Below, one piece after another: positions 1-64,000 of a DNA stretch of 64,000 nucleotides; the first letter of the stretch is position 1, and each line of letters opens with the position of its first letter. A model generated the notes under the pieces. It worked only from the letters and a program-made list of their open reading frames with translations. It was not told where the DNA came from and did not search any database. The stretch lies in the NCBI RefSeq assembly GCF_008728855.1, contig NZ_CP042906.1:1364001-1428000 (forward strand), read 5' to 3'. Source of the DNA: Hypericibacter terrae (lineage in GTDB: Bacteria > Pseudomonadota > Alphaproteobacteria > Dongiales > Dongiaceae). Position numbers and translations under genes: made by a program.

Positions 1-783
1 GCGCCGGACCCGGATCCGACGCAGCCGGATCGCCAGCTTGGAATCGCCCTTACTGACGAGGCGGACCTCGGCGTCGTCGATGATCCTGAAGCCGTCGCCG
101 ACAATCTTCCGGAGCTTGCGCCGCTTGGTGGCGCGCAAGCGCATGTTGGACTTCGCGCGCGTGACGAAGACCGCCTCGGCGGCGTCGATCTGGCACCACC
201 AACTGTAGCGACAATAGCCTTTGTCGAAGACATAGGTGGCTCCGGCCTCGATCGGCACGCGCCGGCCCACCTCGATGTCGTTGATGGTGGCCGGCGTGAC
301 CTCGACCGAGCAGGGGCGATCGGCCTTGGGATCGTAGACGACATGCATCTTCATGCCGCGGATCCGGCCGTTCCAGTCCGCCCAGGCGCAGACCTTGCCC
401 AGCGGAATCGGCGAGGCGTCGATCAAACGCAGCATCTCGTTCCCTTCCTGGCGAGCCAGCCGATCCACCTCCTGGGAAAGCGTGCCAAACAGCCCCGCAA
501 ACACACTCACTGGACGGCGCGCATTGGCATCCGACAAGGTCGAACGAACCAGCTTCCCGACCCCCAGATGGTAGTGATGCTGGGAGTTGGCGTTGAAACC
601 CGCCTCCACCCCCCGCAGGCTCTTGGCGTGGCTGAGCTGGGCGTAGATCAGCGCCACCAGATGATCCCAGCTCTTGAAGGATTTGTCGTAGGCATCGCCG
701 TCGTGGCGCTCCACCAGCGTGCGGAATTGACGCCGATCGATGGGTTTCAGCAGGCTCACGAAGATGCTACCCATGTACTGCAT
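1..783 (-). CDS. IS4-family transposase with DUF4372-type N-terminus, partial
   Basis: The gene runs off the left edge, so only the first 261 codons are seen. The start is an ATG at 783 preceded by an AAAGGGA ribosome site. The N-terminus (MQYMGSIFVSLLKP, then RRQFRTLVERHDGD) is typical of the DUF4372 domain found in front of IS4-type DDE transposases. The catalytic core follows: the first Asp lies in RLIDASPIPLG and the second in YVFDKGYCRYSWW; the region with the final Glu lies outside the window. It should catalyse cut-and-paste transposition of its own element. Bases 784-896 hold its upstream end, but I could not fix a terminal inverted repeat. It is probably an intact insertion continuing to the left. 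Whether it is active cannot be judged. Confidence 0.85.
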   Translation of the reverse strand, partial: MQYMGSIFVSLLKPIDRRQFRTLVERHDGDAYDKSFKSWDHLVALIYAQLSHAKSLRGVEAGFNANSQHHYHLGVGKLVRSTLSDANARRPVSVFAGLFGTLSQEVDRLARQEGNEMLRLIDASPIPLGKVCAWADWNGRIRGMKMHVVYDPKADRPCSVEVTPATINDIEVGRRVPIEAGATYVFDKGYCRYSWWCQIDAAEAVFVTRAKSNMRLRATKRRKLRKIVGDGFRIIDDAEVRLVSKGDSKLAIRLRRIRVRR

Positions 784-896
784 GCCCGGTTCCCTTTCTG
801 AGTCTCGACAACCAGAAAGTACCCGGAAAACCTCCGGAAAACCGGGCATGCGCCCGCGACCTATCGACTCATTCCCCGGACAGCCCTGCATCTTTT

Positions 897-975
897 GGGG
901 GAGGGCCAGGGAGGGGGATGACGCGATGCCGATAACCGAGCGGCCCCCTCCCTCGCCCCGAAGGCGGGGGAGGGG
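897..975. repeat. GC-rich intergenic inverted repeat, type A copy 1
   Basis: G-tract, C-tract and G-tract blocks can fold on themselves. The core around GACGCGATG and CCGAGC is nearly identical to a second copy at 3664-3763. It lies just beyond the 3' end of pgi. Confidence 0.7.
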
Positions 976-990
976 ATTAAAAAGAAGCCG

Positions 991-2577
991 CTACCCCCGC
1001 CCGTTCCGCATCCGCCTTATCAGCGCCGCCGTCGACGCATCGTGGTGGTCCAGCGTGTCGGCGTAGCGCAGCTCCGCCTCGATGCGGCTGGCGAGCTTCT
1101 TGCCGAGTTCCACACCCCATTGATCGAAGCTGTCGATGGCCCAGACGACGCCCTCGACGAAGGTCTTGTGCTCATAGAGCGCCAGGAGCTGGCCCAGCGC
1201 GCGCGCATCGAGGCGGCGCATCATGATGACGTTGCTGGGCCGGTTGCCGGGGCAGGCGCGCTGCGGATCGGCCTGCGGGCTGCCGCTCATCAGGGCCTCG
1301 GCCTGGCCTATCAGGTTCGAGAGCAGCATCTCGTGATGGGCGGGTTTGCCGTGCCGGTCTTCGGCCACGCCGATGAGATCGACCGGCAGCAGCCGTGGGC
1401 CCTGATGGAAGGCCTGGAGGAAAGCATGCTGCACCTCGGTGCCGACGCCGCCCCAGACCACCGGGGCCGTCGGCAGGAGCACCGGCTTGCCCTCGCGGGT
1501 GACGCCCTTGCCGTTGCTCTCCATGACCAGCTGCTGCAGATAGCCGGGCAACAGCGCCAGCGCGCTGTCATAGGCGATGATGGCGTGCGTCTCCGTCCCC
1601 AGGCAGCCGCCGTACCAGAGGCTGAGGAGCGCCAGCAGCGTCGGCATGTTGCGTTCGACGGGCGCGTTCAGGAAATGCCGGTCCATGGCGCGCGCGCCGG
1701 CGAGAAGCTCGCGGAACACCGGAAAGCCGTGGGCCACCGCGATCGGCAGCCCGACCGCCGACCAGAGCGAGTAGCGGCCGCCGACCCAATCCCATATGGC
1801 GAAGGCGGCCTCGGGATCGAGGCCGAACTCGGCGATCGCGGGCCGGTTGGTCGAGACCGCCCGGAAATGCTTCGGCAGATCCTCGCGCTTGCCGCCGCGC
1901 GCCAGGAACCATTCGCGCGCCGCCTCGGCATTGAGCCGGGTCTCGGCGGTCGAAAAGCTTTTGGAGACGACCAGGAACAGCGTCGTCGCCGGCTCGAGCG
2001 TCTCGAGCAGGCGGGTCAGCGCGCCGCCGTCGGGGTTGGCCAGGAAATGGACCCGCGGGCCCGTGGGTTTGGGACCCGCCAGCGCCTCGACCGCCAGCGC
2101 CGGCCCCAGATAGGAGCCGCCGATGCCGATCGAGACCAGATCGGTGATCGGACGCCCGTCGAAGCCGGTCCAGCGCCCGTTGCGCAGGGCCTCGCTGAAT
2201 TCCTCCATGCGCGCGAGCTGGGCCGCGACCTCCGGCATCACGTCCGTGTCGCCGATCCGCATCGGCTGCGCCGGGTCGGCCCGCAGCGCCATATGGAAGG
2301 CCGCGCGCCCTTCGCTGCCGTTTACGGGCTCCCCGGCGAAGAGCCGCTCCTTCCAGCGGGCCAGCTGTGCTTCCTCGGCCAGCGCCTTCAGGAGATCGAG
2401 GGTCTTGTTGGTGATGCGGTTCTTGGAGAAATCGAGAAACAGGTCGTCCTGCTCCAGCGCGAAGCGTTCGGCGCGCGAGCCGTCCTGCTCGAAAAGGTCG
2501 GTCAGACGGATTCGGGTCAGCGTCTTGGCGTGGGTCTGCAAGGCTTGCCAGGCGGGCGAGAGGGGAGAAGGCGCCAT
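991..2577 (-). CDS. pgi: glucose-6-phosphate isomerase
   Basis: Interconverts glucose 6-phosphate and fructose 6-phosphate in the cytoplasm (glycolysis, gluconeogenesis). The protein is 528 residues, close to the usual 540-550. Visible family landmarks are the sugar-phosphate loop SIGIGGSYLG (149-158), GGRYSLWSAVG (266-276), the catalytic Glu in MESNGKG (about 353), the catalytic His in FHQG (about 391), and the C-terminal block ending GVELGKKL with its active-site Lys. The ATG at 2577 was chosen because it follows AGGAG at good spacing; the same frame stays open upstream but lacks a better start. It is transcribed away from the fatty-acid locus that begins at 2870. Its 3' end is followed by a GC-rich repeat that may act as terminator. 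Confidence 0.96.
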   Translation of the reverse strand: MAPSPLSPAWQALQTHAKTLTRIRLTDLFEQDGSRAERFALEQDDLFLDFSKNRITNKTLDLLKALAEEAQLARWKERLFAGEPVNGSEGRAAFHMALRADPAQPMRIGDTDVMPEVAAQLARMEEFSEALRNGRWTGFDGRPITDLVSIGIGGSYLGPALAVEALAGPKPTGPRVHFLANPDGGALTRLLETLEPATTLFLVVSKSFSTAETRLNAEAAREWFLARGGKREDLPKHFRAVSTNRPAIAEFGLDPEAAFAIWDWVGGRYSLWSAVGLPIAVAHGFPVFRELLAGARAMDRHFLNAPVERNMPTLLALLSLWYGGCLGTETHAIIAYDSALALLPGYLQQLVMESNGKGVTREGKPVLLPTAPVVWGGVGTEVQHAFLQAFHQGPRLLPVDLIGVAEDRHGKPAHHEMLLSNLIGQAEALMSGSPQADPQRACPGNRPSNVIMMRRLDARALGQLLALYEHKTFVEGVVWAIDSFDQWGVELGKKLASRIEAELRYADTLDHHDASTAALIRRMRNGRG

Positions 2578-2869
2578 CCGTGACTCCTGCTGGACGATGA
2601 AACCGGCCGATCCCGAGAACCGGGCCTGCGTCGCGCCGGCGGGACGAACGAGGGGGCGGGCGCTCGCAAGAGAGTAGGGAACTGAGGCCGCGCCGCGCCA
2701 GTCCCCTTGCAATCGGGAACGCTCGCGCGGGCCCGTCGATTCCGCTGCGGATTCCCGCGGAAACCGCGGAAATTTCAGGGCACGGCCCGATGTTGCGCCG
2801 GCCCGCCGAACTGCCTAGATTGCCGGGACATTCCAGATTTCACGGTCATCCGAGCTTCGCGCCCCCTGC

Positions 2870-3151
2870 ATGAGCCAGACCTTCGATTCCGTCGCCGACA
2901 TCATCAACGAGGTCTGCAGCATCGACCGCGGGAAGATCACGCCCGAGTCGCACACCATCGACGATCTCGGTATCGACAGCCTGGATTTTCTCGATGTCAC
3001 CTTTGCCATCGACAAGCGCTTCGGCATCAAGATGCCGGTCGAGCGCTGGATGCAGGATATCAACGAGGGCAAGTCCAAGATCGACGATTATTTCGTCCTG
3101 AAGAATCTCTGCCTGCGGATCGACGAGCTGGTCGCGGCCAAGGTCGCCTGA
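2870..3151 (+). CDS. acpXL: very-long-chain acyl carrier protein AcpXL
   Basis: A 93-residue acyl carrier protein. The phosphopantetheine site is Ser37 in [12 protein letters not shown]. The whole protein follows the rhizobial AcpXL pattern (TFDxVADII near the start, [10 protein letters not shown], then EYFVLKNLC-like and IDEL near the end), which separates it from housekeeping AcpP. AcpXL carries the C26-C30 (omega-1)-hydroxy fatty acid that is transferred to lipid A in Rhizobiales. It is the first gene of a co-directional set with fabZ, two fabF-like genes and an adh, in the same order as in Rhizobium. The ribosome site is weak. The role in lipid A is carried over from the family; it is not shown by the sequence itself. 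Confidence 0.92.
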
Positions 3152-3189
3152 TCGCGTTCGCGTCCATCGATCCCCCGCAGGCGCGCCCC

Positions 3190-3642
3190 ATGCAATTCGA
3201 TTACTTCCAGATGGTGGACCGCCTCGAGAACCTCGATCTCGAGGGGCGCGAGATCCGCTGCCGCGCCGAGGTGCCGGAGACCTCGACCGTGTTCGAAGGC
3301 CATTTCCCCGGCCATCCGATCGTTCCGGGCGTGCTGCTGGTCGAGGCCATGGCGCAGACCTCGGGATATCTTCTGCTCGCCCTTTCGGCCTATGAGCGCA
3401 TGCCTTTCCTCGCGGGCATCAAGGAAGCGAAGCTGCGGACCTTCGTGCGGCCAGCGACGGTCCTGACCGTGATCGCCAAGGTCGAGCATGAGGGATCGGG
3501 CTTCTGGGTGACGCAGGCGCGCTGCGAAGCCGGCGGCAAATCCGTGGCCGATGCCCAGATCATGCTGCGCAGCCTGCCCTATCCGAGCGAAACCATGCGC
3601 CGCAACCTGCGCGCCTTCGCCGACCGGATCGGAATGCCGTGA
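3190..3642 (+). CDS. fabZXL: 3-hydroxyacyl-ACP dehydratase, FabZ-like (very-long-chain locus)
   Basis: A hot-dog-fold dehydratase of 150 residues that should convert 3-hydroxyacyl-ACP to trans-2-enoyl-ACP. The catalytic pair is present: His38 in EGHFPGHPIVPG and Glu52 in LLVEAMAQTSG, at the 14-residue spacing seen in FabZ. The ATG at 3190 gives the family's normal N-terminus. The same frame is open far upstream through acpXL, but that extension overlaps acpXL in another frame and is not coding. The gene lies 38 bases after acpXL, and its position in the locus points to elongation of the AcpXL-bound chain. The symbol follows the rhizobial naming. Confidence 0.9.
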   Translation: MQFDYFQMVDRLENLDLEGREIRCRAEVPETSTVFEGHFPGHPIVPGVLLVEAMAQTSGYLLLALSAYERMPFLAGIKEAKLRTFVRPATVLTVIAKVEHEGSGFWVTQARCEAGGKSVADAQIMLRSLPYPSETMRRNLRAFADRIGMP

Positions 3643-3663
3643 GGCGAGTATTGTAGTCACCGT

Positions 3664-3763
3664 CCCCTCCCCCTTCAGGGGGAGGGTCAGGGAGGGGGAC
3701 GACGCGATGTCGCCACCGAGCAGCCCCCTCCCTCACCCTCCCCCGCGAAGCGGGGGAGGGGGC
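3664..3763. repeat. GC-rich intergenic inverted repeat, type A copy 2
   Basis: Second copy of the element at 897-975, with the same GACGCGATG and CCGAGC core. It ends in a strong hairpin, a C-tract and G-tract around GCGAAGC. It separates fabZ from the next gene and does not interrupt the co-directional set. Confidence 0.7.
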
Positions 3764-3792
3764 TCTTCTACCGCTACCAAGGGCCGGTTCGC

Positions 3793-4998
3793 ATGCAACG
3801 TGACGTCTGGATCACCGGCCGGGGCTTGATCTCGGCGCTGGGCGAGGGCGGCGAGGCGCACGCGGCGGCGCTGCGCGAGCCCGCGCGCTGGCGAGCCGCG
3901 ATCGACGAGACCAGCTTCGCGCCCTTCCCGGTGCATCCGATCGGCGCGCTCGATCTTGACCGATTCATTCCGAAGAAGGGCGATCAGCGCGCGATGGGGC
4001 CGCTGATGCATTATGCCGTCGCGGCCTCCGGCCTGGCGCTGCAGGAAGCGGGACTCACGGGCGACGCAGGCCTGCTGGCCCGCACCGATCTCGTCGTCGC
4101 CGGCCCCGGCGGCGAGCGCGATCTCGCGGTCGACGAGCAGATCCTCGCCGGCATCGAGCAGGCCGCGAACCCGGGGGCCTTCCTCAATGAGCGGCTGCTC
4201 AACGACCTGCGCCCGACCCTGTTCCTGGCGCAATTGCCGAACCTGATCGCCGGCAATATCTCGATCGTCCATGGCGTCACCGGCTCGAGCCGGACCTTCA
4301 TGGGCGAGGAGCTCGCCGGCATCGATGCGGTGCGCGACGGCTTCGCGCGCATCCGCTCGGGCCAGAGCGAGGTGGCGCTGGTGAGCGGCGCCTTCAATGC
4401 CAGCCGCTGGGACATGATGTTGCTTTATCGCCCCGCCGGGCTGTTGCTCGATCGGCCCTGGCAGCCGCTCTGGCACCGGCCCCGCGCCGGGATTGCGCTG
4501 GGCAGCCTGGGCGCCGCGCTGGTCCTGGAATCGCCCGAGCATGCGAAAGCGCGCGGGCGCGTTCCGTCGGCGCGGTTGAGTGCCGTGGTGGCCGATCGCA
4601 GCGGGCGCGAGCCGGGTGCCGCCACCGCTGCCGCCGGGCGGCAATGGACGGCGGTTGAACCGCAGCTCACCCGCGGCCGGGTGGGACTGCTCTCCGGCGC
4701 CTGCGGCTCCGGCCCGATCACCGGCGAGGAGCGCGGCCTGCTGCAGTGCTGGAGCCAATCTTTGGGCGGGCTTGCGGTGCGCGGCACGGCCGGCGCCTGG
4801 GGCCATGCGATGGAAGCCTCTTTCCTCGGCAATCTGGCGCTTGCTATCACCTGTCTGGAGCAGGGCAGCCTGTTCGCGGCCCTGGATGAGGCCGAGCCGC
4901 TCGAAACGGCAGGGCCGGCGCAGGGGTTGACCCAGATGCTGGTCACGGGCTGGGGTCATCACCGGGGCGAAGGCCTGGCGCTGCTCGAAGCGCCCTGA
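3793..4998 (+). CDS. fabF2XL: beta-ketoacyl synthase-like protein lacking catalytic residues (FabF2XL-like)
   Basis: A 401-residue thiolase-fold protein of the KAS I/II family. The start is an ATG at 3793. Key residues of an active synthase are missing: the nucleophile loop, usually TACASG, reads GVTGSSRTF (161-169) with no Cys; the first active-site His, usually in NAHGT, is replaced by SGACGSGPIT (301-310). Only the His of the last motif survives (AWGHAMEAS, His338). It therefore resembles chain-length-factor or KS-beta subunits, which pair with an active partner. The intact partner is the next gene, 20 bases downstream after a strong GGGAGGAGG site. It holds the place of fabF2 in the rhizobial acpXL locus. 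A heterodimer is my inference. Confidence 0.8.
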   Translation: MQRDVWITGRGLISALGEGGEAHAAALREPARWRAAIDETSFAPFPVHPIGALDLDRFIPKKGDQRAMGPLMHYAVAASGLALQEAGLTGDAGLLARTDLVVAGPGGERDLAVDEQILAGIEQAANPGAFLNERLLNDLRPTLFLAQLPNLIAGNISIVHGVTGSSRTFMGEELAGIDAVRDGFARIRSGQSEVALVSGAFNASRWDMMLLYRPAGLLLDRPWQPLWHRPRAGIALGSLGAALVLESPEHAKARGRVPSARLSAVVADRSGREPGAATAAAGRQWTAVEPQLTRGRVGLLSGACGSGPITGEERGLLQCWSQSLGGLAVRGTAGAWGHAMEASFLGNLALAITCLEQGSLFAALDEAEPLETAGPAQGLTQMLVTGWGHHRGEGLALLEAP

Positions 4999-5018
4999 AT
5001 GACGGGAGGAGGCTGGTC

Positions 5019-6275
5019 ATGACGCGACGCGAATTCTCCCGGCCGGTGGCGATCACGGGCATCGGCATCCTGACCTCGCTCGGCGAAGGCCGCGAGGAGA
5101 ATTGGCGGCGCCTGAGCGCCGGCGAGTCCGGGATCAAGCGCATCCGGCGCTTCCCGATCGACAATCTGCGCACCGATTTCGCCGGCACCATCGATTTCGT
5201 GGCGCCGGAATCGCCGGACACGCCCAGCATCACGCTGGAGGCGGCGCGTCGGGTGGCGCGCGAGGCGCTGGCGCAGAGCGGCCTCGGCCGGCCCGGCGAC
5301 TTCCCCGGGCCGTTGTTCCTCGCGGGCCCGCCGATCGAACATGAATGGCCGCAGCGCCGCGGCTTCGCCGCCCGTGCGCATTCGGTCCGCTACGGGGCGA
5401 TGGCCGCCGCCACTCGGCTCGGCAATGAGGCGCATGAACATTTCCTCAACGGCTTCATCGCCGACCATATCGCCCAGGAGTTCGGCACGCGCGGCGCGCC
5501 GGCCACGATCTCGACCGCCTGCGCGTCGGGCGCCACCGTCATCCAACTCGGCGTCGAGGCGATCCGGCGCGGCGAGGCGACCGCGGCTCTGGCGCTCGGC
5601 GCCGACGCCTCGGTTCAGCCCGAGGCCATCATCCGCTTCTCCTTGCTCTCCGCCCTCTCGACCGCGGGCGAGGATCCGGCGAAGGCCGCGAAGCCCTTCT
5701 CCAAGAATCGCGACGGCTTCGTCATGGCCGAGGGGGCCGCGGCCTTCGTGCTCGAGGACGCGGAAGCCGCGCGGGCTCGCGGCGCCAGGATCCTCGGTTA
5801 TGTGCTGGGCTGCGGCGAGGCCGCGGACAATTTCCACCGCACCCGCTCAAGCCCCGATGGCGCGCCGATCATCCGCTGCATGCGCAACGCGCTGGCGGAT
5901 GCCGGGCTCGGGCCCGAGGCGATCGACTATGTCAACGCCCATGGCACGGGCACGCCCGAGAACGACAAGATGGAAACCCTGGGGATGCAGGCCGTCTTCG
6001 GCGACCGCATGGCCAGGGTCCCGGTCAGCTCCAACAAATCCATGATCGGCCATACCCTGACGGCGGCCGGTCTGATCGAGGCGGCCTTCGCGATGATGAC
6101 GATGCGCGATCAGCGCCTGCCGCCGACCATCAATTACCGCGAGCCCGATCCGGCGATTCCGCTCGACGTCGTGCCCAACCAGGCCCGCGACGCCAGGGTT
6201 CGGCGCATCCTCTCCAACTCCTTCGGCTTCGGCGGCCAGAATACGAGCCTCGTGCTCGGTCTCGACGCGGCCTGA
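5019..6275 (+). CDS. fabF1XL: 3-oxoacyl-ACP synthase, FabF-like (very-long-chain locus)
   Basis: Condensing enzyme of 418 residues with the full catalytic triad: Cys168 in STACASGAT, His308 in VNAHGTGTP and His345 in SNKSMIGHT. It should extend acyl-ACP by two carbons with malonyl-ACP; within this locus the likely job is very-long-chain elongation on AcpXL. The ATG at 5019 follows GGGAGGAGG at good spacing. The stop overlaps the start of the next gene (TGATG), so the two are translationally coupled. Its partner may be the residue-poor paralogue just upstream. Confidence 0.88.
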   Translation: MTRREFSRPVAITGIGILTSLGEGREENWRRLSAGESGIKRIRRFPIDNLRTDFAGTIDFVAPESPDTPSITLEAARRVAREALAQSGLGRPGDFPGPLFLAGPPIEHEWPQRRGFAARAHSVRYGAMAAATRLGNEAHEHFLNGFIADHIAQEFGTRGAPATISTACASGATVIQLGVEAIRRGEATAALALGADASVQPEAIIRFSLLSALSTAGEDPAKAAKPFSKNRDGFVMAEGAAAFVLEDAEAARARGARILGYVLGCGEAADNFHRTRSSPDGAPIIRCMRNALADAGLGPEAIDYVNAHGTGTPENDKMETLGMQAVFGDRMARVPVSSNKSMIGHTLTAAGLIEAAFAMMTMRDQRLPPTINYREPDPAIPLDVVPNQARDARVRRILSNSFGFGGQNTSLVLGLDAA

Positions 6276-7300
6276 TGCGCGCGCTCTCGCTGATCGAGGA
6301 GGGCCGGCTCGAGCCGGTCGATCTGCCGGAGCCGCCGCCGCCGGGCAAGGGTGAGCTGCAGATCGCGATGCGCCGCGTGGCGCTCAACCATATCGATCTC
6401 TGGGGCGCGCGCGGCATGGCCTTCGTCAAACGCACGCTCCCGATCGTGGCCGGGGTCGAAGGCGTGGGCGAGGTGGTGGCGCGCGGGCCCGGCGTGATCG
6501 GTTTCCAGAACGGCGACCGCGTGGCGCTCTATGCCGGGCTGGTCTGCGGGCATTGCAAGGCCTGCCGCTCCTTGCGCGAGAATCTCTGCGAGAACGTCGC
6601 CGGCATCATGGGCTTCCATGTCGACGGCATGGCGCGCGAGCGGCTCAACATCCCCAGCACCAACGCCTTCAAGCTGCCGGCGGCCGTGAGCTGGAGCGAC
6701 GCGGCCTGCGCCCCGCTCACCTTCGCGACCGTGCAGCATATGCTGTTCGACAATGCGAAGCTCGAGCGCGGCGAGTGGATTCTGATCCAGGCCGGCGGCT
6801 CCGGCGTCGGTTCCACCGCGATCCTAATGGCGAAGCAGGCGGGGGCCACGGTGATCGCAACGGCGGGGAGCGACGCCAAGCTCGAGAGGATGCGGGGCCT
6901 CGGCGCCGACCATGTGGTGAACTACACCACCGGGCGCTTCGAGAGCGTCGCGCGCCGGCTCACGGGCAAGCGCGGCGTCGATGTGGTGTTCGAGCATGTC
7001 GGCCCCGCCACCTGGGCCGGCAGCCTGCTGTCATTGGCGAAGGGCGGCCGGCTCGTCACCTGCGGCTCGACCACCGGCATGACGGCCGAGACCAATCTCT
7101 CCCATCTGTTCCAGCAGCAGCTGCGCATCATCGCCTCCTTCGGCGCCAGCTTCCGCAATGTCCGCGAAGGCCTCGACAAGATGGCCGCGGGCCTGCGCCC
7201 GGTGATCGACAGCGAGATCGGTTTCGCCGACATGGCGCTGGGGGTCGAGCGGCTCAAGAACCGCGACGTGTTCGGGAAAATCGTGATGCGGATCGAGTAA
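6275..7300 (+). CDS. zinc-binding alcohol dehydrogenase/reductase family protein (acpXL locus)
   Basis: A 341-residue medium-chain dehydrogenase/reductase. The structural zinc lobe is present, with Cys at 91, 94, 97 and 105 (CGHCKACR then C). The nucleotide-binding loop is GGSGVGS at 174-180. The place where classical alcohol dehydrogenases have a catalytic-zinc Cys reads ALNHIDLW, so catalysis may be reductase-like and not alcohol oxidation. In Rhizobium the corresponding gene closes the acpXL-fab set and is thought to act in very-long-chain acyl synthesis, possibly as the enoyl reduction step. The start overlaps the fabF1 stop by one base. The family assignment is firm; the reaction is inferred. 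Confidence 0.82.
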   Translation: MRALSLIEEGRLEPVDLPEPPPPGKGELQIAMRRVALNHIDLWGARGMAFVKRTLPIVAGVEGVGEVVARGPGVIGFQNGDRVALYAGLVCGHCKACRSLRENLCENVAGIMGFHVDGMARERLNIPSTNAFKLPAAVSWSDAACAPLTFATVQHMLFDNAKLERGEWILIQAGGSGVGSTAILMAKQAGATVIATAGSDAKLERMRGLGADHVVNYTTGRFESVARRLTGKRGVDVVFEHVGPATWAGSLLSLAKGGRLVTCGSTTGMTAETNLSHLFQQQLRIIASFGASFRNVREGLDKMAAGLRPVIDSEIGFADMALGVERLKNRDVFGKIVMRIE

Positions 7301-7327
7301 TTTTCTGACGGGCTACGGTGTGGAGCC

Positions 7328-7496
7328 ACCCCTCCCCCTACCCCCTCCCACAAGGGAAGGGGGTGAGTCCATTCTTGTTTCCTTCACCCCCTTCCCTTGT
7401 GGGAGGGGGTTGGGGGGAGGGGTCGGAGAAGAACAGGGAGCAGCGTTGATCGTCGATCGCGCTCGAAGCTTCAAAGCAGAGCGAAGCGATCACATC
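7328..7496. repeat. composite intergenic repeat, type B copy 1
   Basis: A GC-rich hairpin block (7328-7422, with AAGGGAAGGGGGTGA and its complement) is followed by an arm at 7446-7496 containing GAAGCTTCAAAGCAGAG and GCGATCACATC. The same two parts occur in opposite orientation at 16804-16973. The arm forms the 5' leader of the next gene. Confidence 0.7.
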
Positions 7497-7510
7497 GAAG
7501 AGGGGACTCG

Positions 7511-8701
7511 ATGAGCGAGACCGGCGAATACACCGACAATCTGGTGACGTTCCTGGAGCTGATCTGGGGGCAGGGCTTCATGGCGCCGGGCGGTCCCGAT
7601 CTGGTGCGCGACACGGTCGCGGGGCTCGATCTGAAGGGCAAGCGCGTGCTCGATATCGGCTCGGGGCTGGGCGGACCGGATATCGTGCTGGCGCAGATGG
7701 GCGCCAAGGTCGTGGGGCTCGATATCGAGGCGCCGGTCATCGAGCGCGCCCGCAAGCTGGTGGCGGCGAAAGGTTTCTCGGACCGCGTCGGCTTCAAGCT
7801 GACCAGGCCCGGCCCGCTGCCCTTCCCCGACGGGAGCTTCGACCTGGTCTACAGTTCCGGCGCCTTCACCCAGATCGCCGCCAAGGAGGCGATGTTCGCG
7901 GAAGTCCGGCGCGTGCTGAAGCCGGGCGGCTGGTTCGCGGTCTATGACTGGATGAAGGGGCCGGGCCCGATCACCGACGACATGCGCTATTTCTACAAGA
8001 TGGAAGGTCTCACCTATGCGATGGAGACGCCGGCTTTCCACAAGCGCGTCCTGAAGAAACTCGGATTCGACAAGGTCACGGTCGAGGAGGATGGCGGCTG
8101 GTACCGCACCGAGGCCCATCGCGAGCATGAATTGCTGGCGGGCGAGCTCCATCCCCGCATTACCGAGTTGCTGGGGCGACAGCAGGCCGATCATTTCGTC
8201 GAGAACTGGCGCGCCATGACCGTGGTGCTCGACAAGGGCGAACATCGCCCCGGCCGCTGGCGGGCGCAGAAGCCGCCGGCGGCAGCCCAGACATCCAAAC
8301 CCGACAAAGCGAGGAAAGAGACGATGGCGCGTAAAGTTTCGGCGAAGGCGGTGCTGCCGGTGAAGATCGGCGGCAAGGGACCCAAGATCGACAAGGCGAC
8401 GATCGCGGCACCGATCAGCGGCAAGCCCAGGACCACGACGCAGAACTTCTATACCGATGCGACCGGCACCTTCGTCTCCGGCATCTGGACCGCGACCAAG
8501 GGCAAATGGGCGGTCGATTACGGCGAAGAGGAGTTCATCTATCTGCTCGCGGGCAAGGTGAAGCTCACGGCCGCGAACGGCCAGAGCAAGACCTTCAAGA
8601 AGGGCGAAGCCTTCATGATCCCGGCGGGCTTCAAGGGCACCTGGGAAACGCTGGCGCCGATCAAGAAGTTCTACGCGATCCAGGATCGGCGGAAGAAATG
8701 A
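7511..8701 (+). CDS. SAM-dependent methyltransferase fused to DUF861-type cupin
   Basis: A 396-residue two-domain protein. Residues about 1-225 are a class I methyltransferase: the SAM loop is DIGSGLGG (48-55), followed by the acidic strand GLDIE and motif LPFPDGSFDLVYS, with overall resemblance to type-11 small-molecule methyltransferases. A Lys/Ala-rich linker (about 250-295) leads to a cupin of the DUF861 type (YGEEEFIYLLAG and FKKGEAFMIPAGFKG). An internal ATG at 8324 (residue 272) is preceded by GAGGAAAGAG at ideal spacing, so the cupin may also be made alone as a 125-residue protein. The gene sits where rhizobia have lpxXL. The substrate is unknown. The start at 7511 removes a longer open frame through the upstream repeat. 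Confidence 0.78.
   Translation: MSETGEYTDNLVTFLELIWGQGFMAPGGPDLVRDTVAGLDLKGKRVLDIGSGLGGPDIVLAQMGAKVVGLDIEAPVIERARKLVAAKGFSDRVGFKLTRPGPLPFPDGSFDLVYSSGAFTQIAAKEAMFAEVRRVLKPGGWFAVYDWMKGPGPITDDMRYFYKMEGLTYAMETPAFHKRVLKKLGFDKVTVEEDGGWYRTEAHREHELLAGELHPRITELLGRQQADHFVENWRAMTVVLDKGEHRPGRWRAQKPPAAAQTSKPDKARKETMARKVSAKAVLPVKIGGKGPKIDKATIAAPISGKPRTTTQNFYTDATGTFVSGIWTATKGKWAVDYGEEEFIYLLAGKVKLTAANGQSKTFKKGEAFMIPAGFKGTWETLAPIKKFYAIQDRRKK
8311..8326 (+). promoter_or_regulatory. internal ribosome binding site and start inside the methyltransferase-cupin gene
   Basis: GAGGAAAGAG followed three bases later by an in-frame ATG (8324) lies at the junction between linker and cupin domain. It looks like a genuine translation start and could give a free cupin, or mark a recent fusion of two genes. 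Confidence 0.5.
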
Positions 8702-8747
8702 CCGAAGGGTTGGAATAGCGCTCCCGCCACCCCCGCACCTTATTCTT

Positions 8748-8935
8748 TCCTCTCTGCCCGCGTAGCGGGCGGAGAGGGTTGCGCAGGGTTGGCGCAAGCG
8801 CAGCTTACGCTTACCCGGAGCTGGGGGAGGTGGGTCTTTCCCGGCGAACACCCTCTCCCAGCTTCGGCTAAGTCTCCGCTCCGACTAAGCCTATGCAACC
8901 TTGTCCCTCGCTTTCGTGAGGGAGAGGGAAGAAAA
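8748..8935. repeat. GC-rich intergenic repeat region
   Basis: Convergent intergenic region with several inverted blocks: GCCCGCGTAGCGGGC, then GGGAGGTGGGT-type and CTCCCAGCTTCGGC-type stretches, ending with TCCCTCGCTTTCGTGAGGGA. It lies between convergent genes and may terminate both. No coding potential is credible here. Confidence 0.55.
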
Positions 8936-8945
8936 TCTCCAGCCC

Positions 8946-10004
8946 TCACACCGTGTAGAACCGGAACCTCATCCGGTGGCGATAGATCTCGCCGGGGTCG
9001 AGGCGGGGTTGCGGGAAGGCGGGCTGGTTGGGCGAGTTGGGGTATTTCTGCGTCTCCAGCGCGAAGCCGCCATATCGACAATAGGCGCGGCCGCCCTTGC
9101 CGATCACCGCCGCGCTCAATTCGGCGGCGGTATAGAACTGCAGGCCCGCCTCGTCCGTTTCGAGGTCAAAGGCCCGGCCCGAGGCGGGATCGCGCGCCTC
9201 GACCGCGCGGCGCATGGTGCCCGGGCGGCCGCGCAGCACGAGATTATGGTCGTAACCGCCGGCATTCTCCGCATGGCCCTGGGGATAGGGCACGCGTTCG
9301 ATGTCGCGGCCGATCGGCTTGAAAGCGGTGAAGTCGAAAGCCGTGCCCGCGACCGGCGCTATCTCGCCGGTGGTGATCAGGTCGCGATCGACCGGCGTGT
9401 AGGAATCCGACGCGATCCGGAGCTCCTGCCGCAGGACGTCGCCCGAGCCCTGGCCGGCGAGATTGAAATAGCTGTGATGCACCAGATTGACGATCGTCGG
9501 CTTGTCGGTCGTCGCGGTCATGTCGATCGACAGCTCGTTGGCCTCGGTCAGCGCGACCGCGACCTGGAGGTCGAGCGTCCCGGGATAGCCGTTCTCGCCG
9601 TCGGGGGCGCGATGGGTGAAAATCAGGGTCTCGCCATCGTCGGCGACCGCGCCGTTCCAGATCTGCTTGTCGTAGCCCTTCACGCCGCCATGCGCGTGGT
9701 TGTGCTTCTCGTTCAGGCTCAGTTGGTAGGTCCGGCCATCGAGCGCGAAGCGCCCTTTCTCGATGCGGTTGCCATAGCGGCCGCAGGTGGCGCCCATATA
9801 GGCGTCGCTGGCCCGATAATCCTCGAGCCTGTCGAAGCCCAGCACGATGTCGGCCAGCCGACCCCGGCGATCCGGCAGATGCAGCTCGGTCAGGGTCGCG
9901 CCATAGCCGATGAAGCGGGCCACGAGCCCGACCTTGTTCGTCAGGGTGAAGCGCGGAACCGCCCGCCCCTCTATCTGGCCAAAATTATCCCGGGCGATCG
10001 CCAC
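8946..10004 (-). CDS. galM: aldose 1-epimerase (galactose mutarotase family)
   Basis: A 352-residue mutarotase that interconverts alpha and beta anomers of aldoses. Seen in the sequence: the substrate-binding block NHAHGGVKGYDKQ (His103, His105), the catalytic HHSYFNLAG (His176/177), DHNLVL, and the C-terminal GLQFYTAAEL. The start is GTG at 10004 with AGGGAG six to seven bases upstream. No signal peptide is seen, so it is cytoplasmic. No sugar operon adjoins; its neighbour on the same strand is a DUF983 gene about 100 bases upstream. Confidence 0.9.
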   Translation of the reverse strand: MAIARDNFGQIEGRAVPRFTLTNKVGLVARFIGYGATLTELHLPDRRGRLADIVLGFDRLEDYRASDAYMGATCGRYGNRIEKGRFALDGRTYQLSLNEKHNHAHGGVKGYDKQIWNGAVADDGETLIFTHRAPDGENGYPGTLDLQVAVALTEANELSIDMTATTDKPTIVNLVHHSYFNLAGQGSGDVLRQELRIASDSYTPVDRDLITTGEIAPVAGTAFDFTAFKPIGRDIERVPYPQGHAENAGGYDHNLVLRGRPGTMRRAVEARDPASGRAFDLETDEAGLQFYTAAELSAAVIGKGGRAYCRYGGFALETQKYPNSPNQPAFPQPRLDPGEIYRHRMRFRFYTV

Positions 10005-10106
10005 CGGATGCTCCCTGCAGGCCCCGAATCGTCAGGGGGGAGGATAGCGCATCGGAGGTGTGAGATCAGGTTTGGCGCCGCAGGCAAGCCGGGAGGGAGG
10101 ACGGCG

Positions 10107-10529
10107 CTATTTGTCCTGCTTCGAGCGCCAGATGGCACCGATCACGGCGCCCTTGATGAAGGGCAGCAAGGCCAGCGTGCCGAACAGCGTGACCGGCAGC
10201 CAGACCGCCAGCTGCACCCATTCGGCCGGATGCATGGTCTTTTCCATGGCGAGGAGGCCCGGCACCACGATATGGCCGACGATCAGGATGGTGAAATAGG
10301 CCGGCACGTCGTCGGAGCGGTAGGGCTCGAAGGCGAGCTCGCAGTTGGAGCAATGATCCGCCATCGACAGATAGCCCTTGAACAGCGACCCCTGGCCGCA
10401 GCGCGGACAGCGCCGCCGCAAGCCGCGCTTCAACGCTGTTCCGAAGCTGATCGGCGCCATGTGGCTCCAGCGGCCGGCGGGAACGGACAGGGCGGGTTCG
10501 GGTGTGGGCTCGATCAAGGGAGAGGTCAT
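10107..10529 (-). CDS. DUF983 family membrane protein
   Basis: A 140-residue protein with the DUF983 pattern: a zinc-ribbon-like RCPRCGQGSLF followed by CSNCEL (four Cys), then two hydrophobic segments (about residues 75-95 and 105-128). The family is widespread in alphaproteobacteria and its function is unknown; it is often found near respiratory or RNase genes, but here it lies between a mutarotase and an amidase. The start is ATG at 10529, with only a weak upstream purine tract. Confidence 0.85.
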   Translation of the reverse strand: MTSPLIEPTPEPALSVPAGRWSHMAPISFGTALKRGLRRRCPRCGQGSLFKGYLSMADHCSNCELAFEPYRSDDVPAYFTILIVGHIVVPGLLAMEKTMHPAEWVQLAVWLPVTLFGTLALLPFIKGAVIGAIWRSKQDK

Positions 10530-10587
10530 GGAAAGCTTCGGCCTTTGATAACCATTCGCTGACTGAGATGGAGTTTAAGGCCGGGTT

Positions 10588-11985
10588 CTACAAGTTTGGC
10601 ATGACGAAAGGTCGCGCCCGCTCGAAGGCCCGGGAGGCGCGCAAAACCTGGGTTTCGGCATAGCGCGCGCCCACGATCTGGAGACCCACCGGGAGGCCGC
10701 TCTTGGTGAATCCGCAAGGCGCCGACGCGGCCGGCTGCTGGGTCAGATTGAAGGGGTAGCTGAAGGGCGACCAGTCGGTCCAGCGCCCGCCCTCGTCCTC
10801 CGGCGGCACCTCCATGCCGGCCTGGAAGGCCGGCAGCGGCATCATCGGCGTCAGCAGCAGGTCGTAGCGCTTGTGGAAGCGGTTCATCATCACGCCGAAG
10901 GCCTCGCGCGCCTTCACCGCGGCCAGATAGTCCATCAGGCTCATGGCGGCGCCGGCCTCGGCGACCTCGACCAGGCCCGGATCCATCTGCTTCCTCTGCT
11001 CGGGCGTGAAGGTCCGGAGAGCGTTGGCGGCGCCGGGGAACCAGTGTTTCACGAAGACATCGCCGACATTCTCGAATTTGAGGTCGGTCTCCTCGAGCGT
11101 GGCGCCGAGCTCGTCGGCGAAGACGCGCGCGGCCTTGGCCGTGATCGCGGCCACCTCGGGATCGACCCGGTTGTCGCCGAGCGTGGGGCTCCAGGCGATC
11201 TTCAGGCCCTTGACGCCGGCATCGATGTCCTTGGTGAAATCGGTGCCGTCATAGGGCAGCGCGTACCAGTCGCGCTCATCGGGTTTCGCCAGCACATTCA
11301 GCATCAGCGCCGCGTCGGCGACGGTGCGCGTCATCGGCCCGACATGGGCGACGGTGCCGAACGGGCTCAAGGGGTGGGCCGGCACGCGGCCATAGGTCTG
11401 CTTCAGCCCGAAGATGCCGGTGAAGCTCGCCGGGATGCGGATCGAGCCGCCGCCGTCGGTGCCGAGATTGAGCGCGCCCATGCCGCAGGCGGCCGCGACC
11501 GCGGCACCGCCCGAGGAGCCGCCCGGCGTGCGCTCCGTGTTCCAGGGATTGCGCGTGATGCCGGTGAGCCGGCTGTCGGTCACGCCCTTCCAGCCGAACT
11601 CGGGCGTGGTGGTCTTGCCGAGCAGAACCGCGCCCTCCTCGCGCAGCCGGGCCACACAGGGTGCGTCCTCGTCCCAGGCCTGGTCGCGGGAAACGACCTT
11701 GCTGCCGCGCAAGGTGGGCCAGCCCTTGGTCAGGAGCAGATCCTTGACCGTCGCGGTCACGCCGTCGACGAGGCCCTGCGGCTGGCCCTTCTGCCAGCGC
11801 GCCTCGGACGCCTTCGCCGATTTGAGCGCACCCTCCTCGTCCACGAGGCAGAAGGAATTGAAGCGCCCGTCATGCTTGCGGATGCGATCGAGCGCCGCCT
11901 TGGTCGCCTCGACCGGCGAGAGCTTCTTGGCGCGGTAGAGCGAAAGGAGCTCGGTGGCGGAGAGGAGGGCGGGGTCGGTGGTCAC
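10588..11985 (-). CDS. amidase (amidase signature family)
   Basis: A 465-residue amidohydrolase of the Ser-Ser-Lys class. The catalytic Lys is in TATVKDLLLTKG, and the Gly/Ser-rich signature reads TPGGSSGGAAVAA, followed by the nucleophile region TDGGGSIRIPAS. These enzymes hydrolyse amides to acid and ammonia; the substrate cannot be read from the sequence. The start is GTG at 11985 (VTTDPALLSATEL), the first sensible start for the family; a GGAG lies about ten bases upstream. The frame remains open further upstream with no plausible start. It is divergent from the crotonase-like gene at 12170. Confidence 0.86.
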   Translation of the reverse strand: MTTDPALLSATELLSLYRAKKLSPVEATKAALDRIRKHDGRFNSFCLVDEEGALKSAKASEARWQKGQPQGLVDGVTATVKDLLLTKGWPTLRGSKVVSRDQAWDEDAPCVARLREEGAVLLGKTTTPEFGWKGVTDSRLTGITRNPWNTERTPGGSSGGAAVAAACGMGALNLGTDGGGSIRIPASFTGIFGLKQTYGRVPAHPLSPFGTVAHVGPMTRTVADAALMLNVLAKPDERDWYALPYDGTDFTKDIDAGVKGLKIAWSPTLGDNRVDPEVAAITAKAARVFADELGATLEETDLKFENVGDVFVKHWFPGAANALRTFTPEQRKQMDPGLVEVAEAGAAMSLMDYLAAVKAREAFGVMMNRFHKRYDLLLTPMMPLPAFQAGMEVPPEDEGGRWTDWSPFSYPFNLTQQPAASAPCGFTKSGLPVGLQIVGARYAETQVLRASRAFERARPFVMPNL

Positions 11986-12169
11986 GAGGGGAGGCTCCGT
12001 CGGGAGGGAAATGTTGCCGCGATTCCTCTCACGCAAAGGAAGGTTTGTCGAGCGGGGCTTCGGCTTGCCCGCTCCATCGAATGGAGAGCCTCGTTCGACC
12101 GGTTGCCGGGTCTCGGCCGATAGGTCATCCTGGTGCCCCGACTTTTCCCACGACCGTGAGGACTCTCTC

Positions 12170-12904
12170 TTGTCCGAACTGCGTCTCGACCGTTCGGCCG
12201 GTCTCGTTCGCCTCACCATCGATCGGCCCGAGAAATCCAATGCGATGAGCCGGGCGCTGCTGATCGAGCTCGACCAGCGGCTGGACGAGGTGGCGGCCGA
12301 CGACACGGCGCGCGTCCTGATCTTGACCGGGGCGGGGGATCGCGCCTTCTGCGCCGGCGCCGACCTGGCCGAGCTGCGGACCGAGACCGCCGATCTGGCG
12401 GCGGCGCGCGCCTTCGATGCCTTATGGGAACGCGTCACCGACAAGATCGCGCGGTTGCCGCTCCTGACCCTGGCGCTGTTGAACGGCGCCTGTGCCGGCG
12501 GGGGGCTTGCCCTGGCGCTGGCCTTCGATCTGCGCCTCGCAGTCGAGGGGGCGCGGATCTTCTATCCCGCGCTCAAGAACAAGGTGCTGCCGTCGCCGCG
12601 CGATCTGGCGCGGCTTCAGGCGCTGACGGGTCCCTCGCGGACCAAGATGCTGCTGATGGTCGGACATCGGCTGGAGGCTTCGGAAGCGCTGCGCTGGGGC
12701 CTGGTGGACGATGTGGTTCCGGCCGGCGCCCTCGAGACGGCGGCCGCGCGAGTCAGCGCCGGCGCGCTGGCGGCCGAGCTTCACGAGCTCGTCGCCATGA
12801 AGCGCATCTGCGACCGCTTCGCCGATGCCGCGACGGTCGAGGATTGCTACCGGGCGATCTTCGGCAGCGATGCCGCCGCCCGCTCGAAACTGCGAAAGGG
12901 CTGA
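12170..12904 (+). CDS. enoyl-CoA hydratase/isomerase-family protein lacking both catalytic glutamates
   Basis: A 244-residue crotonase-fold protein. The oxyanion-hole strands are clear: AFCAGADL and NGACAGGGLALA. At the two positions where enoyl-CoA hydratase has its catalytic Glu residues (144 and 164 in the rat enzyme) this protein has Ala (GGGLALA and FYPAL). It is therefore probably not a normal hydratase; it may be an isomerase, a thioesterase-like crotonase or a non-catalytic partner. The start is TTG at 12170 with GAGGA upstream. It is followed after three bases by a CaiB-type CoA-transferase gene, so the two act on CoA esters together. Family sure, reaction unknown. Confidence 0.8.
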   Translation: MSELRLDRSAGLVRLTIDRPEKSNAMSRALLIELDQRLDEVAADDTARVLILTGAGDRAFCAGADLAELRTETADLAAARAFDALWERVTDKIARLPLLTLALLNGACAGGGLALALAFDLRLAVEGARIFYPALKNKVLPSPRDLARLQALTGPSRTKMLLMVGHRLEASEALRWGLVDDVVPAGALETAAARVSAGALAAELHELVAMKRICDRFADAATVEDCYRAIFGSDAAARSKLRKG

Positions 12905-12907
12905 CGC

Positions 12908-14074
12908 TTGCAGGGCATCCGGATCGTCGATCTCACCAGTGTGCTGTCGGGCCCCTATTGCACCTGGCTGCTGGGCTCGCTCGGCGCCGAGATCATCAAG
13001 GTCGAGAATCCCGACGGTGACATGGCCCGCGTCTCGCCGCCCTTCAAGGACGGGATCAGCCTCTATTTCGCCAGCCTCAATCGCAACAAGCGCAGCCTCG
13101 TGCTCGATCTGAAGCAGCCCGACGGCCGCGAAGCCCTGCATCGCCTGCTTGCCACCGCCGATGTCTTCATCGAGAACATGCGCCCCGGCGTGCGTGATCG
13201 GCTTGGCTGCAGCGACGAAGACTTGTTGCGGATCAATCCGCGGCTGGTGCGCGCCTCGATCAGCGGCTTCGGCCAGGAGGGAAGCCTCGCGCGTCGACCC
13301 GCCTACGACATCGTCGTGCAGGCCATGAGCGGCATGATGAGTATCAACGGTTCCTTGGGCGGCGAACCGACGCGGGTCGGGTTCTCGGTGGGCGACATCG
13401 CCTCGGGCCTATTCTGTGCGATCGGCATCCTCGAGCGGCTCTATAGGCGCGACGCGAAGGGAGCAGCGCAGACGCCACCGGTCGATGTCTCGATGCTGGC
13501 CTGCCAATGGGCCTGTCTCGAGAACGCCTTCGCCCGCTATCTCAATGCCGGCATCGTTCCGGGCCCGATCGGCTCGCGCCATCCTTCCTTCACACCCTTC
13601 GAACCCTATCCGACGGCGGATCATGACATCGTCATCGCGCTCGGCAGCGCCAAGGACTGGGGCCGTTTCTGCCAGGCGATCGGTCGCCCCGATCTCGAGC
13701 ATGATCCGCGCTTCGAGCAGGACGAACCGCGGCTCGCCAATCGCGATCTCTTGGACGAGGTGCTGGGGGCGCATCTGCGCGCTCATCCCAGCGCCTATTG
13801 GCTGGAGACCCTGGCCGCTGCCGCCATCCCTTGCTCGGCTGTCAACAATATTGCCTCGATCGCCGAGAGCGATATCGCGCGGGAATATGCGGCCTTCTCG
13901 ACGGTCGAGACCGCCGAGGGCGGCCCTATGTCCTTCGTGCGGTCGCCGATCGCGCCGCGCAACGCGCCGCCCGAACGGGCCGCGCCGGCGCTGGGCCAGG
14001 ACACGCGCGACATCCTGCGCGAGCTCGGCTATGGCGAAGGCGAGATCGAGGCGCTCGCCACCTTCCCGCGCTGA
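12908..14074 (+). CDS. CaiB/BaiF family (class III) CoA-transferase
   Basis: A 388-residue family III CoA-transferase, the group of formyl-CoA and carnitine CoA-transferases. The N-terminal GIRIVDLTSVLSGPY, the segment ENMRPGVRDRLG and the catalytic Asp134 in PAYDIVVQAMSG are typical. It moves CoA between acids; donor and acceptor are unknown. Translation starts at TTG 12908, with an AAAGGG in the end of the previous gene; the gap of three bases indicates coupling with the crotonase-like gene upstream. Confidence 0.88.
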   Translation: MQGIRIVDLTSVLSGPYCTWLLGSLGAEIIKVENPDGDMARVSPPFKDGISLYFASLNRNKRSLVLDLKQPDGREALHRLLATADVFIENMRPGVRDRLGCSDEDLLRINPRLVRASISGFGQEGSLARRPAYDIVVQAMSGMMSINGSLGGEPTRVGFSVGDIASGLFCAIGILERLYRRDAKGAAQTPPVDVSMLACQWACLENAFARYLNAGIVPGPIGSRHPSFTPFEPYPTADHDIVIALGSAKDWGRFCQAIGRPDLEHDPRFEQDEPRLANRDLLDEVLGAHLRAHPSAYWLETLAAAAIPCSAVNNIASIAESDIAREYAAFSTVETAEGGPMSFVRSPIAPRNAPPERAAPALGQDTRDILRELGYGEGEIEALATFPR

Positions 14075-14148
14075 GCGAGGGCTGGCTGGCTCTTCGGAGA
14101 ATCCCCCGCTAGAGTGCGCCGCCTCACTCGGGGATCCGCCTTCCAGCC

Positions 14149-15306
14149 ATGACCGCCATCGCCCTCACGGAACGCCAGCGCCGGCGCAGCCTTGCCGCCA
14201 TCATCTCGGCCGGATTTGGCGCGGGCATGTCGATGGCCTCGCTGCTGCCGCTGATCTCGCTGCAGCTGGAGCGGCGCGGCTTCGATGCGGGGCTGATCGG
14301 GCTCAACGCCGCCATGTTCCCGATCTCGGTGATCTGTTTCGGCGCGGTGGCGCCCCTGGTCGTGCGGCGCCTGGGGGCGCTGCGGACCTTGATGCTGTCG
14401 GCGGTGGGCTTCACGCTGCTGACGCCGCTCTATTACCTGACCGATCCCTGGACCTGGTATGGCTGGCGCTTTCTGGCGGGCTTCCTCGGCGCCATCGGCT
14501 GGATGACGAGCGAATCCTGGCTCAACATGGTGGCCCGGCCCGAGACGCGCGGCCGCATCATGGCGGTCTACGCCACCGTGATCGCGTCGGGCATGATGAT
14601 CGGGCCCTTCATCATCTCCGCGATCGGGATCGACGGCTTCTGGCCCTACCTCTTCATCATGGGCGCGACCTCGCTGACGGCGCTGCCGCTGCTGTTCGCC
14701 CGCGGGCTTTCGCCCGATTTCTCGCGGCAGGAGCCGCTGCATCCCTGGACCGCGCTCAAACATGCGCCGACCGTGCTGGTCGGCGCGGCGGCCGGCGGCG
14801 CCGTCGACATGGCCGTGATGGCCTTGCTGCCGGTCTGGGGCGTGGCCGAGGGATTCTCGCAGGCCGATGCGGCGCGGCTGATCTCGGTCTTCGCGGCCGG
14901 CAGTCTCCTCATGCAATGGCCGGTCGGCTGGCTCGCCGATCACTGGAGCCGGCGCGGCACGCTGCTGGGCTGCTCGGTCGTGACCGGCGCCGGCGCGCTC
15001 CTGCTGCCCCTGGCGGCAAGCGAGCCGCTGTTGCTCTGGCCGCTGATCTTCATCTGGGGCGGCGTGGTGTTCGGCGTCTATACCGCGGCGCTGGCGCTCA
15101 TGGGCGACCGTTTCCCGGCCCATGAGCTCGCCGGCGCCAACGCGCTCTTCATCATGGCCTATCAGGTCGGCAGCCTCTCCGGACCGCCCGCCGCCGGCCT
15201 CTCGATGGACCGCTTCGGCGCCATGGGCCTGCCGGTGATGATCGCCGCCGTGTCGGCGGCGTTCCTTCTCTTCGGCCTGATCCGCCGCGCGATGATGCGA
15301 GGGTAG
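14149..15306 (+). CDS. MFS transporter
   Basis: A 385-residue integral membrane protein with about 12 hydrophobic segments and the major facilitator layout. The loop after segment 2 has VVRRLGALR, and segment 4-5 has GWRFLAGFLGAIGWM followed by ARPETRGR. The substrate cannot be told; similar alphaproteobacterial proteins are annotated as YfcJ/sugar-efflux-like permeases. It follows the CoA-transferase by 74 bases on the same strand and may be co-transcribed, perhaps moving an acid handled by that pair. Confidence 0.82.
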   Translation: MTAIALTERQRRRSLAAIISAGFGAGMSMASLLPLISLQLERRGFDAGLIGLNAAMFPISVICFGAVAPLVVRRLGALRTLMLSAVGFTLLTPLYYLTDPWTWYGWRFLAGFLGAIGWMTSESWLNMVARPETRGRIMAVYATVIASGMMIGPFIISAIGIDGFWPYLFIMGATSLTALPLLFARGLSPDFSRQEPLHPWTALKHAPTVLVGAAAGGAVDMAVMALLPVWGVAEGFSQADAARLISVFAAGSLLMQWPVGWLADHWSRRGTLLGCSVVTGAGALLLPLAASEPLLLWPLIFIWGGVVFGVYTAALALMGDRFPAHELAGANALFIMAYQVGSLSGPPAAGLSMDRFGAMGLPVMIAAVSAAFLLFGLIRRAMMRG

Positions 15307-15321
15307 GGTACGGCCCTGATC

Positions 15322-15395
15322 TGTCATCGCCGGGCTCGACCCGGCGATCCAGGGCCAGAGAAGTCTGGATGCCCGGATCAAGTCCGGGCATGACA
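15322..15395. repeat. palindromic intergenic element of two hairpins
   Basis: It starts TGTCATCGCCGGG and ends CCGGGCATGACA, so the ends are inverted copies. Inside are two GC hairpins, CGCCGGG-CTCGAC-CCGGCG and GCCCGGATCAAGTCCGGGC. It lies between convergent genes and resembles palindromic repeats scattered in alphaproteobacterial genomes. It may also serve as a bidirectional terminator. Confidence 0.7.
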
Positions 15396-15401
15396 GGGAG
15401 A

Positions 15402-16733
15402 CTACCCCAGCAGCGCCTCCACCGTCGCCGCGGTCTCGAGGCCGCTGCGCATGGCGCCGCCGCAGGTTTCGGCGAACTCGCCGGCGCAGGCTTCGCCGGC
15501 GAAGAAGAGGCGGTTCTCCACCGGCTTGCGCATGGCGGCGCGCGCCGGATAGGAGCCGGGTTTGACCGAGGCATAGGAGCCGAGGCTCCAGGGGTCGCGG
15601 CCCCAGCCGGTGAAGCCACCCGCCACGAAATGCTTGTCCATGTCGGAGCCGAGCATGGCGCGCAGCTTCTCCTTGGCGAAATCGACGCCGGCGGCGTCGC
15701 CCTGCCTGGTCAGATCCCAGGCGCATTTGCCGCCGAGGAAGCCGATCATCATGTCGAAGCCGAAGGGCCGCACGAAGAAGAAGCAGGCCTCGGTCGAGTC
15801 CGCCTTGTAGGTGAGCCAGCTGTTCGCCGGCAGGCCGAAGGTCTCGCCGTCGAACTGCAGCGGCGCCTTGGCGAGAAGTCCCATCGGCAGGCCGCCGATC
15901 GCGTCCTTCTTCCAGTCGGGCAGCGGCGGATCGAAGGCGATGGCCTCGGCGGCGAGGACGCCCAGCGGCACGGTGACGATGCAGATCTTGGCCTTGATGC
16001 TGCCGGCATCGGTCTCGACCGTGACGCCGGACCCGCTCCATTGGACCCGCTTGGCCGGCGTCGAGAGCCTGACCGGGATCTCCCGGCCATAGCGCGCGAC
16101 CAGCGTGCCGAAGCCCTCCTTGATCATCAGGTTGGGTTCGTCGTCGGCGAGGTTCCACCAGTCCTTGCACGAAAAATCCTCGAGGTCCTTGCCCATCGAC
16201 ATCGGCCCGGTCCAGGACTCCGCGACCCAGATCCAGGATTCGCCGCGCGGGCTGATCGAGGCGGCGCTGACATCCTTGCCGGCACGGCCGGCGGCGGCGA
16301 GATTGTCATGGAGCTTGTCCCAGGCGCGGCCATAGGCCGTGAGCTCGCCGTCATTCGCATGGCGATTGCCGACGAACACCGTCTCGTCGCCCTTGTCATG
16401 GTTCTCGAGCGTGTAATTCCAATCCTTGGCGATCGGCGTCCAGGGATTCTTGTTCGAGGTGTGAAGCCAGGAGCAGCCGTGATCGAAGGGAATGCCGCCG
16501 AAGCTCGTGCTGTCGGTCCAGGCCCGCCCGCCGATCCGGTCGCGCGCCTCGATCACCACGACAGAGCGCCCCTTGTCGATCAGCGTGCGTGCCGCCGCCA
16601 GTCCCGCGGCGCCGGCGCCGATGATGACGACGTCCGGATCCTGCGCGAAGGCGCGCGGGAAGGGGAGGGCGAGCGCCGCGAGTCCGCCAAGGACGGCGCG
16701 ACGGGTGAGGGACAGGGAGAGAGCGTGCCGCAT
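15402..16733 (-). CDS. flavin monoamine oxidase family protein with Tat-like signal
   Basis: A 443-residue FAD amine oxidase. The N-terminus has a twin-arginine-like signal (SLTRRAVLGGLAALALP, cleavage near AFAQ), suggesting export folded with FAD to the periplasm. The dinucleotide fold VVIIGAGAAGLAAA continues to VVVIEARDRIGGRAWTD. The C-terminal FAD block is RLFFAGEACAGEF. It should oxidise a primary or secondary amine to aldehyde, ammonia and hydrogen peroxide. The substrate is unknown. It stands alone between repeats. Confidence 0.88.
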   Translation of the reverse strand: MRHALSLSLTRRAVLGGLAALALPFPRAFAQDPDVVIIGAGAAGLAAARTLIDKGRSVVVIEARDRIGGRAWTDSTSFGGIPFDHGCSWLHTSNKNPWTPIAKDWNYTLENHDKGDETVFVGNRHANDGELTAYGRAWDKLHDNLAAAGRAGKDVSAASISPRGESWIWVAESWTGPMSMGKDLEDFSCKDWWNLADDEPNLMIKEGFGTLVARYGREIPVRLSTPAKRVQWSGSGVTVETDAGSIKAKICIVTVPLGVLAAEAIAFDPPLPDWKKDAIGGLPMGLLAKAPLQFDGETFGLPANSWLTYKADSTEACFFFVRPFGFDMMIGFLGGKCAWDLTRQGDAAGVDFAKEKLRAMLGSDMDKHFVAGGFTGWGRDPWSLGSYASVKPGSYPARAAMRKPVENRLFFAGEACAGEFAETCGGAMRSGLETAATVEALLG

Positions 16734-16803
16734 GATAGGAATGCTATCGCGGAGACGAAGAGGCGTCTATCGGCGACGCCGAGTGCGCGGCACCCCAAGT
16801 TGA

Positions 16804-16973
16804 TGTGATCGCTACGCTCTACTTTAAAGCTTCGACCGAGATCGAAGATCGCCGCCGCTGCTCTTTCTTGAAGCAGCCCCTCCCGCTCGACGGCCTCGCC
16901 GTCGGGGAAGGGGGTGAAGTAAGCAGAAATGGTCTCACCCCCTTCCCTTGCGGGAGGGGGTAGGGGGAGGGCT
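16804..16973. repeat. composite intergenic repeat, type B copy 2 (inverted)
   Basis: The inverse of the element at 7328-7496. The arm GATGTGATCGCTACGCTCTA with AAAGCTTCGACC comes first, then the GC hairpin block containing CTCGACGGCCTCGCCGTCG and CACCCCCTTCCC. The arm matches the copy at 7446-7496 at about 43 of 49 bases, counted by eye. Confidence 0.7.
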
Positions 16974-16991
16974 GATCCTGGGCTCGCTCTA

Positions 16992-17924
16992 TCAAACCTT
17001 GCTCAACAAATACTGCGCCGTCGCCAGATCCTCGTGCCCGCCGCCGCCCGACTTGAACAAGGTGATCTCGTCGTCGCTCTGCCGGCCGGGGCGTTCGCCG
17101 CGGGAGAGCTGGAACAGGTCGGTGATGTCGGCCTCCTTGATGAGGCCGGCCTCGAGCGGCTGGGAGATGTCGCCGCATTCGTCGAGTACGCTGAAGCGGG
17201 CATCGATGAAGAGCCGCGAGCGCTTGACCGCCGCGTCGTCGGCCTCGCGCATGTCGGGCCTGAAGGCGCCGATCAGGTCGAGATGCTGGCCGGGCTTGAG
17301 CCAGGCCCCTTTGAGCAAGGGCGCCTTGGTCATGGTGACGCCGGTGACGATATCGGCCCAGTGGACCGCGGCTTCGAGATCGGGTGCCGCCGAGACCGCG
17401 AGGCCGGGCCGCGACAGCCGGGCCGCGAGCGCCACCGCCTTCTCCGGCGTGCGGTTCCAGATCCTGGCCTCCGTGATCGGCCGCACCGAGGCGTGCGCGG
17501 CCACCACATGCGGCGCCAGATTGCCGGCACCCATCACCAGGAGCTTCGAGGCATCCTTGCGCGCGCAGAAATCGACCGCGAGCGCCGAGTTGCAGACGGT
17601 CTTGCGCAAGGTGAGGGCGGCGCCGTCAATGGTGAGGATCGGCGCGCCGGTCTCGCCGTCGAACAGCACATAGAGCCCGAGGATCGAGGCAAGGCCCTTC
17701 TTGTCGTTGCCGGGAAAGACGCTGACGAGCTTGATGCCCTGATGCCGGCCGAACTGCCAGGCGGGGAGGATCAGCCAGTCGTTCTGGCTGCCGTCCGGCA
17801 GCTTCTGATGCAGCACCTTGCGCTCGGTCACGTCGACGCCGCGCTTGTACATGTCGCGCAGGCCTTCGACGAGGCCGCGATAATCCAGCAGGCGGTGGGC
17901 GGCGTCGGCATCGAAATGGCGCAT
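16992..17924 (-). CDS. ornithine cyclodeaminase/mu-crystallin family protein
   Basis: A 310-residue NAD(P)-dependent enzyme of the OCD/mu-crystallin family. Members are ornithine cyclodeaminases, pyrroline-2-carboxylate or ketimine reductases and alanine dehydrogenases. The core shows LRKTVCNSALAVDFCAR, the cofactor loop VMGAGNLAPH, and DLIGAFRPDMREADD. The start MRHFDADAAHRLLDYRG at 17924 is the family's normal N-terminus. It is the third gene of a set with two EamA exporters (35 bases after the second), which suggests the product or substrate is an amino acid or ketimine moved by them. The exact reaction is not readable. Confidence 0.82.
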   Translation of the reverse strand: MRHFDADAAHRLLDYRGLVEGLRDMYKRGVDVTERKVLHQKLPDGSQNDWLILPAWQFGRHQGIKLVSVFPGNDKKGLASILGLYVLFDGETGAPILTIDGAALTLRKTVCNSALAVDFCARKDASKLLVMGAGNLAPHVVAAHASVRPITEARIWNRTPEKAVALAARLSRPGLAVSAAPDLEAAVHWADIVTGVTMTKAPLLKGAWLKPGQHLDLIGAFRPDMREADDAAVKRSRLFIDARFSVLDECGDISQPLEAGLIKEADITDLFQLSRGERPGRQSDDEITLFKSGGGGHEDLATAQYLLSKV

Positions 17925-17958
17925 GTCGGGGTCCGTTCGGAAGTGAGAGTTTGCGAGA

Positions 17959-18891
17959 TTACGCCTTCTTGGGCGCCATCTGCACCCAGACGACACCCGC
18001 CAGCACGACCACGCCGCCGACCAGCTGCAGCCAGCCGGCCGCCGCGCCCAGCGCCATGCCGATCAGCACGGCGAAGACCGGCTCGAGATTGAGCTGGAGT
18101 GCGGCCACGGTGACGCCGAGCCGGCTGACGCCATAGTTCCACAGCAGCACCGCCGAGCCGGTGCAGGCGAGACCCAGCCAGACGATATTGAGCCATTCGA
18201 GCGGCGACACGGCATGGGTGGGGGCATGGGCGAAGCCGGTGGCCCAACCGACCAGGAAGGCCAGCCACAGGAAGACCGCCGCGGCCAGGATGGTGAGGAA
18301 CGAGATCTCCGGCTGGGTCAGGCCGTGAACGGCCAGCCAGACCTGGGATTTGACCGAGTACCAGGCCCAGACGAGCATCGCGGTCAGGACCAGGATCTCG
18401 CCGCCGCGGAAACCCTGCGAGGCGAGGCTCTCCGGCTTGCCGACCGCCACCAGCAAGCCGCCGCCGACCGCGAGCAGGATCGCAAATGGCAGCCTTGGCG
18501 CCAGACGCTCGCCCTCCAGCACCCGCATCATCACGGCCGAGACGATCGGCGCGCCCGAGAACATCGCGGCCACGGTGATCGGATCGGAATATTTCAGGCC
18601 GAGCGTGAAGCAGAGCACGAAGAGGCCCATGCCGATGGTGCCGAGCGGCACGATCCGGCGCCAGGGCAGGTGCCGGCGCAGCGGGAAGCGGCCGGCGGCG
18701 ATCCAGGCGATGGCGCCCAAGGCCGGCACGGCCAGGCTGTAGCGGATGGCGGAGAGGTAGTAGGGATCGAGCGTCGTGACGGCGAGGCTCGTCAGCGGCA
18801 CCATCGAGCCCCAGATGAAGGCGGCCCCCAGCACGCCGAAGCTGGCCTTGAGGTTGCGCGGGCGCGGGGTGGCGGGCAGGGCGGTCGTCAT
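17959..18891 (-). CDS. EamA/DMT family transporter (second of pair)
   Basis: A 310-residue protein with ten hydrophobic segments and two EamA repeats, the drug/metabolite exporter fold. The start is ATG at 18891, which overlaps the stop of the upstream paralogue by four bases (ATGA), so the two are translated together. Typical sequences are GAAFIWGSMVPLTS near the start and WNYGVSRLGVTVAALQLNLEPVF in the second repeat. Likely exports a small metabolite, often an amino acid. The pair probably arose by duplication and may work as a heterodimer. The longer open frame upstream overlaps the paralogue and was rejected. Confidence 0.85.
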   Translation of the reverse strand: MTTALPATPRPRNLKASFGVLGAAFIWGSMVPLTSLAVTTLDPYYLSAIRYSLAVPALGAIAWIAAGRFPLRRHLPWRRIVPLGTIGMGLFVLCFTLGLKYSDPITVAAMFSGAPIVSAVMMRVLEGERLAPRLPFAILLAVGGGLLVAVGKPESLASQGFRGGEILVLTAMLVWAWYSVKSQVWLAVHGLTQPEISFLTILAAAVFLWLAFLVGWATGFAHAPTHAVSPLEWLNIVWLGLACTGSAVLLWNYGVSRLGVTVAALQLNLEPVFAVLIGMALGAAAGWLQLVGGVVVLAGVVWVQMAPKKA

Positions 18892-19826
18892 CGCGTGGCT
18901 CTCAGTCCATAGAGCTGCATCCAGATCACACCCGCGAGCACGACGAGTCCGCCGACGATCTGCATGGCCGTGGTTTCGCTGCCGAGCAGCAGTACCGCCA
19001 AACCCACCGAGATCACCGGGGCCAGGTTGGTGTAGAGCGAGGCGATCGCCACGCCGAGCCGGGAGATTCCGTAGTTCCAGAAGACGACGCCGAGCGCCGT
19101 CGGACCGGTTCCCAGCCAGAGCAGCTCGAGCAGCGTATGGGCCGTGGGGATTTCGGTGGGGGGATCGGCATAGCCGACCAGAATCCCGACGAAGAAGACG
19201 AGCCACAGTCCGACCGCAGCCGCGCTCGCCGTCAGCAAGGTGACGCGCAGCTGGCTCAGGCCCAGCGGCGCCAGCCAATGCTGCGCCTTGATCGAATAGA
19301 GGGTCCAGAGGCAGATCCCGAACAGGATGATGAGCTCGCCGCCGCGAAAGCCGAGGGCGAGCACCTGGCCCGGTTTAAAGAGCGCGACGACCAGGCCGCC
19401 GGCGACCGCGAGCGCCATGCCGAGATAGACCGCGACGGTGAGCGGACGATGGTCGAAGATCCGCGCCAGCACGGCCGCCAGCACCGGGCTCACCGCCGAG
19501 ATCGCGGTCGCGGTGATGGGATCGGAGAAATAGACGCCGAGCGTGAGGCAGGTGGCCCAGCCGCCCATCCCGAAGGCGCCGAGCAGGAAGATATGGCCCC
19601 AGGGCAGGTAGGCCGGCCAGCGCCGGCCGCGTTCGGTCAGGAGCACCGTGAGGGCGAGCGCGGGTACGGCGATCAGATAGCGCGAGGCGGCCAGGAAGAA
19701 GGGATCGACCGTGGCCAGCAGGTTGGCCGTGGTCGGCACCATCGAGCCCCAGCAGAGCGATGTCACAAGGAGCCCCAGTCCCGCGAGCAGACGCTCGCGC
19801 GGAGTCGATTCAGCGGATGCGGCCAT
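18888..19826 (-). CDS. EamA/DMT family transporter (first of pair)
   Basis: A 312-residue ten-segment DMT exporter, clearly paralogous to the gene at 17959: both have WGSMVPxT in segment 1, a YFSDPITA or YSDPITV block in segment 4, and WNYGxSRLGVxxA. It is the first gene of the operon with the second exporter and the cyclodeaminase-like enzyme. The start is ATG at 19826, where the family's N-terminus begins; AGGTT lies upstream. The substrate is unknown. Confidence 0.85.
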   Translation of the reverse strand: MAASAESTPRERLLAGLGLLVTSLCWGSMVPTTANLLATVDPFFLAASRYLIAVPALALTVLLTERGRRWPAYLPWGHIFLLGAFGMGGWATCLTLGVYFSDPITATAISAVSPVLAAVLARIFDHRPLTVAVYLGMALAVAGGLVVALFKPGQVLALGFRGGELIILFGICLWTLYSIKAQHWLAPLGLSQLRVTLLTASAAAVGLWLVFFVGILVGYADPPTEIPTAHTLLELLWLGTGPTALGVVFWNYGISRLGVAIASLYTNLAPVISVGLAVLLLGSETTAMQIVGGLVVLAGVIWMQLYGLRATR

Positions 19827-20232
19827 GGGCGGGAACCTAGCCCATTTCGGGCGGCGGATGCATCCCTTGCGGTCACTCATTTCCCTTGGGGGACGAGAAC
19901 AGCTCGATTTCGTCACCCCGGCCCCCGTGTCGCGCCATAGGCGCGCACGAGGACAGGCTCCGGCCGGGGTCCTGAACACCCATCGCGCCAGAATGGTCGA
20001 AGGCCGGTGTTCAGGATGCCGGCCTTCGAGCGTGTGAAGAAAACGAATGATGCCGTAAGAGGGCGTCAGGAATACTCTCGCCCCCTCCCGCAAGGGGAGG
20101 GGGCGTGGAGTTTCTATGCTCCGCCCGATTCTTTCACACGCTCCTTCGCCGGCATGACAGCAAGCCGGTGCACCCATCCTCCTGTGGCAGTACAATCCCC
20201 GACGGAATCCATTCACGGGGGGCGCAGAGGCC
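19827..20232. other. intergenic region with repeats
   Basis: About 400 bases between divergent genes. It contains an inverted block of CCCCGGCC and GGCCGGGG around 19917-19976 and the MITE-like element at 20016-20154. No credible gene is seen. Confidence 0.5.
20016..20154. mobile_element. MITE-like element with about 30-bp imperfect terminal inverted repeats
   Basis: The left end ATGCCGGCCTTCGAGCGTGT with GAAGAAAACG mirrors the right end ATTCTTTCACACGCTCCTTC with GCCGGCAT. Between them lies a GC hairpin (CCCCCTCCCGCAAGGGGAGG). No reading frame is carried. The structure fits a small non-autonomous element, but I see no target duplication. Confidence 0.5.
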
Positions 20233-21204
20233 ATGGCGAGCGAGCGGGAGCAGGTGTTCGGGTTCGCGCCGCCGCAGGACGTGCCGATCCCCTATCTGCA
20301 GCGGATCCGCGACTACTATCAGGCGTTGGGCTATGGCACGCCCTATCGCTGGGCGCACTATGCCGAGGTGCCGTTCCAACCCTTGGCCAAGCCGCTTTCC
20401 CGATGCCGGGTCGCGATCGTCACCACGGCGGCGCCGTTCCAGCCGGGCAAGGGCGATCAACGTGCGGGCGCGCCCTATAACGCGGCGGCGAAATTCTACT
20501 CGGTCTATTCCGGCGACACGGCGCGCGATCCCGACCTGCGCATTTCCCATGTCGCGATCGACCGGCAGCACACGACCGGCGAGGACATGGGGACCTATTT
20601 CCCGCTGGCGCAGCTGCGCCGCGCCGTGGCCACGGGCGATGTCGGCGCGCTGGCATCCCGCTTCCATGGCGCGCCCACCAATCGCAGCCACCGCACCACG
20701 CTCGAAACGGATGGCCCCGAGCTGGTCAGGCGCTGCCAAGCCGACGGCGTCGACGCGGCGATCCTGGTGCCGAACTGCCCGGTCTGCCATCAGAGTCTCG
20801 GTCTCGCGGCGCGGGCGCTGGAGCAGAGCGGCATCGCGACCGTCCTGATGGGCTGCGCCAAGGACATCGTCGAGCATATCGGCGTGCCGCGATTCCTCTT
20901 CTCCGACTTCCCGCTCGGCAACGCCGCTGGCAGGCCGAAGGATGCGGACTCGCAGTCCTTCACGCTCGATCTCGCCTTGTCGCTGCTGGAGGCGGCACCG
21001 GCGCCCCGGACCACGGTGCAGTCGCCGCTGCGCTGGAGCGACGATCCCGACTGGAAGCTCGATTACTGCAATATCGAGCGCCTGTCGCCGGAGGAAATCG
21101 AAAAACGCCGCGCCGAGTTCGACCAGGGCAAGGCGCAGGCGAAGACGCTGCGCGACGAAGCGGGGGTGGGGGAGCAGAGTATTTCGTCGCCGCCCGCCCC
21201 ATAG
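20233..21204 (+). CDS. glycine/sarcosine/betaine reductase component B-like protein (GrdB family, Cys form)
   Basis: A 323-residue protein that resembles the GrdB/PrdB selenoprotein B family of clostridial glycine, sarcosine, betaine and proline reductases. The region around LVPNCPVCHQSLGLAARALE has a Cys pair (C-P-V-C) where clostridial enzymes carry selenocysteine; no in-frame TGA is present. An early VAIVTTAAPFQ strand and GDTARDPDLRISHVAIDRQH are also typical. The rest of a reductase complex (GrdA, GrdC, thioredoxin partners) is not in the window. Its role in an alphaproteobacterium is unknown. The start is ATG at 20233 after GCAGAGGCC. Family call moderate. Confidence 0.62.
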   Translation: MASEREQVFGFAPPQDVPIPYLQRIRDYYQALGYGTPYRWAHYAEVPFQPLAKPLSRCRVAIVTTAAPFQPGKGDQRAGAPYNAAAKFYSVYSGDTARDPDLRISHVAIDRQHTTGEDMGTYFPLAQLRRAVATGDVGALASRFHGAPTNRSHRTTLETDGPELVRRCQADGVDAAILVPNCPVCHQSLGLAARALEQSGIATVLMGCAKDIVEHIGVPRFLFSDFPLGNAAGRPKDADSQSFTLDLALSLLEAAPAPRTTVQSPLRWSDDPDWKLDYCNIERLSPEEIEKRRAEFDQGKAQAKTLRDEAGVGEQSISSPPAP

Positions 21205-21210
21205 CGTCTC

Positions 21211-21230
21211 CCCCTCACAGAGGTGAGGGG
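21211..21230. terminator. hairpin between convergent genes
   Basis: CCCCTCAC and GTGAGGGG form an 8-bp stem with a four-base loop just after the GrdB-like gene. On the minus strand the stem is followed by GAGACG, on the plus strand by an A-rich run, so termination would favour the reverse direction. Weak evidence. Confidence 0.4.
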
Positions 21231-21253
21231 AAGGAAAGACAGAGCGCTTCCCC

Positions 21254-21739
21254 CTACCTCTTCCCCCGCTTCAGATCCGCCGTCGCCGCCGCGAAGAGCT
21301 TGTCGAGGAGCTTGTCGAACTGGCGGCGTTCCTCGGCGCCGAGGGCCGCCACCAGATTGGCCTCGTGCGCCCGCGCGACCGGAACGATCTGGCGATAGAT
21401 GCGCTGCCCGGCGGCGGAGAGTTTCAGGACCGAGCGGCGGCGATCGTCGGACGCGGTGGTCCGCGTCAGGCGGCCGGCCTCGAGCAGCCGCGCGACGGCG
21501 CGGCTGACCGCGACCTTGTCCATCTCGGTGAAGCCCGCGACCTCGGCCGCGGACAATCCCGGATGCTCGCCCAGCGCCGCCATGGTGCGCCATTCGGGGA
21601 CCGTCATGTCGAACCGCTCGGCGTAATCCTGGGCGATCGCGGCACTGACCCGGTTGGAAAGGACGGAGAGGCGGTAGGGCAGGAAGCTTTCCAGTTTGAG
21701 AACCGGGCCTGGGCCGCCCTGGCTATTCTCGTCGGTCAT
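21254..21739 (-). CDS. MarR family transcriptional regulator, likely of the hpd operon
   Basis: A 161-residue winged-helix regulator. The DNA-binding part includes MTVPEWRTMAALGEHPGLSA, EMDKVAVSRAVARLLEAG and the wing TASDDRRRSVLKLSAAG. The ATG at 21739 follows AGAGGAA at good spacing; two upstream in-frame ATGs lack one. It is divergent from hpd-maiA-phhA, and the shared region contains an 18-bp perfect palindrome inside the hpd promoter. It is thus the probable repressor of phenylalanine/tyrosine catabolism, relieved by an aromatic intermediate. The control role is inferred from layout. Confidence 0.88.
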   Translation of the reverse strand: MTDENSQGGPGPVLKLESFLPYRLSVLSNRVSAAIAQDYAERFDMTVPEWRTMAALGEHPGLSAAEVAGFTEMDKVAVSRAVARLLEAGRLTRTTASDDRRRSVLKLSAAGQRIYRQIVPVARAHEANLVAALGAEERRQFDKLLDKLFAAATADLKRGKR

Positions 21740-21774
21740 GCGATTCCTCTGGGATTCCGCGCCGTCCATAAGGG

Positions 21775-21803
21775 TTGAAATTAGTTTCAATTGAAACTAT
21801 CAT
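21775..21803 (+). promoter_or_regulatory. promoter with embedded MarR-type operator upstream of hpd
   Basis: TTGAAA (21775-21780) and TATCAT (21798-21803) are separated by exactly 17 bases. The spacer is filled by the perfect palindrome TAGTTTCAATTGAAACTA (21782-21799). A bound dimer would block RNA polymerase. It is the only AT-rich stretch in the neighbourhood and lies between the divergent regulator and hpd. Confidence 0.75.
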
Positions 21804-21883
21804 GAATTCAAGCATCCTGACAGACAGCCCCGATTCCCGTCCCAGGTCATGACGGGGCGGGGACGCCAACCGGGAGATCCGCA

Positions 21884-22942
21884 TTGGCCGAGCTTCACGA
21901 AAATCCGATGGGCACCGACGGCTTCGAGTTCGTCGAATATGCGGCACCGGAGCCGGCGAAGCTCCGCGCCCTGTTCGAGCAGATGGGCTTCAAGCGGGTC
22001 GCGCGCCATCGCAGCAAGGACGTCACCCTGCATCGCCAGGGCGACATCAACTTCATCATCAATGCCGAGCCCGACAGCTTCGCCCAGGGCTTCGCGCGCG
22101 CCCACGGGCCTTGCGTCTGCGCCATGGCCTTTCGGGTGAAGCACGCGGCGGCGGCCCTGAAGCGCGCGATCTCGCTCGGCGCCACCCCCGTGGTCTCGAG
22201 CGCGGGTCCCATGGAGCTCAACATCCCCGGGATCGAGGGTATCGGCGGCAGCCATATCTACCTGGTGGATCGCTACGGCGAGCGCACGATCTACGACGTC
22301 GATTTCGTGCCGACGTCGCCCACCCCGCCGGGCCCCGACGCAGGGCTCCTCTATATCGACCATCTGACCCACAATGTGCATCGCGGCCATATGGACAAGT
22401 GGGCCGGCTTCTATGAGCGGCTCTTCAATTTCCGCGAGATCCGCTATTTCGACATCGAGGGCAAGCTGACCGGCCTCGTCAGCCGCGCCATGACCAGCCC
22501 CTGCGGCAAGATCCGGATCCCGATCAACGAATCGCGCGACGACAAATCCCAGATCGAGGAGTATCTCCACGATTATAAGGGCGAGGGCATCCAGCATATC
22601 GCGCTCGGCAGCAACGACATCCAGAAGACGGTCGACCGCCTGGTCGCCAACGGCGTGGCGCTGCAGGACACGCCCGACACCTATTACGAGGCGCTCGACA
22701 AGCGCGTTCCCGGTCATGGCGAGGATGTCGAGGCGCTCAGGCGCCGGCGGATTCTCATCGATGGCGCGCCCACGGAAGGACAGGGCCTGCTGCTGCAGAT
22801 CTTCACCAAGACGGTGATCGGCCCGATCTTCTTCGAGATCATCCAGCGCAAGGGCAATGAGGGGTTCGGCGAAGGCAATTTCCGCGCCCTGTTCGAATCG
22901 ATCGAGCTCGACCAGATCCGCCGCGGCGTGTTGAGGGCCTGA
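21884..22942 (+). CDS. hppD: 4-hydroxyphenylpyruvate dioxygenase
   Basis: Converts 4-hydroxyphenylpyruvate to homogentisate with O2 and Fe(II). The protein is 352 residues, the normal bacterial length. The iron ligands are visible: His160 in YIDHLTHNV, His238 in GIQHIALGS and Glu318 in IFFEIIQRKG. The C-terminal helix GEGNFRALFESIE that closes the active site is present. The start is TTG at 21884, with GGGAG upstream giving the expected MAELHENPMGTDGFEFVEY. It is the first gene of an operon with maiA (15 bases on) and phhA, under the palindromic operator at 21782. The homogentisate dioxygenase and fumarylacetoacetase genes of the pathway are not in the window. Confidence 0.95.
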   Translation: MAELHENPMGTDGFEFVEYAAPEPAKLRALFEQMGFKRVARHRSKDVTLHRQGDINFIINAEPDSFAQGFARAHGPCVCAMAFRVKHAAAALKRAISLGATPVVSSAGPMELNIPGIEGIGGSHIYLVDRYGERTIYDVDFVPTSPTPPGPDAGLLYIDHLTHNVHRGHMDKWAGFYERLFNFREIRYFDIEGKLTGLVSRAMTSPCGKIRIPINESRDDKSQIEEYLHDYKGEGIQHIALGSNDIQKTVDRLVANGVALQDTPDTYYEALDKRVPGHGEDVEALRRRRILIDGAPTEGQGLLLQIFTKTVIGPIFFEIIQRKGNEGFGEGNFRALFESIELDQIRRGVLRA

Positions 22943-22957
22943 AGGAGGGTCCGGCCG

Positions 22958-23626
22958 ATGAACCAGGCAGCGATGAAGCTCTATGGCTATTTCCGCTCCT
23001 CGGCTGCCTATCGGGTGCGTATCGCGATGGCGCTGAAGGGCCTGGCCTATGGCGACCGGCCGATCAACCTGCGCCTCGGCGACCAATGGACGCCGGAATT
23101 CCGGGACCTCAACCCGCAGGCGCTGGTGCCGGCGCTCGTGACCGAGGGCCAAACCCTCACGCAGTCGCTCGCCATCGTCGAATATCTCGAAGAGGTCCAC
23201 CCGGAGCCGGCATTGCTGCCGAAAGCGCCGCTCGAGCGCGCGCGGGTGCGGGCGCTGGCGCTCGCGATTGCCTGCGACATCCATCCGCTCAACAATCTGC
23301 GCGTGACGCATTATCTCGCCGATCCGCTGGATCAGGACGAGGTCGTGTGCCAGCGCTGGTCGCAGCATTGGATCCGGTTGGGTTTCGCCGCGATCGAGCA
23401 GGAGCTGACGTCGAGCCCCTGGACCGGACGCTTCTGCCATGGCGACCACCCGGGGCTTGCCGATCTCTGCCTGGTGCCGCAGGTCTATAATGCGCGCCGG
23501 GTGGCGCTGGCGCTCGAGCCCTATCCCACGATCCTGCGCATCGACGCCGCAGCCCGCGAGCATCCGGCGTTCCGGGCGGCGCGGCCCGAGGCGCAGCCGG
23601 ATGCGCCGCCCGAACTGAGAAACTGA
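22958..23626 (+). CDS. maiA: maleylacetoacetate isomerase (zeta-class GST)
   Basis: A 222-residue glutathione transferase of the zeta class, which isomerises maleylacetoacetate to fumarylacetoacetate using glutathione. The diagnostic N-terminal block YFRSSAAYRVRIAMALKGL holds the active-site Ser-Ser; the GSH-binding NPQALVPALV and QSLAIVEYLEE follow, with DIHPLNNLRV in the helical domain. It lies between hppD and phhA, ten bases before the latter, as expected for tyrosine catabolism. The ATG at 22958 is preceded by GAAGGAGGG slightly further than ideal; the second ATG (22973) would drop five residues. Confidence 0.93.
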   Translation: MNQAAMKLYGYFRSSAAYRVRIAMALKGLAYGDRPINLRLGDQWTPEFRDLNPQALVPALVTEGQTLTQSLAIVEYLEEVHPEPALLPKAPLERARVRALALAIACDIHPLNNLRVTHYLADPLDQDEVVCQRWSQHWIRLGFAAIEQELTSSPWTGRFCHGDHPGLADLCLVPQVYNARRVALALEPYPTILRIDAAAREHPAFRAARPEAQPDAPPELRN

Positions 23627-23635
23627 GGTCCGATC

Positions 23636-24484
23636 ATGCTCGAGGTCCCGCACCGGCCCGACTTCACCATCGACCAGAGTTGGAGCGCCTACACGGCCGA
23701 GGAGCATGGTGTCTGGCGGGCGCTCTATCGCCAGCAGGCGAAGCTGCTGGTCGGCCGCGCGGCGCCCGAGTTCCTCGAGGGCATGGCGGCGCTGCCGCTG
23801 GGCGAGGAGACGATCCCGGATGTCGACCGGCTCAACGAGAAACTGACGACGCTCACCGGCTGGCAGGTGGTCTGCGTGCCGGGTCTCGTGCCCGACGGCA
23901 TCTTCTTCGAGCATCTCGCCAACCGCCGCTTCCCGGCGGGCCAGTTCATCCGGAAGGCCGACCAGCTCGATTACATCGAGGAACCCGACATCTTCCACGA
24001 CGTGTTCGGCCATGTGCCGATGCTGGCCCACCCGGTCTTTGCCGACTATATGCAGGCCTTCGGCGCCGGGGGCCTGCGGGCGATGGGCTTCGGCATGCTG
24101 ACGCAGCTGGGCCGGCTCTATTGGGCGACGGTCGAGTTCGGCCTGATCCGCGGCCGCGACGGCCTGCGCATCTATGGCTCGGGGATCGTGTCCTCGAAGG
24201 GCGAGAGCCTCTATGCGCTGGAATCCGACTCCCCCAACCGGATCCATTTCGACCTCGAGCGCGCCATGCGCACCGACTACCGCATCGACGATTTTCAGCA
24301 GACCTACATGGTGATCGACAGCTTCCAGGAGCTGTTCGACGCCACCCAGCAGGATTTCGCGCCGATCTATGCGCGCATGAAAGGCGTCCCCGACATCCAG
24401 CCCGGCGCCCTGCTGCCGACCGACAAGGTCCACCACCGCGGCACGCAGGCCTATGCGCGCGCCAAAGAGGCGAAGGCGGGATAG
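23636..24484 (+). CDS. phhA: phenylalanine 4-monooxygenase
   Basis: Hydroxylates phenylalanine to tyrosine with O2 and tetrahydropterin. A 282-residue monomeric bacterial form without the animal regulatory domain. The iron ligands are His121 and His126 in DIFHDVFGHVPML and Glu167 in YWATVEFGL. The segment EEHGVWRALYRQQAKLL and VPGLVPDGIFFEHLANRRFP are characteristic. It is the last gene of the hppD operon and feeds phenylalanine into it. The 3' end is only eight bases from the convergent LysR gene. No pterin dehydratase (phhB) is found in the window. Confidence 0.95.
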   Translation: MLEVPHRPDFTIDQSWSAYTAEEHGVWRALYRQQAKLLVGRAAPEFLEGMAALPLGEETIPDVDRLNEKLTTLTGWQVVCVPGLVPDGIFFEHLANRRFPAGQFIRKADQLDYIEEPDIFHDVFGHVPMLAHPVFADYMQAFGAGGLRAMGFGMLTQLGRLYWATVEFGLIRGRDGLRIYGSGIVSSKGESLYALESDSPNRIHFDLERAMRTDYRIDDFQQTYMVIDSFQELFDATQQDFAPIYARMKGVPDIQPGALLPTDKVHHRGTQAYARAKEAKAG

Positions 24485-24492
24485 GTCTGGGC

Positions 24493-25440
24493 TTACGCCG
24501 CGGCGAAGGCTCTGATCGGTCCGATCGCCGCGCGCTCGAGGCTTGCCTCTGCGAACAGCCATTCCCGGAAGGCAGCGACCTTGGGCTGGTCGGCGATGCT
24601 TTCGAGATGGGCGACGAAATAGCCGCCATTGACAGTCAGCCGCTGGTTGAAGAGCGGGACCAGCTGGCCCGAGGCCAGATCGTCGGCGATCAGGCTCGAG
24701 CGTGCCAAGGCGACGCCTTGGCCGGCGATTGCGGCGTTGATCGCCAGTCCGATCGAATCAAACCTGATGCTCTGCGCCTCGATCAGGCTCTGCACACCCG
24801 CGGCGACGAACCATGAGTTCCAGTCGATGCCTTGTTCGGCAAGCGCCTGATCGTCATGCAGGAGAACCGCACCGGCGAGGGCTTCGGGACTCCCCAGTTC
24901 GTTCTGCTTGACATATTTCGGGCTGCAAACGGGGAAGACCTCGTCGCCCAGAAGGCGCTCGGCGACAACGCCCGGATAGCGGAAGCGCTCCTCGGGACCG
25001 TAGGCAACGACGACATCGACCTCGGTGCTGGCCAAGTCCGGAAAGTCGGTCGTGGTCGAGATCCGGAGCTCGATACCGGTGAAGTCGTTGCGAAAGCGCT
25101 GCAGCCGCGGCACCAGCCATTTCATCGCGAAGGACGGGCAGACGGCCAGCGACAGAACGCCCCCGCTGGTGTGCTGGCGCATCTTCTCGATTGCCAGGGC
25201 GAGGAGATCGAATGCGCCTTCCAGCGTCGGCAGCGAGGCCTCGGCCGCCCCCGTCAGTTTCAGACTGTTGCCGGAGCGTCCGAACAGCGGCACGCCGAGG
25301 AGAACTTCCAGCGCCTTCACCTGGTGATGAATGGCGGCTGGGGTGACGGAAAGCTCCTCTGCCGCTTTCGACAGGCTCCGGTGACGGGCCGCTGCTTCAA
25401 ATGCGCGCAATGCATTCAGAGGAAGAGTTCTTCTGCACAT
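24493..25440 (-). CDS. LysR family transcriptional regulator, GcvA-like
   Basis: A 315-residue regulator. The N-terminal helix-turn-helix is PLNALRAFEAAARHRSLSKA with VTPAAIHHQVKALE, the pattern of the GcvA subgroup. Residues about 95-300 form the co-inducer domain. The ATG at 25440 is the natural start. It is divergent from the cupin-ABC-GGT gene set at 25537-30487 and probably controls it, through the inverted repeat at 25447-25461. It is convergent with phhA and unrelated to that operon. Confidence 0.88.
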   Translation of the reverse strand: MCRRTLPLNALRAFEAAARHRSLSKAAEELSVTPAAIHHQVKALEVLLGVPLFGRSGNSLKLTGAAEASLPTLEGAFDLLALAIEKMRQHTSGGVLSLAVCPSFAMKWLVPRLQRFRNDFTGIELRISTTTDFPDLASTEVDVVVAYGPEERFRYPGVVAERLLGDEVFPVCSPKYVKQNELGSPEALAGAVLLHDDQALAEQGIDWNSWFVAAGVQSLIEAQSIRFDSIGLAINAAIAGQGVALARSSLIADDLASGQLVPLFNQRLTVNGGYFVAHLESIADQPKVAAFREWLFAEASLERAAIGPIRAFAAA

Positions 25441-25446
25441 GACTGA

Positions 25447-25461
25447 TTTAGCCCAGCTAAA
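25447..25461. promoter_or_regulatory. candidate LysR box
   Basis: TTTAGC and GCTAAA are inverted around three bases and fit the T-N11-A rule of LysR operators. The site lies a few bases from the LysR start and about 75 bases before the cupin gene. Confidence 0.5.
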
Positions 25462-25536
25462 GGTTGCCTCGGACGGAAACTAATTTGCGCCCCGGGAGGG
25501 GCCTCCTCTACTGAAGGATAAGAGAAGGGCAGCGCG

Positions 25537-25917
25537 ATGACTAACGCAATAGGCAGCTTTCGCCGGATTGGTTCACCGCCGGGCGCCAGGCCGATGCTGG
25601 CCGATTCCGGTTGGCGGCCGACCCGCGTACCGAAGTCGCAAGGCATGACGCCGCAGAGTCGCGATTACTACAAGGACCGGAGCGGAAAGGTCAGGTCGGG
25701 TGTCTGGGCTTGCAATGCCGGGACCATCGAGATCCGGGACAATCCGGCGGAGGAGGTGTGCTTCGTCGTCAGCGGGACCGTCCGGGTCACCGATTGCACC
25801 GGTCGGAGCGAGACCTTCGGAACGGGAGAATGCCTGGCGCTGCCGCGCGGCTTCAGCGGTCTTTGGGCGCAATCGGATGATTTCGCGATCGTCTATGTCG
25901 CCGTGGAGGGTGCCTGA
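25537..25917 (+). CDS. DUF861-type cupin protein
   Basis: A 126-residue single-domain cupin. Conserved strands include SGVWACNAGTIEIRD, EEVCFVVSGTVRVTD and GECLALPRGFSGLW, matching the cupin_3/DUF861 group. The usual metal-binding His residues are not obvious in these strands, so it may be a binding or non-metal protein. It opens a co-directional set with an amino-acid ABC importer and a gamma-glutamyltransferase-like enzyme, and another cupin of the same type closes the set at 30131. The ATG follows AGAAGGGCAG. Its exact function is unknown. Confidence 0.8.
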   Translation: MTNAIGSFRRIGSPPGARPMLADSGWRPTRVPKSQGMTPQSRDYYKDRSGKVRSGVWACNAGTIEIRDNPAEEVCFVVSGTVRVTDCTGRSETFGTGECLALPRGFSGLWAQSDDFAIVYVAVEGA

Positions 25918-25999
25918 CAAAACTGGAGACGCCACGGCTTACCCGCGTCGAGATTGAAAAACACTGTTCAACAATGCCGATCATTCTGGGGAGGTAACC

Positions 26000-26830
26000 A
26001 TGAAGACCAAACGGACCCATCGGGCAGCCATCGCGGCCATCGCCGCGGCCGCTGTCATCTCGCTTCTGACTCTGCCGGCACAGGCGGGCACGCCGGCGCC
26101 GGAGCGCATCGCCAAGAACGGCAAGATCGTGTTCTGCACGGATATCTCCTTCCCGCCCTTCGAATATTTCGATCCGCAGACCAATGAGCCGGCAGGATTT
26201 GATATCGATATCGGAAAGGCGCTGGCCGCCGAGATGGGCATCAAGTCCGAGCATAAGAATATCGCGTTTGACGGCCTCATTCCGGCGCTGCAGGCAGGGC
26301 AGTGCGATGCGATCCTGTCGGGCCTGTTCGACAAGCCGGCGCGCCGCGAAGTTCTGGATTTCGTTAATTATGCCTATGTGGGCAACGCCGTCATCGTCAA
26401 GGCGGACAGCCCGCTGAAGTTCGATGCATTGACCGATATATCCGGCAAGGCGGTGGCGGTGGAATCCGGTTCCACGCTGGAGCAGGATCTGGTCGACGCG
26501 AACACCAAGCTGGCGGCTTCGGGCAAGGCGCCGATCAAGATCGTGGCCCTGCCCAAGGCCAGCGATGCGTTCCAGCAGCTCACGACCGGCCTGGTCGATA
26601 TCTATTACGGCTCAACCGTCCAGGAGGCCTATTTCAACAGCCAGAATGCCAGTCAGGTCAAACTGGCGAGCCCACAGACCAGCGCCTTCTATACCGGCGT
26701 CGGCACGCTGAAGAAGGACGCCGACCTGCATGACGCCCTCGCAGCGGCCTTCAAGGCGATCCAGGCCAGTGGCGAGTACGACAAGATCGTGAAAGCATGG
26801 AAGTTCGATGCGATGGCCTATAAGCCGTGA
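26000..26830 (+). CDS. ABC transporter substrate-binding protein, polar amino-acid type
   Basis: A 276-residue periplasmic binding protein of the family 3 solute-binding group. The signal peptide ends near LPAQAG (residue about 30). Landmarks are IVFCTDISFPPFEYFD, GFDIDIGKALAAEMG and the hinge region DAILSGLFDKPARREV. It delivers ligand to the permease and ATPase encoded next. The ligand is likely an amino acid or a gamma-glutamyl derivative, given the downstream GGT-like gene; that is inference. A strong GGGGAGG site precedes the ATG at 26000. Confidence 0.9.
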   Translation: MKTKRTHRAAIAAIAAAAVISLLTLPAQAGTPAPERIAKNGKIVFCTDISFPPFEYFDPQTNEPAGFDIDIGKALAAEMGIKSEHKNIAFDGLIPALQAGQCDAILSGLFDKPARREVLDFVNYAYVGNAVIVKADSPLKFDALTDISGKAVAVESGSTLEQDLVDANTKLAASGKAPIKIVALPKASDAFQQLTTGLVDIYYGSTVQEAYFNSQNASQVKLASPQTSAFYTGVGTLKKDADLHDALAAAFKAIQASGEYDKIVKAWKFDAMAYKP

Positions 26831-26846
26831 GCCGAAGAGGAACTCC

Positions 26847-27620
26847 ATGCTGCATATCGGTGGGATCAATTTCGATCTGGACTTCTTCCTACGCTATCTG
26901 CTGACTCCGCCGAAGTCGATCTGGGAAGGCCTCTGGGTAACGATCGAGGTATCGCTGCTGGCGCAGATCGCCGGGGTGATGCTGGGACTCCTGGTCGGGC
27001 TTGCCCGATTGTCGAACATCACCGTCATCAGGCTGGGGGCCGCGCTCTATTCCTGGGCGTGGCGCGGCACCCCGGTCCTGGTGCAGCTCCTGATCGTCTA
27101 TACGGGCGTGGCGGCGGCCGGCATCTACCGCTACCCCGACCTCGTCATCGGTCCCCTGGTCGTTCCCGGCGCCCTGCAGGCGGCGTTGATCACGCTGGCG
27201 CTGAACGAGGCCGCCTATATGGGCGAGATCTTTCGCGCCGCCATCCAAGCGATTGATCGCGGCCAGACAGACGCCGCCCGTGCGATCGGCATGCGGCCCT
27301 GGGGGGCGTTGCGTTGGGTCATCCTGCCCCAGGCCGCGCGGATCATCCTCCCGCCTCTCGGCAATGAGTTTACGCTGATGATCAAGGGAACCTCCCTGCT
27401 GAGCGTGATCGGGGTGCGCGAGCTGTTCGGAACCGTCCAGAACATCAACTCGGCGACCTTCCGCACCTTCGAGCTCTTCCTCATCGCCGCGATCTGGTAT
27501 CTGGCGCTGACGACCGTCTTGAGCATCGGCCAGCGATTCCTCGAGATCCGGCTGAGCCGCCATGAACGGACCGCCGCAACGGTCCCTGCCAACCGCTCGC
27601 TTCTGTCGCGGCGGGTCTGA
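26847..27620 (+). CDS. amino-acid ABC transporter permease
   Basis: A 257-residue permease of the His/Glu/Gln/Arg/opine type with about five hydrophobic segments. The ABC-interaction EAA loop is clear: [18 protein letters not shown] then FRWV-like sequence. A single permease presumably forms a homodimer. The ATG at 26847 follows AGAGGAACTCC and lies 16 bases after the binding-protein gene; an upstream in-frame ATG at 26808 lies inside that gene. The stop is two bases before the ATPase start. Confidence 0.9.
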
Positions 27621-27622
27621 TC

Positions 27623-28432
27623 ATGACAACCGTTGCCGCCGGCCCAGAAACGAACCTTTCGCCCGCGGCGGGACTTGCGCTGGTGCAGGTGATCGATGTG
27701 CACAAATCCTTCGGCACTCTTCCCGTCCTCAAGGGAGTGTCGCTGGAGGTGGCGCGTGGCGAGGTGGTCGTCCTGGTCGGCCCTTCCGGTTCCGGCAAGA
27801 CCACGCTCGTGCGCTGCATCAATCGTCTGGAAACGATCGATCGCGGCCGGATCTATGTCGATGGCGAGCTGATCGGCTATCGGGAACGCGGTGGGCGGCT
27901 GATCATCGAGGGCGAGCGCCAGGTGGCCCGCCATCGCGAGCATATCGGTATGGTATTCCAGCGCTTCAATCTGTTCCCGCATCTGACAGCGTTGGAAAAC
28001 GTCATGATCGGTCCCTTGCGGGTTCAACGTCGGCCGATGAAGGAGATTCGGACGGAGGCGGCGGCGTTGCTGGCGAAAGTGGGACTTTCCGACAAGCTCG
28101 GCACCTACCCCGCCCATCTGTCGGGCGGGCAGCAGCAACGCGTGGCCATCGCACGGGCGCTGGCGATGAAGCCCGCCGTCATGTTGTTCGATGAGCCGAC
28201 CAGTGCGCTCGATCCCGAAACGGTGGACGAGGTGCTTGAGGTCATGCGGGCCCTGGCGCAGGGCGGCATGACGATGATCGTGGTCACGCACGAGATGCGG
28301 TTTGCGCGCGAGGTGGCGGACAGGGTGATCATGATGGATCAGGGCCTGATCGTCGAAATGGCGTCGGGACAGGACTTCTTCGCAGCGCCGAAGAGCGAGC
28401 GAACCCGCGCCTTTCTGGCGTCGATTTTATGA
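27623..28432 (+). CDS. amino-acid ABC transporter ATP-binding protein
   Basis: A 269-residue ABC ATPase of the polar amino-acid uptake group. Walker A is GPSGSGKTT, the signature is [17 protein letters not shown], and Walker B is [14 protein letters not shown] followed by VVTHEM. An N-terminal extension of about 20 residues precedes the ABC fold. Its stop overlaps the start of the next gene (ATGA), which ties import to the gamma-glutamyltransferase-like enzyme. Confidence 0.93.
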
Positions 28433-30087
28433 CCGGCCCCAGGGCTTCAGAAAATCGCGGCTGGCCCTGGCTGGGCGATTATGAGCGCCATCCGCGCCTC
28501 TATGCGGCGCGTCCCGTGATCGGCGAAAGGGCGATGATCTCCACACCGCACCATCTGGCGACGGCGATCGGCATGGAGGTCTTGCGATCCGGTGGCAATG
28601 CGGTCGATGCCGCGGTCGCTGCCAGCGCTGCCTTGATGGTTACCGTGCCGATGCAATGTTCGCCAGGTGGCGACGCGATCTGGATCACCCGTAAGCCGGA
28701 TGGGGAAGTGTCCGTTCTGGATGCGTCGGGCCGATCCCCCATGGCGGCCGACCCCGAATCGCTTCGCAGCCGTGGGCTGACGAGCATCCCGGCCCGTTCG
28801 GCCGAGTCTGTTACGGTTCCAGGCGCCGTCGATGGCTGGGTCCGGGCGTTGGAACGCCACGGCACGCGGGGTCTCGAAGAGTTGCTGGAGCCCGCGGCGC
28901 GCCTAGCGGAGAGCGGGTTCTTCGTCAGCCGTCATCTTCATGCCAGTTTCCGCGCCGCGTGGCCGTCGCTGGAGGCACGAGGGGCAACGGGACTCTGGTC
29001 TTCCAGCCACGCTGTGCCGGCGATCTATGATCGTCTGCAGCAGCCTCCTCTGGCGCAGGCCTTGCGACAGATCGGACGCAGTCAAGGCCGGGAGTTTTAC
29101 GAGGGAAGCCTGGCCAGGGATATCGTCGCGGCGGCGCACAACGCCGGCAGCCCGCTGTCGCACGACGATCTTGCCCGGCATCGGGCCGAATGGCTGCGGC
29201 CGCTCAAATCCCGATGGGGCGGGTTGACGCTCTATACGAGCCCGCCCTCGACCCAGGGCGTGGCCTTGCTCGAGGCGCTGGGCCTTCTCGAGTCGCTGGG
29301 ACGGGGCCACGACCCCGACAGCGAGCAGGCGACCCATCTCATGATCGAGGCGCTGGCGGCGGCGCTGGAAGAGCGCGATCGCTTTGTCGGCGATCGCAGC
29401 CGGATGTTGATCGGCCCCGAATCGCTCTATGGCGATGTTCACCTCGACCTGATCGCCGCGACCATCGATCCGGCGCGCGCCGGCGAGCGAACGGGCGATG
29501 GCGGTCCGACCAAGGGCCGTGGGGATACGGCCCATCTGGCCGTGGTCGACAGCGACGGGCTCGCCGTCTCGCTGATCCAGAGTGTCTTCTTCGATTTCGG
29601 CACTGGCATTCCGGTGCCGTCGGGCGGCTTCACCTTGCAGAATCGTGGCGCCGCCTTCCGCCTGCAAGCCGGACATGTCGGCGAGCTCGGCCCCGGTTTG
29701 CACCCGCCTCATACCCTGGCCCCGACGATCGCCTGCGAGAACGGCCGCCTGAGATATGTCCTGGGCTGCATGGGCGGGGACGGGCAGGTGCAGACCCAGC
29801 TTCAGCTCCTGCACGGCATGGCCCGGCAGGGCCTGGATCCACAACAGGCGGTATCGCGTCCGCGCTGGTATCTGGATCGTTCGACGCCGCCGGTCTCTCA
29901 GGTTCTGGCCGAGGAAGGTGTCGATGCCGCCCTGGTCGACGGGCTTCGCCGATGCGGGCATGACGTCTCGGTGCTGGGGCCGGCGGAAGAAATCATGGGA
30001 CATGCCCAGATCATCGGGGTCGAGCCAAGAGGCGCTCTGGTCGGCGCCTCCGACCCCCGCTCGGACGGCCAGGTCGCCGGCTGGTGA
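28429..30087 (+). CDS. gamma-glutamyltransferase family protein, cytoplasmic
   Basis: A 552-residue Ntn-hydrolase of the GGT family. The nucleophile is Thr367 in [15 protein letters not shown], where autocleavage into large and small subunits is expected. Other landmarks are [21 protein letters not shown]-like entry (38-57), PGAVDGW and the C-terminal HTLAPTI. No signal peptide is present, unlike Escherichia coli GGT, so it should act in the cytoplasm on substrate brought in by the ABC importer to which it is translationally coupled. It would hydrolyse or transfer a gamma-glutamyl group; cephalosporin acylase-like members also exist in the family. The true substrate is unknown. Confidence 0.88.
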
Positions 30088-30130
30088 TGCTGTCCGTTCC
30101 CTCATCCGAATCGATTTCACGGAGGACTGC

Positions 30131-30487
30131 GTGAATATCTCGTCCATCATCCCGATCGGCAGGGAAGGGCGCACGGCCTTCGTGCCGCCGCTCGACAGCT
30201 ACCAGATCCTCTCGGACTCCTGGATCGAGCAGGAATTCCACTCGCTCAGGACGAGATCGAGCCAGGTGACGGTCGGCTATTGGACCGGCGAGCCCGGCCG
30301 TGTCCGGATCGAACCCTGGCCCTACACCGAAGTCTGCGTGATTAAGGCGGGCCGGGTGGCTGTCGTGGACAGCGACGGCCGGCAACGGGAGTTCGGACCC
30401 GGCGACAGTTTCATCGTGCCCAAAGGGTTTGTGGGCGAATGGGTCACGCTCGAGCCGGCGGCGAAGGTCTTCATCGCCGTCGAGTGA
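30131..30487 (+). CDS. DUF861-type cupin protein
   Basis: A 118-residue cupin. Strands include TVGYWTGEPGRVRIE, YTEVCVIKAGRVAVVDSDG and GPGDSFIVPKGFVGEW, the same group as the protein at 25537 and the C-terminal domain of the methyltransferase at 7511. The start is GTG at 30131 with GGAGG six bases upstream. It follows the GGT-like gene by 43 bases and closes the set. Two cupins of one family framing an importer and a GGT suggests a role in processing the imported compound, but nothing specific can be said. Confidence 0.8.
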   Translation: MNISSIIPIGREGRTAFVPPLDSYQILSDSWIEQEFHSLRTRSSQVTVGYWTGEPGRVRIEPWPYTEVCVIKAGRVAVVDSDGRQREFGPGDSFIVPKGFVGEWVTLEPAAKVFIAVE

Positions 30488-30501
30488 GAGCTCGATGGCG
30501 C

Positions 30502-30972
30502 CTAAAGTCCGATCCGCTTGCTCATATGGGTGATGACGCCGCCCTTGAAGGGCTCCTCGCGCTCGACCGTATAGCTGTGGGTCAAGTAGAAGCGGATGTT
30601 CTCGGCGAAGAGCTTGTTGGTGTAGAGCCGCATCTCGACGATGTTCGAGGATTCCGCGGCTTCGGTCTCGGCATGGGCCAGCATGCGCTTGCCATAGCCG
30701 TGCCCCTGGAAATCCGGATGCACGGCGAGATTCTCGATCAGCCAGGCGTCGCCCTGGTCGACCGTCTCGACCAGGGCGACGAGCCGCTCGCCGGCGAAGA
30801 GCAGGTCGAACCGATGGTCGCGAACCGCGCGGTCGTAATCCACCATCATTGGCAGCGGCTCACGCCCGATCAGCGGCACCCATTTCGCATAGGCGGCGCG
30901 CGTCAGATCGCGGATGGCGGCCGCGTCGGCGGGCGTGGCGAGGCGCAGGGTGAGGGATGGGCTTGGGTTCAA
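30502..30972 (-). CDS. GNAT family N-acetyltransferase
   Basis: A 156-residue GCN5-type acetyltransferase. The acetyl-CoA loop is VHPDFQGHGYGKRML, preceded by WLIENLAV and followed by MRLYTNKLFAENIRFY. The start is TTG at 30972 (the family's N-terminus LTLRLATPADAAAIRDLT follows), with AGGA about ten bases upstream; no ATG suits. The acceptor substrate is unknown. It is convergent with the cupin gene. Confidence 0.85.
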   Translation of the reverse strand: MNPSPSLTLRLATPADAAAIRDLTRAAYAKWVPLIGREPLPMMVDYDRAVRDHRFDLLFAGERLVALVETVDQGDAWLIENLAVHPDFQGHGYGKRMLAHAETEAAESSNIVEMRLYTNKLFAENIRFYLTHSYTVEREEPFKGGVITHMSKRIGL

Positions 30973-31000
30973 CCGGTGCGCGTCCTGCTATTCACAGCGC

Positions 31001-31193
31001 CTTCCCTTGCGGGAGGGGCAGCGGGGCGGAGCCCCGCGGGGAGGGGCGGGGTGAATCTTAATCTGCTCGATGCCGCCCTTGGCTTCCCGTCCCCCTACCC
31101 CCTCCCGCAAGGGAAGGGGGTGAGATTCATTCTGTTCCCTTCACCCCCTTCCCCGACGGCGAAGCCGTCGAGCGGGAGGGGGCTGGGGGAGGG
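31001..31193. repeat. GC-rich composite intergenic repeat, type B-like
   Basis: Contains the block AGGGAAGGGGGTGAGATTCA and the long hairpin CGACGGCGAAGCCGTCG, both found in the type B copies at 7328 and 16804, plus an extra hairpin GCGGGGCGGAGCCCCGC. It lies between the two minus-strand genes. The arm with the HindIII-like AAGCTT stretch is absent here. Confidence 0.65.
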
Positions 31194-31195
31194 CC

Positions 31196-32692
<1,497 letters not shown>

Positions 32693-32867
32693 GATGGTCT
32701 CGACTCCTTCGGCTTTCGCACCCGAACTGGCGCTGCCGGGCCTGGATTATGGATCGGATGGCGCGCACTCTAGCGAATGGGCGGGGGCTGACAAGGAGCC
32801 AAACGCCACCCATATCAGGGGACAATCGGGGCGGCGCCACGCGCCCTCCCCATCAGGGGAAGATCCT

Positions 32868-33176
32868 ATGCGGAACTCGATGATCGGTCTGGTCTTTTCG
32901 GTCTTCCTGGGCGTTTTGGCACTACCCCTCGCAGGGTATGCGACGCGAGCCCATGCGCAGTCCGACGAGCCCTCCCAACCGAGCCCGGACGACCTCGCGA
33001 TCGAAGGCGTCACCCGCCTGATGCAGGCGCTCCAGCTTTTCATCCAGCAGCTGCCCCAGTATGAGGCGCCGGTGATCGACGAGAATGGCGACATCATCAT
33101 CCGCCGTCGCCATGACAACGCGCCGATCCCGCCACAGAAGCCGGCGCCGCCGGACGCGGATTCGACGTCGACGTAA
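32868..33176 (+). CDS. small exported protein of unknown function
   Basis: A 102-residue protein with a signal peptide (hydrophobic core FSVFLGVLALPLAG, cleavage near AHAQ). The mature part has GVTRLMQALQLFIQQLPQYE and ENGDIIIRRR, a pattern I associate with a conserved small alphaproteobacterial family that sometimes carries misleading ATPase annotations; no ATPase motif is present. It ends in a Pro/Asp/Ser-rich tail. The ATG at 32868 follows AGGGGAAG. A longer frame upstream overlaps mmsA on the other strand and was rejected. Function unknown. Confidence 0.75.
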   Translation: MRNSMIGLVFSVFLGVLALPLAGYATRAHAQSDEPSQPSPDDLAIEGVTRLMQALQLFIQQLPQYEAPVIDENGDIIIRRRHDNAPIPPQKPAPPDADSTST

Positions 33177-33196
33177 GCGGAATCCAGAAAATCTCT

Positions 33197-33223
33197 CGCC
33201 CCCTCCCGCAAGAGGAGGGGGCG
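33197..33223. repeat. short GC hairpin repeat
   Basis: CGCCCCCTCCCGC and AGGAGGGGGCG around AAG closely match the hairpin inside the element at 20016-20154. It lies between convergent genes and could act as a terminator. Confidence 0.6.
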
Positions 33224-33247
33224 TGATTTCTTTTGCGTTCGCCGCCT

Positions 33248-34039
33248 TCACTCGAACGGCGTCATCGGGCCGTAGTCGCCGATATAGCTCTGATGCGTGA
33301 CCAGGCCGCTCTCCTCGCTCCAGCGGTGGAGATGGCAGGCGGGCGGTTCCATGATCCAGGAGGCGGGATCCTTGGGCCCGAGCCGCAACGCGACCTGATG
33401 CGCGACCGAAGGCGCCGTCGTCACCACGGTGCCGTGCCAGCGCGCCGTGATGGGCCGATGCACATGGCCGCAGAGGATGCGTTCCACCTGCGGATGGCGT
33501 TCGATGACGGTGCCGAGCGCGTCGGCGTCGGCGAGATAGATGGCGTCCATGTCGACAATGCCGGTGGCGAAGAGCGGATGATGGACCGCGATCACGGTCG
33601 GGCGCTTCCTGGCGTCGTCGAGCGTCGCGTCCAGCCAGGCCAGCTGGGCCTGACCGACCCGTCCGCCGCCCTCGCCGGGAACGAGGCTGTCGAGCGCGAT
33701 CAGCCGCAGCGGGAGATCCTCGATCGCGTAGTGGAGGCTGCCCGGGCCCGGCTGCCAATAGGGATGGTCGGCGAAGGCCGCTTTCAGCGCCTCGCGCGCA
33801 TCGTGATTGCCGGGCATCACCGCATAGGGGGCCTCGAGCCGATCCAGCATCGCGCGCAGATGGGCATATTGCGCGGGCCGGCCGCTATCGACGAGATCGC
33901 CGGTGACCCAGACGAAATCCGGGCCGATCCGGTTCAGATGGGTCACGGCCGCGGCGAGATGGGCCGCGGTATCGATCCGGTCGAACAACCGGCGGCCGGG
34001 CTCCACCACATGGCAGTCGCTGATCTGGGCCAGCATCAT
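33248..34039 (-). CDS. metallophosphoesterase (cyclic-nucleotide phosphodiesterase-like)
   Basis: A 263-residue calcineurin-type phosphoesterase, similar to class III 3',5'-cyclic-AMP phosphodiesterases (CpdA). The metal-binding motifs appear in order: QISDCHV (D-x-H), VTGDLVDSG, PGNHDAR, AVHHPLF and CGHVHRPI. Two adjacent ATGs (34039 and 34036) are possible; AGGAG lies about ten bases upstream of the first. It would hydrolyse a phosphodiester with two metal ions in the cytoplasm. Substrate not certain. Confidence 0.88.
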   Translation of the reverse strand: MMLAQISDCHVVEPGRRLFDRIDTAAHLAAAVTHLNRIGPDFVWVTGDLVDSGRPAQYAHLRAMLDRLEAPYAVMPGNHDAREALKAAFADHPYWQPGPGSLHYAIEDLPLRLIALDSLVPGEGGGRVGQAQLAWLDATLDDARKRPTVIAVHHPLFATGIVDMDAIYLADADALGTVIERHPQVERILCGHVHRPITARWHGTVVTTAPSVAHQVALRLGPKDPASWIMEPPACHLHRWSEESGLVTHQSYIGDYGPMTPFE

Positions 34040-34177
34040 CGGGTTCGGCTCCTCCCGGCGGCCTCTCGCGCATGGCTTGCGAGGGCCGCCGTCGCTTCGC
34101 AATATGGGGCCAGGATAGGACTCCCGCTTTGGCCCGGCCAGGGCCCGCCTTCTCCCCGGAATTTCGAGGCCGCTTCG

Positions 34178-35386
34178 ATGTCAACGACCGCCGATTCTTC
34201 GCCGCATGACTGGCAGCGCCCCTTCGTACCGCATGATTGCGGTGCCATCGCCGGCTCCGGCAGCGGGCCGCTCGCGCATCTGAGCTTCGCCGTCAAGGAC
34301 ATCTTCGACATCGCGGGCCATGTGACCGGCTGCGGCAATCCCGATTGGCTGGCGGGCCATGCGCCCGCCGCCGAGACCGCGCCCGTCGTGCTGCAGCTGC
34401 TCGAGGCCGGCGCCGACATGATCGGCAAGACCATCACCGAGGAACTCGCCTACAGCCTCCAGGGCGAGAACTACCATTACGGCACGCCGGTCAATCCGGC
34501 CTGTCCCGACCGTATCCCGGGCGGCTCCTCGTCGGGCTCGGCCTCCGCGGTCGCCAGCGGCGATGCGGACATCGCGCTGGGATCGGACACCGGCGGATCG
34601 GTGCGGCTGCCGGCCGCGCTCTGCGGGATCTTCGGCTTCCGGCCCAGCCATGGCCGGGTCTCCCTCGGCGGCGTGATGCCGCTGGCGCCGAGTTTCGACA
34701 CGGTCGGCTGGTTCACGCGCGAGGCGAACCTGCTGCGCCGCGTGGGCGAGATCCTGCTGGGGCCCGATGCCGCCGAGGTCCAGGCGTCGCGGCTCTATCT
34801 GATGGCGGACGGCTTCGAGCTTGCCGACGAGGCCCTGCGCGAGGCGCTGGTCCCGTCGCTGGCTGCGCTGTCGGCGCTGCTGGGCGCGCCGGCGGTGGTG
34901 CGCATCGGCGACAATGAAGGCGGCCTGACCGCGCTGATGCTCCGGTTCCGGACCCTCCAGGCGCGCGAGATCTGGACGCAGCACGGGCCCTGGATCGAAA
35001 CCGCAAGGCCGCGCTTCGGCCCCGAGATCGCGGCGCGCTTCGACTGGGCCAGGCGCATGGCGGGCGAGGCGCCGCGCGACGAAGCGCTGCGGCGCGAGCA
35101 TTTCTCCTTGCGCATGGCGCGGCTGCTCGCGGGTGGTGGCGTGCTGGTGTTGCCGTCGGCGCCTTCGATCGCGCCGAAGAAGGGGCTCGAACTGGCGGCA
35201 TCGCAGGGTTTCCGCGACCGCACCTTGAGCCTGACCTGCGTCGCGGGCATGGCGCGGCTGCCGCAGGTGAGCCTGCCGGTGGCCGAGGTCGATGGCTGTC
35301 CGGTGGGGCTGTCGCTGGTGATGGCGCGCGGGCTCGACATGGCCCTGCTGGGCTTGGCCGAACGGTTGATGGCCGCCCTCGACTGA
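34178..35386 (+). CDS. amidase (amidase signature family)
   Basis: A 402-residue amidase with the Ser-Ser-Lys triad: Lys in SFAVKDIFDIAG, the signature GGSSSGSASAVASGDADIAL and the nucleophile Ser in SDTGGSVRLPA. It differs clearly from the amidase at 10588, so the two are distant paralogues. It acts on a small amide of unknown identity. The ATG at 34178 was chosen by family N-terminus (WQRPFVPHDCG); the frame extends far upstream over the antisense phosphodiesterase gene, which is not coding. The two genes are divergent. Confidence 0.86.
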   Translation: MSTTADSSPHDWQRPFVPHDCGAIAGSGSGPLAHLSFAVKDIFDIAGHVTGCGNPDWLAGHAPAAETAPVVLQLLEAGADMIGKTITEELAYSLQGENYHYGTPVNPACPDRIPGGSSSGSASAVASGDADIALGSDTGGSVRLPAALCGIFGFRPSHGRVSLGGVMPLAPSFDTVGWFTREANLLRRVGEILLGPDAAEVQASRLYLMADGFELADEALREALVPSLAALSALLGAPAVVRIGDNEGGLTALMLRFRTLQAREIWTQHGPWIETARPRFGPEIAARFDWARRMAGEAPRDEALRREHFSLRMARLLAGGGVLVLPSAPSIAPKKGLELAASQGFRDRTLSLTCVAGMARLPQVSLPVAEVDGCPVGLSLVMARGLDMALLGLAERLMAALD

Positions 35387-35399
35387 CGCGAGAGCCGGA

Positions 35400-37748
35400 T
35401 TATTCGGCGGCCTGGATCGAGCGCACGCGCGAGGCCGGCAGCACCAGCGCCACCGTGGTGCCCTTGCCGAGCTGGCTTTCGATGGCGAGGCGCCCGCCAT
35501 GCAGCTCCGCCAGCACCTTGCTCAGGGGCAGGCCCAGACCCACGCCTTCCGCACGGCGCGAGATGACGCTGTCCACCTGGCCGAAGGGCAGCATGACCTT
35601 CGGAATATCCTCGAGCGCGATGCCGACGCCGGTATCGATCACCTCGATATGGAAGCCTTGCGCATCCTGCCGGGTCCGCACCGTTACGCTGCCATGGGCC
35701 GGCGTGAATTTGACGGCGTTGGCCAGCAGGTTGAGCAGGATCTGCTTCAGGCGGCGCCGGTCGGCATAGAGCTTCGGCAGCGGGCTGCCGATCAGATTGT
35801 AGATATGCACATTGTTGCGCCGCGCCCGCGTCTCGACCAGCCGCAGGCAGGATTCGATCAGGTTGCGCGGCTCGATCTCCTCTTCGGCGAGATCGATCTT
35901 GCCGGCGCCGGCCTTGCTGAGATCGAGGAGATCGTTGATCAGCGACAGGAGATGGCCGCCGCTCTGGCAGATATCCTCGGCGTAGGTCTTGTATTGCGGC
36001 TTGCCGAGCGGTCCCAGCAGCTCGTCGCGCATGATCTCGGAGAAGCCGATGATCGCGTTGAGCGGCGTGCGCAGCTCGTGACTCATCGTGGCGAGGAAGG
36101 TGGTCTTGGCGCGGCTGGCCTCCTCCGCCGTTTCCTTGGCCTGGATCAGGCGGCGCTCGGCCGACACGCGCTGCATCTCCATCCCGATCCAATGCGCGAT
36201 CAGATTGAGGAGCGGATGCGGCTCGGGTCCCCGCAGGTCGGGCTCGTCGTCGAAGGCGAAGACATGGCCCACGGTCTCGCCCCGCTCGTCGCAGAAGACG
36301 GCGCCCTGATAGGCGACGGCGCCCGACTGGGCCAGCCACTTGTCGTGCGCGAACAGCTCCGGCGCGCGGTCGGGAACGACCAGGGTCTTGCCCTGCGCGT
36401 AGCATTGGCCGCTGGGCGTGCCGGCCAGCGAGAAGGCGAAGGGCTGAGCCGGGCGGCCGTCGGCCCAGAGCGCCAGCACGCGCGCCTCGCGTCTGTCGCG
36501 CCCGAGCTCGGCGATTCCGGCCCAGCGATAGCCGAGCCCGACCGCCAGCGCCTGGGCCGCGGCCTCGAGGAAGGAGCGGCCCTCCGGCCGGTTGCCGACG
36601 ATCAGGGTCAACGCGTCCTGGCGGCGGCGATATTCGGTGATGTCGGTGTAGGCGACGACGGTGGAGTTGTCGTGCGTCTTGCGCTCGACCACCTGGATGG
36701 TGCGTCCGTCGCTCAAGGGATATTCGAACGGCCCGCGCGGATTGAGATGCGCCTCGAGGCGGCGGCGGGCGAGCGTCTCTGTCGCCTGCCGATCGCCGCC
36801 ATAGGCGCCGCGCTCGACACCGGCTCTGACCAGGGCCTCGAAGCTGGTGCCGGCGCCGTGCAGATCGCGCGTGTTTGGAAACATGCGGCTGAAGTTCGAG
36901 TTCGAGAACACCAGCCGGTCCTGGGCGTCGAACAGGACGACCGCCTGCGGCACGCCCTCCATGACCTCGAGCAGACGCGACCGCTCGTTCTCGACCGCAA
37001 GGCGCATCCGCTCCTCGCGCTCATGCAACTGGAGACTGTCGAGCGCCCGCTGCAGCTCCTGTTCGACCGCGGCCGATTGACCGCGCCGCATGACGGCGGC
37101 CGTCGCGAGGATGGCGGCGGCGAGACCCGCGAGCTGGCCGATCCACTGCAGCGGTCCGGTGGGCCCGAGCTCGGGCGCCAGCAGGAGCTTCAGCAGCTCG
37201 ACGATCCCCGACGCGATCAGCGGCACCGCGACGACGCCGACGACCGGATCGCGCTGCCGCTGCCAGTCGCGCGCGAACTCCCAAGCGGCGGCAAGGAACA
37301 ACAGGGCGGTGATCGCCGGGATCAACGGGGCCGACAGGACTCCCGACGCCCACAGAGCGGCGGCAAAGGCCACCAGCCCCAGCAACAGGCCGAGGCGCCG
37401 CGCCTCCACATAGTTGTGAATGAAGCGGCGGGCGCCGGCATGGATCAGCAGGGCGGACAAGGCGAGCGCCGATTGACCGGCAGCGACCGCGGGCCGGGAG
37501 GCCGCATCGGTCCAAAGACCGGGCAGGAGCAGCCCCGCGCCATTCGCCAACGTCGCCAGGGCCCACCATCCCATCGCCGGCGAGACGGCCGGGAGGAACG
37601 CCAGATAGGCCATCGTCGCCGCCATGATGATCGCGCCCAGCGCGGCGGCGGTGGCAATGACTTCGGTGGAAGGCAACAACTCCATGGAAAGGCGCTTTGA
37701 ATCCCTGGCTGGAGTGGCGATCGGCGAAGCCCCGCCTTGACCGGTCAT
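35400..37748 (-). CDS. membrane sensor histidine kinase with PAS and GAF-like domains
   Basis: Up to 782 residues. About six to seven hydrophobic segments (residues 28-220) form a membrane sensor, followed by a short coiled coil, a PAS domain (about 258-372, AVVLFDAQDRLVFSN), a GAF-like domain (about 385-520), and the kinase core: H-box His557 in TMSHELRTPLNAIIGFS, N-box LLANAVKFTPA, G1 DTGVGIA and G2 GVGLGLPLS. No receiver domain is fused and no response regulator is adjacent, so it is an orphan. An ATG 21 codons later (37685) is an equally good start; neither has a clear ribosome site. The signal is unknown. Confidence 0.88.
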   Translation of the reverse strand: MTGQGGASPIATPARDSKRLSMELLPSTEVIATAAALGAIIMAATMAYLAFLPAVSPAMGWWALATLANGAGLLLPGLWTDAASRPAVAAGQSALALSALLIHAGARRFIHNYVEARRLGLLLGLVAFAAALWASGVLSAPLIPAITALLFLAAAWEFARDWQRQRDPVVGVVAVPLIASGIVELLKLLLAPELGPTGPLQWIGQLAGLAAAILATAAVMRRGQSAAVEQELQRALDSLQLHEREERMRLAVENERSRLLEVMEGVPQAVVLFDAQDRLVFSNSNFSRMFPNTRDLHGAGTSFEALVRAGVERGAYGGDRQATETLARRRLEAHLNPRGPFEYPLSDGRTIQVVERKTHDNSTVVAYTDITEYRRRQDALTLIVGNRPEGRSFLEAAAQALAVGLGYRWAGIAELGRDRREARVLALWADGRPAQPFAFSLAGTPSGQCYAQGKTLVVPDRAPELFAHDKWLAQSGAVAYQGAVFCDERGETVGHVFAFDDEPDLRGPEPHPLLNLIAHWIGMEMQRVSAERRLIQAKETAEEASRAKTTFLATMSHELRTPLNAIIGFSEIMRDELLGPLGKPQYKTYAEDICQSGGHLLSLINDLLDLSKAGAGKIDLAEEEIEPRNLIESCLRLVETRARRNNVHIYNLIGSPLPKLYADRRRLKQILLNLLANAVKFTPAHGSVTVRTRQDAQGFHIEVIDTGVGIALEDIPKVMLPFGQVDSVISRRAEGVGLGLPLSKVLAELHGGRLAIESQLGKGTTVALVLPASRVRSIQAAE

Positions 37749-37907
37749 GGCCGGGGGCCGGGAATCGCGTTCGGCCCGCGACTCCGGCCAGCGGGCCTAG
37801 CCCACCATCTTGAGTAAATCTTGCTAAATGAACTGTTAACGCGAGGGTTCGGGGCCGACTTTGGCGCGGTTCCCGTGCGTTTCAGGAAATACCAATAGAA
37901 TCAAACC

Positions 37908-38435
37908 CTAATGATCGTAATGGACGATCGAGGAAACCGGCACGTCCAGGCGGTTTCGGCCGCCCAGGAAATCCAGTTCGATCACGAACGCGGCACCGAG
38001 CACCTCCGCCCCGACCTTGCGCAGCAATTCGATCGCGGCGCGCATGGTGCCGCCGGTCGCCAGCAGGTCGTCGAGCACGACCACCCGGTCGCGCGGCTTG
38101 ACCGCGTCGGACTGGATTTCGACCGTGTCGGTTCCGTATTCGAGCTCGTAATTGTGCGGAATGACGCTGCCGGGCAGCTTGCCCTTCTTGCGCACCATCA
38201 CGAACCCGCATCCGAGTCGATAGGCGACCGGCGCCGTCACCAGGAAGCCGCGCGATTCGATACCGATCAGCTTGTCCGGCCGCATTTTGCCGACGATGTC
38301 GGCCATCCGGTCCACGGTCGCGCGCCAGGCCGCGCCATGCGCCAGCAGCGTCGAGATGTCGTAGAAAAGAATGCCGGGTTTGGGAAAATCCGGAACCTGG
38401 CGGATATGGTCCTTGATCTGAAGCGTATCGGTCAT
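37908..38435 (-). CDS. apt: adenine phosphoribosyltransferase
   Basis: Salvages adenine to AMP using PRPP. The protein is 175 residues, normal for Apt. The PRPP loop is [13 protein letters not shown] (118-130), and [19 protein letters not shown] plus RKKGKLPG are typical of the family. The start is ATG at 38435. It stands as a single gene between the kinase and the divergent Mla operon. Confidence 0.95.
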
Positions 38436-38619
38436 TGGGCCTTTGGCGATGTCGGGACGTTTCGCGGCGGATCGAACGGCCCGGCATGCTAGCCGGATGA
38501 GGGGGGAAGGTCACGAGGCATGGCTTTCGATGCGGCGATGACTATAGTCGGGGCCTCGGCGGGGGCTGAGGCGGGCCGGAAGGTCCGTCCTTAAGGGACG
38601 AAGGTCGACAGGGGAGCGA

Positions 38620-39756
38620 TTGCCGAACGGCATGGCGCAACAGGCAAGCCTGAAAAAGACCGGGGAAGGCGACGGCTTGCGGCTCGAACTTTCGGGCCGG
38701 TTGGTGACCGCAACGCTGGTGCCGCTGGTGGGGGAGTTCGACGCCCTGCCGGCGCGCGGCCAGGCGACGCTCGACATGTCGCAGCTCGAGGCCCTGGACA
38801 CCGCCGGCGCCTGGCTGATCGAGAGGACCGAGGCCCGCTTCGCGGCCGCCGGCGCCAAGCTTGAGATCACGGGCGTCAGGCCCGGCCTCGCCAAGCTGAT
38901 GGCGCGGGTCGGCAAGGCGGGCAAGCCCGCACCTCTGCCGCGGCCCGAAACCCACGGCCCGCTCTATTTCGTCGAGGGCATCGGCGCCGGCACGATCTCG
39001 GCCTTCCAGCAGGCGGTCGATCTGATCGGCTTTTTCGGCGCGATCGTCACGGCGATCGCGCGGGTCCTGGTTCGGCCGAGCCAGATGCGCTTCACCTCGC
39101 TCGTCAGCCATATCGAGCAGGTCGGCATGAATGCCATGCCGATCGTCGGCTTGCTGACGGTCCTGATCGGCGTCGTGCTCGCCTATCAGGGCGTCGATCA
39201 GTTGCGCGCCTATGGCGGCGAGATCTTCACTGTCAATCTGGTCGGCATCTCCGTCCTGCGCGAGATGGGCATCCTCTTGACCGCGATCATGGTGGCCGGC
39301 CGCTCGGGCAGCGCTTTCACCGCCCAGATCGGCACCATGCAGGTGAACGAGGAGATCGATGCCATGCGCACGCTGGCGCTCGATCCGATCCAGGCGCTGG
39401 TGTTGCCGCGCATCTTCGCGCTGATCATCGCCGTGCCGCTGCTCACCGTGTTCGCCGACTTCATGGGCATCCTCGGCGGCGGGGTCATGACCTGCATCCT
39501 GGTCGATCTGTCGCCGGCCCAATTCCTGCATCAGCTCAACAACGCGGTGACGGTGAAGACGTTCTTGGTCGGCCTGGTCAAGGCGCCGGTCTTCGCCTTC
39601 GTCATCGGCATGGTCGGGTGCTTCGAGGGCCTCCGCGTCAAGGGCAGCGCCGAGAGCGTGGGCCGGTTGACGACGCAGTCGGTGGTCGAGTCGATCTTCC
39701 TGGTCATCGTGTTCGACGCGATGTTCTCGATCCTGTTCTCTTATCTCGGAATTTGA
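38620..39756 (+). CDS. mlaE: MlaE-type lipid ABC transporter permease with N-terminal STAS domain
   Basis: A 378-residue protein joining a STAS domain (about residues 10-105, with TLDMSQLEALDTAGAWLI) to an MlaE permease (about 125-378: QVGMNAMPIVGLLTVLIGVV, EIDAMRTLALDPIQALVLPR, and five hydrophobic segments). In Escherichia coli the STAS protein MlaB is separate; here it is fused. The complex moves phospholipid between inner and outer membrane. The TTG at 38620 lies three bases after GGGGAG; the ATG at 38632 is an alternative with a poorer site distance. First gene of a four-gene set. Confidence 0.9.
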   Translation: MPNGMAQQASLKKTGEGDGLRLELSGRLVTATLVPLVGEFDALPARGQATLDMSQLEALDTAGAWLIERTEARFAAAGAKLEITGVRPGLAKLMARVGKAGKPAPLPRPETHGPLYFVEGIGAGTISAFQQAVDLIGFFGAIVTAIARVLVRPSQMRFTSLVSHIEQVGMNAMPIVGLLTVLIGVVLAYQGVDQLRAYGGEIFTVNLVGISVLREMGILLTAIMVAGRSGSAFTAQIGTMQVNEEIDAMRTLALDPIQALVLPRIFALIIAVPLLTVFADFMGILGGGVMTCILVDLSPAQFLHQLNNAVTVKTFLVGLVKAPVFAFVIGMVGCFEGLRVKGSAESVGRLTTQSVVESIFLVIVFDAMFSILFSYLGI

Positions 39757-39765
39757 GCGGGCGTC

Positions 39766-40569
39766 ATGACGCGGACAAAGACCAGGGACAGAGCGAACGA
39801 GGCGCCGGCCGAGCCGGGGGCGGTCATTTCGATCCGCGGGCTGGTCAACCGGTTCGGCAACCAGGTCGTTCATGACGGTCTCGATCTCGACGTGCGCGCG
39901 GGCGAGGTGCTGGGCGTCGTCGGTGGTTCGGGCACCGGCAAATCGGTGCTCCTCCGCACCGTCGTGGGGCTCAATCCTCCCTATGCCGGGCGGATCGTGG
40001 TGCTGGGCGAGGACACGGCGGCGATGAGCGAGCGGGAATGGGAGCACCTCCAGCAGCGCTGGGGCGTGCTGTTCCAAAGCGGCGCCCTGTTCAGCTCCCT
40101 GACAGTGGCCGAGAACATCCAGGTGCCGATGAAGGAGCACACCCATCTCCCCAAGAAGTTCGCCGACGAGGTGACGGCCCTGAAGATCGCGCTGGTGGGC
40201 CTGCCGCCCGATGCTGCCGGCAAATACCCTTCGGAGCTGTCGGGCGGCATGAAGAAACGCGCCGGGCTGGCCCGGGCACTGGCCCTGGACCCGGAGATTC
40301 TGTTCCTGGACGAGCCGACTGCCGGACTCGACCCGATCGGCGCCGCCGCGTTCGACACGTTAATTCGCGATCTTCAGCAAAGCCTTGGATTAACGGTGTT
40401 TATGGTCACGCACGATCTGGACAGCCTGCATGCGATCTGCGACCGTATCGCCGTCCTCGTGGACAAGAAGATCAAGGTCGGGACGATGGCCGAAATGCTG
40501 GCGGACCCCCACCCCTGGATCCGCGAATATTTTCACGGGCCCCGTGCCCGCGCCGCCGGAATTGGTTGA
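39766..40569 (+). CDS. mlaF: MlaF-type lipid ABC transporter ATP-binding protein
   Basis: A 267-residue ABC ATPase. Walker A is GGSGTGKSVLLR, the signature is LSGGMKKRAGLARALAL and Walker B is ILFLDEPTAGLDP. The FQSGALFSSLTVAENI Q-loop and the M-K-K-R signature are characteristic of MlaF. It starts ten bases after the permease gene and energises lipid transport by the MlaE/MlaD complex. Confidence 0.93.
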   Translation: MTRTKTRDRANEAPAEPGAVISIRGLVNRFGNQVVHDGLDLDVRAGEVLGVVGGSGTGKSVLLRTVVGLNPPYAGRIVVLGEDTAAMSEREWEHLQQRWGVLFQSGALFSSLTVAENIQVPMKEHTHLPKKFADEVTALKIALVGLPPDAAGKYPSELSGGMKKRAGLARALALDPEILFLDEPTAGLDPIGAAAFDTLIRDLQQSLGLTVFMVTHDLDSLHAICDRIAVLVDKKIKVGTMAEMLADPHPWIREYFHGPRARAAGIG

Positions 40570-40602
40570 CGACGACCGGGGCAGACACCGACCGGATCTC
40601 TC

Positions 40603-41556
40603 ATGGAAACCCGCGCACATCATCTTGCCGTCGGCATCTTCGTCCTGGTCCTGATCGCAGCCCTTGCGGGCTTCGTGATCTGGATCAGCAAATTCAATGG
40701 CCGGGAGGATTTTGCCTATTACACGGTCCGTTTCAGCGAGGACGTGACCGGCCTCTCGGTGGACGGTCCGGTCCGCTATCGCGGCGTCACCGTCGGCCGG
40801 GTCACCGACATCCGCATCGATCCCGACAATCCGATCTTCGTCCGGATCACGATCCAGGTTTCGCCCGACACGCCGGTTGTGACCGACACGGTGGCATCGT
40901 TGGAGGCGCAGGGCATCACCGGCGTGCTCTATGTGCTGCTCAAGGGTGGCACCCAGGGCGCCGCCCGCATGAAGGTAACCGACCTCACGCCCTATCCCGA
41001 AATCCCGAGCGCACCCGGCAAGTTCGAGGCGCTGCTGGCCAGTGCTCCCGAGTTGCTGAAGCATGCCACCGACCTGGTGGATCGCGTGACCCTGATGTTC
41101 AGCGACCAGAACCAGAAGGCGATCGCCGACACGTTGAACAACCTGCAGGGCATCAGCGCCACGTTCGATGATCCCAAGAACGGTGTCGGGCCGGCGCTCG
41201 ACAGCATCTCCGATGCCGCCATCAGCATCGATGCCATGAGCGAGCAGGTCCGGACGCTCGCTGCCAATCTCGACAAGCAGGTCGGCGGGCTGGCCGGCGC
41301 CTCGCAGAAGACGCTCGATGACCTGCACAAGCTGACCACCTCCTTCGAGGGGGCGGCGGACGAGATCCATGCGCTCGTGGCCGAGAATCGGCGTCCCCTT
41401 AACGATTTCGCACAATCGGGCCTCTATGAGTTGACCCAGATGGCCAGCGAGATGCGCACGCTGATCGCGACCTTGACCCGCATCTCGACGCAGTTCGAGC
41501 GCGATCCGGCGCGTTTCCTGTTCGGCGACCGGCAGAAAGGATTCGAGGCGCAATGA
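40603..41556 (+). CDS. mlaD: MlaD-type MCE protein
   Basis: A 317-residue MCE-domain protein anchored by one N-terminal membrane segment (HLAVGIFVLVLIAALAGFV). The MCE domain spans about 38-115 (VTGLSVDGPVRYRGVTVGRV, then YVLLKGG). The C-terminal 200 residues are helical, with repeated LDSISDA/LDKQV-like heptads, longer than the 183-residue Escherichia coli MlaD and closer to PqiB/MCE proteins that form a tube. Its stop overlaps the next gene by four bases. Confidence 0.9.
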   Translation: METRAHHLAVGIFVLVLIAALAGFVIWISKFNGREDFAYYTVRFSEDVTGLSVDGPVRYRGVTVGRVTDIRIDPDNPIFVRITIQVSPDTPVVTDTVASLEAQGITGVLYVLLKGGTQGAARMKVTDLTPYPEIPSAPGKFEALLASAPELLKHATDLVDRVTLMFSDQNQKAIADTLNNLQGISATFDDPKNGVGPALDSISDAAISIDAMSEQVRTLAANLDKQVGGLAGASQKTLDDLHKLTTSFEGAADEIHALVAENRRPLNDFAQSGLYELTQMASEMRTLIATLTRISTQFERDPARFLFGDRQKGFEAQ

Positions 41557-42275
41557 CGTCGATACCCCTATCGATGGCGGTGGCCCAACCTTCCCGCCGT
41601 CTGCTGTTGCGCCTCTTGGGCGGAACGGCGCTGCTGCCGCTGGCGGGCTGCGGCGTGCTCTCCTCCTATGCCACCCCGCTCGATCAATACACGCTGTCGC
41701 CCAAGACCACGTTCCAGAATCCGCCGCCGAAGGTGGATTGGCAGCTGGTGGTAGAGAAGCCGATCGCGGCGGCCGGAATCGATACCGCCCGCGTGGCCTT
41801 GTCGCGCAATCCCTATCAGGTCGAGTATTTCGGCAAGGCGGCCTGGACCGACAATGCGCCTTCCATGGTGCAGACGCTGTTGATCGATTCCTTTCAGAAT
41901 ACAGGTTCGATCGTGGGCGTCGGTCGCGAAGCGATCGGGCTGCGGCCGGACTTTCTGCTCAAGACCGACTTGCGCGAGTTCCAGGCCAACTATCGCGACA
42001 ACGATCCGATCCCCGAAGTCCATGTGAAGATGATCGCGCGCCTGGTGAAGCTGCCGGAGCGGCGCATCATTGCCTCCATGACGGCCGACCGGAAAGCCAA
42101 GGCGGCGGGTGCCAAGTTCACCGACGTGGTGGATGCCTTCGACGACGCGCTGGGCGGCGTGATCAAGCAGATCGTCATCTTCACGCTCAGGGCGCCGTCC
42201 GGCGATCTGGGCGGAATGACCGGAGTCGAGATCATGCCTCCCGAGGCACCGGCGACGACCGGAACCTCGCCCTGA
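41553..42275 (+). CDS. ABC-type transport auxiliary lipoprotein, PqiC-like
   Basis: A 240-residue predicted lipoprotein. The signal peptide ends with the lipobox LPLAGC (Cys about 33), preceded by SRRLLLRLLGG. The mature part resembles the ABC_trans_aux/PqiC family that partners MCE transporters at the outer membrane (LDQYTLSP near the start, and YFGKAAWTDNAPSMVQTLL). It overlaps mlaD by ATGA, so it belongs to the same lipid-transport complex. No MlaC-type periplasmic carrier is encoded next to it. Confidence 0.85.
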   Translation: MTSIPLSMAVAQPSRRLLLRLLGGTALLPLAGCGVLSSYATPLDQYTLSPKTTFQNPPPKVDWQLVVEKPIAAAGIDTARVALSRNPYQVEYFGKAAWTDNAPSMVQTLLIDSFQNTGSIVGVGREAIGLRPDFLLKTDLREFQANYRDNDPIPEVHVKMIARLVKLPERRIIASMTADRKAKAAGAKFTDVVDAFDDALGGVIKQIVIFTLRAPSGDLGGMTGVEIMPPEAPATTGTSP

Positions 42276-42332
42276 TCTTCGGACAGCTCGCGCAGATCTG
42301 ACCACCGCAACTGCATCGCGAAGGATTCCGAT

Positions 42333-43709
42333 ATGAGTCCCGATAGCGCGTCGACCCGTTCCTCCAGCCGCGTCTTCCCCCGCGAGTTCGATCACGAGCT
42401 GCCGAAGGCGGTGCGCGGTGAGGGGATCTGGGTCATCGATTCCGAAGGGCGCCGTTACCTCGATGCCTCGGGCGGGGCCGCGGTCTCCTGTCTCGGCCAT
42501 AGCCACCCTGCCGTGATTCAGGCGATCCAGCGCCAGGCGGCGCTGCTGCCGTTCGCCTATTCGCATTTCTTCACCAGCGAGCCGCTGGAGGAGCTGGCGA
42601 CCCTCCTGGTCGACGCCGCGCCCGCCGGCATGGACAAGGTGTTCTTCGTCGCCGGCGGCTCGGAAGCGACCGAGGCCGCGCTGAAGCTGGCACGGCAGTA
42701 TCACCTCGAGAGAGGCGAACCGCGGCGGCGGAAGTTCATCGCGCGCCGCCAGAGCTATCACGGCAACACGCTGGGCGCGCTCGCCGTCAGCAGCAATCCC
42801 GGACGGCGCGAGCCCTACCTGCCGATGCTGATGGAGGTCCGCCATATCGCGCCCTGCTACGCCTATCGCGAGAAGCGGACCGACGAGAGCGAGGAAGCCT
42901 ATGGGCTGCGGGTCGCCGACGAGCTCGACCAGGCGATCCGCGAGCTGGGCCCCGAGAACGTCGCGGCCTTCATCGCCGAGCCGGTCGTGGGGGCCACGCT
43001 CGGCGCCTGTCCCGCCGTGCCGGGATATTTCAAGCGCGTGCGCGAGATCTGCGACCGCCATGGCGTGCTGCTGATCCTGGACGAGGTCATGTGCGGCATG
43101 GGCCGCTGCGGCACGCTCTATGCCTGCGAGGCCGAGGGCGTCGTGCCGGACATCCTCACCATGGCCAAGGGGCTCGGCGCCGGCTATCAGCCGATCGGCG
43201 CCGTCATGGCGCATCGGCGCGTGGTCGCGGCGATCGAGGACGGATCGCGGGCCCTGATGCATGGCCACACCTATTTCAACCACACGATCGCGGTCGCGGC
43301 GGCGGTGGCGGTGCAGCGCACTTTCAAGGCCGAGAACCTCCTGGAGAATGTCCGCCGCCAGGGCGCCCGCCTGAAGCAGGGGCTCGAAGAGCGGCTGGGC
43401 AATCACCGCCATGTCGGCGATGTGCGCGGCCGCGGCCTCTTCCTCGGCATCGAGCTGGTGCAGGACCGCGCCAGCAAGCGGCCCTTCGATCCGGCTTTGA
43501 AGCTCCATGCCCGGCTGCGCGATGCCGGCATGAGCGAGGGCATGATGTGCTATCCGACCGGCGGCTGCGTCGACGGGAAGCGCGGCGACCACGTCATCCT
43601 GGCGCCGCCCTATATCGTGACCGACCGCGAGGTCGACGAGATCGTCGAGCGGACAGGGCGGACGATCGACCGGGCCCTGCGCGGCCTGCCGGCGGACAGC
43701 GCCGTCTGA
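42333..43709 (+). CDS. class III (aspartate aminotransferase-fold) PLP aminotransferase
   Basis: A 458-residue class III aminotransferase. Visible landmarks are GGAAVSCLGHSHPAVI, the PLP phosphate contact GGSEATEAALKLARQY, the cofactor Asp in LLILDEVMCGMGR, and the PLP-binding Lys in LTMAKGLGAGYQPIGAV. These enzymes transfer amino groups from omega-amino acids or diamines to an alpha-keto acid. The substrate cannot be read. GAAGGATTC precedes the ATG at 42333. It is 57 bases after the Mla operon and may or may not be co-transcribed. Confidence 0.9.
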   Translation: MSPDSASTRSSSRVFPREFDHELPKAVRGEGIWVIDSEGRRYLDASGGAAVSCLGHSHPAVIQAIQRQAALLPFAYSHFFTSEPLEELATLLVDAAPAGMDKVFFVAGGSEATEAALKLARQYHLERGEPRRRKFIARRQSYHGNTLGALAVSSNPGRREPYLPMLMEVRHIAPCYAYREKRTDESEEAYGLRVADELDQAIRELGPENVAAFIAEPVVGATLGACPAVPGYFKRVREICDRHGVLLILDEVMCGMGRCGTLYACEAEGVVPDILTMAKGLGAGYQPIGAVMAHRRVVAAIEDGSRALMHGHTYFNHTIAVAAAVAVQRTFKAENLLENVRRQGARLKQGLEERLGNHRHVGDVRGRGLFLGIELVQDRASKRPFDPALKLHARLRDAGMSEGMMCYPTGGCVDGKRGDHVILAPPYIVTDREVDEIVERTGRTIDRALRGLPADSAV

Positions 43710-43962
43710 GCCGACCGGCGTCGGCGCTGCCACCGCCATCGCTATCGCTATCGCGCTCATTCCCAGGCCGCCGCCCCAGCCTGCCGTCTCGAATATTGTC
43801 ATTTTTAATCAATAGGCTACGGCGTAGCCGACGGCCCTTTGCAAGGGCCGGGTCCGAAATGCCGGCTTAACCGGCTGGTAACCAGCCGCTTGCGACAATC
43901 GTCCGGTAAATCCAGGCGAAGTGTGCCGCCACTCATGGCGGCGCCCGTCGAAGGCAGGGCTC

Positions 43963-45066
43963 ATGACCACGACACTTTCTCAAGCCGATGTCGCAAGGCT
44001 GCTGACCGACCCCTCCCAGGAGGCTCGCGCCGATACGGCGGCGAAGCTGGCGGAGCAGGTCGATGCCGAAGGGCTGACCGAGGCCGAGCGCCAGCTCGCC
44101 ATCGACATCGTTCGTGTCATGGCGCAGGACGCCGCGATCCGCGTGCGCGAAGCTTTGTCGCGCAACCTGAAGCACAGCAAGCATCTGCCCCACGACGTCG
44201 CCGAGGCCCTGGCCCGGGACGTCGAGCAGGTGGCGCTGCCGATCCTCGAATTCTCCACGATCCTCACCGAGGAGGATCTGATCGCCATCGTGCGCAGCTC
44301 CAACGGCGCCAAGCAGACGGCGATCGCGCGCCGGGCCGCGGTGTCGGCCAAGCTCGCCGATGCGCTGATCGCCAGCAAGAATCCCGAAGCGGTCGCGACC
44401 CTGGTGTCGAATCCGGGCGCCCAGCTCGCCGACAGCCAGCTCACCAAGGTGGTGGACCAGTTCGGCGACAACGCCGCGGTGCAGAGCTCGCTGGTCCGGC
44501 GCGAGAAGCTGCCCTTGACCGTGGCCGAGCGCCTGGTCGCGGTCGTGTCCGAGAACCTGCGCGACTACCTCGTGTCGCACCACGAGCTGCCGCCCTCGGT
44601 CGCGGTCGATCTGGTGCTGGAGAGCCGCGAACGCGCGACCGTGAGCCTGCTGCCGCATGGATCGGAGTCGGTCGACGTGATCCAGCTCTGCCGCCAGCTC
44701 AAGCTCCATGGCCGCCTGACGCCGTCGCTGCTGCTGCGCGCGCTCTGCATGGGCGACGTGGCCTTCTTCGAGTCCGCCATGTCGGTCCTGGCCCGCACGC
44801 CGATCGTCAATGCCCGCATGCTGATCCATGACGACGGCACGCTGGGCCTCAAATCGCTCTATCTGCGCTCAGGGCTCCCGGAGCGCCTCTATCCGGCCTT
44901 CCGCGTCGCGGTCGACGTGGTGCGCGAGAACGAGTTCGACGCGCGCGACGAGGATCGCCGCCGCTATATCTGTCGCATGATCGAGCGCATCCTCACCCAG
45001 TTCGAGGATATCGGGCAGGACAATCTCGATTACCTGCTGACCAAGCTCAACCAGTACGCCGCTTAA
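43963..45066 (+). CDS. DUF2336 domain-containing protein
   Basis: A 367-residue, mostly helical soluble protein. It fits the alphaproteobacterial DUF2336 family: HEAT-like repeats in the N-terminal half (DIVRVMAQDAAIRVREALS, then PILEFSTILTEEDLIAIV) and a conserved helical C-terminal half. Its function is unknown; members have been linked to cell regulation in Caulobacterales and Rhodospirillales only loosely. The ATG at 43963 follows AAGGCAGGG. A strong terminator follows at 45097. Confidence 0.82.
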   Translation: MTTTLSQADVARLLTDPSQEARADTAAKLAEQVDAEGLTEAERQLAIDIVRVMAQDAAIRVREALSRNLKHSKHLPHDVAEALARDVEQVALPILEFSTILTEEDLIAIVRSSNGAKQTAIARRAAVSAKLADALIASKNPEAVATLVSNPGAQLADSQLTKVVDQFGDNAAVQSSLVRREKLPLTVAERLVAVVSENLRDYLVSHHELPPSVAVDLVLESRERATVSLLPHGSESVDVIQLCRQLKLHGRLTPSLLLRALCMGDVAFFESAMSVLARTPIVNARMLIHDDGTLGLKSLYLRSGLPERLYPAFRVAVDVVRENEFDARDEDRRRYICRMIERILTQFEDIGQDNLDYLLTKLNQYAA

Positions 45067-45096
45067 ATCAGACCTGGCATCGCTCTGACGTGAAGA

Positions 45097-45133
45097 CGCC
45101 GCCCCGGGGCATCCCCCGGGGCGGCGCTTTCTG
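45097..45133 (+). terminator. rho-independent terminator after the DUF2336 gene
   Basis: A 13-bp perfect stem, CGCCGCCCCGGGG with its complement, a four-base loop, then CTTTCTGTTTC. A slightly diverged copy lies at 45739-45770 as part of a local duplication. Confidence 0.8.
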
Positions 45134-45179
45134 TTTCGGAAGGACCCGTCATGTCGTCATCGGGGCGCCCGAGCTCTCC

Positions 45180-45347
45180 TTACGGGGTTCGGGAGCGGTG
45201 GGTGTATCCCATGCAATATTCGTCGGTGTAGATGCCGCCATTGCCGCTGCAGTTATTATCGACCCAACTCGCCGACTCGTATTTGGCGCAGGCCGTGAAG
45301 CTGAGGCTGGTCGCCAGCAGGGCGGCGATCAAAAGAATGCGTACCAT
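45180..45347 (-). CDS. tiny lipoprotein with C-x11-C motif (copy 1)
   Basis: A 55-residue gene. The signal peptide MVRILLIAALLATSLS ends in the lipobox FTAC (Cys20). The mature part has WVDNNCSGNGGIYTDEYC, with two Cys spaced C-x11-C and a Gly at the second position. AAGGACAAGA lies upstream of the ATG at 45347. It is about 50 percent identical to the protein at 45827 and has the same length; both come from a tandem duplication. Likely a small membrane-anchored periplasmic protein with a disulfide loop; function unknown. Confidence 0.72.
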   Translation of the reverse strand: MVRILLIAALLATSLSFTACAKYESASWVDNNCSGNGGIYTDEYCMGYTHRSRTP

Positions 45348-45450
45348 TGTTTCTTGTCCTTCTTCGATTCCCCAAGCCCTGGATCCCGGCGAAAGATGTC
45401 GGGTGGGCCATGTAACAAGATGATGGTCCGGTAATCTTCCGAGGCAAGCT

Positions 45451-45648
45451 CTAGGGCGCTCGATTCCGTGGCATACCCGTGGCAGACGGCCACCGCGGAC
45501 CGGTCCGGGGCCCCTCAGTGGCCGGCCGCGGCGGGGGCGGCGAAGAAGCCAGCCACGCGATCCGGCGCCGGCAGCGGTCGTAGGGATTGGAGAGGGCGCC
45601 GCAGCCGAAGCCCTTGCCCAGGAAGGCCAAAGTCATGATCCGTAGCAA
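45451..45648 (-). pseudogene. remnant of the 3' end of the membrane-protein gene at 46102
   Basis: The decoded stretch RIMTLAFLGKGFGCGALSNP followed by RIAWLA repeats the C-terminal part of the intact gene (GIMTLAFLGNAFVCGALSNP). After that the frame is lost. It is the membrane-protein piece of a duplicated unit of about 650 bases. It has no credible start of its own. Confidence 0.75.
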
Positions 45649-45738
45649 GAGGATGGTGCTACCACCGGGCCTGCAGGCGCGATCGCTGTCGCTCCGGATA
45701 CTCTTGCATAGGATCTGGCATCGTTCTGAAGCGTCAAA

Positions 45739-45770
45739 CGCCGCCTCGGGGCTATCCCGGGGCGGCGTCT
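45739..45770 (+). terminator. GC-rich hairpin, duplicated copy of the 45097 terminator
   Basis: A 12-bp stem with one G-T pair (CGCCGCCTCGGG), a five-base loop and a TCTTCGCTT tail. The flanking bases GGCATCGTTCTGA also match those before the first copy. Confidence 0.65.
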
Positions 45771-45826
45771 TCGCTTGGATCAGGACCAGACGCGCAATAC
45801 GGCGCCTGGCCGGACGGCCAAGATTA

Positions 45827-45994
45827 TTACGGGCCTTTTACATACTGCTCGCAGTAGGCATCGCTGTGGATGCCGCCATTCCCACTGCAATTGTTGTCGA
45901 CCCAGCCCCAGGCTTGATAACGGGTACCCCAGCTGCAACCAGCGAGACTCAGAGTGACGGCGAGCGCGAAAGCGACAGTGACGATGCGTGCCAT
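45827..45994 (-). CDS. tiny lipoprotein with C-x11-C motif (copy 2)
   Basis: A 55-residue lipoprotein: MARIVTVAFALAVTLSLAGC gives signal peptide and lipobox (Cys20). The mature part has WGWVDNNCSGNGGIHSDAYC, the same C-x11-C loop as the copy at 45180. GGAAGGAAAT precedes the ATG at 45994. It lies just downstream of the membrane-protein gene at 46102 on the same strand, so the two may be co-expressed. The function is unknown. A longer open frame reaching into the membrane-protein gene is not used. Confidence 0.78.
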   Translation of the reverse strand: MARIVTVAFALAVTLSLAGCSWGTRYQAWGWVDNNCSGNGGIHSDAYCEQYVKGP

Positions 45995-46101
45995 GGTTCG
46001 ATTTCCTTCCTGGTTATGATCACTCCCTTTGTCCCCAAGCTCTGTGGCTAGCCATGAGCTCCATTCGAGAGAGTTGAGCCGCACCCCACCCCAGACAAGC
46101 G

Positions 46102-47544
46102 CTAGGGAGTTCGGCTTCGCGAAATATCTGAGGCAAGTTCGCTCCTGACGGATTGGTCCGAACCCCACCAGCGCCCGACCGCGATGGCGACGGCCAGGAC
46201 CGCCAGCCAGGCGATGCGGCTCTGATAGCGGTCGTTGGGGTTGGAGAGGGCGCCGCAGACGAAGGCATTGCCCAGGAAGGCCAGGGTCATGATCCCCAGC
46301 AGGAGGACGGCATCCGGGTCGCGGCGGCGCCAGGCCAGCCACAGCAGCAGGGGCAGGGCGGCACTGGCCAGCCACAGCAGCGGCACCTGGACCGCGTTCA
46401 GTCCGTCGAAGTTGGCGCCATGCTGCTGACGAGCAGCGAGGAAGGCGGCCGACTCCCTCGGATAGTGGCGGGCGATCGCGTCGCCGATCAGATAACGCAT
46501 CGGCGCCACGCCGTCGGCCGTCCTCAGCATCGCCAGCTGCTGCGCCGTCAACAGGGCCGAATCCCAGAGATAGGTCAGAGGATAGGATCTGATCGCGCCG
46601 CGCACGATCTGCCGCGCCTGCTCGCGCATTCCGGTGCCGGTCCAGCCGCCGAGCCGGTTGAAGTCGCTGTCATGCCACAGGAACATGTTGGCGTTGTGCG
46701 GCAGACGGTGGCGGGCCATGCAGAGATCGAGCTTCGGCCTCGGCTTGGAGCAGGCATGGTCGAGATAGGTCTCGGCCAGCCCATCCTGGACAAAGAGACC
46801 GAGCGTCAGCACGGCATTGTCCTGCAGCAGGAAGAAACGCCCGGCCACGACATCGTTGGCGCCGGCGGCGAGAGTGATGCCGGCGAGGAAGGCGAGCAGC
46901 GGCAGCTTCAGGCGGCTGCGGAGTCCGGGCCAGAGGCCGGGAGCGGCCAGGCTCACCAGCAGCATCGACAGCAGCAGTCCGCCGGCCAGCGCCATGTGAG
47001 AGGTGTGGACCGCGACGGCCAGCGTCAGGATCGCGGTCAGGCCGATCCGGCGCGCCGGGCCCAGCAGGCCGTCGTCGCAGACCAGGACGGCGAAGCACAG
47101 GACCAGGATCCCGGTGAAGGCATCGGGCATGAGCTCGCTCGTGAACCAGGGCAGGCCGCTGCCCAGGAGGAGCAGGCCCGCCACGGGCACCAGGGCCGCT
47201 TCCGGCTGACGCGGCAGGAATCGCCGCAGCGCTTCATAGAGGACGTAAGCGGCGAGGGCCGACTGCAGCAGCGGAATGATCCAGAGGCTGTGCGCCAACC
47301 GGCCGGCGATCGTCACCAGCCCATAGCCGGCGGTGCGGTAGATCGGCATCTGCCAGGTGAAGGGCATCTGCAGATAGTCGACGCTGTCGTAATAGACCAG
47401 CGGGAAGCCATTCCAGATTGCGGGAGCCAGGAACAGCGCGGTGGCGAGCGCCAGGGCGATCGCAAGCTTGAGCGGCGCCACCTGGGCCATGCGGCCCGGC
47501 AACGGGAAAGTGCCCGTTGAACCTTGTGTCGAACGGCGCGGCAT
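46102..47544 (-). CDS. polytopic membrane protein, possible GT-C-like
   Basis: Up to 480 residues with about ten to eleven hydrophobic segments. An early loop (VYYDSVDYLQMPFTWQMPIYR) carries Asp/Tyr residues as in GT-C glycosyltransferases, and a large middle loop (about 255-330) has conserved Cys and His (LDHACSKPRPKLDLCMARHR). I do not recognise a named family; a lipid-linked sugar transferase is a reasonable guess only. ATG 47544 or the ATG at 47490 could be the start; neither has a strong ribosome site. Its 3' end was duplicated to 45451-45648 together with the tiny lipoprotein gene downstream. Confidence 0.7.
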   Translation of the reverse strand: MPRRSTQGSTGTFPLPGRMAQVAPLKLAIALALATALFLAPAIWNGFPLVYYDSVDYLQMPFTWQMPIYRTAGYGLVTIAGRLAHSLWIIPLLQSALAAYVLYEALRRFLPRQPEAALVPVAGLLLLGSGLPWFTSELMPDAFTGILVLCFAVLVCDDGLLGPARRIGLTAILTLAVAVHTSHMALAGGLLLSMLLVSLAAPGLWPGLRSRLKLPLLAFLAGITLAAGANDVVAGRFFLLQDNAVLTLGLFVQDGLAETYLDHACSKPRPKLDLCMARHRLPHNANMFLWHDSDFNRLGGWTGTGMREQARQIVRGAIRSYPLTYLWDSALLTAQQLAMLRTADGVAPMRYLIGDAIARHYPRESAAFLAARQQHGANFDGLNAVQVPLLWLASAALPLLLWLAWRRRDPDAVLLLGIMTLAFLGNAFVCGALSNPNDRYQSRIAWLAVLAVAIAVGRWWGSDQSVRSELASDISRSRTP

Positions 47545-47729
47545 ATGGCCCTGGCCCCGGTCTCGAATCGTCGTTCCTCGCCGGAGGCGACCCCATAGCC
47601 CTCCGGACCGCGGGGACTAAAGCCTGTCTTTGTGGCGGGATTTTGGATTACAGGAAGGAAAGGAAGGGATGCTCAGGATTCTCGCGGCGTGAAGTCGGCG
47701 TCTGCCGGGGAGGCTCCTGCCGACCGGAT

Positions 47730-48794
47730 TCATGAACCGTCGCGCGTTGAATTTTCTGCGGTGGTCTTGCTGCGCTTGAGCAACCCCGACGGTCTTTCGC
47801 CGTAAGCCGCATGAAACTCTCTGCTGAAGTGGCCGAGATCGCTGAAGCCGCAAGCCAATGCCACTTCGGTTACCGTCGTTGCCGAATCGGTCGATTCGAG
47901 CATGCGACGGGCGTTCTGCAGTCGAAGGCGCCGGGCAAATTCGAGTGGCGTGCAGTTTCTGCTTTGCTTGAAGGCTCTGAACATGCTCCTCGAACTCACG
48001 CCGGTGACAGCAGCAATCATGTCAATCGTTAGGGGTTCGTTCCAATGGGCCTCGATATAGGTTTCTACTCGGCGGACCTGCCAAGGTGCCGCGCCGGCCG
48101 AAGGGCGGTTGAGGCTGTCCCGGCAATTGTGTTGACCGGCGCAAAGAAGCGACACGATCAGCGCCTGCTCGAGTTCTGCGAGCACTAATCCTTGATCTAC
48201 GGGCGCCCCAATTTGCAGGGTGTCCACCACCAGGTTCAGGAGCTGAAGCAGGACCTGCGAGTGAGGGAGGGTGAGATCAAGTGCCGGAGCAAAATCCAGA
48301 GCGGTGGTGAGCGGCGCGCCGGACAAAGCGGACACTATCTTTGTGAGCTGCGTGGATGGGATCCTCCACACCACCTGCTGGAAGTCCTGTCCGAAGTCGA
48401 TCTGCGCCGCGGCCGACGAGATGCAGGCCTGGGTCTCACTGACGATAACGCGTTCCCGGCCGATGCGAGTGGCACCGGATCCTCTGTGGCAGAACTGAAC
48501 CCTCACATAGTCGCTATCTGGGAACCGCAAGCTCAGCGGGACGCCGTAACTGCAGAACCAGAGTTGGCTGCGGGGAAGCGGACAGAAGTTTGCCACTGAC
48601 TCGATACCCTTCGCCACCCCTGGCAGCGCGACGGGCGTGGCGCACAAGCGCGTCTCGATGGCCTCGCAAAGGCTGTCGACGTCGAGCGCATGAAAAAATG
48701 GATGAGCGCCCAACGGCGTCTGTTGATGATTCAACGCTATCCCCTTCTTCATCGACGGCGCCGCGGGCGCAACGCCAATCCGCCAGGCCCCCAT
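47730..48794 (-). CDS. AraC family transcriptional regulator
   Basis: A 354-residue regulator (340 if it starts at the ATG at 48752). The C-terminal 100 residues form the double helix-turn-helix: MIAAVTGVSSRSMFRAFKQS and VTEVALACGFSDLGHFSREF, followed by the YGERPS signature. The N-terminal part fits the AraC_binding_2 type sensing domain (FPDSDYVRVQFCHRGSG). Its target is unknown; no catabolic genes adjoin. Neither start has a clear ribosome site. Confidence 0.85.
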   Translation of the reverse strand: MGAWRIGVAPAAPSMKKGIALNHQQTPLGAHPFFHALDVDSLCEAIETRLCATPVALPGVAKGIESVANFCPLPRSQLWFCSYGVPLSLRFPDSDYVRVQFCHRGSGATRIGRERVIVSETQACISSAAAQIDFGQDFQQVVWRIPSTQLTKIVSALSGAPLTTALDFAPALDLTLPHSQVLLQLLNLVVDTLQIGAPVDQGLVLAELEQALIVSLLCAGQHNCRDSLNRPSAGAAPWQVRRVETYIEAHWNEPLTIDMIAAVTGVSSRSMFRAFKQSRNCTPLEFARRLRLQNARRMLESTDSATTVTEVALACGFSDLGHFSREFHAAYGERPSGLLKRSKTTAENSTRDGS

Positions 48795-49083
48795 GCTGTT
48801 TTCAGATAGGTTAACGCTTCGTTAATTGCATAACCATTGATGCAAGCTCGGTCCCGACTTGTCACCTGCACTTGCCTTGCACTCCGCAGCTCCTGAGCGG
48901 TGTCGGTCACGTAACCAGCGCACCCTCCACATTCCGGGCTCAGCTTCTGCTTTCTATGGCGGCCATGTGCAAGTCGTTGCATTCGGCGCCAAGCGCAGGC
49001 TGCCAACAACCGGTATCCTGGGCATGTTTCGTCGAATGCCTTCCTTGTCTTTCGGGCGGGTTCGATATTTGCAAAGGTCAAGG
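48795..49083. other. intergenic region without recognisable gene
   Basis: About 290 bases between divergent genes. Base composition is less GC-rich than the surroundings. I see no conserved motif; it must hold promoters for both flanking genes. Confidence 0.4.
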
Positions 49084-49632
49084 ATGATGAACAAAGATTC
49101 TCACTTCGAGGAGTTCGTGCATTCCCATGCCAACCTTCAGTATGTAGCAGCCCGCGCGGTCAAGTCGATCGAGCGATCGCAGTTCGTTGCATACTCGCTA
49201 TTGCAAGTGGCGGACATTACCGACGAGATATCGCACGGACCCGCTACCGGAGAGGCAGCCCTTGTTCTGGAAATTCTGGCGCGTTTGGGAGCACTGCAGA
49301 TCGCGATTAGAAATCGGCTGCATCGATTGAAGGCTTTGATACTGCTGATTGGCAACGCTGTACCCGCTGAATGCGGTGACGCGGCCGCATATGGCTACGT
49401 TCCTAGTGTAGCGAGGAAGCTGCTTGCTGCCTGCACGGAGTTTCCGGAGGTTGTCAATCTCGCGGAGTGGCGGCTACAGAACATGACAAAGAAGGCGGAG
49501 GTGGGGGCAGCTGCAATTGTGCTTGACGCTCTCTGCCAGGAAATGGAAGCCATGAACGACGTGGCCGAAGCAGATCTCGATTCCCTGCGAGCACTGTCGG
49601 GCACCGAGGCGCCCGACAGCCTTTGCTGCTAG
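49084..49632 (+). CDS. hypothetical protein, possibly recently acquired
   Basis: A 182-residue soluble, helical protein that I do not recognise. It has long amphipathic helices (YSLLQVADITDEISHGPATG, then LEILARLGALQIAIRNRLHR), no signal peptide, and ends in a Cys pair. The ATG at 49084 (followed by a second ATG) is preceded by AAAGGTCAAGG. Codon choice is less GC-biased than that of neighbours (more codons ending in A or T), which fits horizontal acquisition. Downstream lies a truncated chemoreceptor, so the region appears rearranged. Confidence 0.6.
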   Translation: MMNKDSHFEEFVHSHANLQYVAARAVKSIERSQFVAYSLLQVADITDEISHGPATGEAALVLEILARLGALQIAIRNRLHRLKALILLIGNAVPAECGDAAAYGYVPSVARKLLAACTEFPEVVNLAEWRLQNMTKKAEVGAAAIVLDALCQEMEAMNDVAEADLDSLRALSGTEAPDSLCC

Positions 49633-49710
49633 AACTGCGTCAGATAACCCGCATAGATCATTTGATCGATGTCGTCGGCCACATAGAGGCGATGGCGCCG
49701 CCCCAGGGCA

Positions 49711-50577
49711 GTGGGCGGGAAGCGGGTATGGATCGAGGCGTCCTACAACCCGGTGATGGATCTCAACGGGCGGCCCTGGAAGGTAGTGAAGTTCGCAACC
49801 GACATCACCAAGCGCAAGGATCAGAACGCGGCGCTCGCCACCGAGTACGAGACCGGCGTCAAGAGCCTGGTCGAGAAGGTCTCGGCCTCGGCGACCGAGA
49901 TGCAGGCGACCGCTCAAACCCTGGCCGCCGCGGCCGAACAGACCAACCAGCAATCTTCGACCGTCGCCGCGGCGTCGGAAGAGCTGGCGAGTTCCGTCAC
50001 CGAGATCTCGCGCCAGATCACCGAATCGACGAGGGTGATCGGCACCGCCGTCAGCGAAGCGAAACGGTCCGAGCAGATGGTGGCGGCGCTGGTGGCGGCC
50101 GCGCAGAAAATCGGCGACGTCACCCAGATCATCGCGGCGATCGCCAGCCAGACCAATCTGCTGGCCCTCAACGCGACCATCGAGGCGGCGCGTGCCGGCG
50201 AGGCCGGCAAGGGCTTCGCCGTGGTCGCCTCGGAAGTGAAGTCGCTTGCCAATCAGACGGCCAAGGCCACTGAGGAAATCGAGCAGCAGATCCGCTCGAT
50301 CCAGGAATCGAGCCACAATACGGCCTCCGTGATCGGCGAGATCGGCAACATCATCGGTCAGGTCAGCGAGTTCAGCACCTCGATCTCGGGCGCCGTCGAA
50401 GAGCAGTCGGCGGCCACGCGGGAGGTTTCGCTCAATATCACGGGTGTCACCCAGGCGGCCGAAGAATCCGGGCGCTCCTCGGCCAACATGCTCACCAACG
50501 CGCAGACATTGTCGCAGCTGTCGACAAACCTCGGGGCCCAGGTCGATCGGTTCCTGGCGAATGTCCGGGCGATGTAG
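49711..50577 (+). pseudogene. 5'-truncated methyl-accepting chemotaxis protein
   Basis: A 288-residue open frame beginning at GTG in the middle of a PAS domain: [20 protein letters not shown] and [11 protein letters not shown] are the last third of such a domain. The methyl-accepting and signalling part is complete, with hairpin tip [20 protein letters not shown]. An in-frame stop at 49684 precludes an upstream start nearby, and no membrane segment remains. Intact relatives have one or two whole PAS domains. It is either a decayed gene cut by rearrangement, or a minimal cytoplasmic receptor. A 14-bp hairpin follows at 50595. Confidence 0.72.
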
Positions 50578-50594
50578 CGCTCGACGCGATGACC

Positions 50595-50624
50595 GGCGGG
50601 CCGGCGATCCATCGCCGGCCCGCC
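50595..50624 (+). terminator. strong GC hairpin after the chemoreceptor
   Basis: GGCGGGCCGGCGAT and its exact complement pair over 14 bases around a two-base loop. No T-tract follows, so termination is uncertain. Confidence 0.55.
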
Positions 50625-50745
50625 GACGTCGCGCTTCCAGCAAATGCTCCGGCGGGATCGGCAGGCTGCGAAGTCGCATGTCGGTCGCGCGATCGGTTCC
50701 CCTACCACTACAAAAATCCAACACAATCGCTGGACAAGTTTTCGC

Positions 50746-50885
50746 GCGGGGCCTCGAAAAGGCCACGGCTCGTCGCATTGAGGCCGGCGCTCCGAGGGAG
50801 TAATGCAGAAGACAGAAACGTCATCGGCACCCCACGCCGACCAAACTTCCGATCCCGGGATCCCCGTAACCCGGGGTCTTTTTAT
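50746..50885 (+). ncRNA. putative structured small RNA, copy A
   Basis: About 140 bases without a gene, homologous to 51553-51692. Shared blocks in the same order are GCGGGGCCT, CGAAAAGGCCAC, GGGAGTA, a hairpin TCGGC-ACCCCAC-GCCGA, and a final terminator. The terminator stem is GATCCCGGG with CCCGGGGTC (one G-T pair) followed by TTTTT at 50879-50883. Other possible stems are GGCCT-CGAA-AAGGCC and GCATT with AATGC. I do not recognise a known RNA family. Confidence 0.5.
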
Positions 50886-50943
50886 GTGAAGACCGGAAGA
50901 GCCGCGGATGCTTTTCCGTCCGAGATATCGCCCGGGCGTTCGC

Positions 50944-51342
50944 CTATTCGCGCCAGAAGGAGTTGGCGGTCTCGTTCTCGACCTGGGCTCGCGAGAGACC
51001 GAGGTCTTTCAGCATGTGATCGCTAAGCTCGGAAAGATGCTGTCGACTTTGCGCGCGCTCTCGCCATCGGCGCAGCCAGGCAGTCACGCCTTCGACCAGG
51101 CCTGTGACCACCTGGCCGAGGTTGCGCAACGTCGGTACGGGCCGCAATCGCCCGATATCGCGATCGACCGGCAAGCTTGCCGGCGCCGCGGCCCTCTCGC
51201 ACGGACGATGCAGAGAGCCCGGAAGGGCACGGCCCTGGAGCGAGTCGAAGACGAAATCGAGCGCTGTCGGGGAGGATCGGCCCTGGCTGCCGGAGGAAGG
51301 AAGGCCCGCCCGCCGGCGGAAGGCCCGCAATCTGTTGCTCAT
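50944..51342 (-). CDS. DUF1127 domain protein with N-terminal extension
   Basis: A 132-residue protein. The last 40 residues are a DUF1127 (YjiS-like) domain: WRERAQSRQHLSELSDHMLK followed by DLGLSRAQVENE and the closing FWRE. The N-terminal 90 residues are Arg/Pro/Ser-rich and of low conservation. DUF1127 proteins in alphaproteobacteria bind RNA or affect small-RNA turnover and stress responses. The ATG at 51342 is the best in-frame start but has only a weak ribosome site. The gene is flanked on both sides by homologous putative small RNAs on the other strand. Confidence 0.75.
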   Translation of the reverse strand: MSNRLRAFRRRAGLPSSGSQGRSSPTALDFVFDSLQGRALPGSLHRPCERAAAPASLPVDRDIGRLRPVPTLRNLGQVVTGLVEGVTAWLRRWRERAQSRQHLSELSDHMLKDLGLSRAQVENETANSFWRE

Positions 51343-51552
51343 GGGGAGGTTCGCTCTGGAGCGCGGACCGAGAGGCCTCGGCTGCGCTCCTCCTTGCGTG
51401 GGTACCGGCGGACTGCCGGCGACCGACACGCTACGGAGTTCGAGTCCGGCGGAAATCGGGAGGCTTCCCCATTTTAGGGCCGCTCTTTCCCCATTTTCAG
51501 CGGTTGCAGCGATGCGCCCGGCCGGTTCGGCAAGCCGAAAGGTGGAGGCGAG

Positions 51553-51692
51553 GCGGGGCCTGCCCCGAAAAGGCCACCCTTCGTCCGGTTGCCGAGCCCC
51601 TGGGGGCGGGAGTAGACCCGAGGAAATCTCGTCGGCGCCCCCCACGCGCCGAAACCTTATGACCCCAGTCCTGTCCGGACTGGGGTCTTCTT
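51553..51692 (+). ncRNA. putative structured small RNA, copy B
   Basis: Homologue of 50746-50885. The hairpin TCGGCGC-CCCCCAC-GCGCCGA keeps the C-rich loop while the stem is lengthened, which is the kind of change expected in a conserved structure. It ends in a perfect 11-bp terminator stem GACCCCAGTCC and GGACTGGGGTC with tail TTCTTT. No gene precedes this terminator on the plus strand. Confidence 0.5.
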
Positions 51693-51780
51693 TGCTTGAA
51701 ATCGAACTTTCATGAGGGCAGATCCCGCGCGGGCGAAGCCGCGGCGGGCCGGGCCTTCTCATGAGAGGGCATCGAACGGT

Positions 51781-52326
51781 TCAGGTGGCGAGGGTCGACA
51801 AGCCGATCGTCTTGGGCGTGGGTGCCGGCAGATCCTCCGGATCGGCCATGAGGCTTTCCTTGCGCTCCTGCAGCTGGGCCCCGATGGCATCCAGATCCAG
51901 GCCCTTCGCACGGGCCTTCGCGAAGATGCCGCTGCGCGGCTTCTCTTCTTCCTGGACATGGTGCTTGATGTATTCCGTCAGCACCGTGACCTTGGCGTCG
52001 TAGCAATCGGAAGCCGCCGACTGGTTCAGCAGATCGGCGATCAGGAACTTGGCGCCGTCGTGCTCGACCTGGGCTTCGTCCATGGCGTCTTCTTCGACCC
52101 CCTGCTCTCGGCAGGCCGGATAGAAGATGTCCTCCTCGAGGGTCGTGTGGACGATGAGTTCGGCACAGATCTGCTTGACCAAAGCTTCCTTTTCACGACC
52201 CGATGCCTTTTCCGATTTCTTGAACAGCTTCTCGACTTTGCGGTGGTCCGCCATGAGCAGCGACACGGCGTCGTCGGGGACGTCTGTCCGGGCCGGTCGC
52301 TTGGCCTGAGGTTTCTTGGCACGCAT
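51781..52326 (-). CDS. hemerythrin HHE domain protein
   Basis: A 181-residue four-helix protein with the non-haem diiron ligand pattern: His in LLMADHRKVEKLF, His and Glu in IVHTTLEEDIFYPA, His in EAQVEHDGAKFLI, and His with Glu in YIKHHVQEEEKPR. A basic N-terminal tail (MRAKKPQAKRPAR) precedes it. Such proteins sense or bind O2, NO or iron. The ATG at 52326 follows AGGAG about ten bases upstream; a longer frame exists upstream but would have a low-complexity leader. It is a single gene. Confidence 0.88.
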   Translation of the reverse strand: MRAKKPQAKRPARTDVPDDAVSLLMADHRKVEKLFKKSEKASGREKEALVKQICAELIVHTTLEEDIFYPACREQGVEEDAMDEAQVEHDGAKFLIADLLNQSAASDCYDAKVTVLTEYIKHHVQEEEKPRSGIFAKARAKGLDLDAIGAQLQERKESLMADPEDLPAPTPKTIGLSTLAT

Positions 52327-52702
52327 GGAACATGGCTCCTGTGGTCGGCGGTTGAGGGGACCCCATCCGACAACGCGCCAGGTCGCGCCTCGTTCCAACT
52401 CGGGCGGCGCGACCGGCAACCTTGTCTTCGGAACCGTCGGAGGCTCCGCCGAAAAAAAGGGGGACGGTGAGGGCGCGGGCAACGGCCACGGCTCGCGACA
52501 CGCTCTCGCCTGACTCATCGCCGAAGACGCGAAACCACATCGCTCCCATGTAGAAGTGCTGTCGGTCAATTTTCACAGCTTGGCGATTCTAGAACTAAGG
52601 TCGAATTGACCCTGGCAACGGGCAAAAATTAAATCTCGCAAAGCTGGGCGCAGAATCCGGCTGAAGCGACATGGGACTCCACCTCATTTTTCCGAGGCAG
52701 CT
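52327..52702. other. intergenic region
   Basis: About 375 bases between divergent genes, holding both promoters. I see no gene, RNA or repeat that can be supported. CCGAGGCAGCT just before 52703 matches CCGAGGCTGCC before its paralogue at 55976. Confidence 0.4.
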
Positions 52703-53062
52703 ATGGCTAGCAGCGAAGACATCGAAAGGAGACTGGAAGCGACGGAAGCCACCCTGCAAGCGATGTTCTGCACGGTGACGGCGGACCTGATCATGTTTCA
52801 GGCGGCTGTCATGGCGCTGCGCGAGGAGGGTGTACTGACCGAGAGGATGGTCGACCGGATGACGATCGACGCGCAGATCCGACTGCAGCAATACGACAGC
52901 TCGGCGCTGAGCGCGCCGATGGTGACAGAGATTGCGGCCCAACTGGACGGGTTGGCGGAGCGGCTGCGCGGGGCCTCGCGATCGGCGCCCCTGGTCAACC
53001 CGTCCGGCATCGACAATGGCTATGGGCGAGGGAACGGCGACGCGAGACGCTCCAGTCGCTAG
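52703..53062 (+). CDS. small helical protein, paralogue of 55976 (copy 1)
   Basis: A 119-residue soluble protein of unknown function. The conserved core is shared with the gene at 55976: MFCTVTADLIMFQAAVMALR, LTERMVDRM, and LDGLAERLRGA. The C-terminal 20 residues are Gly/Asn/Arg-rich and diverged. It begins with a short coiled-coil-like heptad (DIERRLEATEATLQ). The ribosome site CCGAGGC and the start are also conserved between the two genes. A GC hairpin follows at 53073. Confidence 0.72.
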   Translation: MASSEDIERRLEATEATLQAMFCTVTADLIMFQAAVMALREEGVLTERMVDRMTIDAQIRLQQYDSSALSAPMVTEIAAQLDGLAERLRGASRSAPLVNPSGIDNGYGRGNGDARRSSR

Positions 53063-53072
53063 CCCCTAGATT

Positions 53073-53099
53073 GCCGGTGGCGCCGGTCGCGCCACCGGC
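53073..53099. terminator. GC hairpin after the small helical protein gene
   Basis: GCCGGTGGCGC and GCGCCACCGGC form an 11-bp perfect stem around CGGTC. There is no T-tract. Confidence 0.5.
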
Positions 53100-53473
53100 G
53101 AGCGACGCGAATTGAAAGCGAGGCGGTGCTGTCAGGGGGCTTGATACCGGCTCTGAGTTTCATGCGGGCCGTGACCTCGGCTCGAAAGTTCTCCATGGCC
53201 CGCCCGATCGGATTCAGGTCTGCGCCTGATGCACAGATCAGAGCCTTCGTTGGCTGACATCGCTGAAACGCCACGCCGGCGGACCGTTCCGCCGGCCGAG
53301 GCTGAGCATTCTCCGATCGTTACAAGTCTGCGCCGGTTTTGGCAGGCGCCTCCGAGGAACTGTCACTGCTCATGACGCGTTCCGTCCTCAGTCGCAGGCA
53401 ACATCGCCAGCCTCGCTTCGGAATCCGCCGGCGTTACGCATCGGTTTCGGGAGGGAGGCTTATGGAGGTTCGA
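53100..53473. other. intergenic region
   Basis: About 370 bases. No reading frame with family resemblance and no repeat that I can support. The ribosome site of the next gene (GGAGG) lies at its end. Confidence 0.35.
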
Positions 53474-53989
53474 ATGACACGCTTTTCCCTTCTTCTCGCC
53501 AGTGCGTTGATCCTCGCGAGCGGCGCCGGCGGGGCCGTATGGGCCCAGAACTCGTCCGCGGGCGCCAGCACCGGCGGCAGCCTTGGAGCCACCAGCGGCA
53601 GCGACACCGATACCGGTGCCCCCAGCAGCGACATCTCGGGCGGCGGCCCCCTGGGCAACAGCACGCCGGACAGCGCCACGAGCCCGACCACGAACAGTCC
53701 GGGCACGAACACGAATACCTATTTGAACACCAATACCCGGATCAATCCGAACACCGGCACGAACACCAATACCGGCACGATCGGCTCGACCAGCGGCGGC
53801 AGCAGCGCGCCCAGCTCGACCGGCACCGATACGGGCACGAACACCGGCATCGGCTCCAACGCCGGTGTCGGCTCCAATGCCGGTGTCAGCACGGGCGTGG
53901 GGTCGATCGGCAGCAGCGGTCATATCAACACGGTCACGGGGACGGGCGGCGCCAACTCGAGCCTGCCCACCACCAGCACGATGCCGTAA
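53474..53989 (+). CDS. exported Gly/Ser/Thr/Asn-rich low-complexity protein
   Basis: A 171-residue protein with a clear signal peptide (FSLLLASALILASG, cleavage near VWAQ). The rest is built of short repeats of T/N/G/S, such as TNTNTYLNTNTRINPNTGTN and SNAGVGSNAGV, with almost no charged or bulky residues. It should be an extended, flexible periplasmic or surface protein. GGAGG lies five bases before the ATG at 53474; an ATG at 53462 is in frame but lies before the ribosome site. The repeats may expand or contract by replication slippage. Function unknown. Confidence 0.7.
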   Translation: MTRFSLLLASALILASGAGGAVWAQNSSAGASTGGSLGATSGSDTDTGAPSSDISGGGPLGNSTPDSATSPTTNSPGTNTNTYLNTNTRINPNTGTNTNTGTIGSTSGGSSAPSSTGTDTGTNTGIGSNAGVGSNAGVSTGVGSIGSSGHINTVTGTGGANSSLPTTSTMP

Positions 53990-54069
53990 GCGCGAAGCCG
54001 GAGTGCTGGCTGCAAAGCCGGCGCTCCGGCGAGAGCCCGTCACGTCTGCCGCGAAGGCTGGTGGACGCG

Positions 54070-55488
54070 CTAACGAATTCCCTCCTCGATGATCGCTTCC
54101 TGGACGACCTGGGTCGTGAGGCGGCTCTCTTCCGTCAGCTTCGTGCTCTTCCAGCTTCCCCGCGCGAACCAGCAGATCGAGACGATCGCGACGAGAACGT
54201 TGGTGATCGGGAACGACCACCACAATCCATGGGCCAGCAGCACCGTGTGCTTCGACAGGACATAGGCCAGCGGAAACTGGATCATCCATTGGGAAACCAG
54301 CGCGATGACCATGGCGATCAGCATGTTGCCGGAGGCCCGGAAGGCCGCCACGATGCAGAGCTGAATCCCGATGCAGCCCCAGGCCAGGCTCATGATCCGG
54401 ATGAAGCGCGCCCCTTCGGCGATGACGTCTCCATCGTTCGGGATGAAGACGGAGACGATCGCGGGGGCAAACAGATAGGCCACCGCGCCGGCCAAGCTGA
54501 GAACGGCGAACCCGAGCAATGTCCCCAGCCGGGTGATCCGCGCGGCGCGGTCGATGTTGCCGGCGCCGATGTTCTGGCCGACCAGGGTCGAGACGGCCAT
54601 CGACATGCCCATCGCCGGAATGGTCACCACCTGCAGAATGGTCGAGCCGACGCCATAGGCCGCGATGGTGAGCGTGCCGAAGCTCGCCACCAGGAAGGAC
54701 ATGATCATGAGGCCCAGCCCGCGCGTCGACAGCTCGACCGAGCCCGGGAACCCCAGCAGGAAGGCCCGTTTGATATAGGCGATATCGGGGACAAGCGCGC
54801 GCCAGAAGAGCCGGATCCCATGCCGGCCCCGCAGGAAGATGATGACGCCCAGAAGCGCCGCCAGCGCCTGGGTCACGAGCGTGGCCAGCGCCGCCCCCAC
54901 GACGCCCAGGGCCGGCATCGGTCCCCAGCCGAAGATGAACAGCGGATCGAGCAGGAAATTCAGGATGACCGTTCCCAGCACGATATAGAGCGGCATGCGG
55001 GTCTGGCCGACGCCGCGCATCAGCGCCTGAAACATCGCGTAGAGGAAGACGAAGATCACGCCGACGAAGGAGACGCGCATGAATCCGAGCGCGCCGTCAT
55101 GGACGTCCGGCGCCACGCCCAGCAACTCGAGAAGATAGGGCGCCAAGACATAGCCCAGCGCGCCGAGGATGACCGAGGTGATCGCCACCATGATCATGGT
55201 CTGGGCCGCGACATGATTGACCAAATCCTGCCGGCCGGCGCCCATATATTGCGAGGTCAGCGTCGCCCCTGCCATGGCGAGCCCCGATCCCAGCGCGATC
55301 ACGAGGAACGTCACCGGAAAGCTGACCGAGACCGCGGCGACCGCCGCGGCTCCCAACCGCCCGACCCAGAAAGCATCGGTGAGCTGATAACCGGTCTGGA
55401 GAATGTTGGTCAGGATGATGGGGATGGCCAAGGTCACCAGCGCGCGCGCGATCGGGCCTTCGAGAAACAAGGTTCGGCGGTCGTTCAT
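54070..55488 (-). CDS. MATE family efflux transporter
   Basis: A 472-residue multidrug and toxin extrusion protein with about 12 hydrophobic segments. Typical elements are AIPIILTNILQTGYQLTDAF near the start, SVSFPVTFL, and VSTLVGQNIGAGN at the start of the second half. It exports cationic compounds by ion antiport. The ATG at 55488 gives MNDRRTLFLEGPIAR. A decayed copy of its first 45 codons lies at 56459-56584, upstream of a second tiny lipoprotein gene. Confidence 0.9.
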   Translation of the reverse strand: MNDRRTLFLEGPIARALVTLAIPIILTNILQTGYQLTDAFWVGRLGAAAVAAVSVSFPVTFLVIALGSGLAMAGATLTSQYMGAGRQDLVNHVAAQTMIMVAITSVILGALGYVLAPYLLELLGVAPDVHDGALGFMRVSFVGVIFVFLYAMFQALMRGVGQTRMPLYIVLGTVILNFLLDPLFIFGWGPMPALGVVGAALATLVTQALAALLGVIIFLRGRHGIRLFWRALVPDIAYIKRAFLLGFPGSVELSTRGLGLMIMSFLVASFGTLTIAAYGVGSTILQVVTIPAMGMSMAVSTLVGQNIGAGNIDRAARITRLGTLLGFAVLSLAGAVAYLFAPAIVSVFIPNDGDVIAEGARFIRIMSLAWGCIGIQLCIVAAFRASGNMLIAMVIALVSQWMIQFPLAYVLSKHTVLLAHGLWWSFPITNVLVAIVSICWFARGSWKSTKLTEESRLTTQVVQEAIIEEGIR

Positions 55489-55565
55489 GAGGGAGCCTGC
55501 CCGTCTGAGGTTACATGCGGCATCGCGCTCGCTGGATCTTCCGTCCGGCCGGGTGGGTCGCGGTG

Positions 55566-55748
55566 TCAGCGCGCTGGCGGCTCCCGATTGCAGGCCGAGT
55601 AGCCGGCATTGGGATCGGCCCCATTGCATTGGTAGGTCCGTGCCGTGATCGAGTCAAAGCGGGGCGGGCCCAGATCGCAAGCACCGAGCGCGAGCAGACA
55701 TCCCAAGAGCACGAAGCGCAGAGATCGTTCTCGCAGGGAAAGGCTCAT
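55566..55748 (-). CDS. tiny lipoprotein, CDLGPPRFD type (copy 1)
   Basis: A 60-residue lipoprotein. The signal peptide ends in the lipobox ALGAC (Cys24). The mature part is DLGPPRFDSITARTYQ, then a C-x11-C loop CNGADPNAGYSAC, and a Pro/Arg end. GGAGCACCAGG precedes the ATG at 55748. It is almost identical in its mature part to the protein at 56594. It lies just upstream of the MATE gene on the same strand and could be co-transcribed. Function unknown. Confidence 0.78.
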   Translation of the reverse strand: MSLSLRERSLRFVLLGCLLALGACDLGPPRFDSITARTYQCNGADPNAGYSACNREPPAR

Positions 55749-55975
55749 CCTGGTGCTCCGGCCATCCGACGGCGTTCTTCACAACCACGGTTGTTGGTTC
55801 ACTGTACAACAATCCGCGAGAAATCGATCATGGACCTCCCGACGACCGCGTCAGCCCGACCTTAGTCTTAAGTAGATTCCGTTGTTTGACGCGTGGCCTG
55901 TGGGAGAACGATGGTGGCTGCCCGCAAACTGGGGTGACAGCCTTTCTTGCGTTCACCTAACCCTCCGAGGCTGCC

Positions 55976-56353
55976 ATGATGACGATCGAGGACATCCTGA
56001 AACGCCTCAATGAAACGGAATCCGCAGTGCAGAACATGGTGTGTACGGTCACGGCCGACATCATCATGTTTCAGGCGGCGATAGTCGCCCTCCGCGAAGA
56101 CGGTATCCTGACCGAAAAGGTGATCGACCGGATGGCGATCGCGGCGCAGGATCGCATCGCGTTCTACGATACTGATGTGCTCGGCGCGGGCGGCGTGGTG
56201 GAAGTCGCGCGGCGGCTGGACAACCTGGCGGAGCGTTTGCGTGAGGCCCGCGGGCCCACCTATCTGCCGCAACGGCCGAGCGGTCTCGAGCTCACGACGA
56301 ATGGCAACGGCAGGGGCAGGGTACGGGCTCCGCGCAAGATGCTCGTCGCATGA
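55976..56353 (+). CDS. small helical protein, paralogue of 52703 (copy 2)
   Basis: A 125-residue soluble protein. Compared with the copy at 52703, it keeps VCTVTADIIMFQAAIVALRE, the LTEKVIDRM block and LDNLAERLREA, while the C-terminus differs. No signal peptide or known domain is seen. Start at ATG 55976, after CCGAGGCTGCC. It lies between the two copies of the CDLGPPRFD lipoprotein gene, within a duplicated region. Function unknown. Confidence 0.72.
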   Translation: MMTIEDILKRLNETESAVQNMVCTVTADIIMFQAAIVALREDGILTEKVIDRMAIAAQDRIAFYDTDVLGAGGVVEVARRLDNLAERLREARGPTYLPQRPSGLELTTNGNGRGRVRAPRKMLVA

Positions 56354-56458
56354 GGAGGAAAGACGCCGCCGCCGGCGAGAAACCTCGCCTTCCTGTCGGA
56401 GCCGAGGTCTAGCGCCCGGGAAGGTTCCGCGAAACGACCTCACCACAGAAGTCAGGCC

Positions 56459-56584
56459 GGCCGACCCAGAAGGCATCGGTGAGCTCATAACCCGTCTCGA
56501 GGAAGTTGGTCAGGACGATGGGCAGGGCCAAATTCACGAGCGCGCGATGGGCCCTTGCAGAAACAATGTCCGGCGATCGTTAAT
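56459..56584 (-). pseudogene. remnant of the 5' end of the MATE gene
   Basis: Decodes to NDRRTLFLQGPIAR and, after a frame change, to LPIVLTNFLETGYELTDAFW, matching the first 45 codons of the MATE gene at 55488. The start codon is now ATT and about two bases are lost near codon 16, so it cannot be translated. The remainder of the gene is absent. Confidence 0.85.
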
Positions 56585-56593
56585 GGAGTTGCC

Positions 56594-56773
56594 TTAGCGC
56601 GGTGGTTCCCGGTTGCAGGCCGAATAACCCGCGTTGGGATCGGCGCCGTTGCATTGGTAGGTTCGGGCCGTGATCGCGTCGAAGCGGGGTGGACCCAGGT
56701 CGCAGGCACTGAGTGCCAGCAGGCATCCCAGAAGGATGATCGGTAGCGCTCGTCGATGGAGGGAAGGGTCCAT
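56594..56773 (-). CDS. tiny lipoprotein, CDLGPPRFD type (copy 2)
   Basis: A 59-residue lipoprotein: lipobox ALSAC, mature part DLGPPRFDAITARTYQ, loop CNGADPNAGYSAC. GGGAGGAC lies at ideal distance from the ATG at 56773. It differs from the copy at 55566 mainly in the signal peptide. The frame is open further upstream but without a sensible start. Conservation of the mature part against drift of the signal peptide suggests both copies are under selection. Function unknown. Confidence 0.78.
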   Translation of the reverse strand: MDPSLHRRALPIILLGCLLALSACDLGPPRFDAITARTYQCNGADPNAGYSACNREPPR

Positions 56774-57077
56774 CTGCGTCCTCCCGCCGCCGCGGTGGGG
56801 AACGGAGTCTGCCCCATTCCTGCAATGAGGATAACAGAATTCGGGATCGGGCGTTCCACGATACCGGCGTTTCCCGGCACCAGGGCCGACTCCCCGGGTC
56901 GGCCCAGCATCCGGGTCCGTGGAGATCGCCGAAAATGCCCTCAATGCCATCCGGGGCCCACTTGGCCGTTGCCGATCGCCGCGATAGCCTTGGGCGTTGG
57001 GGTCGGGAGGAAGCGGTGCAGGCCGCACACCGCGGCTTTCGGCGGGTATTTTCTGATTGCGGCGGGAGGGGAATCAG
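56774..57077. other. intergenic region
   Basis: About 300 bases between divergent lipoprotein genes. It holds their promoters; no other feature can be supported. Confidence 0.35.
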
Positions 57078-57479
57078 ATGATTCGCATCAGAGCCGTCGC
57101 TTTCGTCGTCGTGACGGGGATGTTGGCCGCGTGCGCCGCTTCGGGCTCCAAGGCGCCGCAAGGCGGTTACGCCAATTATCACGCCTATCTTGTCGGAACC
57201 TCGATGAAGTCGGTGTCGAGCAAGGCGCCGGCGGAGGCGCGAGCGGCGCTTGCCAACTGCTACGCGAACTTCGCGGTGGCGCAAGTCAACAACATACGTC
57301 AGATGGAGGTGCTGGATATGGAGGCGAGCAGCAGCGACCCCACGGCGTCGTCTCTCATTCCCTATGTGGGTGCGGAGACGCAGACAGCCTATGGCAGCAC
57401 GAACCAGCAGCATCGTGCGGCGCTGGAGCCCTATTGCCCCGATACCATCGCACAGTACGGGCAGTATTTGCCGGATTGA
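57078..57479 (+). CDS. predicted lipoprotein of unknown function
   Basis: A 133-residue protein with a signal peptide and lipobox GMLAAC (Cys19 from the ATG at 57078). The mature part is helical, with ANCYANFAVAQVNNIRQME and one further Cys near the end (EPYCPD). GGGAGGGGAATC precedes the chosen ATG. I do not recognise the family. It is a single gene followed by an 11-bp inverted repeat at 57504. Confidence 0.75.
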   Translation: MIRIRAVAFVVVTGMLAACAASGSKAPQGGYANYHAYLVGTSMKSVSSKAPAEARAALANCYANFAVAQVNNIRQMEVLDMEASSSDPTASSLIPYVGAETQTAYGSTNQQHRAALEPYCPDTIAQYGQYLPD

Positions 57480-57503
57480 ACGGCCTCGGAACTTCTTCCA
57501 CGG

Positions 57504-57541
57504 CCCCCATGAGCTCGACAACCGAAATTGGCTCATGGGGG
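57504..57541. terminator. inverted repeat after the lipoprotein gene
   Basis: CCCCCATGAGC and GCTCATGGGGG are perfect inverted copies separated by 16 bases. No T-tract follows. It may be a terminator or a protein-binding site. Confidence 0.4.
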
Positions 57542-57684
57542 TCGGAGCCTCTTGGCATGTCGGCCATCCGAAGGCGGAACCGGAATCGGCGCCGAATCTC
57601 GCGGCGTGACCCGGCCTCGGCCGACGCCAGATCGTCAAAAATCTGCGACATGGGCGCAACCGAATCAGGTGAGACTCCCATGCC

Positions 57685-58527
57685 ATGTTCAGCACCGTGG
57701 CGCTCGACGCGGCCGAGATCGACCTCACCTATGCCAGCCGTTGCGACAAGCTGGCCTCGCGGGCCTTCATTCACGCCGTCGAGCTGCTGACCGGCCAGCT
57801 CAGGCTCAAGCGCCTCTACGACATCTACCAGTCCGAGCTGCGCGGCAGCGTGGATTTCTGGGAAGCGGCCATGCGGCTGCTCAATCTCTCGATCGCTTAC
57901 GATGCCGCCAAGCTCGAGGCCCTGCCGCCCAGCGGCCCCCTGGTCATCGTCGCCAATCACCCCTTTGGATTGATCGACGGGCTGCTTATCGGCCATCTCA
58001 CGAACAGGGTGCGCAGCGACTTCAAGGTGCTGACCAATGCCCGGCTCTATCCGCCCGACGCCGAGGTGCAGCATTTCATCCTGCCGGTCGATTTCGACCC
58101 GACGCCGACGGCGCGCGCGACCAACCTCGCGACCCGCGCCACGGCACGCACCCATATCCGGGACGGCGGCTGCCTGATCGTCTTTCCGGCTGGCGGCGTC
58201 GCGACGACGCCGACGCCCTTCGCACGCGCCGCCATCGACCTGGACTGGAAGCCCTTTACCGCCCGCCTGATCCACGAGGGCGGGGCCGCGGTGGTTCCGA
58301 TCTATTTCCACGGCCAGAACAGCCGCCTGTTTCAGATCGCCAGCCATATCAGCATGACCGCCCGCCTCGCCTTGCTGCTGCACGAGGTCGCGAACAAGAT
58401 CGGTTGCAGCTTCAACGCCGAGATCGGCGACGTGATCCCCTATGACGCGATGCGTGACATCCGCGAACGGCCGGCCCTGACCCGTTATATCCGGGACCGC
58501 ACCTATGCGTTGGCGGCGGCGCGCTGA
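57685..58527 (+). CDS. lysophospholipid acyltransferase-family protein
   Basis: A 280-residue LPLAT-superfamily acyltransferase. The catalytic motif is NHPFGLIDG (His92, Asp98), the hemolysin-like variant of the PlsC motif; LPVDF and FPAGGVA form later substrate-binding blocks. It should transfer an acyl chain to a lysolipid or an ornithine-lipid precursor at the inner membrane. It could in principle supply an acylation step, but nothing links it to the acpXL locus. The ATG at 57685 is the first sensible start. Confidence 0.85.
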   Translation: MFSTVALDAAEIDLTYASRCDKLASRAFIHAVELLTGQLRLKRLYDIYQSELRGSVDFWEAAMRLLNLSIAYDAAKLEALPPSGPLVIVANHPFGLIDGLLIGHLTNRVRSDFKVLTNARLYPPDAEVQHFILPVDFDPTPTARATNLATRATARTHIRDGGCLIVFPAGGVATTPTPFARAAIDLDWKPFTARLIHEGGAAVVPIYFHGQNSRLFQIASHISMTARLALLLHEVANKIGCSFNAEIGDVIPYDAMRDIRERPALTRYIRDRTYALAAAR

Positions 58528-58754
58528 CGAACGAGGCGCGCTCGCAGGCCTGCAACGGCCTTCGACCGAAGCAGGCCCTTTGGCCGGCCTGGGAGAGAAG
58601 TCTTGGCCGCCGCCGGTCGCGGCGGCAGCCTTGCCGATGCCGGCCGCGCGAGAACGGCACGGAGGGGCCGTCGGGGCCCTCGAACGGGTGCCATCGTCAT
58701 GCTGTGGAGCCACATGGACGACGCTCGGCCATGGTTCGGGGAGATATCGGGTGA

Positions 58755-59218
58755 ACCGCGCGACAGGGGTCACCAATATCCGGAACGTGAAGTCGCCTCC
58801 TTGGCGGCGCTGGTTTGGCATCGGGAGCCGTTGCCTGGTGCCCTTCACCAGCTTTTCCGAGAATGAGCATCTGCCAGACGGCACTGAACCGCCCGTATGG
58901 TTCGCCTTCGATGAGACGCGGCCCTTGGCGTTCTTCGCCGGCATCTGGCCGAACTGGTGCGGCGTGCGAAAGGTGAAAGAGGGGCCAGTGACCATCGACA
59001 TTTTCGGCTTCCTGACGACCGAGCCGAACAAGGAAGTTGGCGCCATCCACCCAAAGGCGATGCCGGTCATCCTGACCAAGCCAGAGGAGTTTGATCTATG
59101 GATGCGCGCGTCGCCTGAGGAAGCCATGAAGCTGCAGCGGCCGCTGCCTGACGCCGCCCTGAAGATCGTGGCGCGGGGTCCTCGGAAGGATGAGGGGCCA
59201 ATGAGGGCTGCTAGATAG
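58755..59218 (+). pseudogene. SOS response-associated peptidase (SRAP/YedK) remnant
   Basis: The frame shows the C-terminal two thirds of an SRAP (HMCES/YedK) protein: GVTNIRNVKSPPWRRW, RCLVPFTSFSENEHLPDG, FAFDETRPLAFFAGIW and HPKAMPVILTKPEEFDLW. The N-terminal part, including Met1-Cys2 that forms the DNA-protein crosslink to abasic sites, is missing; the sequence before about 58755 has no resemblance. An open frame does continue upstream but not as SRAP. It is probably inactive. Confidence 0.75.
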
Positions 59219-59535
59219 GCGGCCTCACCCATCCATCGGCTTTGAAGGACCGACCGCCGGTGGAGGGCAACGCGCAAACCACCGGCGACCGTCATGACAC
59301 GTTGGCTGATCGATGCCACCCACGGTCGGGAGCCTCCCCCCGCAACCGGCGTTGGAACCGCGCAGCCAACAAAGGCGTATCACACGCGGGCCGTTGTGGA
59401 TAGACATTCGCGCGATTAATGCGCATGAGTGTTTCTGCTCAATGCGATTGACGCGGCATTGGCCCGGCCCTTAAGAAACCAACGAAGTTTCGGTGATAGG
59501 GCAGTGTTCGTGTCTTCTTCGGAGACTTCACCCAC
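59219..59535. other. intergenic region
   Basis: About 315 bases. Less GC-rich at its right end, where TTAATGCGCATGAGTG lies. No gene or repeat can be supported. Confidence 0.35.
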
Positions 59536-60124
59536 ATGCTGATATCTGACGACTACCTCAAGCAGAACCGCGACCTGCACCGCGGCGGGAACTACGGCGT
59601 GGGTGGCCAGCGCTGGGCGCCGAACGTCGCAAGGCTCGCTGCCGAGCTTCAACTGCTCAACGATCCTCGACTACGGCTGCGGTAAGCAGGTTCTGAGCGA
59701 TGACCTGAGGCACAGCGGGCTAACCGTGCGAGGCTACGATCCGGCCCTGGATGCGCCGCCCAAGCCTGCGGAGATCGTCGTCTGCACCGACATGCTCGAA
59801 CACAGCGAGCCCGAGTTCCTAGACAACGCGCTCACCGACATCGCCCGCTGCGCCACGCGCGCCGTCTTCCTGGTGGTTCACACGCAGGTGGCGCTCAAGA
59901 TCCTGCCCGATGGCCGGAATGCACACCTGATCCAGCAGCCATACGAGTGGTGGCCGCCGAAGTTCACGGTTCATTGGGATCGCGTTTCCGAGGCGCTGGG
60001 GACGAATGGATTCCGCTATACGGGCTTGGCGCGCTCCGGGCCACACGCAACTGCGGCGATGCTGCAGGGACCGGGTACGAACCAGGGCCACGCCTTGGCT
60101 ATCCGGGAATCTTGGAGGCACCGA
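59536..60124 (+). pseudogene. frameshifted phage-type SAM methyltransferase
   Basis: The N-terminal part is in one frame (ATG 59536, MLISDDYLKQNRDLHRGG, then GGQRWAPNVARLAAEL) and stops at 59685. The rest is in the next frame: STILDYGCGKQVLSDDL is the SAM-binding motif, then CTDMLEHSEPEFLD and FLVVHTQVALK. Phage and prophage proteins of this type join these parts directly, so a single-base change near 59641-59662 broke the gene (an extra base, or two lost). Its second frame runs on without a stop into the small gene at 60125. A programmed shift or sequencing error is possible. Confidence 0.7.
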
Positions 60125-60388
60125 ATGGCAGAGAGCAGGATTGACGCTTCAGCTGGTCCCGAATTGATGATGGGGCCGGTATTGGCCCATGGCTTGATTG
60201 CCCGAATTGTCAAATTCCCTGACGGTCGGGGTGCCGTCGAAACCTGGGATCCGAGCGAGCGCCGTTGGTTGTCTGCGAAAGTTGCCCGCGCTGATGTCGG
60301 CGACGTATTTTCCTCGCCCGTCGCCACGATCTTCGATCTATCTGATGCGGGCGTGCCCAAGGCCGATTGGGGCGATGCTGTGGCTTAA
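60125..60388 (+). CDS. small conserved hypothetical protein
   Basis: An 87-residue protein with no known domain: MGPVLAHGLIARIVKFPDGR, GAVETWDPSERRWL. GGAGG lies eight bases before the ATG at 60125, which marks an independent start although the broken methyltransferase frame also reads into it. It is followed after 28 bases by another hypothetical gene with a strong ribosome site, and the two may form a small operon of phage or plasmid origin. Confidence 0.6.
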   Translation: MAESRIDASAGPELMMGPVLAHGLIARIVKFPDGRGAVETWDPSERRWLSAKVARADVGDVFSSPVATIFDLSDAGVPKADWGDAVA

Positions 60389-60416
60389 CCGGCCGCCGCA
60401 TTCGGGAGGAGCGCAC

Positions 60417-60944
60417 ATGGCTCGACGCACGGCCAGTATCAACAGAGCGCCGGTGCTGACGCTGTGGGCTGCGATTGTTGCCCAGCGCCTGGGATTCAAT
60501 CGAGCGGAGGCCCTGACACTGGGAAAAGCCGTGGCCGGCATGAATGCCTATGCCAAGGGGGTCAGGCTCGGCATCTATGAGCCCAGTCCCCAAAGCGTCA
60601 AAGAGCAGCGCGAAAAGATGAAGCATGGCGAGCATCTCCATGTCGCCCTCCTCAATCGCGCCGTGCCGGTCGCACGCACACCGGAAGGGCTCCGGGCGTT
60701 GGCCAAGGAGAAGCCCGTCGATCCGAAATCGGTCGGAAAATACCTTGAGAGCAAGTTCGGGGACGCGCTCGGTGACGTGGCTGGCGCCATGACCAAGCTC
60801 GCCGCTTCCATGCCGCCTAAGGATTTGGCCGCGAAGGCCTACAAACTGTATGAGGAGTTCCGGCCCGAGATTCCGGAAGGCGTTCGGGGCTGGGGCGCCG
60901 CCAGCCTGCTCGATCTGAAGCTCATTGAAGATCTGGCGCCCTAA
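60417..60944 (+). CDS. conserved hypothetical protein
   Basis: A 175-residue soluble protein. The N-terminal part (TASINRAPVLTLWAAIVAQR, LGFNRAEALTLGKAVAGM) looks like a small helical domain found in uncharacterised proteobacterial proteins; I know no function. Helices continue with KSVGKYLESKFGDAL and end KLYEEFRPEIPEG. GGGAGGAGC precedes the ATG at 60417. An upstream in-frame extension overlaps the preceding gene and is rejected. Confidence 0.68.
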   Translation: MARRTASINRAPVLTLWAAIVAQRLGFNRAEALTLGKAVAGMNAYAKGVRLGIYEPSPQSVKEQREKMKHGEHLHVALLNRAVPVARTPEGLRALAKEKPVDPKSVGKYLESKFGDALGDVAGAMTKLAASMPPKDLAAKAYKLYEEFRPEIPEGVRGWGAASLLDLKLIEDLAP

Positions 60945-61459
60945 GCGCTCGATGGCCACCGCCGCGAAGACTCTGGCTATCAAAGTTTCGCTCTGATTGG
61001 GGCGGCGTGACCTGGTGGCCGCGGGGTGGCGCCCACAAGCTATTGTCGGGAGTCCTCATGCATCCGACTTCGGGTCATCGCGCACCGCAGGCTGTGCAGA
61101 CTGCGCGGTCAAGCACAGCTTGAATCGAGAAGGCGCCTCCGAGCTTCTCGATTGGTGGCTCAAGAGGCGCCGGAACGCTGGGTCCGCAGCCTGTGCGGTC
61201 GCAGTTCAAATAGAGATCCTGGCGGCACTGGCGCAGATCGCCTAGCGTTCCCATCCGGCGCTTGTCTTTGACCCGTCCCATGATGCTAACAGGCTCCACT
61301 GAGGCGAGTCTCAGTGCGCTATGCCACCAGACATACCCATAATCAGCAAGACGGGTTTCAGCATAGAAGCGGCCTTAGCGAGGATTCCCCACGCGGCAAG
61401 GTCCACAATTGAGACGACAACATGTCAGCTAACGCGTTGTTTGCCGCCACAGTCCCGAG
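60945..61459. other. intergenic region without recognisable gene
   Basis: About 515 bases between convergent genes. Only short unconvincing frames occur on either strand. AGGCTGTGCAGACTGCGCGG near 61088 and CAGCCTGTGCGGTCGCAG near 61189 are loosely similar. Nothing else is seen. Confidence 0.4.
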
Positions 61460-62281
61460 CTACGTCAGAAGCGCCATGGGGCTGCCGACATCGACGACAC
61501 CGATGCCCCCATGGGCCTTGTAACCCAGTACTTCTTGGACCCGTTTGGGCATCGCGCGAACGGTTTCGATGGGAACGGTGAGGAAGGTGTTCTCCTCGGT
61601 GCGCAGCCAACCTACGACGAAGCCGAAGAACATGCCGCGCCGCCACTGGTCGGTCGTCGTGTTGGCACCACCACCATGCATGGTGGTGCCAAGATAGAGT
61701 AGCGCCGAGCCCGCCAGCATCTCGGCCCTCTTGATCTCATGCGGCTGCGCTACCCTTTCGGGATCCCAGAGGTGGCTGCCAGGTACTACCTGGGTCGCGC
61801 CGTTCTCCACCGTGAAGTCGGTGAGCGCGAACATCGCCTCGACCTGCAACTGAGGTTTCGGAGGCTTCAAGTGGGGCCAAGCATCCTCGTCGCGGTGCAG
61901 GAGCTGGGCGTTCTCACCTGGGCCGATCTGGATGAGCTGCCCGGTGTTCAACAGATAGTCATCGCAGTTAGGCAGCAGGAGTTCGTCGGCGATGCGGGTC
62001 ATGAACGAAGACTCCAGAATCGTCCAGAACGTCCTCGACTTCGCCGGCAGACCGTCGATCCGGATCGTCCGCTTGCCGTAGAACTCCACGAAGAAATCAT
62101 TGGTGGGATTACGGAGCCCGGGCGCCGTCTCGGCGATGGCAACATCGAGTTCGTGGTTGATAGAGACCAGCTGTTGCGCAGAGAGTGCGTTCGTCACGAT
62201 CGCCGCGCCGTCGCGACGCAATACCACGGCCATATCTTTGGCGGAGGTCGAGGAATCGATCCGCTCCAACTCATTTTTCAT
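61460..62281 (-). CDS. phytanoyl-CoA dioxygenase family protein
   Basis: A 273-residue Fe(II)/2-oxoglutarate oxygenase of the PhyH type. The iron triad is His129 and Asp131 in LLHRDEDAW and His202 in TTMHGGGANTT; the 2-oxoglutarate Arg is in QWRRGMFFG (214/215). PGSHLWDPERVAQPHE is typical of the family. Hydroxylates a small organic substrate that cannot be told. The ATG at 62281 follows GGGGGAGGAC; a further ATG at 62326 lacks such a site. Confidence 0.85.
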   Translation of the reverse strand: MKNELERIDSSTSAKDMAVVLRRDGAAIVTNALSAQQLVSINHELDVAIAETAPGLRNPTNDFFVEFYGKRTIRIDGLPAKSRTFWTILESSFMTRIADELLLPNCDDYLLNTGQLIQIGPGENAQLLHRDEDAWPHLKPPKPQLQVEAMFALTDFTVENGATQVVPGSHLWDPERVAQPHEIKRAEMLAGSALLYLGTTMHGGGANTTTDQWRRGMFFGFVVGWLRTEENTFLTVPIETVRAMPKRVQEVLGYKAHGGIGVVDVGSPMALLT

Positions 62282-62899
62282 GCCGTCCTCCCCCGTCTTC
62301 GATTGGCCCCAATACGCGCAATCCATGGTCCCCTGAGACTGCGACCACCCTGATCCTCGCGTGCTTTACGCGAACCAGCAACAGGCGTGAGCATCGCATA
62401 GCGGTTCCTCGCGCGCGGGGGTGCCTGTGGAAGGTCGCCTTCATCGACACGCGCCAGGACTAGTTAATTCGCCAGGGCTTTGAAAAGAATCAAATCCGCT
62501 GACGCAATCGAACGCTGGCTTGAATCCCGCAAATACCGTGTGCCCATTGTGCAGAGATGATACTGCCCGCTGCAAAGGTCTGCCCGTTCTGCGGACGCGA
62601 TAGGACCTCCAGCAACGCCGCGCCGATCCAATCGACGGGCGACATCAAGAAGGTAGGGCGCAATCCAGCTGTCGCTTTGGCGAAGCCCGGACTGTGCAGA
62701 GGTGCCGTCTCGACATCCGGGGCGCCCTCGTACCCTCGCCGTCCTCGACGCTGTGCACCCCTTATTTTGGCTTTCAGAATAGAGCCGAGTGGGGCTCGAA
62801 AGAGGCGCATGGTGTTATCCATGCGTTACCCCGTGACGGGTTTTGGGACCGGTCAGCTCAATAACGGCTTGGATTTACGTGCAGATATTCATCGGGAAA
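62282..62899. other. intergenic region
   Basis: About 620 bases. A segment around 62570-62800 (CTGCCCGTTCTGCGGACGCG, then TTTGGCGAAGCCCGGACTGT) looks like a dispersed non-coding element, but only one copy is in the window. No supported gene. Confidence 0.4.
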
Positions 62900-62976
62900 T
62901 GGTCGGAGTGAGAGGATTCGAACCTCCGGCCCCTGCGTCCCGAACACAGTGCTCTACCAGGCTGAGCTACACTCCG
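62900..62976 (-). tRNA. tRNA-Pro (anticodon CGG)
   Basis: On the minus strand a 77-base cloverleaf begins CGGAGTGTAGC and ends with an encoded CCA. The acceptor stem CGGAGTG pairs with CACTCCG. The anticodon stem CTGTG/CGCAG holds the loop TTCGGGA, giving anticodon CGG (codon CCG). The T arm contains GGTTCGAATCC. D-arm GCTCAGCCTGGTAGAGC is normal. Confidence 0.96.
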
Positions 62977-63080
62977 ATGGGCGGGGCGGGTTATAGCCGC
63001 TGGGCGGCCGGCCCGCAAGGGTCGGAAAAGCGATTTCGCCGCCAGGGGTTAGGTATCGGCGGTCGGTGCCGGTGGGCGGC

Positions 63081-64000
63081 CTAGTAGGCCCGTTCGATGC
63101 AGAAATCGACCACCTCGAGCAGCGCGTGCTTCTCCTCGCAATCGGGGAAGATGCCGAGCGCGTCGCGGGCGATGGCGCCGTAATGGGCCGCGCGGGCGAC
63201 CGTGTCGCGCAGCGCGCCATGGCGCTCCATGAGCTCGATCCCGTGGGCCAGATCGCTCTCGTCCTGCTTGAGTTCCTCCAGCGTGCGCCGCCAGAAGGCG
63301 CGCTCCTCGGTGCCGCCGCGCCGGTAAGCCAGCACCACCGGCAGCGTGATCTTGCCCTCGCGGAAATCGTCGCCAACCGTCTTGCCCAGCTCCGACTGCC
63401 GCGCCGAATAATCGAGCATGTCGTCGATCAGCTGGAAGGCGATGCCGAGATTGAGGCCGTAGCTTTCGAGCGCCTCCTCCTCGACCTTGGGCCGGTCCGC
63501 CACCACCGCGCCGACGCGGCAGGCGGCCGCGAACAGGGCCGCCGTCTTGCAGCGGATGACCTCGAGATAGGCCTGCTCGCTGGTTTCGGTGTCGTTGCTG
63601 GTGACGAGCTGCAGCACCTCGCCTTCGGCGATCACGGCCGAGGCGGAAGAGAGGATGTCGAGCACCTTGAGCGAGCCGTCGGCCACCATGAGCTGGAAGG
63701 CGCGGCTGAAGAGGAAGTCGCCCACCAGCACCGAGGCCTTGTTGCCCCAGACCGCGTTGGCGGTGGCAAGCCCGCGCCGCAGATCGCTGTCGTCGACCAC
63801 GTCGTCATGGAGCAGGGTCGCGGTGTGGATGAATTCAACGGTCGCGGCCAGCGCCTTGTGGCGGTCGCCGCGATAATTGCAGAGCCGCGCCGCGGTCAGG
63901 GTGAGGAGGGGGCGCAGCCGCTTGCCGCCGGCGGCGATGATGTGGCCGGCCAGCTGCGGGATCAGTGCCACCGGACTCTGCATATGGCGCAGGATCAGGG
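63081..64000 (-). CDS. ispB: polyprenyl diphosphate synthase (octaprenyl type), partial
   Basis: The 3' part of an all-trans polyprenyl diphosphate synthase; the start lies beyond the right edge. It makes the long isoprenoid tail of ubiquinone. Both Asp-rich motifs are present, LLHDDVVDDSDLRRG and QLIDDMLDYSA, together with GGKRLRPLLTL and GDFLFSRAF. The last visible residues upstream (LRHMQSPVALIPQLAGH) fit the family, so the frame is coding to the edge. The stop is TAG at 63081-63083. Chain length (C40 or C50) cannot be fixed by eye. Confidence 0.92.
   Translation of the reverse strand, partial: LILRHMQSPVALIPQLAGHIIAAGGKRLRPLLTLTAARLCNYRGDRHKALAATVEFIHTATLLHDDVVDDSDLRRGLATANAVWGNKASVLVGDFLFSRAFQLMVADGSLKVLDILSSASAVIAEGEVLQLVTSNDTETSEQAYLEVIRCKTAALFAAACRVGAVVADRPKVEEEALESYGLNLGIAFQLIDDMLDYSARQSELGKTVGDDFREGKITLPVVLAYRRGGTEERAFWRRTLEELKQDESDLAHGIELMERHGALRDTVARAAHYGAIARDALGIFPDCEEKHALLEVVDFCIERAY

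Follow-up and report, generated by a model that had tools for sequence, protein, structure and literature searches.

A pair of terminator-ended blocks in a 64,000-nucleotide stretch of the Hypericibacter terrae genome (NZ_CP042906.1, positions 1,364,001 to 1,428,000; the whole stretch is called the window below), together with a third block in the genome of a sister species of the same genus (G001), very likely represents a real RNA family of three members in two species. Each of the three copies has a GGCC-type 5′ hairpin (H1), then G(A/G)GAGUA, a hairpin with a CCCCAC loop (H3) and AAAC(C)UU, and closes with a strong intrinsic terminator. We interpret them, with moderate confidence, as paralogous genes of a narrow small RNA family (~140 nt) that would act in trans via the C-rich loop. 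The analysis used the covariance models R1 (built from copy 1 alone) and R2 (copies 1 and 2), neither of which includes the terminators, and the three-copy model R3. The features of the locus, in window positions, are the following.

50746..50885, plus strand: RNA copy 1, candidate small RNA of ~140 nt, terminator-ended (models R1, R2, R3)
50750..50764, plus strand: hairpin H1 of copy 1, GGCCU-CGAAA-AGGCC
50796..50802, plus strand: GGGAGTA block of copy 1
50824..50840, plus strand: hairpin H3 of copy 1, 5 bp, loop ACCCCAC
50851..50883, plus strand: terminator of copy 1, 9 bp stem and T-tail
50944..51342, minus strand: DUF1127 protein gene, 132 aa from ATG (PF06568, 55.4 bits); a neighbour, not a conserved partner
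51553..51692, plus strand: RNA copy 2, candidate small RNA of ~140 nt, picked up by the copy-1-only model at 26.0 bits
51557..51575, plus strand: hairpin H1 of copy 2, GGCCU-GCCCCGAAA-AGGCC
51608..51614, plus strand: GGGAGTA block of copy 2
51632..51652, plus strand: hairpin H3 of copy 2, 7 bp, loop CCCCCAC
51661..51692, plus strand: terminator of copy 2, 11 bp stem and T-rich tail
51781..52326, minus strand: gene for a hemerythrin-like protein, in convergent orientation to copy 2 (PF01814, 48.1 bits); neighbour only
52703..53062, plus strand: small protein A, of a family without a name; a relative lies 171 bp past the G001 terminator stem

The two copies in the window are spaced 807 bp apart and carry the same motifs in the same order, GCGGGGCCT at 50746, CGAAAAGGCCAC at 50755 and GGGAGTA at 50796 in copy 1, and GCGGGGCCT at 51553, CGAAAAGGCCAC at 51566 and GGGAGTA at 51608 in copy 2. 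Exact occurrences of CGAAAAGGCCAC number two in the whole window, and the pattern GGCCTN{0,8}CGAAAAGGCCAC has exactly two matches in the H. terrae genome, both at these copies. Over the ~70 bases upstream of the copies the identities are merely scattered. The terminators follow AAAC(C)TT at a similar spacing in both copies, and an intrinsic terminator stands at the 3′ end of all three copies, including that of G001. The first-pass annotation, made from the letters of the window, had described shared ordered blocks at two sites, and both were found where it had placed them; its strong terminators with T-tails were recovered with stems of 9 bp (copy 1) and 11 bp (copy 2), and its C-loop stem extended by paired changes corresponds to two additional pairs in H3 of copy 2, in which both strands change together. 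Its statement that no gene precedes either terminator stood in part. Between copies 1 and 2 no supported plus-strand gene was seen, but a chemotaxis gene on the plus strand has its end at 50577, leaving 168 bp to copy 1, which could therefore belong to the 3′ end of that gene. Judged from open reading frames and family matches, the copies lie outside supported same-strand genes, as intergenic terminated small RNAs do. A scan for promoters of the sigma-70-like type found none before any of the three copies.

Whether copies 1 and 2 are alike by descent was assessed by alignment and by covariance search. Plain local alignment of the two gave a score of 32, which none of 2000 dinucleotide shuffles reached; an unrelated part of the window, however, scored 34 against copy 1. 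Under gap-tolerant scoring copy 2 was the top match of copy 1 in all three schemes, and with copy 2 as the query copy 1 tied in two schemes and came second in one. Because an unrelated stretch scores higher and copy 1 ties or comes second as a match of copy 2, homology would be borderline if judged by sequence similarity alone. R1, searched as the first-pass annotation had proposed against the whole 5.9 Mb H. terrae genome, ranked copy 2 first after copy 1 itself (26.0 bits, E 0.012), the next match scoring 17.9 bits; for the window by itself the E-value of copy 2 is 1.3e-4.

When 17 genomes of the order were searched with R2 at E up to 3, those other than H. terrae gave four matches, among them a weak one on the plus strand of G001, the one other genome of the genus covered (G001:C1:4575308-4575412, 21.5 bits, E 0.77). 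Inspection of this place revealed the blocks GGCCAC, TTCGTC, ATTG, GAGAGTA (replacing the GGGAGTA of copies 1 and 2), a CCCCAC-loop hairpin, GAAACTT and a terminator, in that order; in its fold H1 pairs GCC with GGC. The terminator, with a stem of 11-13 bp and TTTT, comes directly after the R2 match. By a criterion that was fixed after the copies had been seen, terminators number 12 per 400,000 strand-bases in a 200-kb sample of G001 (both strands), and the chance that one starts in a given 15-nt interval of this sample is 0.045%. Among 62 model matches, some places being counted twice, a terminator directly follows copy 2 and the G001 copy, and the other 60 are without one; outside the window, the G001 copy is the sole one of 61 tested matches with this feature. 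Taken together, the weak E-value and the independent terminator feature make it very likely that the G001 copy is homologous to copies 1 and 2. The claim of two homologous terminator-ended candidate RNAs is thus upheld, and the third member adds weight to it. Flanking the G001 copy, both on the minus strand, are the genes of an ABC-type permease and of a beta-keto acid cleavage enzyme.

The folds of the three copies were then compared. Against shuffled sequences, copy 1 folded better than 185 of 200 (z −1.67), copy 2 better than 198 of 200 (z −2.63) and the G001 copy better than all 200 (z −4.45). The pairing letters of H1 are identical in copies 1 and 2, with no variation there, and the free energy of H3 is −6.8 kcal/mol in copy 1 (50824-50840) and −12.7 kcal/mol for the stretch folded in copy 2. 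In a model-fitted alignment of copies 1 and 2, which uses the structure taken from copy 1, 5 of 13 pairs are changed on both sides (two in H2 and three in H3), 96.2% of cells pair as against 26-50% for slid versions, and the observed pair counts are reached by 15 of 500 shuffles; since such an alignment leans toward the structure, the pair changes are support and no proof. A middle helix GCAUU/AAUGC of copy 1, considered as a covarying element, fails in the fitted alignment of copy 2. RNAalifold on the unfitted alignment of the three sequences gave an unfavourable covariation term of +1.44 with 8 of 30 pairs changed on both sides, and its consensus fold recovered the core of H1, H3 and the terminator. 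CCCCAC is kept in all three H3 loops, on stems that differ in length and sequence.

How far the family extends was examined in further genomes and databases. With R3, 21 of 40 genomes had a match at E up to 3, strong ones being confined to H. terrae and G001, where the strong G001 score holds by construction; no other convincing member was seen in the 38 relatives. The next best R3 match (25.4 bits, in G014) is without a terminator after it, and for a match in L184 the terminator falls within the match itself and not directly after it. R2 searched against 385 genomes of the class matched one, that of H. terrae itself, at E up to 0.02 with stricter filters, settings that would have missed the G001 copy; as this threshold would miss members at a G001-like distance, the result excludes near relatives only. 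Among the matches listed by a blastn search of the locus against 16 relatives were similarities to the DUF1127 coding region, in G001 and other genomes, and no full-length RNA. The pattern CGAAAAGGCCACN{15,40}GGGAGTA was found in one of 61 genomes, that of H. terrae, and the looser AAAAGGCCACN{15,40}GGGAGTA in two of 385 genomes of the class, H. terrae and G053; the G053 place is AT-rich, looks like chance and was rejected as a family member.

Pattern searches in public contigs, from which records of the H. terrae genome may have been left out, returned 16 stretches for GGGGCCTN{0,10}CGAAAAGGCCAC in genome contigs and 36 for a looser pattern in viral contigs. Two features mark all three true copies, G(A/G)GAGTA no more than 60 nt past the block and a suitably spaced CCCCAC; the former was present at none of the 52 contig places and the latter at one (L111), with L087 and L099 cut short by the contig edge at 71 and 70 nt, respectively. 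Of the 52 places, L087 had the highest model score (24.3 bits, E 0.0023), which rests on the block used as the search pattern.

The first-pass annotation had correctly placed a DUF1127 protein between the copies on the other strand (PF06568, 55.4 bits), and had proposed a functional link between this protein and the RNAs. That link did not survive the comparison with the sister species. RNA and gene lie on opposite strands, and in G001 the pair of chemotaxis gene (read by eye) and DUF1127 gene, which still adjoin at ~1471.6-1471.9 kb of C1, has no RNA between them, the best unfiltered R1 scores there being 9.2 and 5.8 bits. Conversely, no DUF1127 match lies within 200 kb of the G001 RNA at ~4575 kb, the nearest being at 4330014 and 4788441. 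Of the 11 DUF1127 matches in the H. terrae genome (E up to 0.01), 10 exceed the family cut-off; RNA copies lie beside one of the 11, and the other ten have no model match within 90 kb. In 18 hemerythrin or DUF1127 neighbourhoods of relatives, unfiltered R1 scored nothing above 12.6 bits. With the third copy lying elsewhere in the sister species, the most likely role of the DUF1127 gene next to copies 1 and 2 is that of a bystander.

Several features of the DUF1127 genes themselves were observed. Directly before the ATG at 51342 (minus strand) no Shine-Dalgarno-like sequence is present in window positions 51342-51395, and AAGGAGGAG occurs ~45 bp upstream of this ATG with no start codon close by. 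Further upstream lies a direct repeat, AAAATGGGGA-12 bp-AAAATGGGGA (window 51466-51497, minus strand), which looks like a putative regulator site of the DUF1127 unit. This same pair, spaced at 22 bp, has a single occurrence in G001 (C1:1472724-1472755, minus strand), between what we take to be a LuxR-type gene and a pair of DUF4242-like and DUF1127 genes, and has no exact match in 15 other genomes of the family. Elsewhere in the H. terrae genome (G000:C1:1195964-1196440, minus strand) three DUF1127 matches adjoin, each with a 271-aa open frame, and a similar triplet is present in G001 at 1258076-1258552.

We then considered what else the three copies could be. Copies 1 and 2 both converge on a minus-strand gene, ending ~60 bp from the DUF1127 stop and ~90 bp from the hemerythrin stop, respectively. 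Within the scanned region, a minus-strand terminator-like site that follows DUF1127 sits past copy 1, at 50735-50716; a DUF1127 transcript could therefore carry the complement of all of copy 1. These positions would suit cis-acting convergent RNAs, each antisense to the untranslated end of the minus-strand gene beyond it. We regard this as unlikely, since what is conserved is the RNA and not its neighbours, and since the G001 copy is co-directional with the next gene and lies 171 bp ahead of it.

That next gene encodes protein C (107 aa; G001 L180:5115-5438), on the same strand as the RNA and 171 bp after the terminator stem. It is related to protein A and to its paralogue B (window 55976-56353, plus strand; 53% identical to A), with 36-37% identity over ~70 aa (E 3e-11 for A and 2e-11 for B, single comparisons). 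No Pfam or NCBIfam family covers the three proteins, and a plasmid collection held no relative of A. G001 also encodes a relative at L223:15246-15593 that shares 68% identity with A over 99 aa and is without a model match nearby. The copies might accordingly be 5′ leaders that end in a terminator ahead of a downstream gene, in the manner of an attenuator or riboswitch, and this small helical protein family is the natural candidate for that gene: the G001 block and terminator precede C, and A begins 1010 bp after copy 2. We hold this to be unlikely to a similar degree, because the minus-strand hemerythrin gene sits between copy 2 and A, the minus-strand DUF1127 gene comes after copy 1, and the L223 member stands without an RNA. 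Neither the antisense nor the leader reading fits all three copies.

The small number of copies, their narrow distribution and the borderline resemblance of copies 1 and 2 could also be accounted for by non-functional sequence, either decayed repeats or mobile remnants, or chance-alike gene-end terminators, copy 1 being the 3′ end of the chemotaxis gene. The third copy, which has the fold and the terminator in a different species and an unrelated genomic location, and stem changes that keep the hairpin while the loop is unchanged, render this quite unlikely.

We find it doubtful that a genus-restricted RNA spreads within genomes along with the small helical proteins and has in them an RNA-binding or regulatory partner, as CcsR has in DUF1127 elsewhere. 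Because the L223 member was found in a 200-kb sample, the protein family may be many-membered and its nearness to the RNA may be chance; we therefore treat the link between the RNA and the A-B-C proteins as a lead. A Gly/Ser/Thr/Asn-rich protein with a signal-like start is encoded at window positions 53474-53989 (plus strand), and a like protein (read by eye) lies near the small-protein member in G001, at L223:12593-13111.

A short conserved peptide gene is very improbable: one frame gives the look-alike peptides LEKATARRIEAGAPRE, PEKATLRPVAEPLGAG and PEMATVRLIEKAHGRE in the three copies, but a shared start codon was not seen, the frame stops at 50803 in copy 1 and at 51662 in copy 2 and is open through the terminator in G001, and conservation runs past the end of the copy 1 frame into the C-loop hairpin.

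Weakest of all is the reading as a CcsR/CIN1 (cuckoo, ar14) locus, a DUF1127 gene with co-transcribed anti-Shine-Dalgarno RNAs, which has in its favour the repeated C-rich-loop RNAs beside a DUF1127 gene and is rendered scarcely credible by the strand opposite to DUF1127, the lack of CCTCCTCCC nearby and of any ar14 match over the cut-off, and the absence of the association in G001.

Each of the closest known systems shares a feature with the present RNAs. Like CcsR/CcaF1 at the CIN1 locus, more than one homologous RNA lies beside a DUF1127 gene. In Rhodobacter sphaeroides a single transcript that includes ccaF1 is processed to give the CcsR RNAs (PMC10253847); here each copy has its own terminator, the opposite strands make such co-transcription with DUF1127 impossible, and RNA and DUF1127 gene are apart in the sister species, the one relative in which a CIN1-type association could be judged. 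Like ar14/cuckoo (RF02344, including NfeR1), the family is alphaproteobacterial, of similar length, and keeps a constant C-rich loop on varying stems. According to PMC10746234, ar14 has three hairpins, each carrying CCUCCUCCC, with differing stems and identical loops, whereas a single CCCCAC hairpin is present here. No ar14 match exceeded the cut-off in the 17 genomes searched (H. terrae and 16 relatives); the best H. terrae match (18.8 bits) lies elsewhere, and the locus itself has none at E up to 10. No CCTCCTCCC occurs within 45 kb of the copies, the sole one of the window being at 5004-5012 on the minus strand. These results agree with the earlier remark that the RNA is apparently different from CcsR, and strand and missing CCUCCUCCC exclude membership of CcsR/ar14. 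Sub-threshold ar14 matches of 30-35 bits (cut-off 58.8) in five relatives (L166, L167, L168, L169 and L170) are possibly diverged cuckoo-type RNAs; such matches were also seen in three unrelated control genomes. The duf1127 leader attenuator of Sinorhizobium meliloti is likewise an RNA element near a DUF1127 gene, and differs in having a same-strand upstream ORF, with evidence against an intrinsic terminator (PMC12218461).

Comparison with Rfam, another check that the first-pass annotation had suggested, showed that neither copy reaches the threshold of any model. The top-scoring sub-threshold match was to 6C RNA (RF01066), at copy 2 (22.8 bits against a gathering threshold of 47, E 2.9). In 6C RNA, too, a second hairpin comes after one with a C-rich loop, but the match covers H3 and the terminator only. 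The candidate small RNA family is therefore not covered by any Rfam model, and it is only relative to Rfam that we call it new.

On our preferred reading, that of a trans-acting small RNA family, each copy would be transcribed from its own promoter as a stable, separate RNA. The exposed C-rich loop would pair with G-rich sites at mRNA starts and, by analogy with the anti-Shine-Dalgarno loop RNAs, this pairing would lower translation of the targets. Neighbouring genes, DUF1127 included, would not be partners. The copies add a candidate small RNA family beyond Rfam coverage and, with a constant C-rich loop carried on changing stems and lacking CCUCCUCCC, they would allow loop-driven target pairing to be tested in an alphaproteobacterial group that has received little study.
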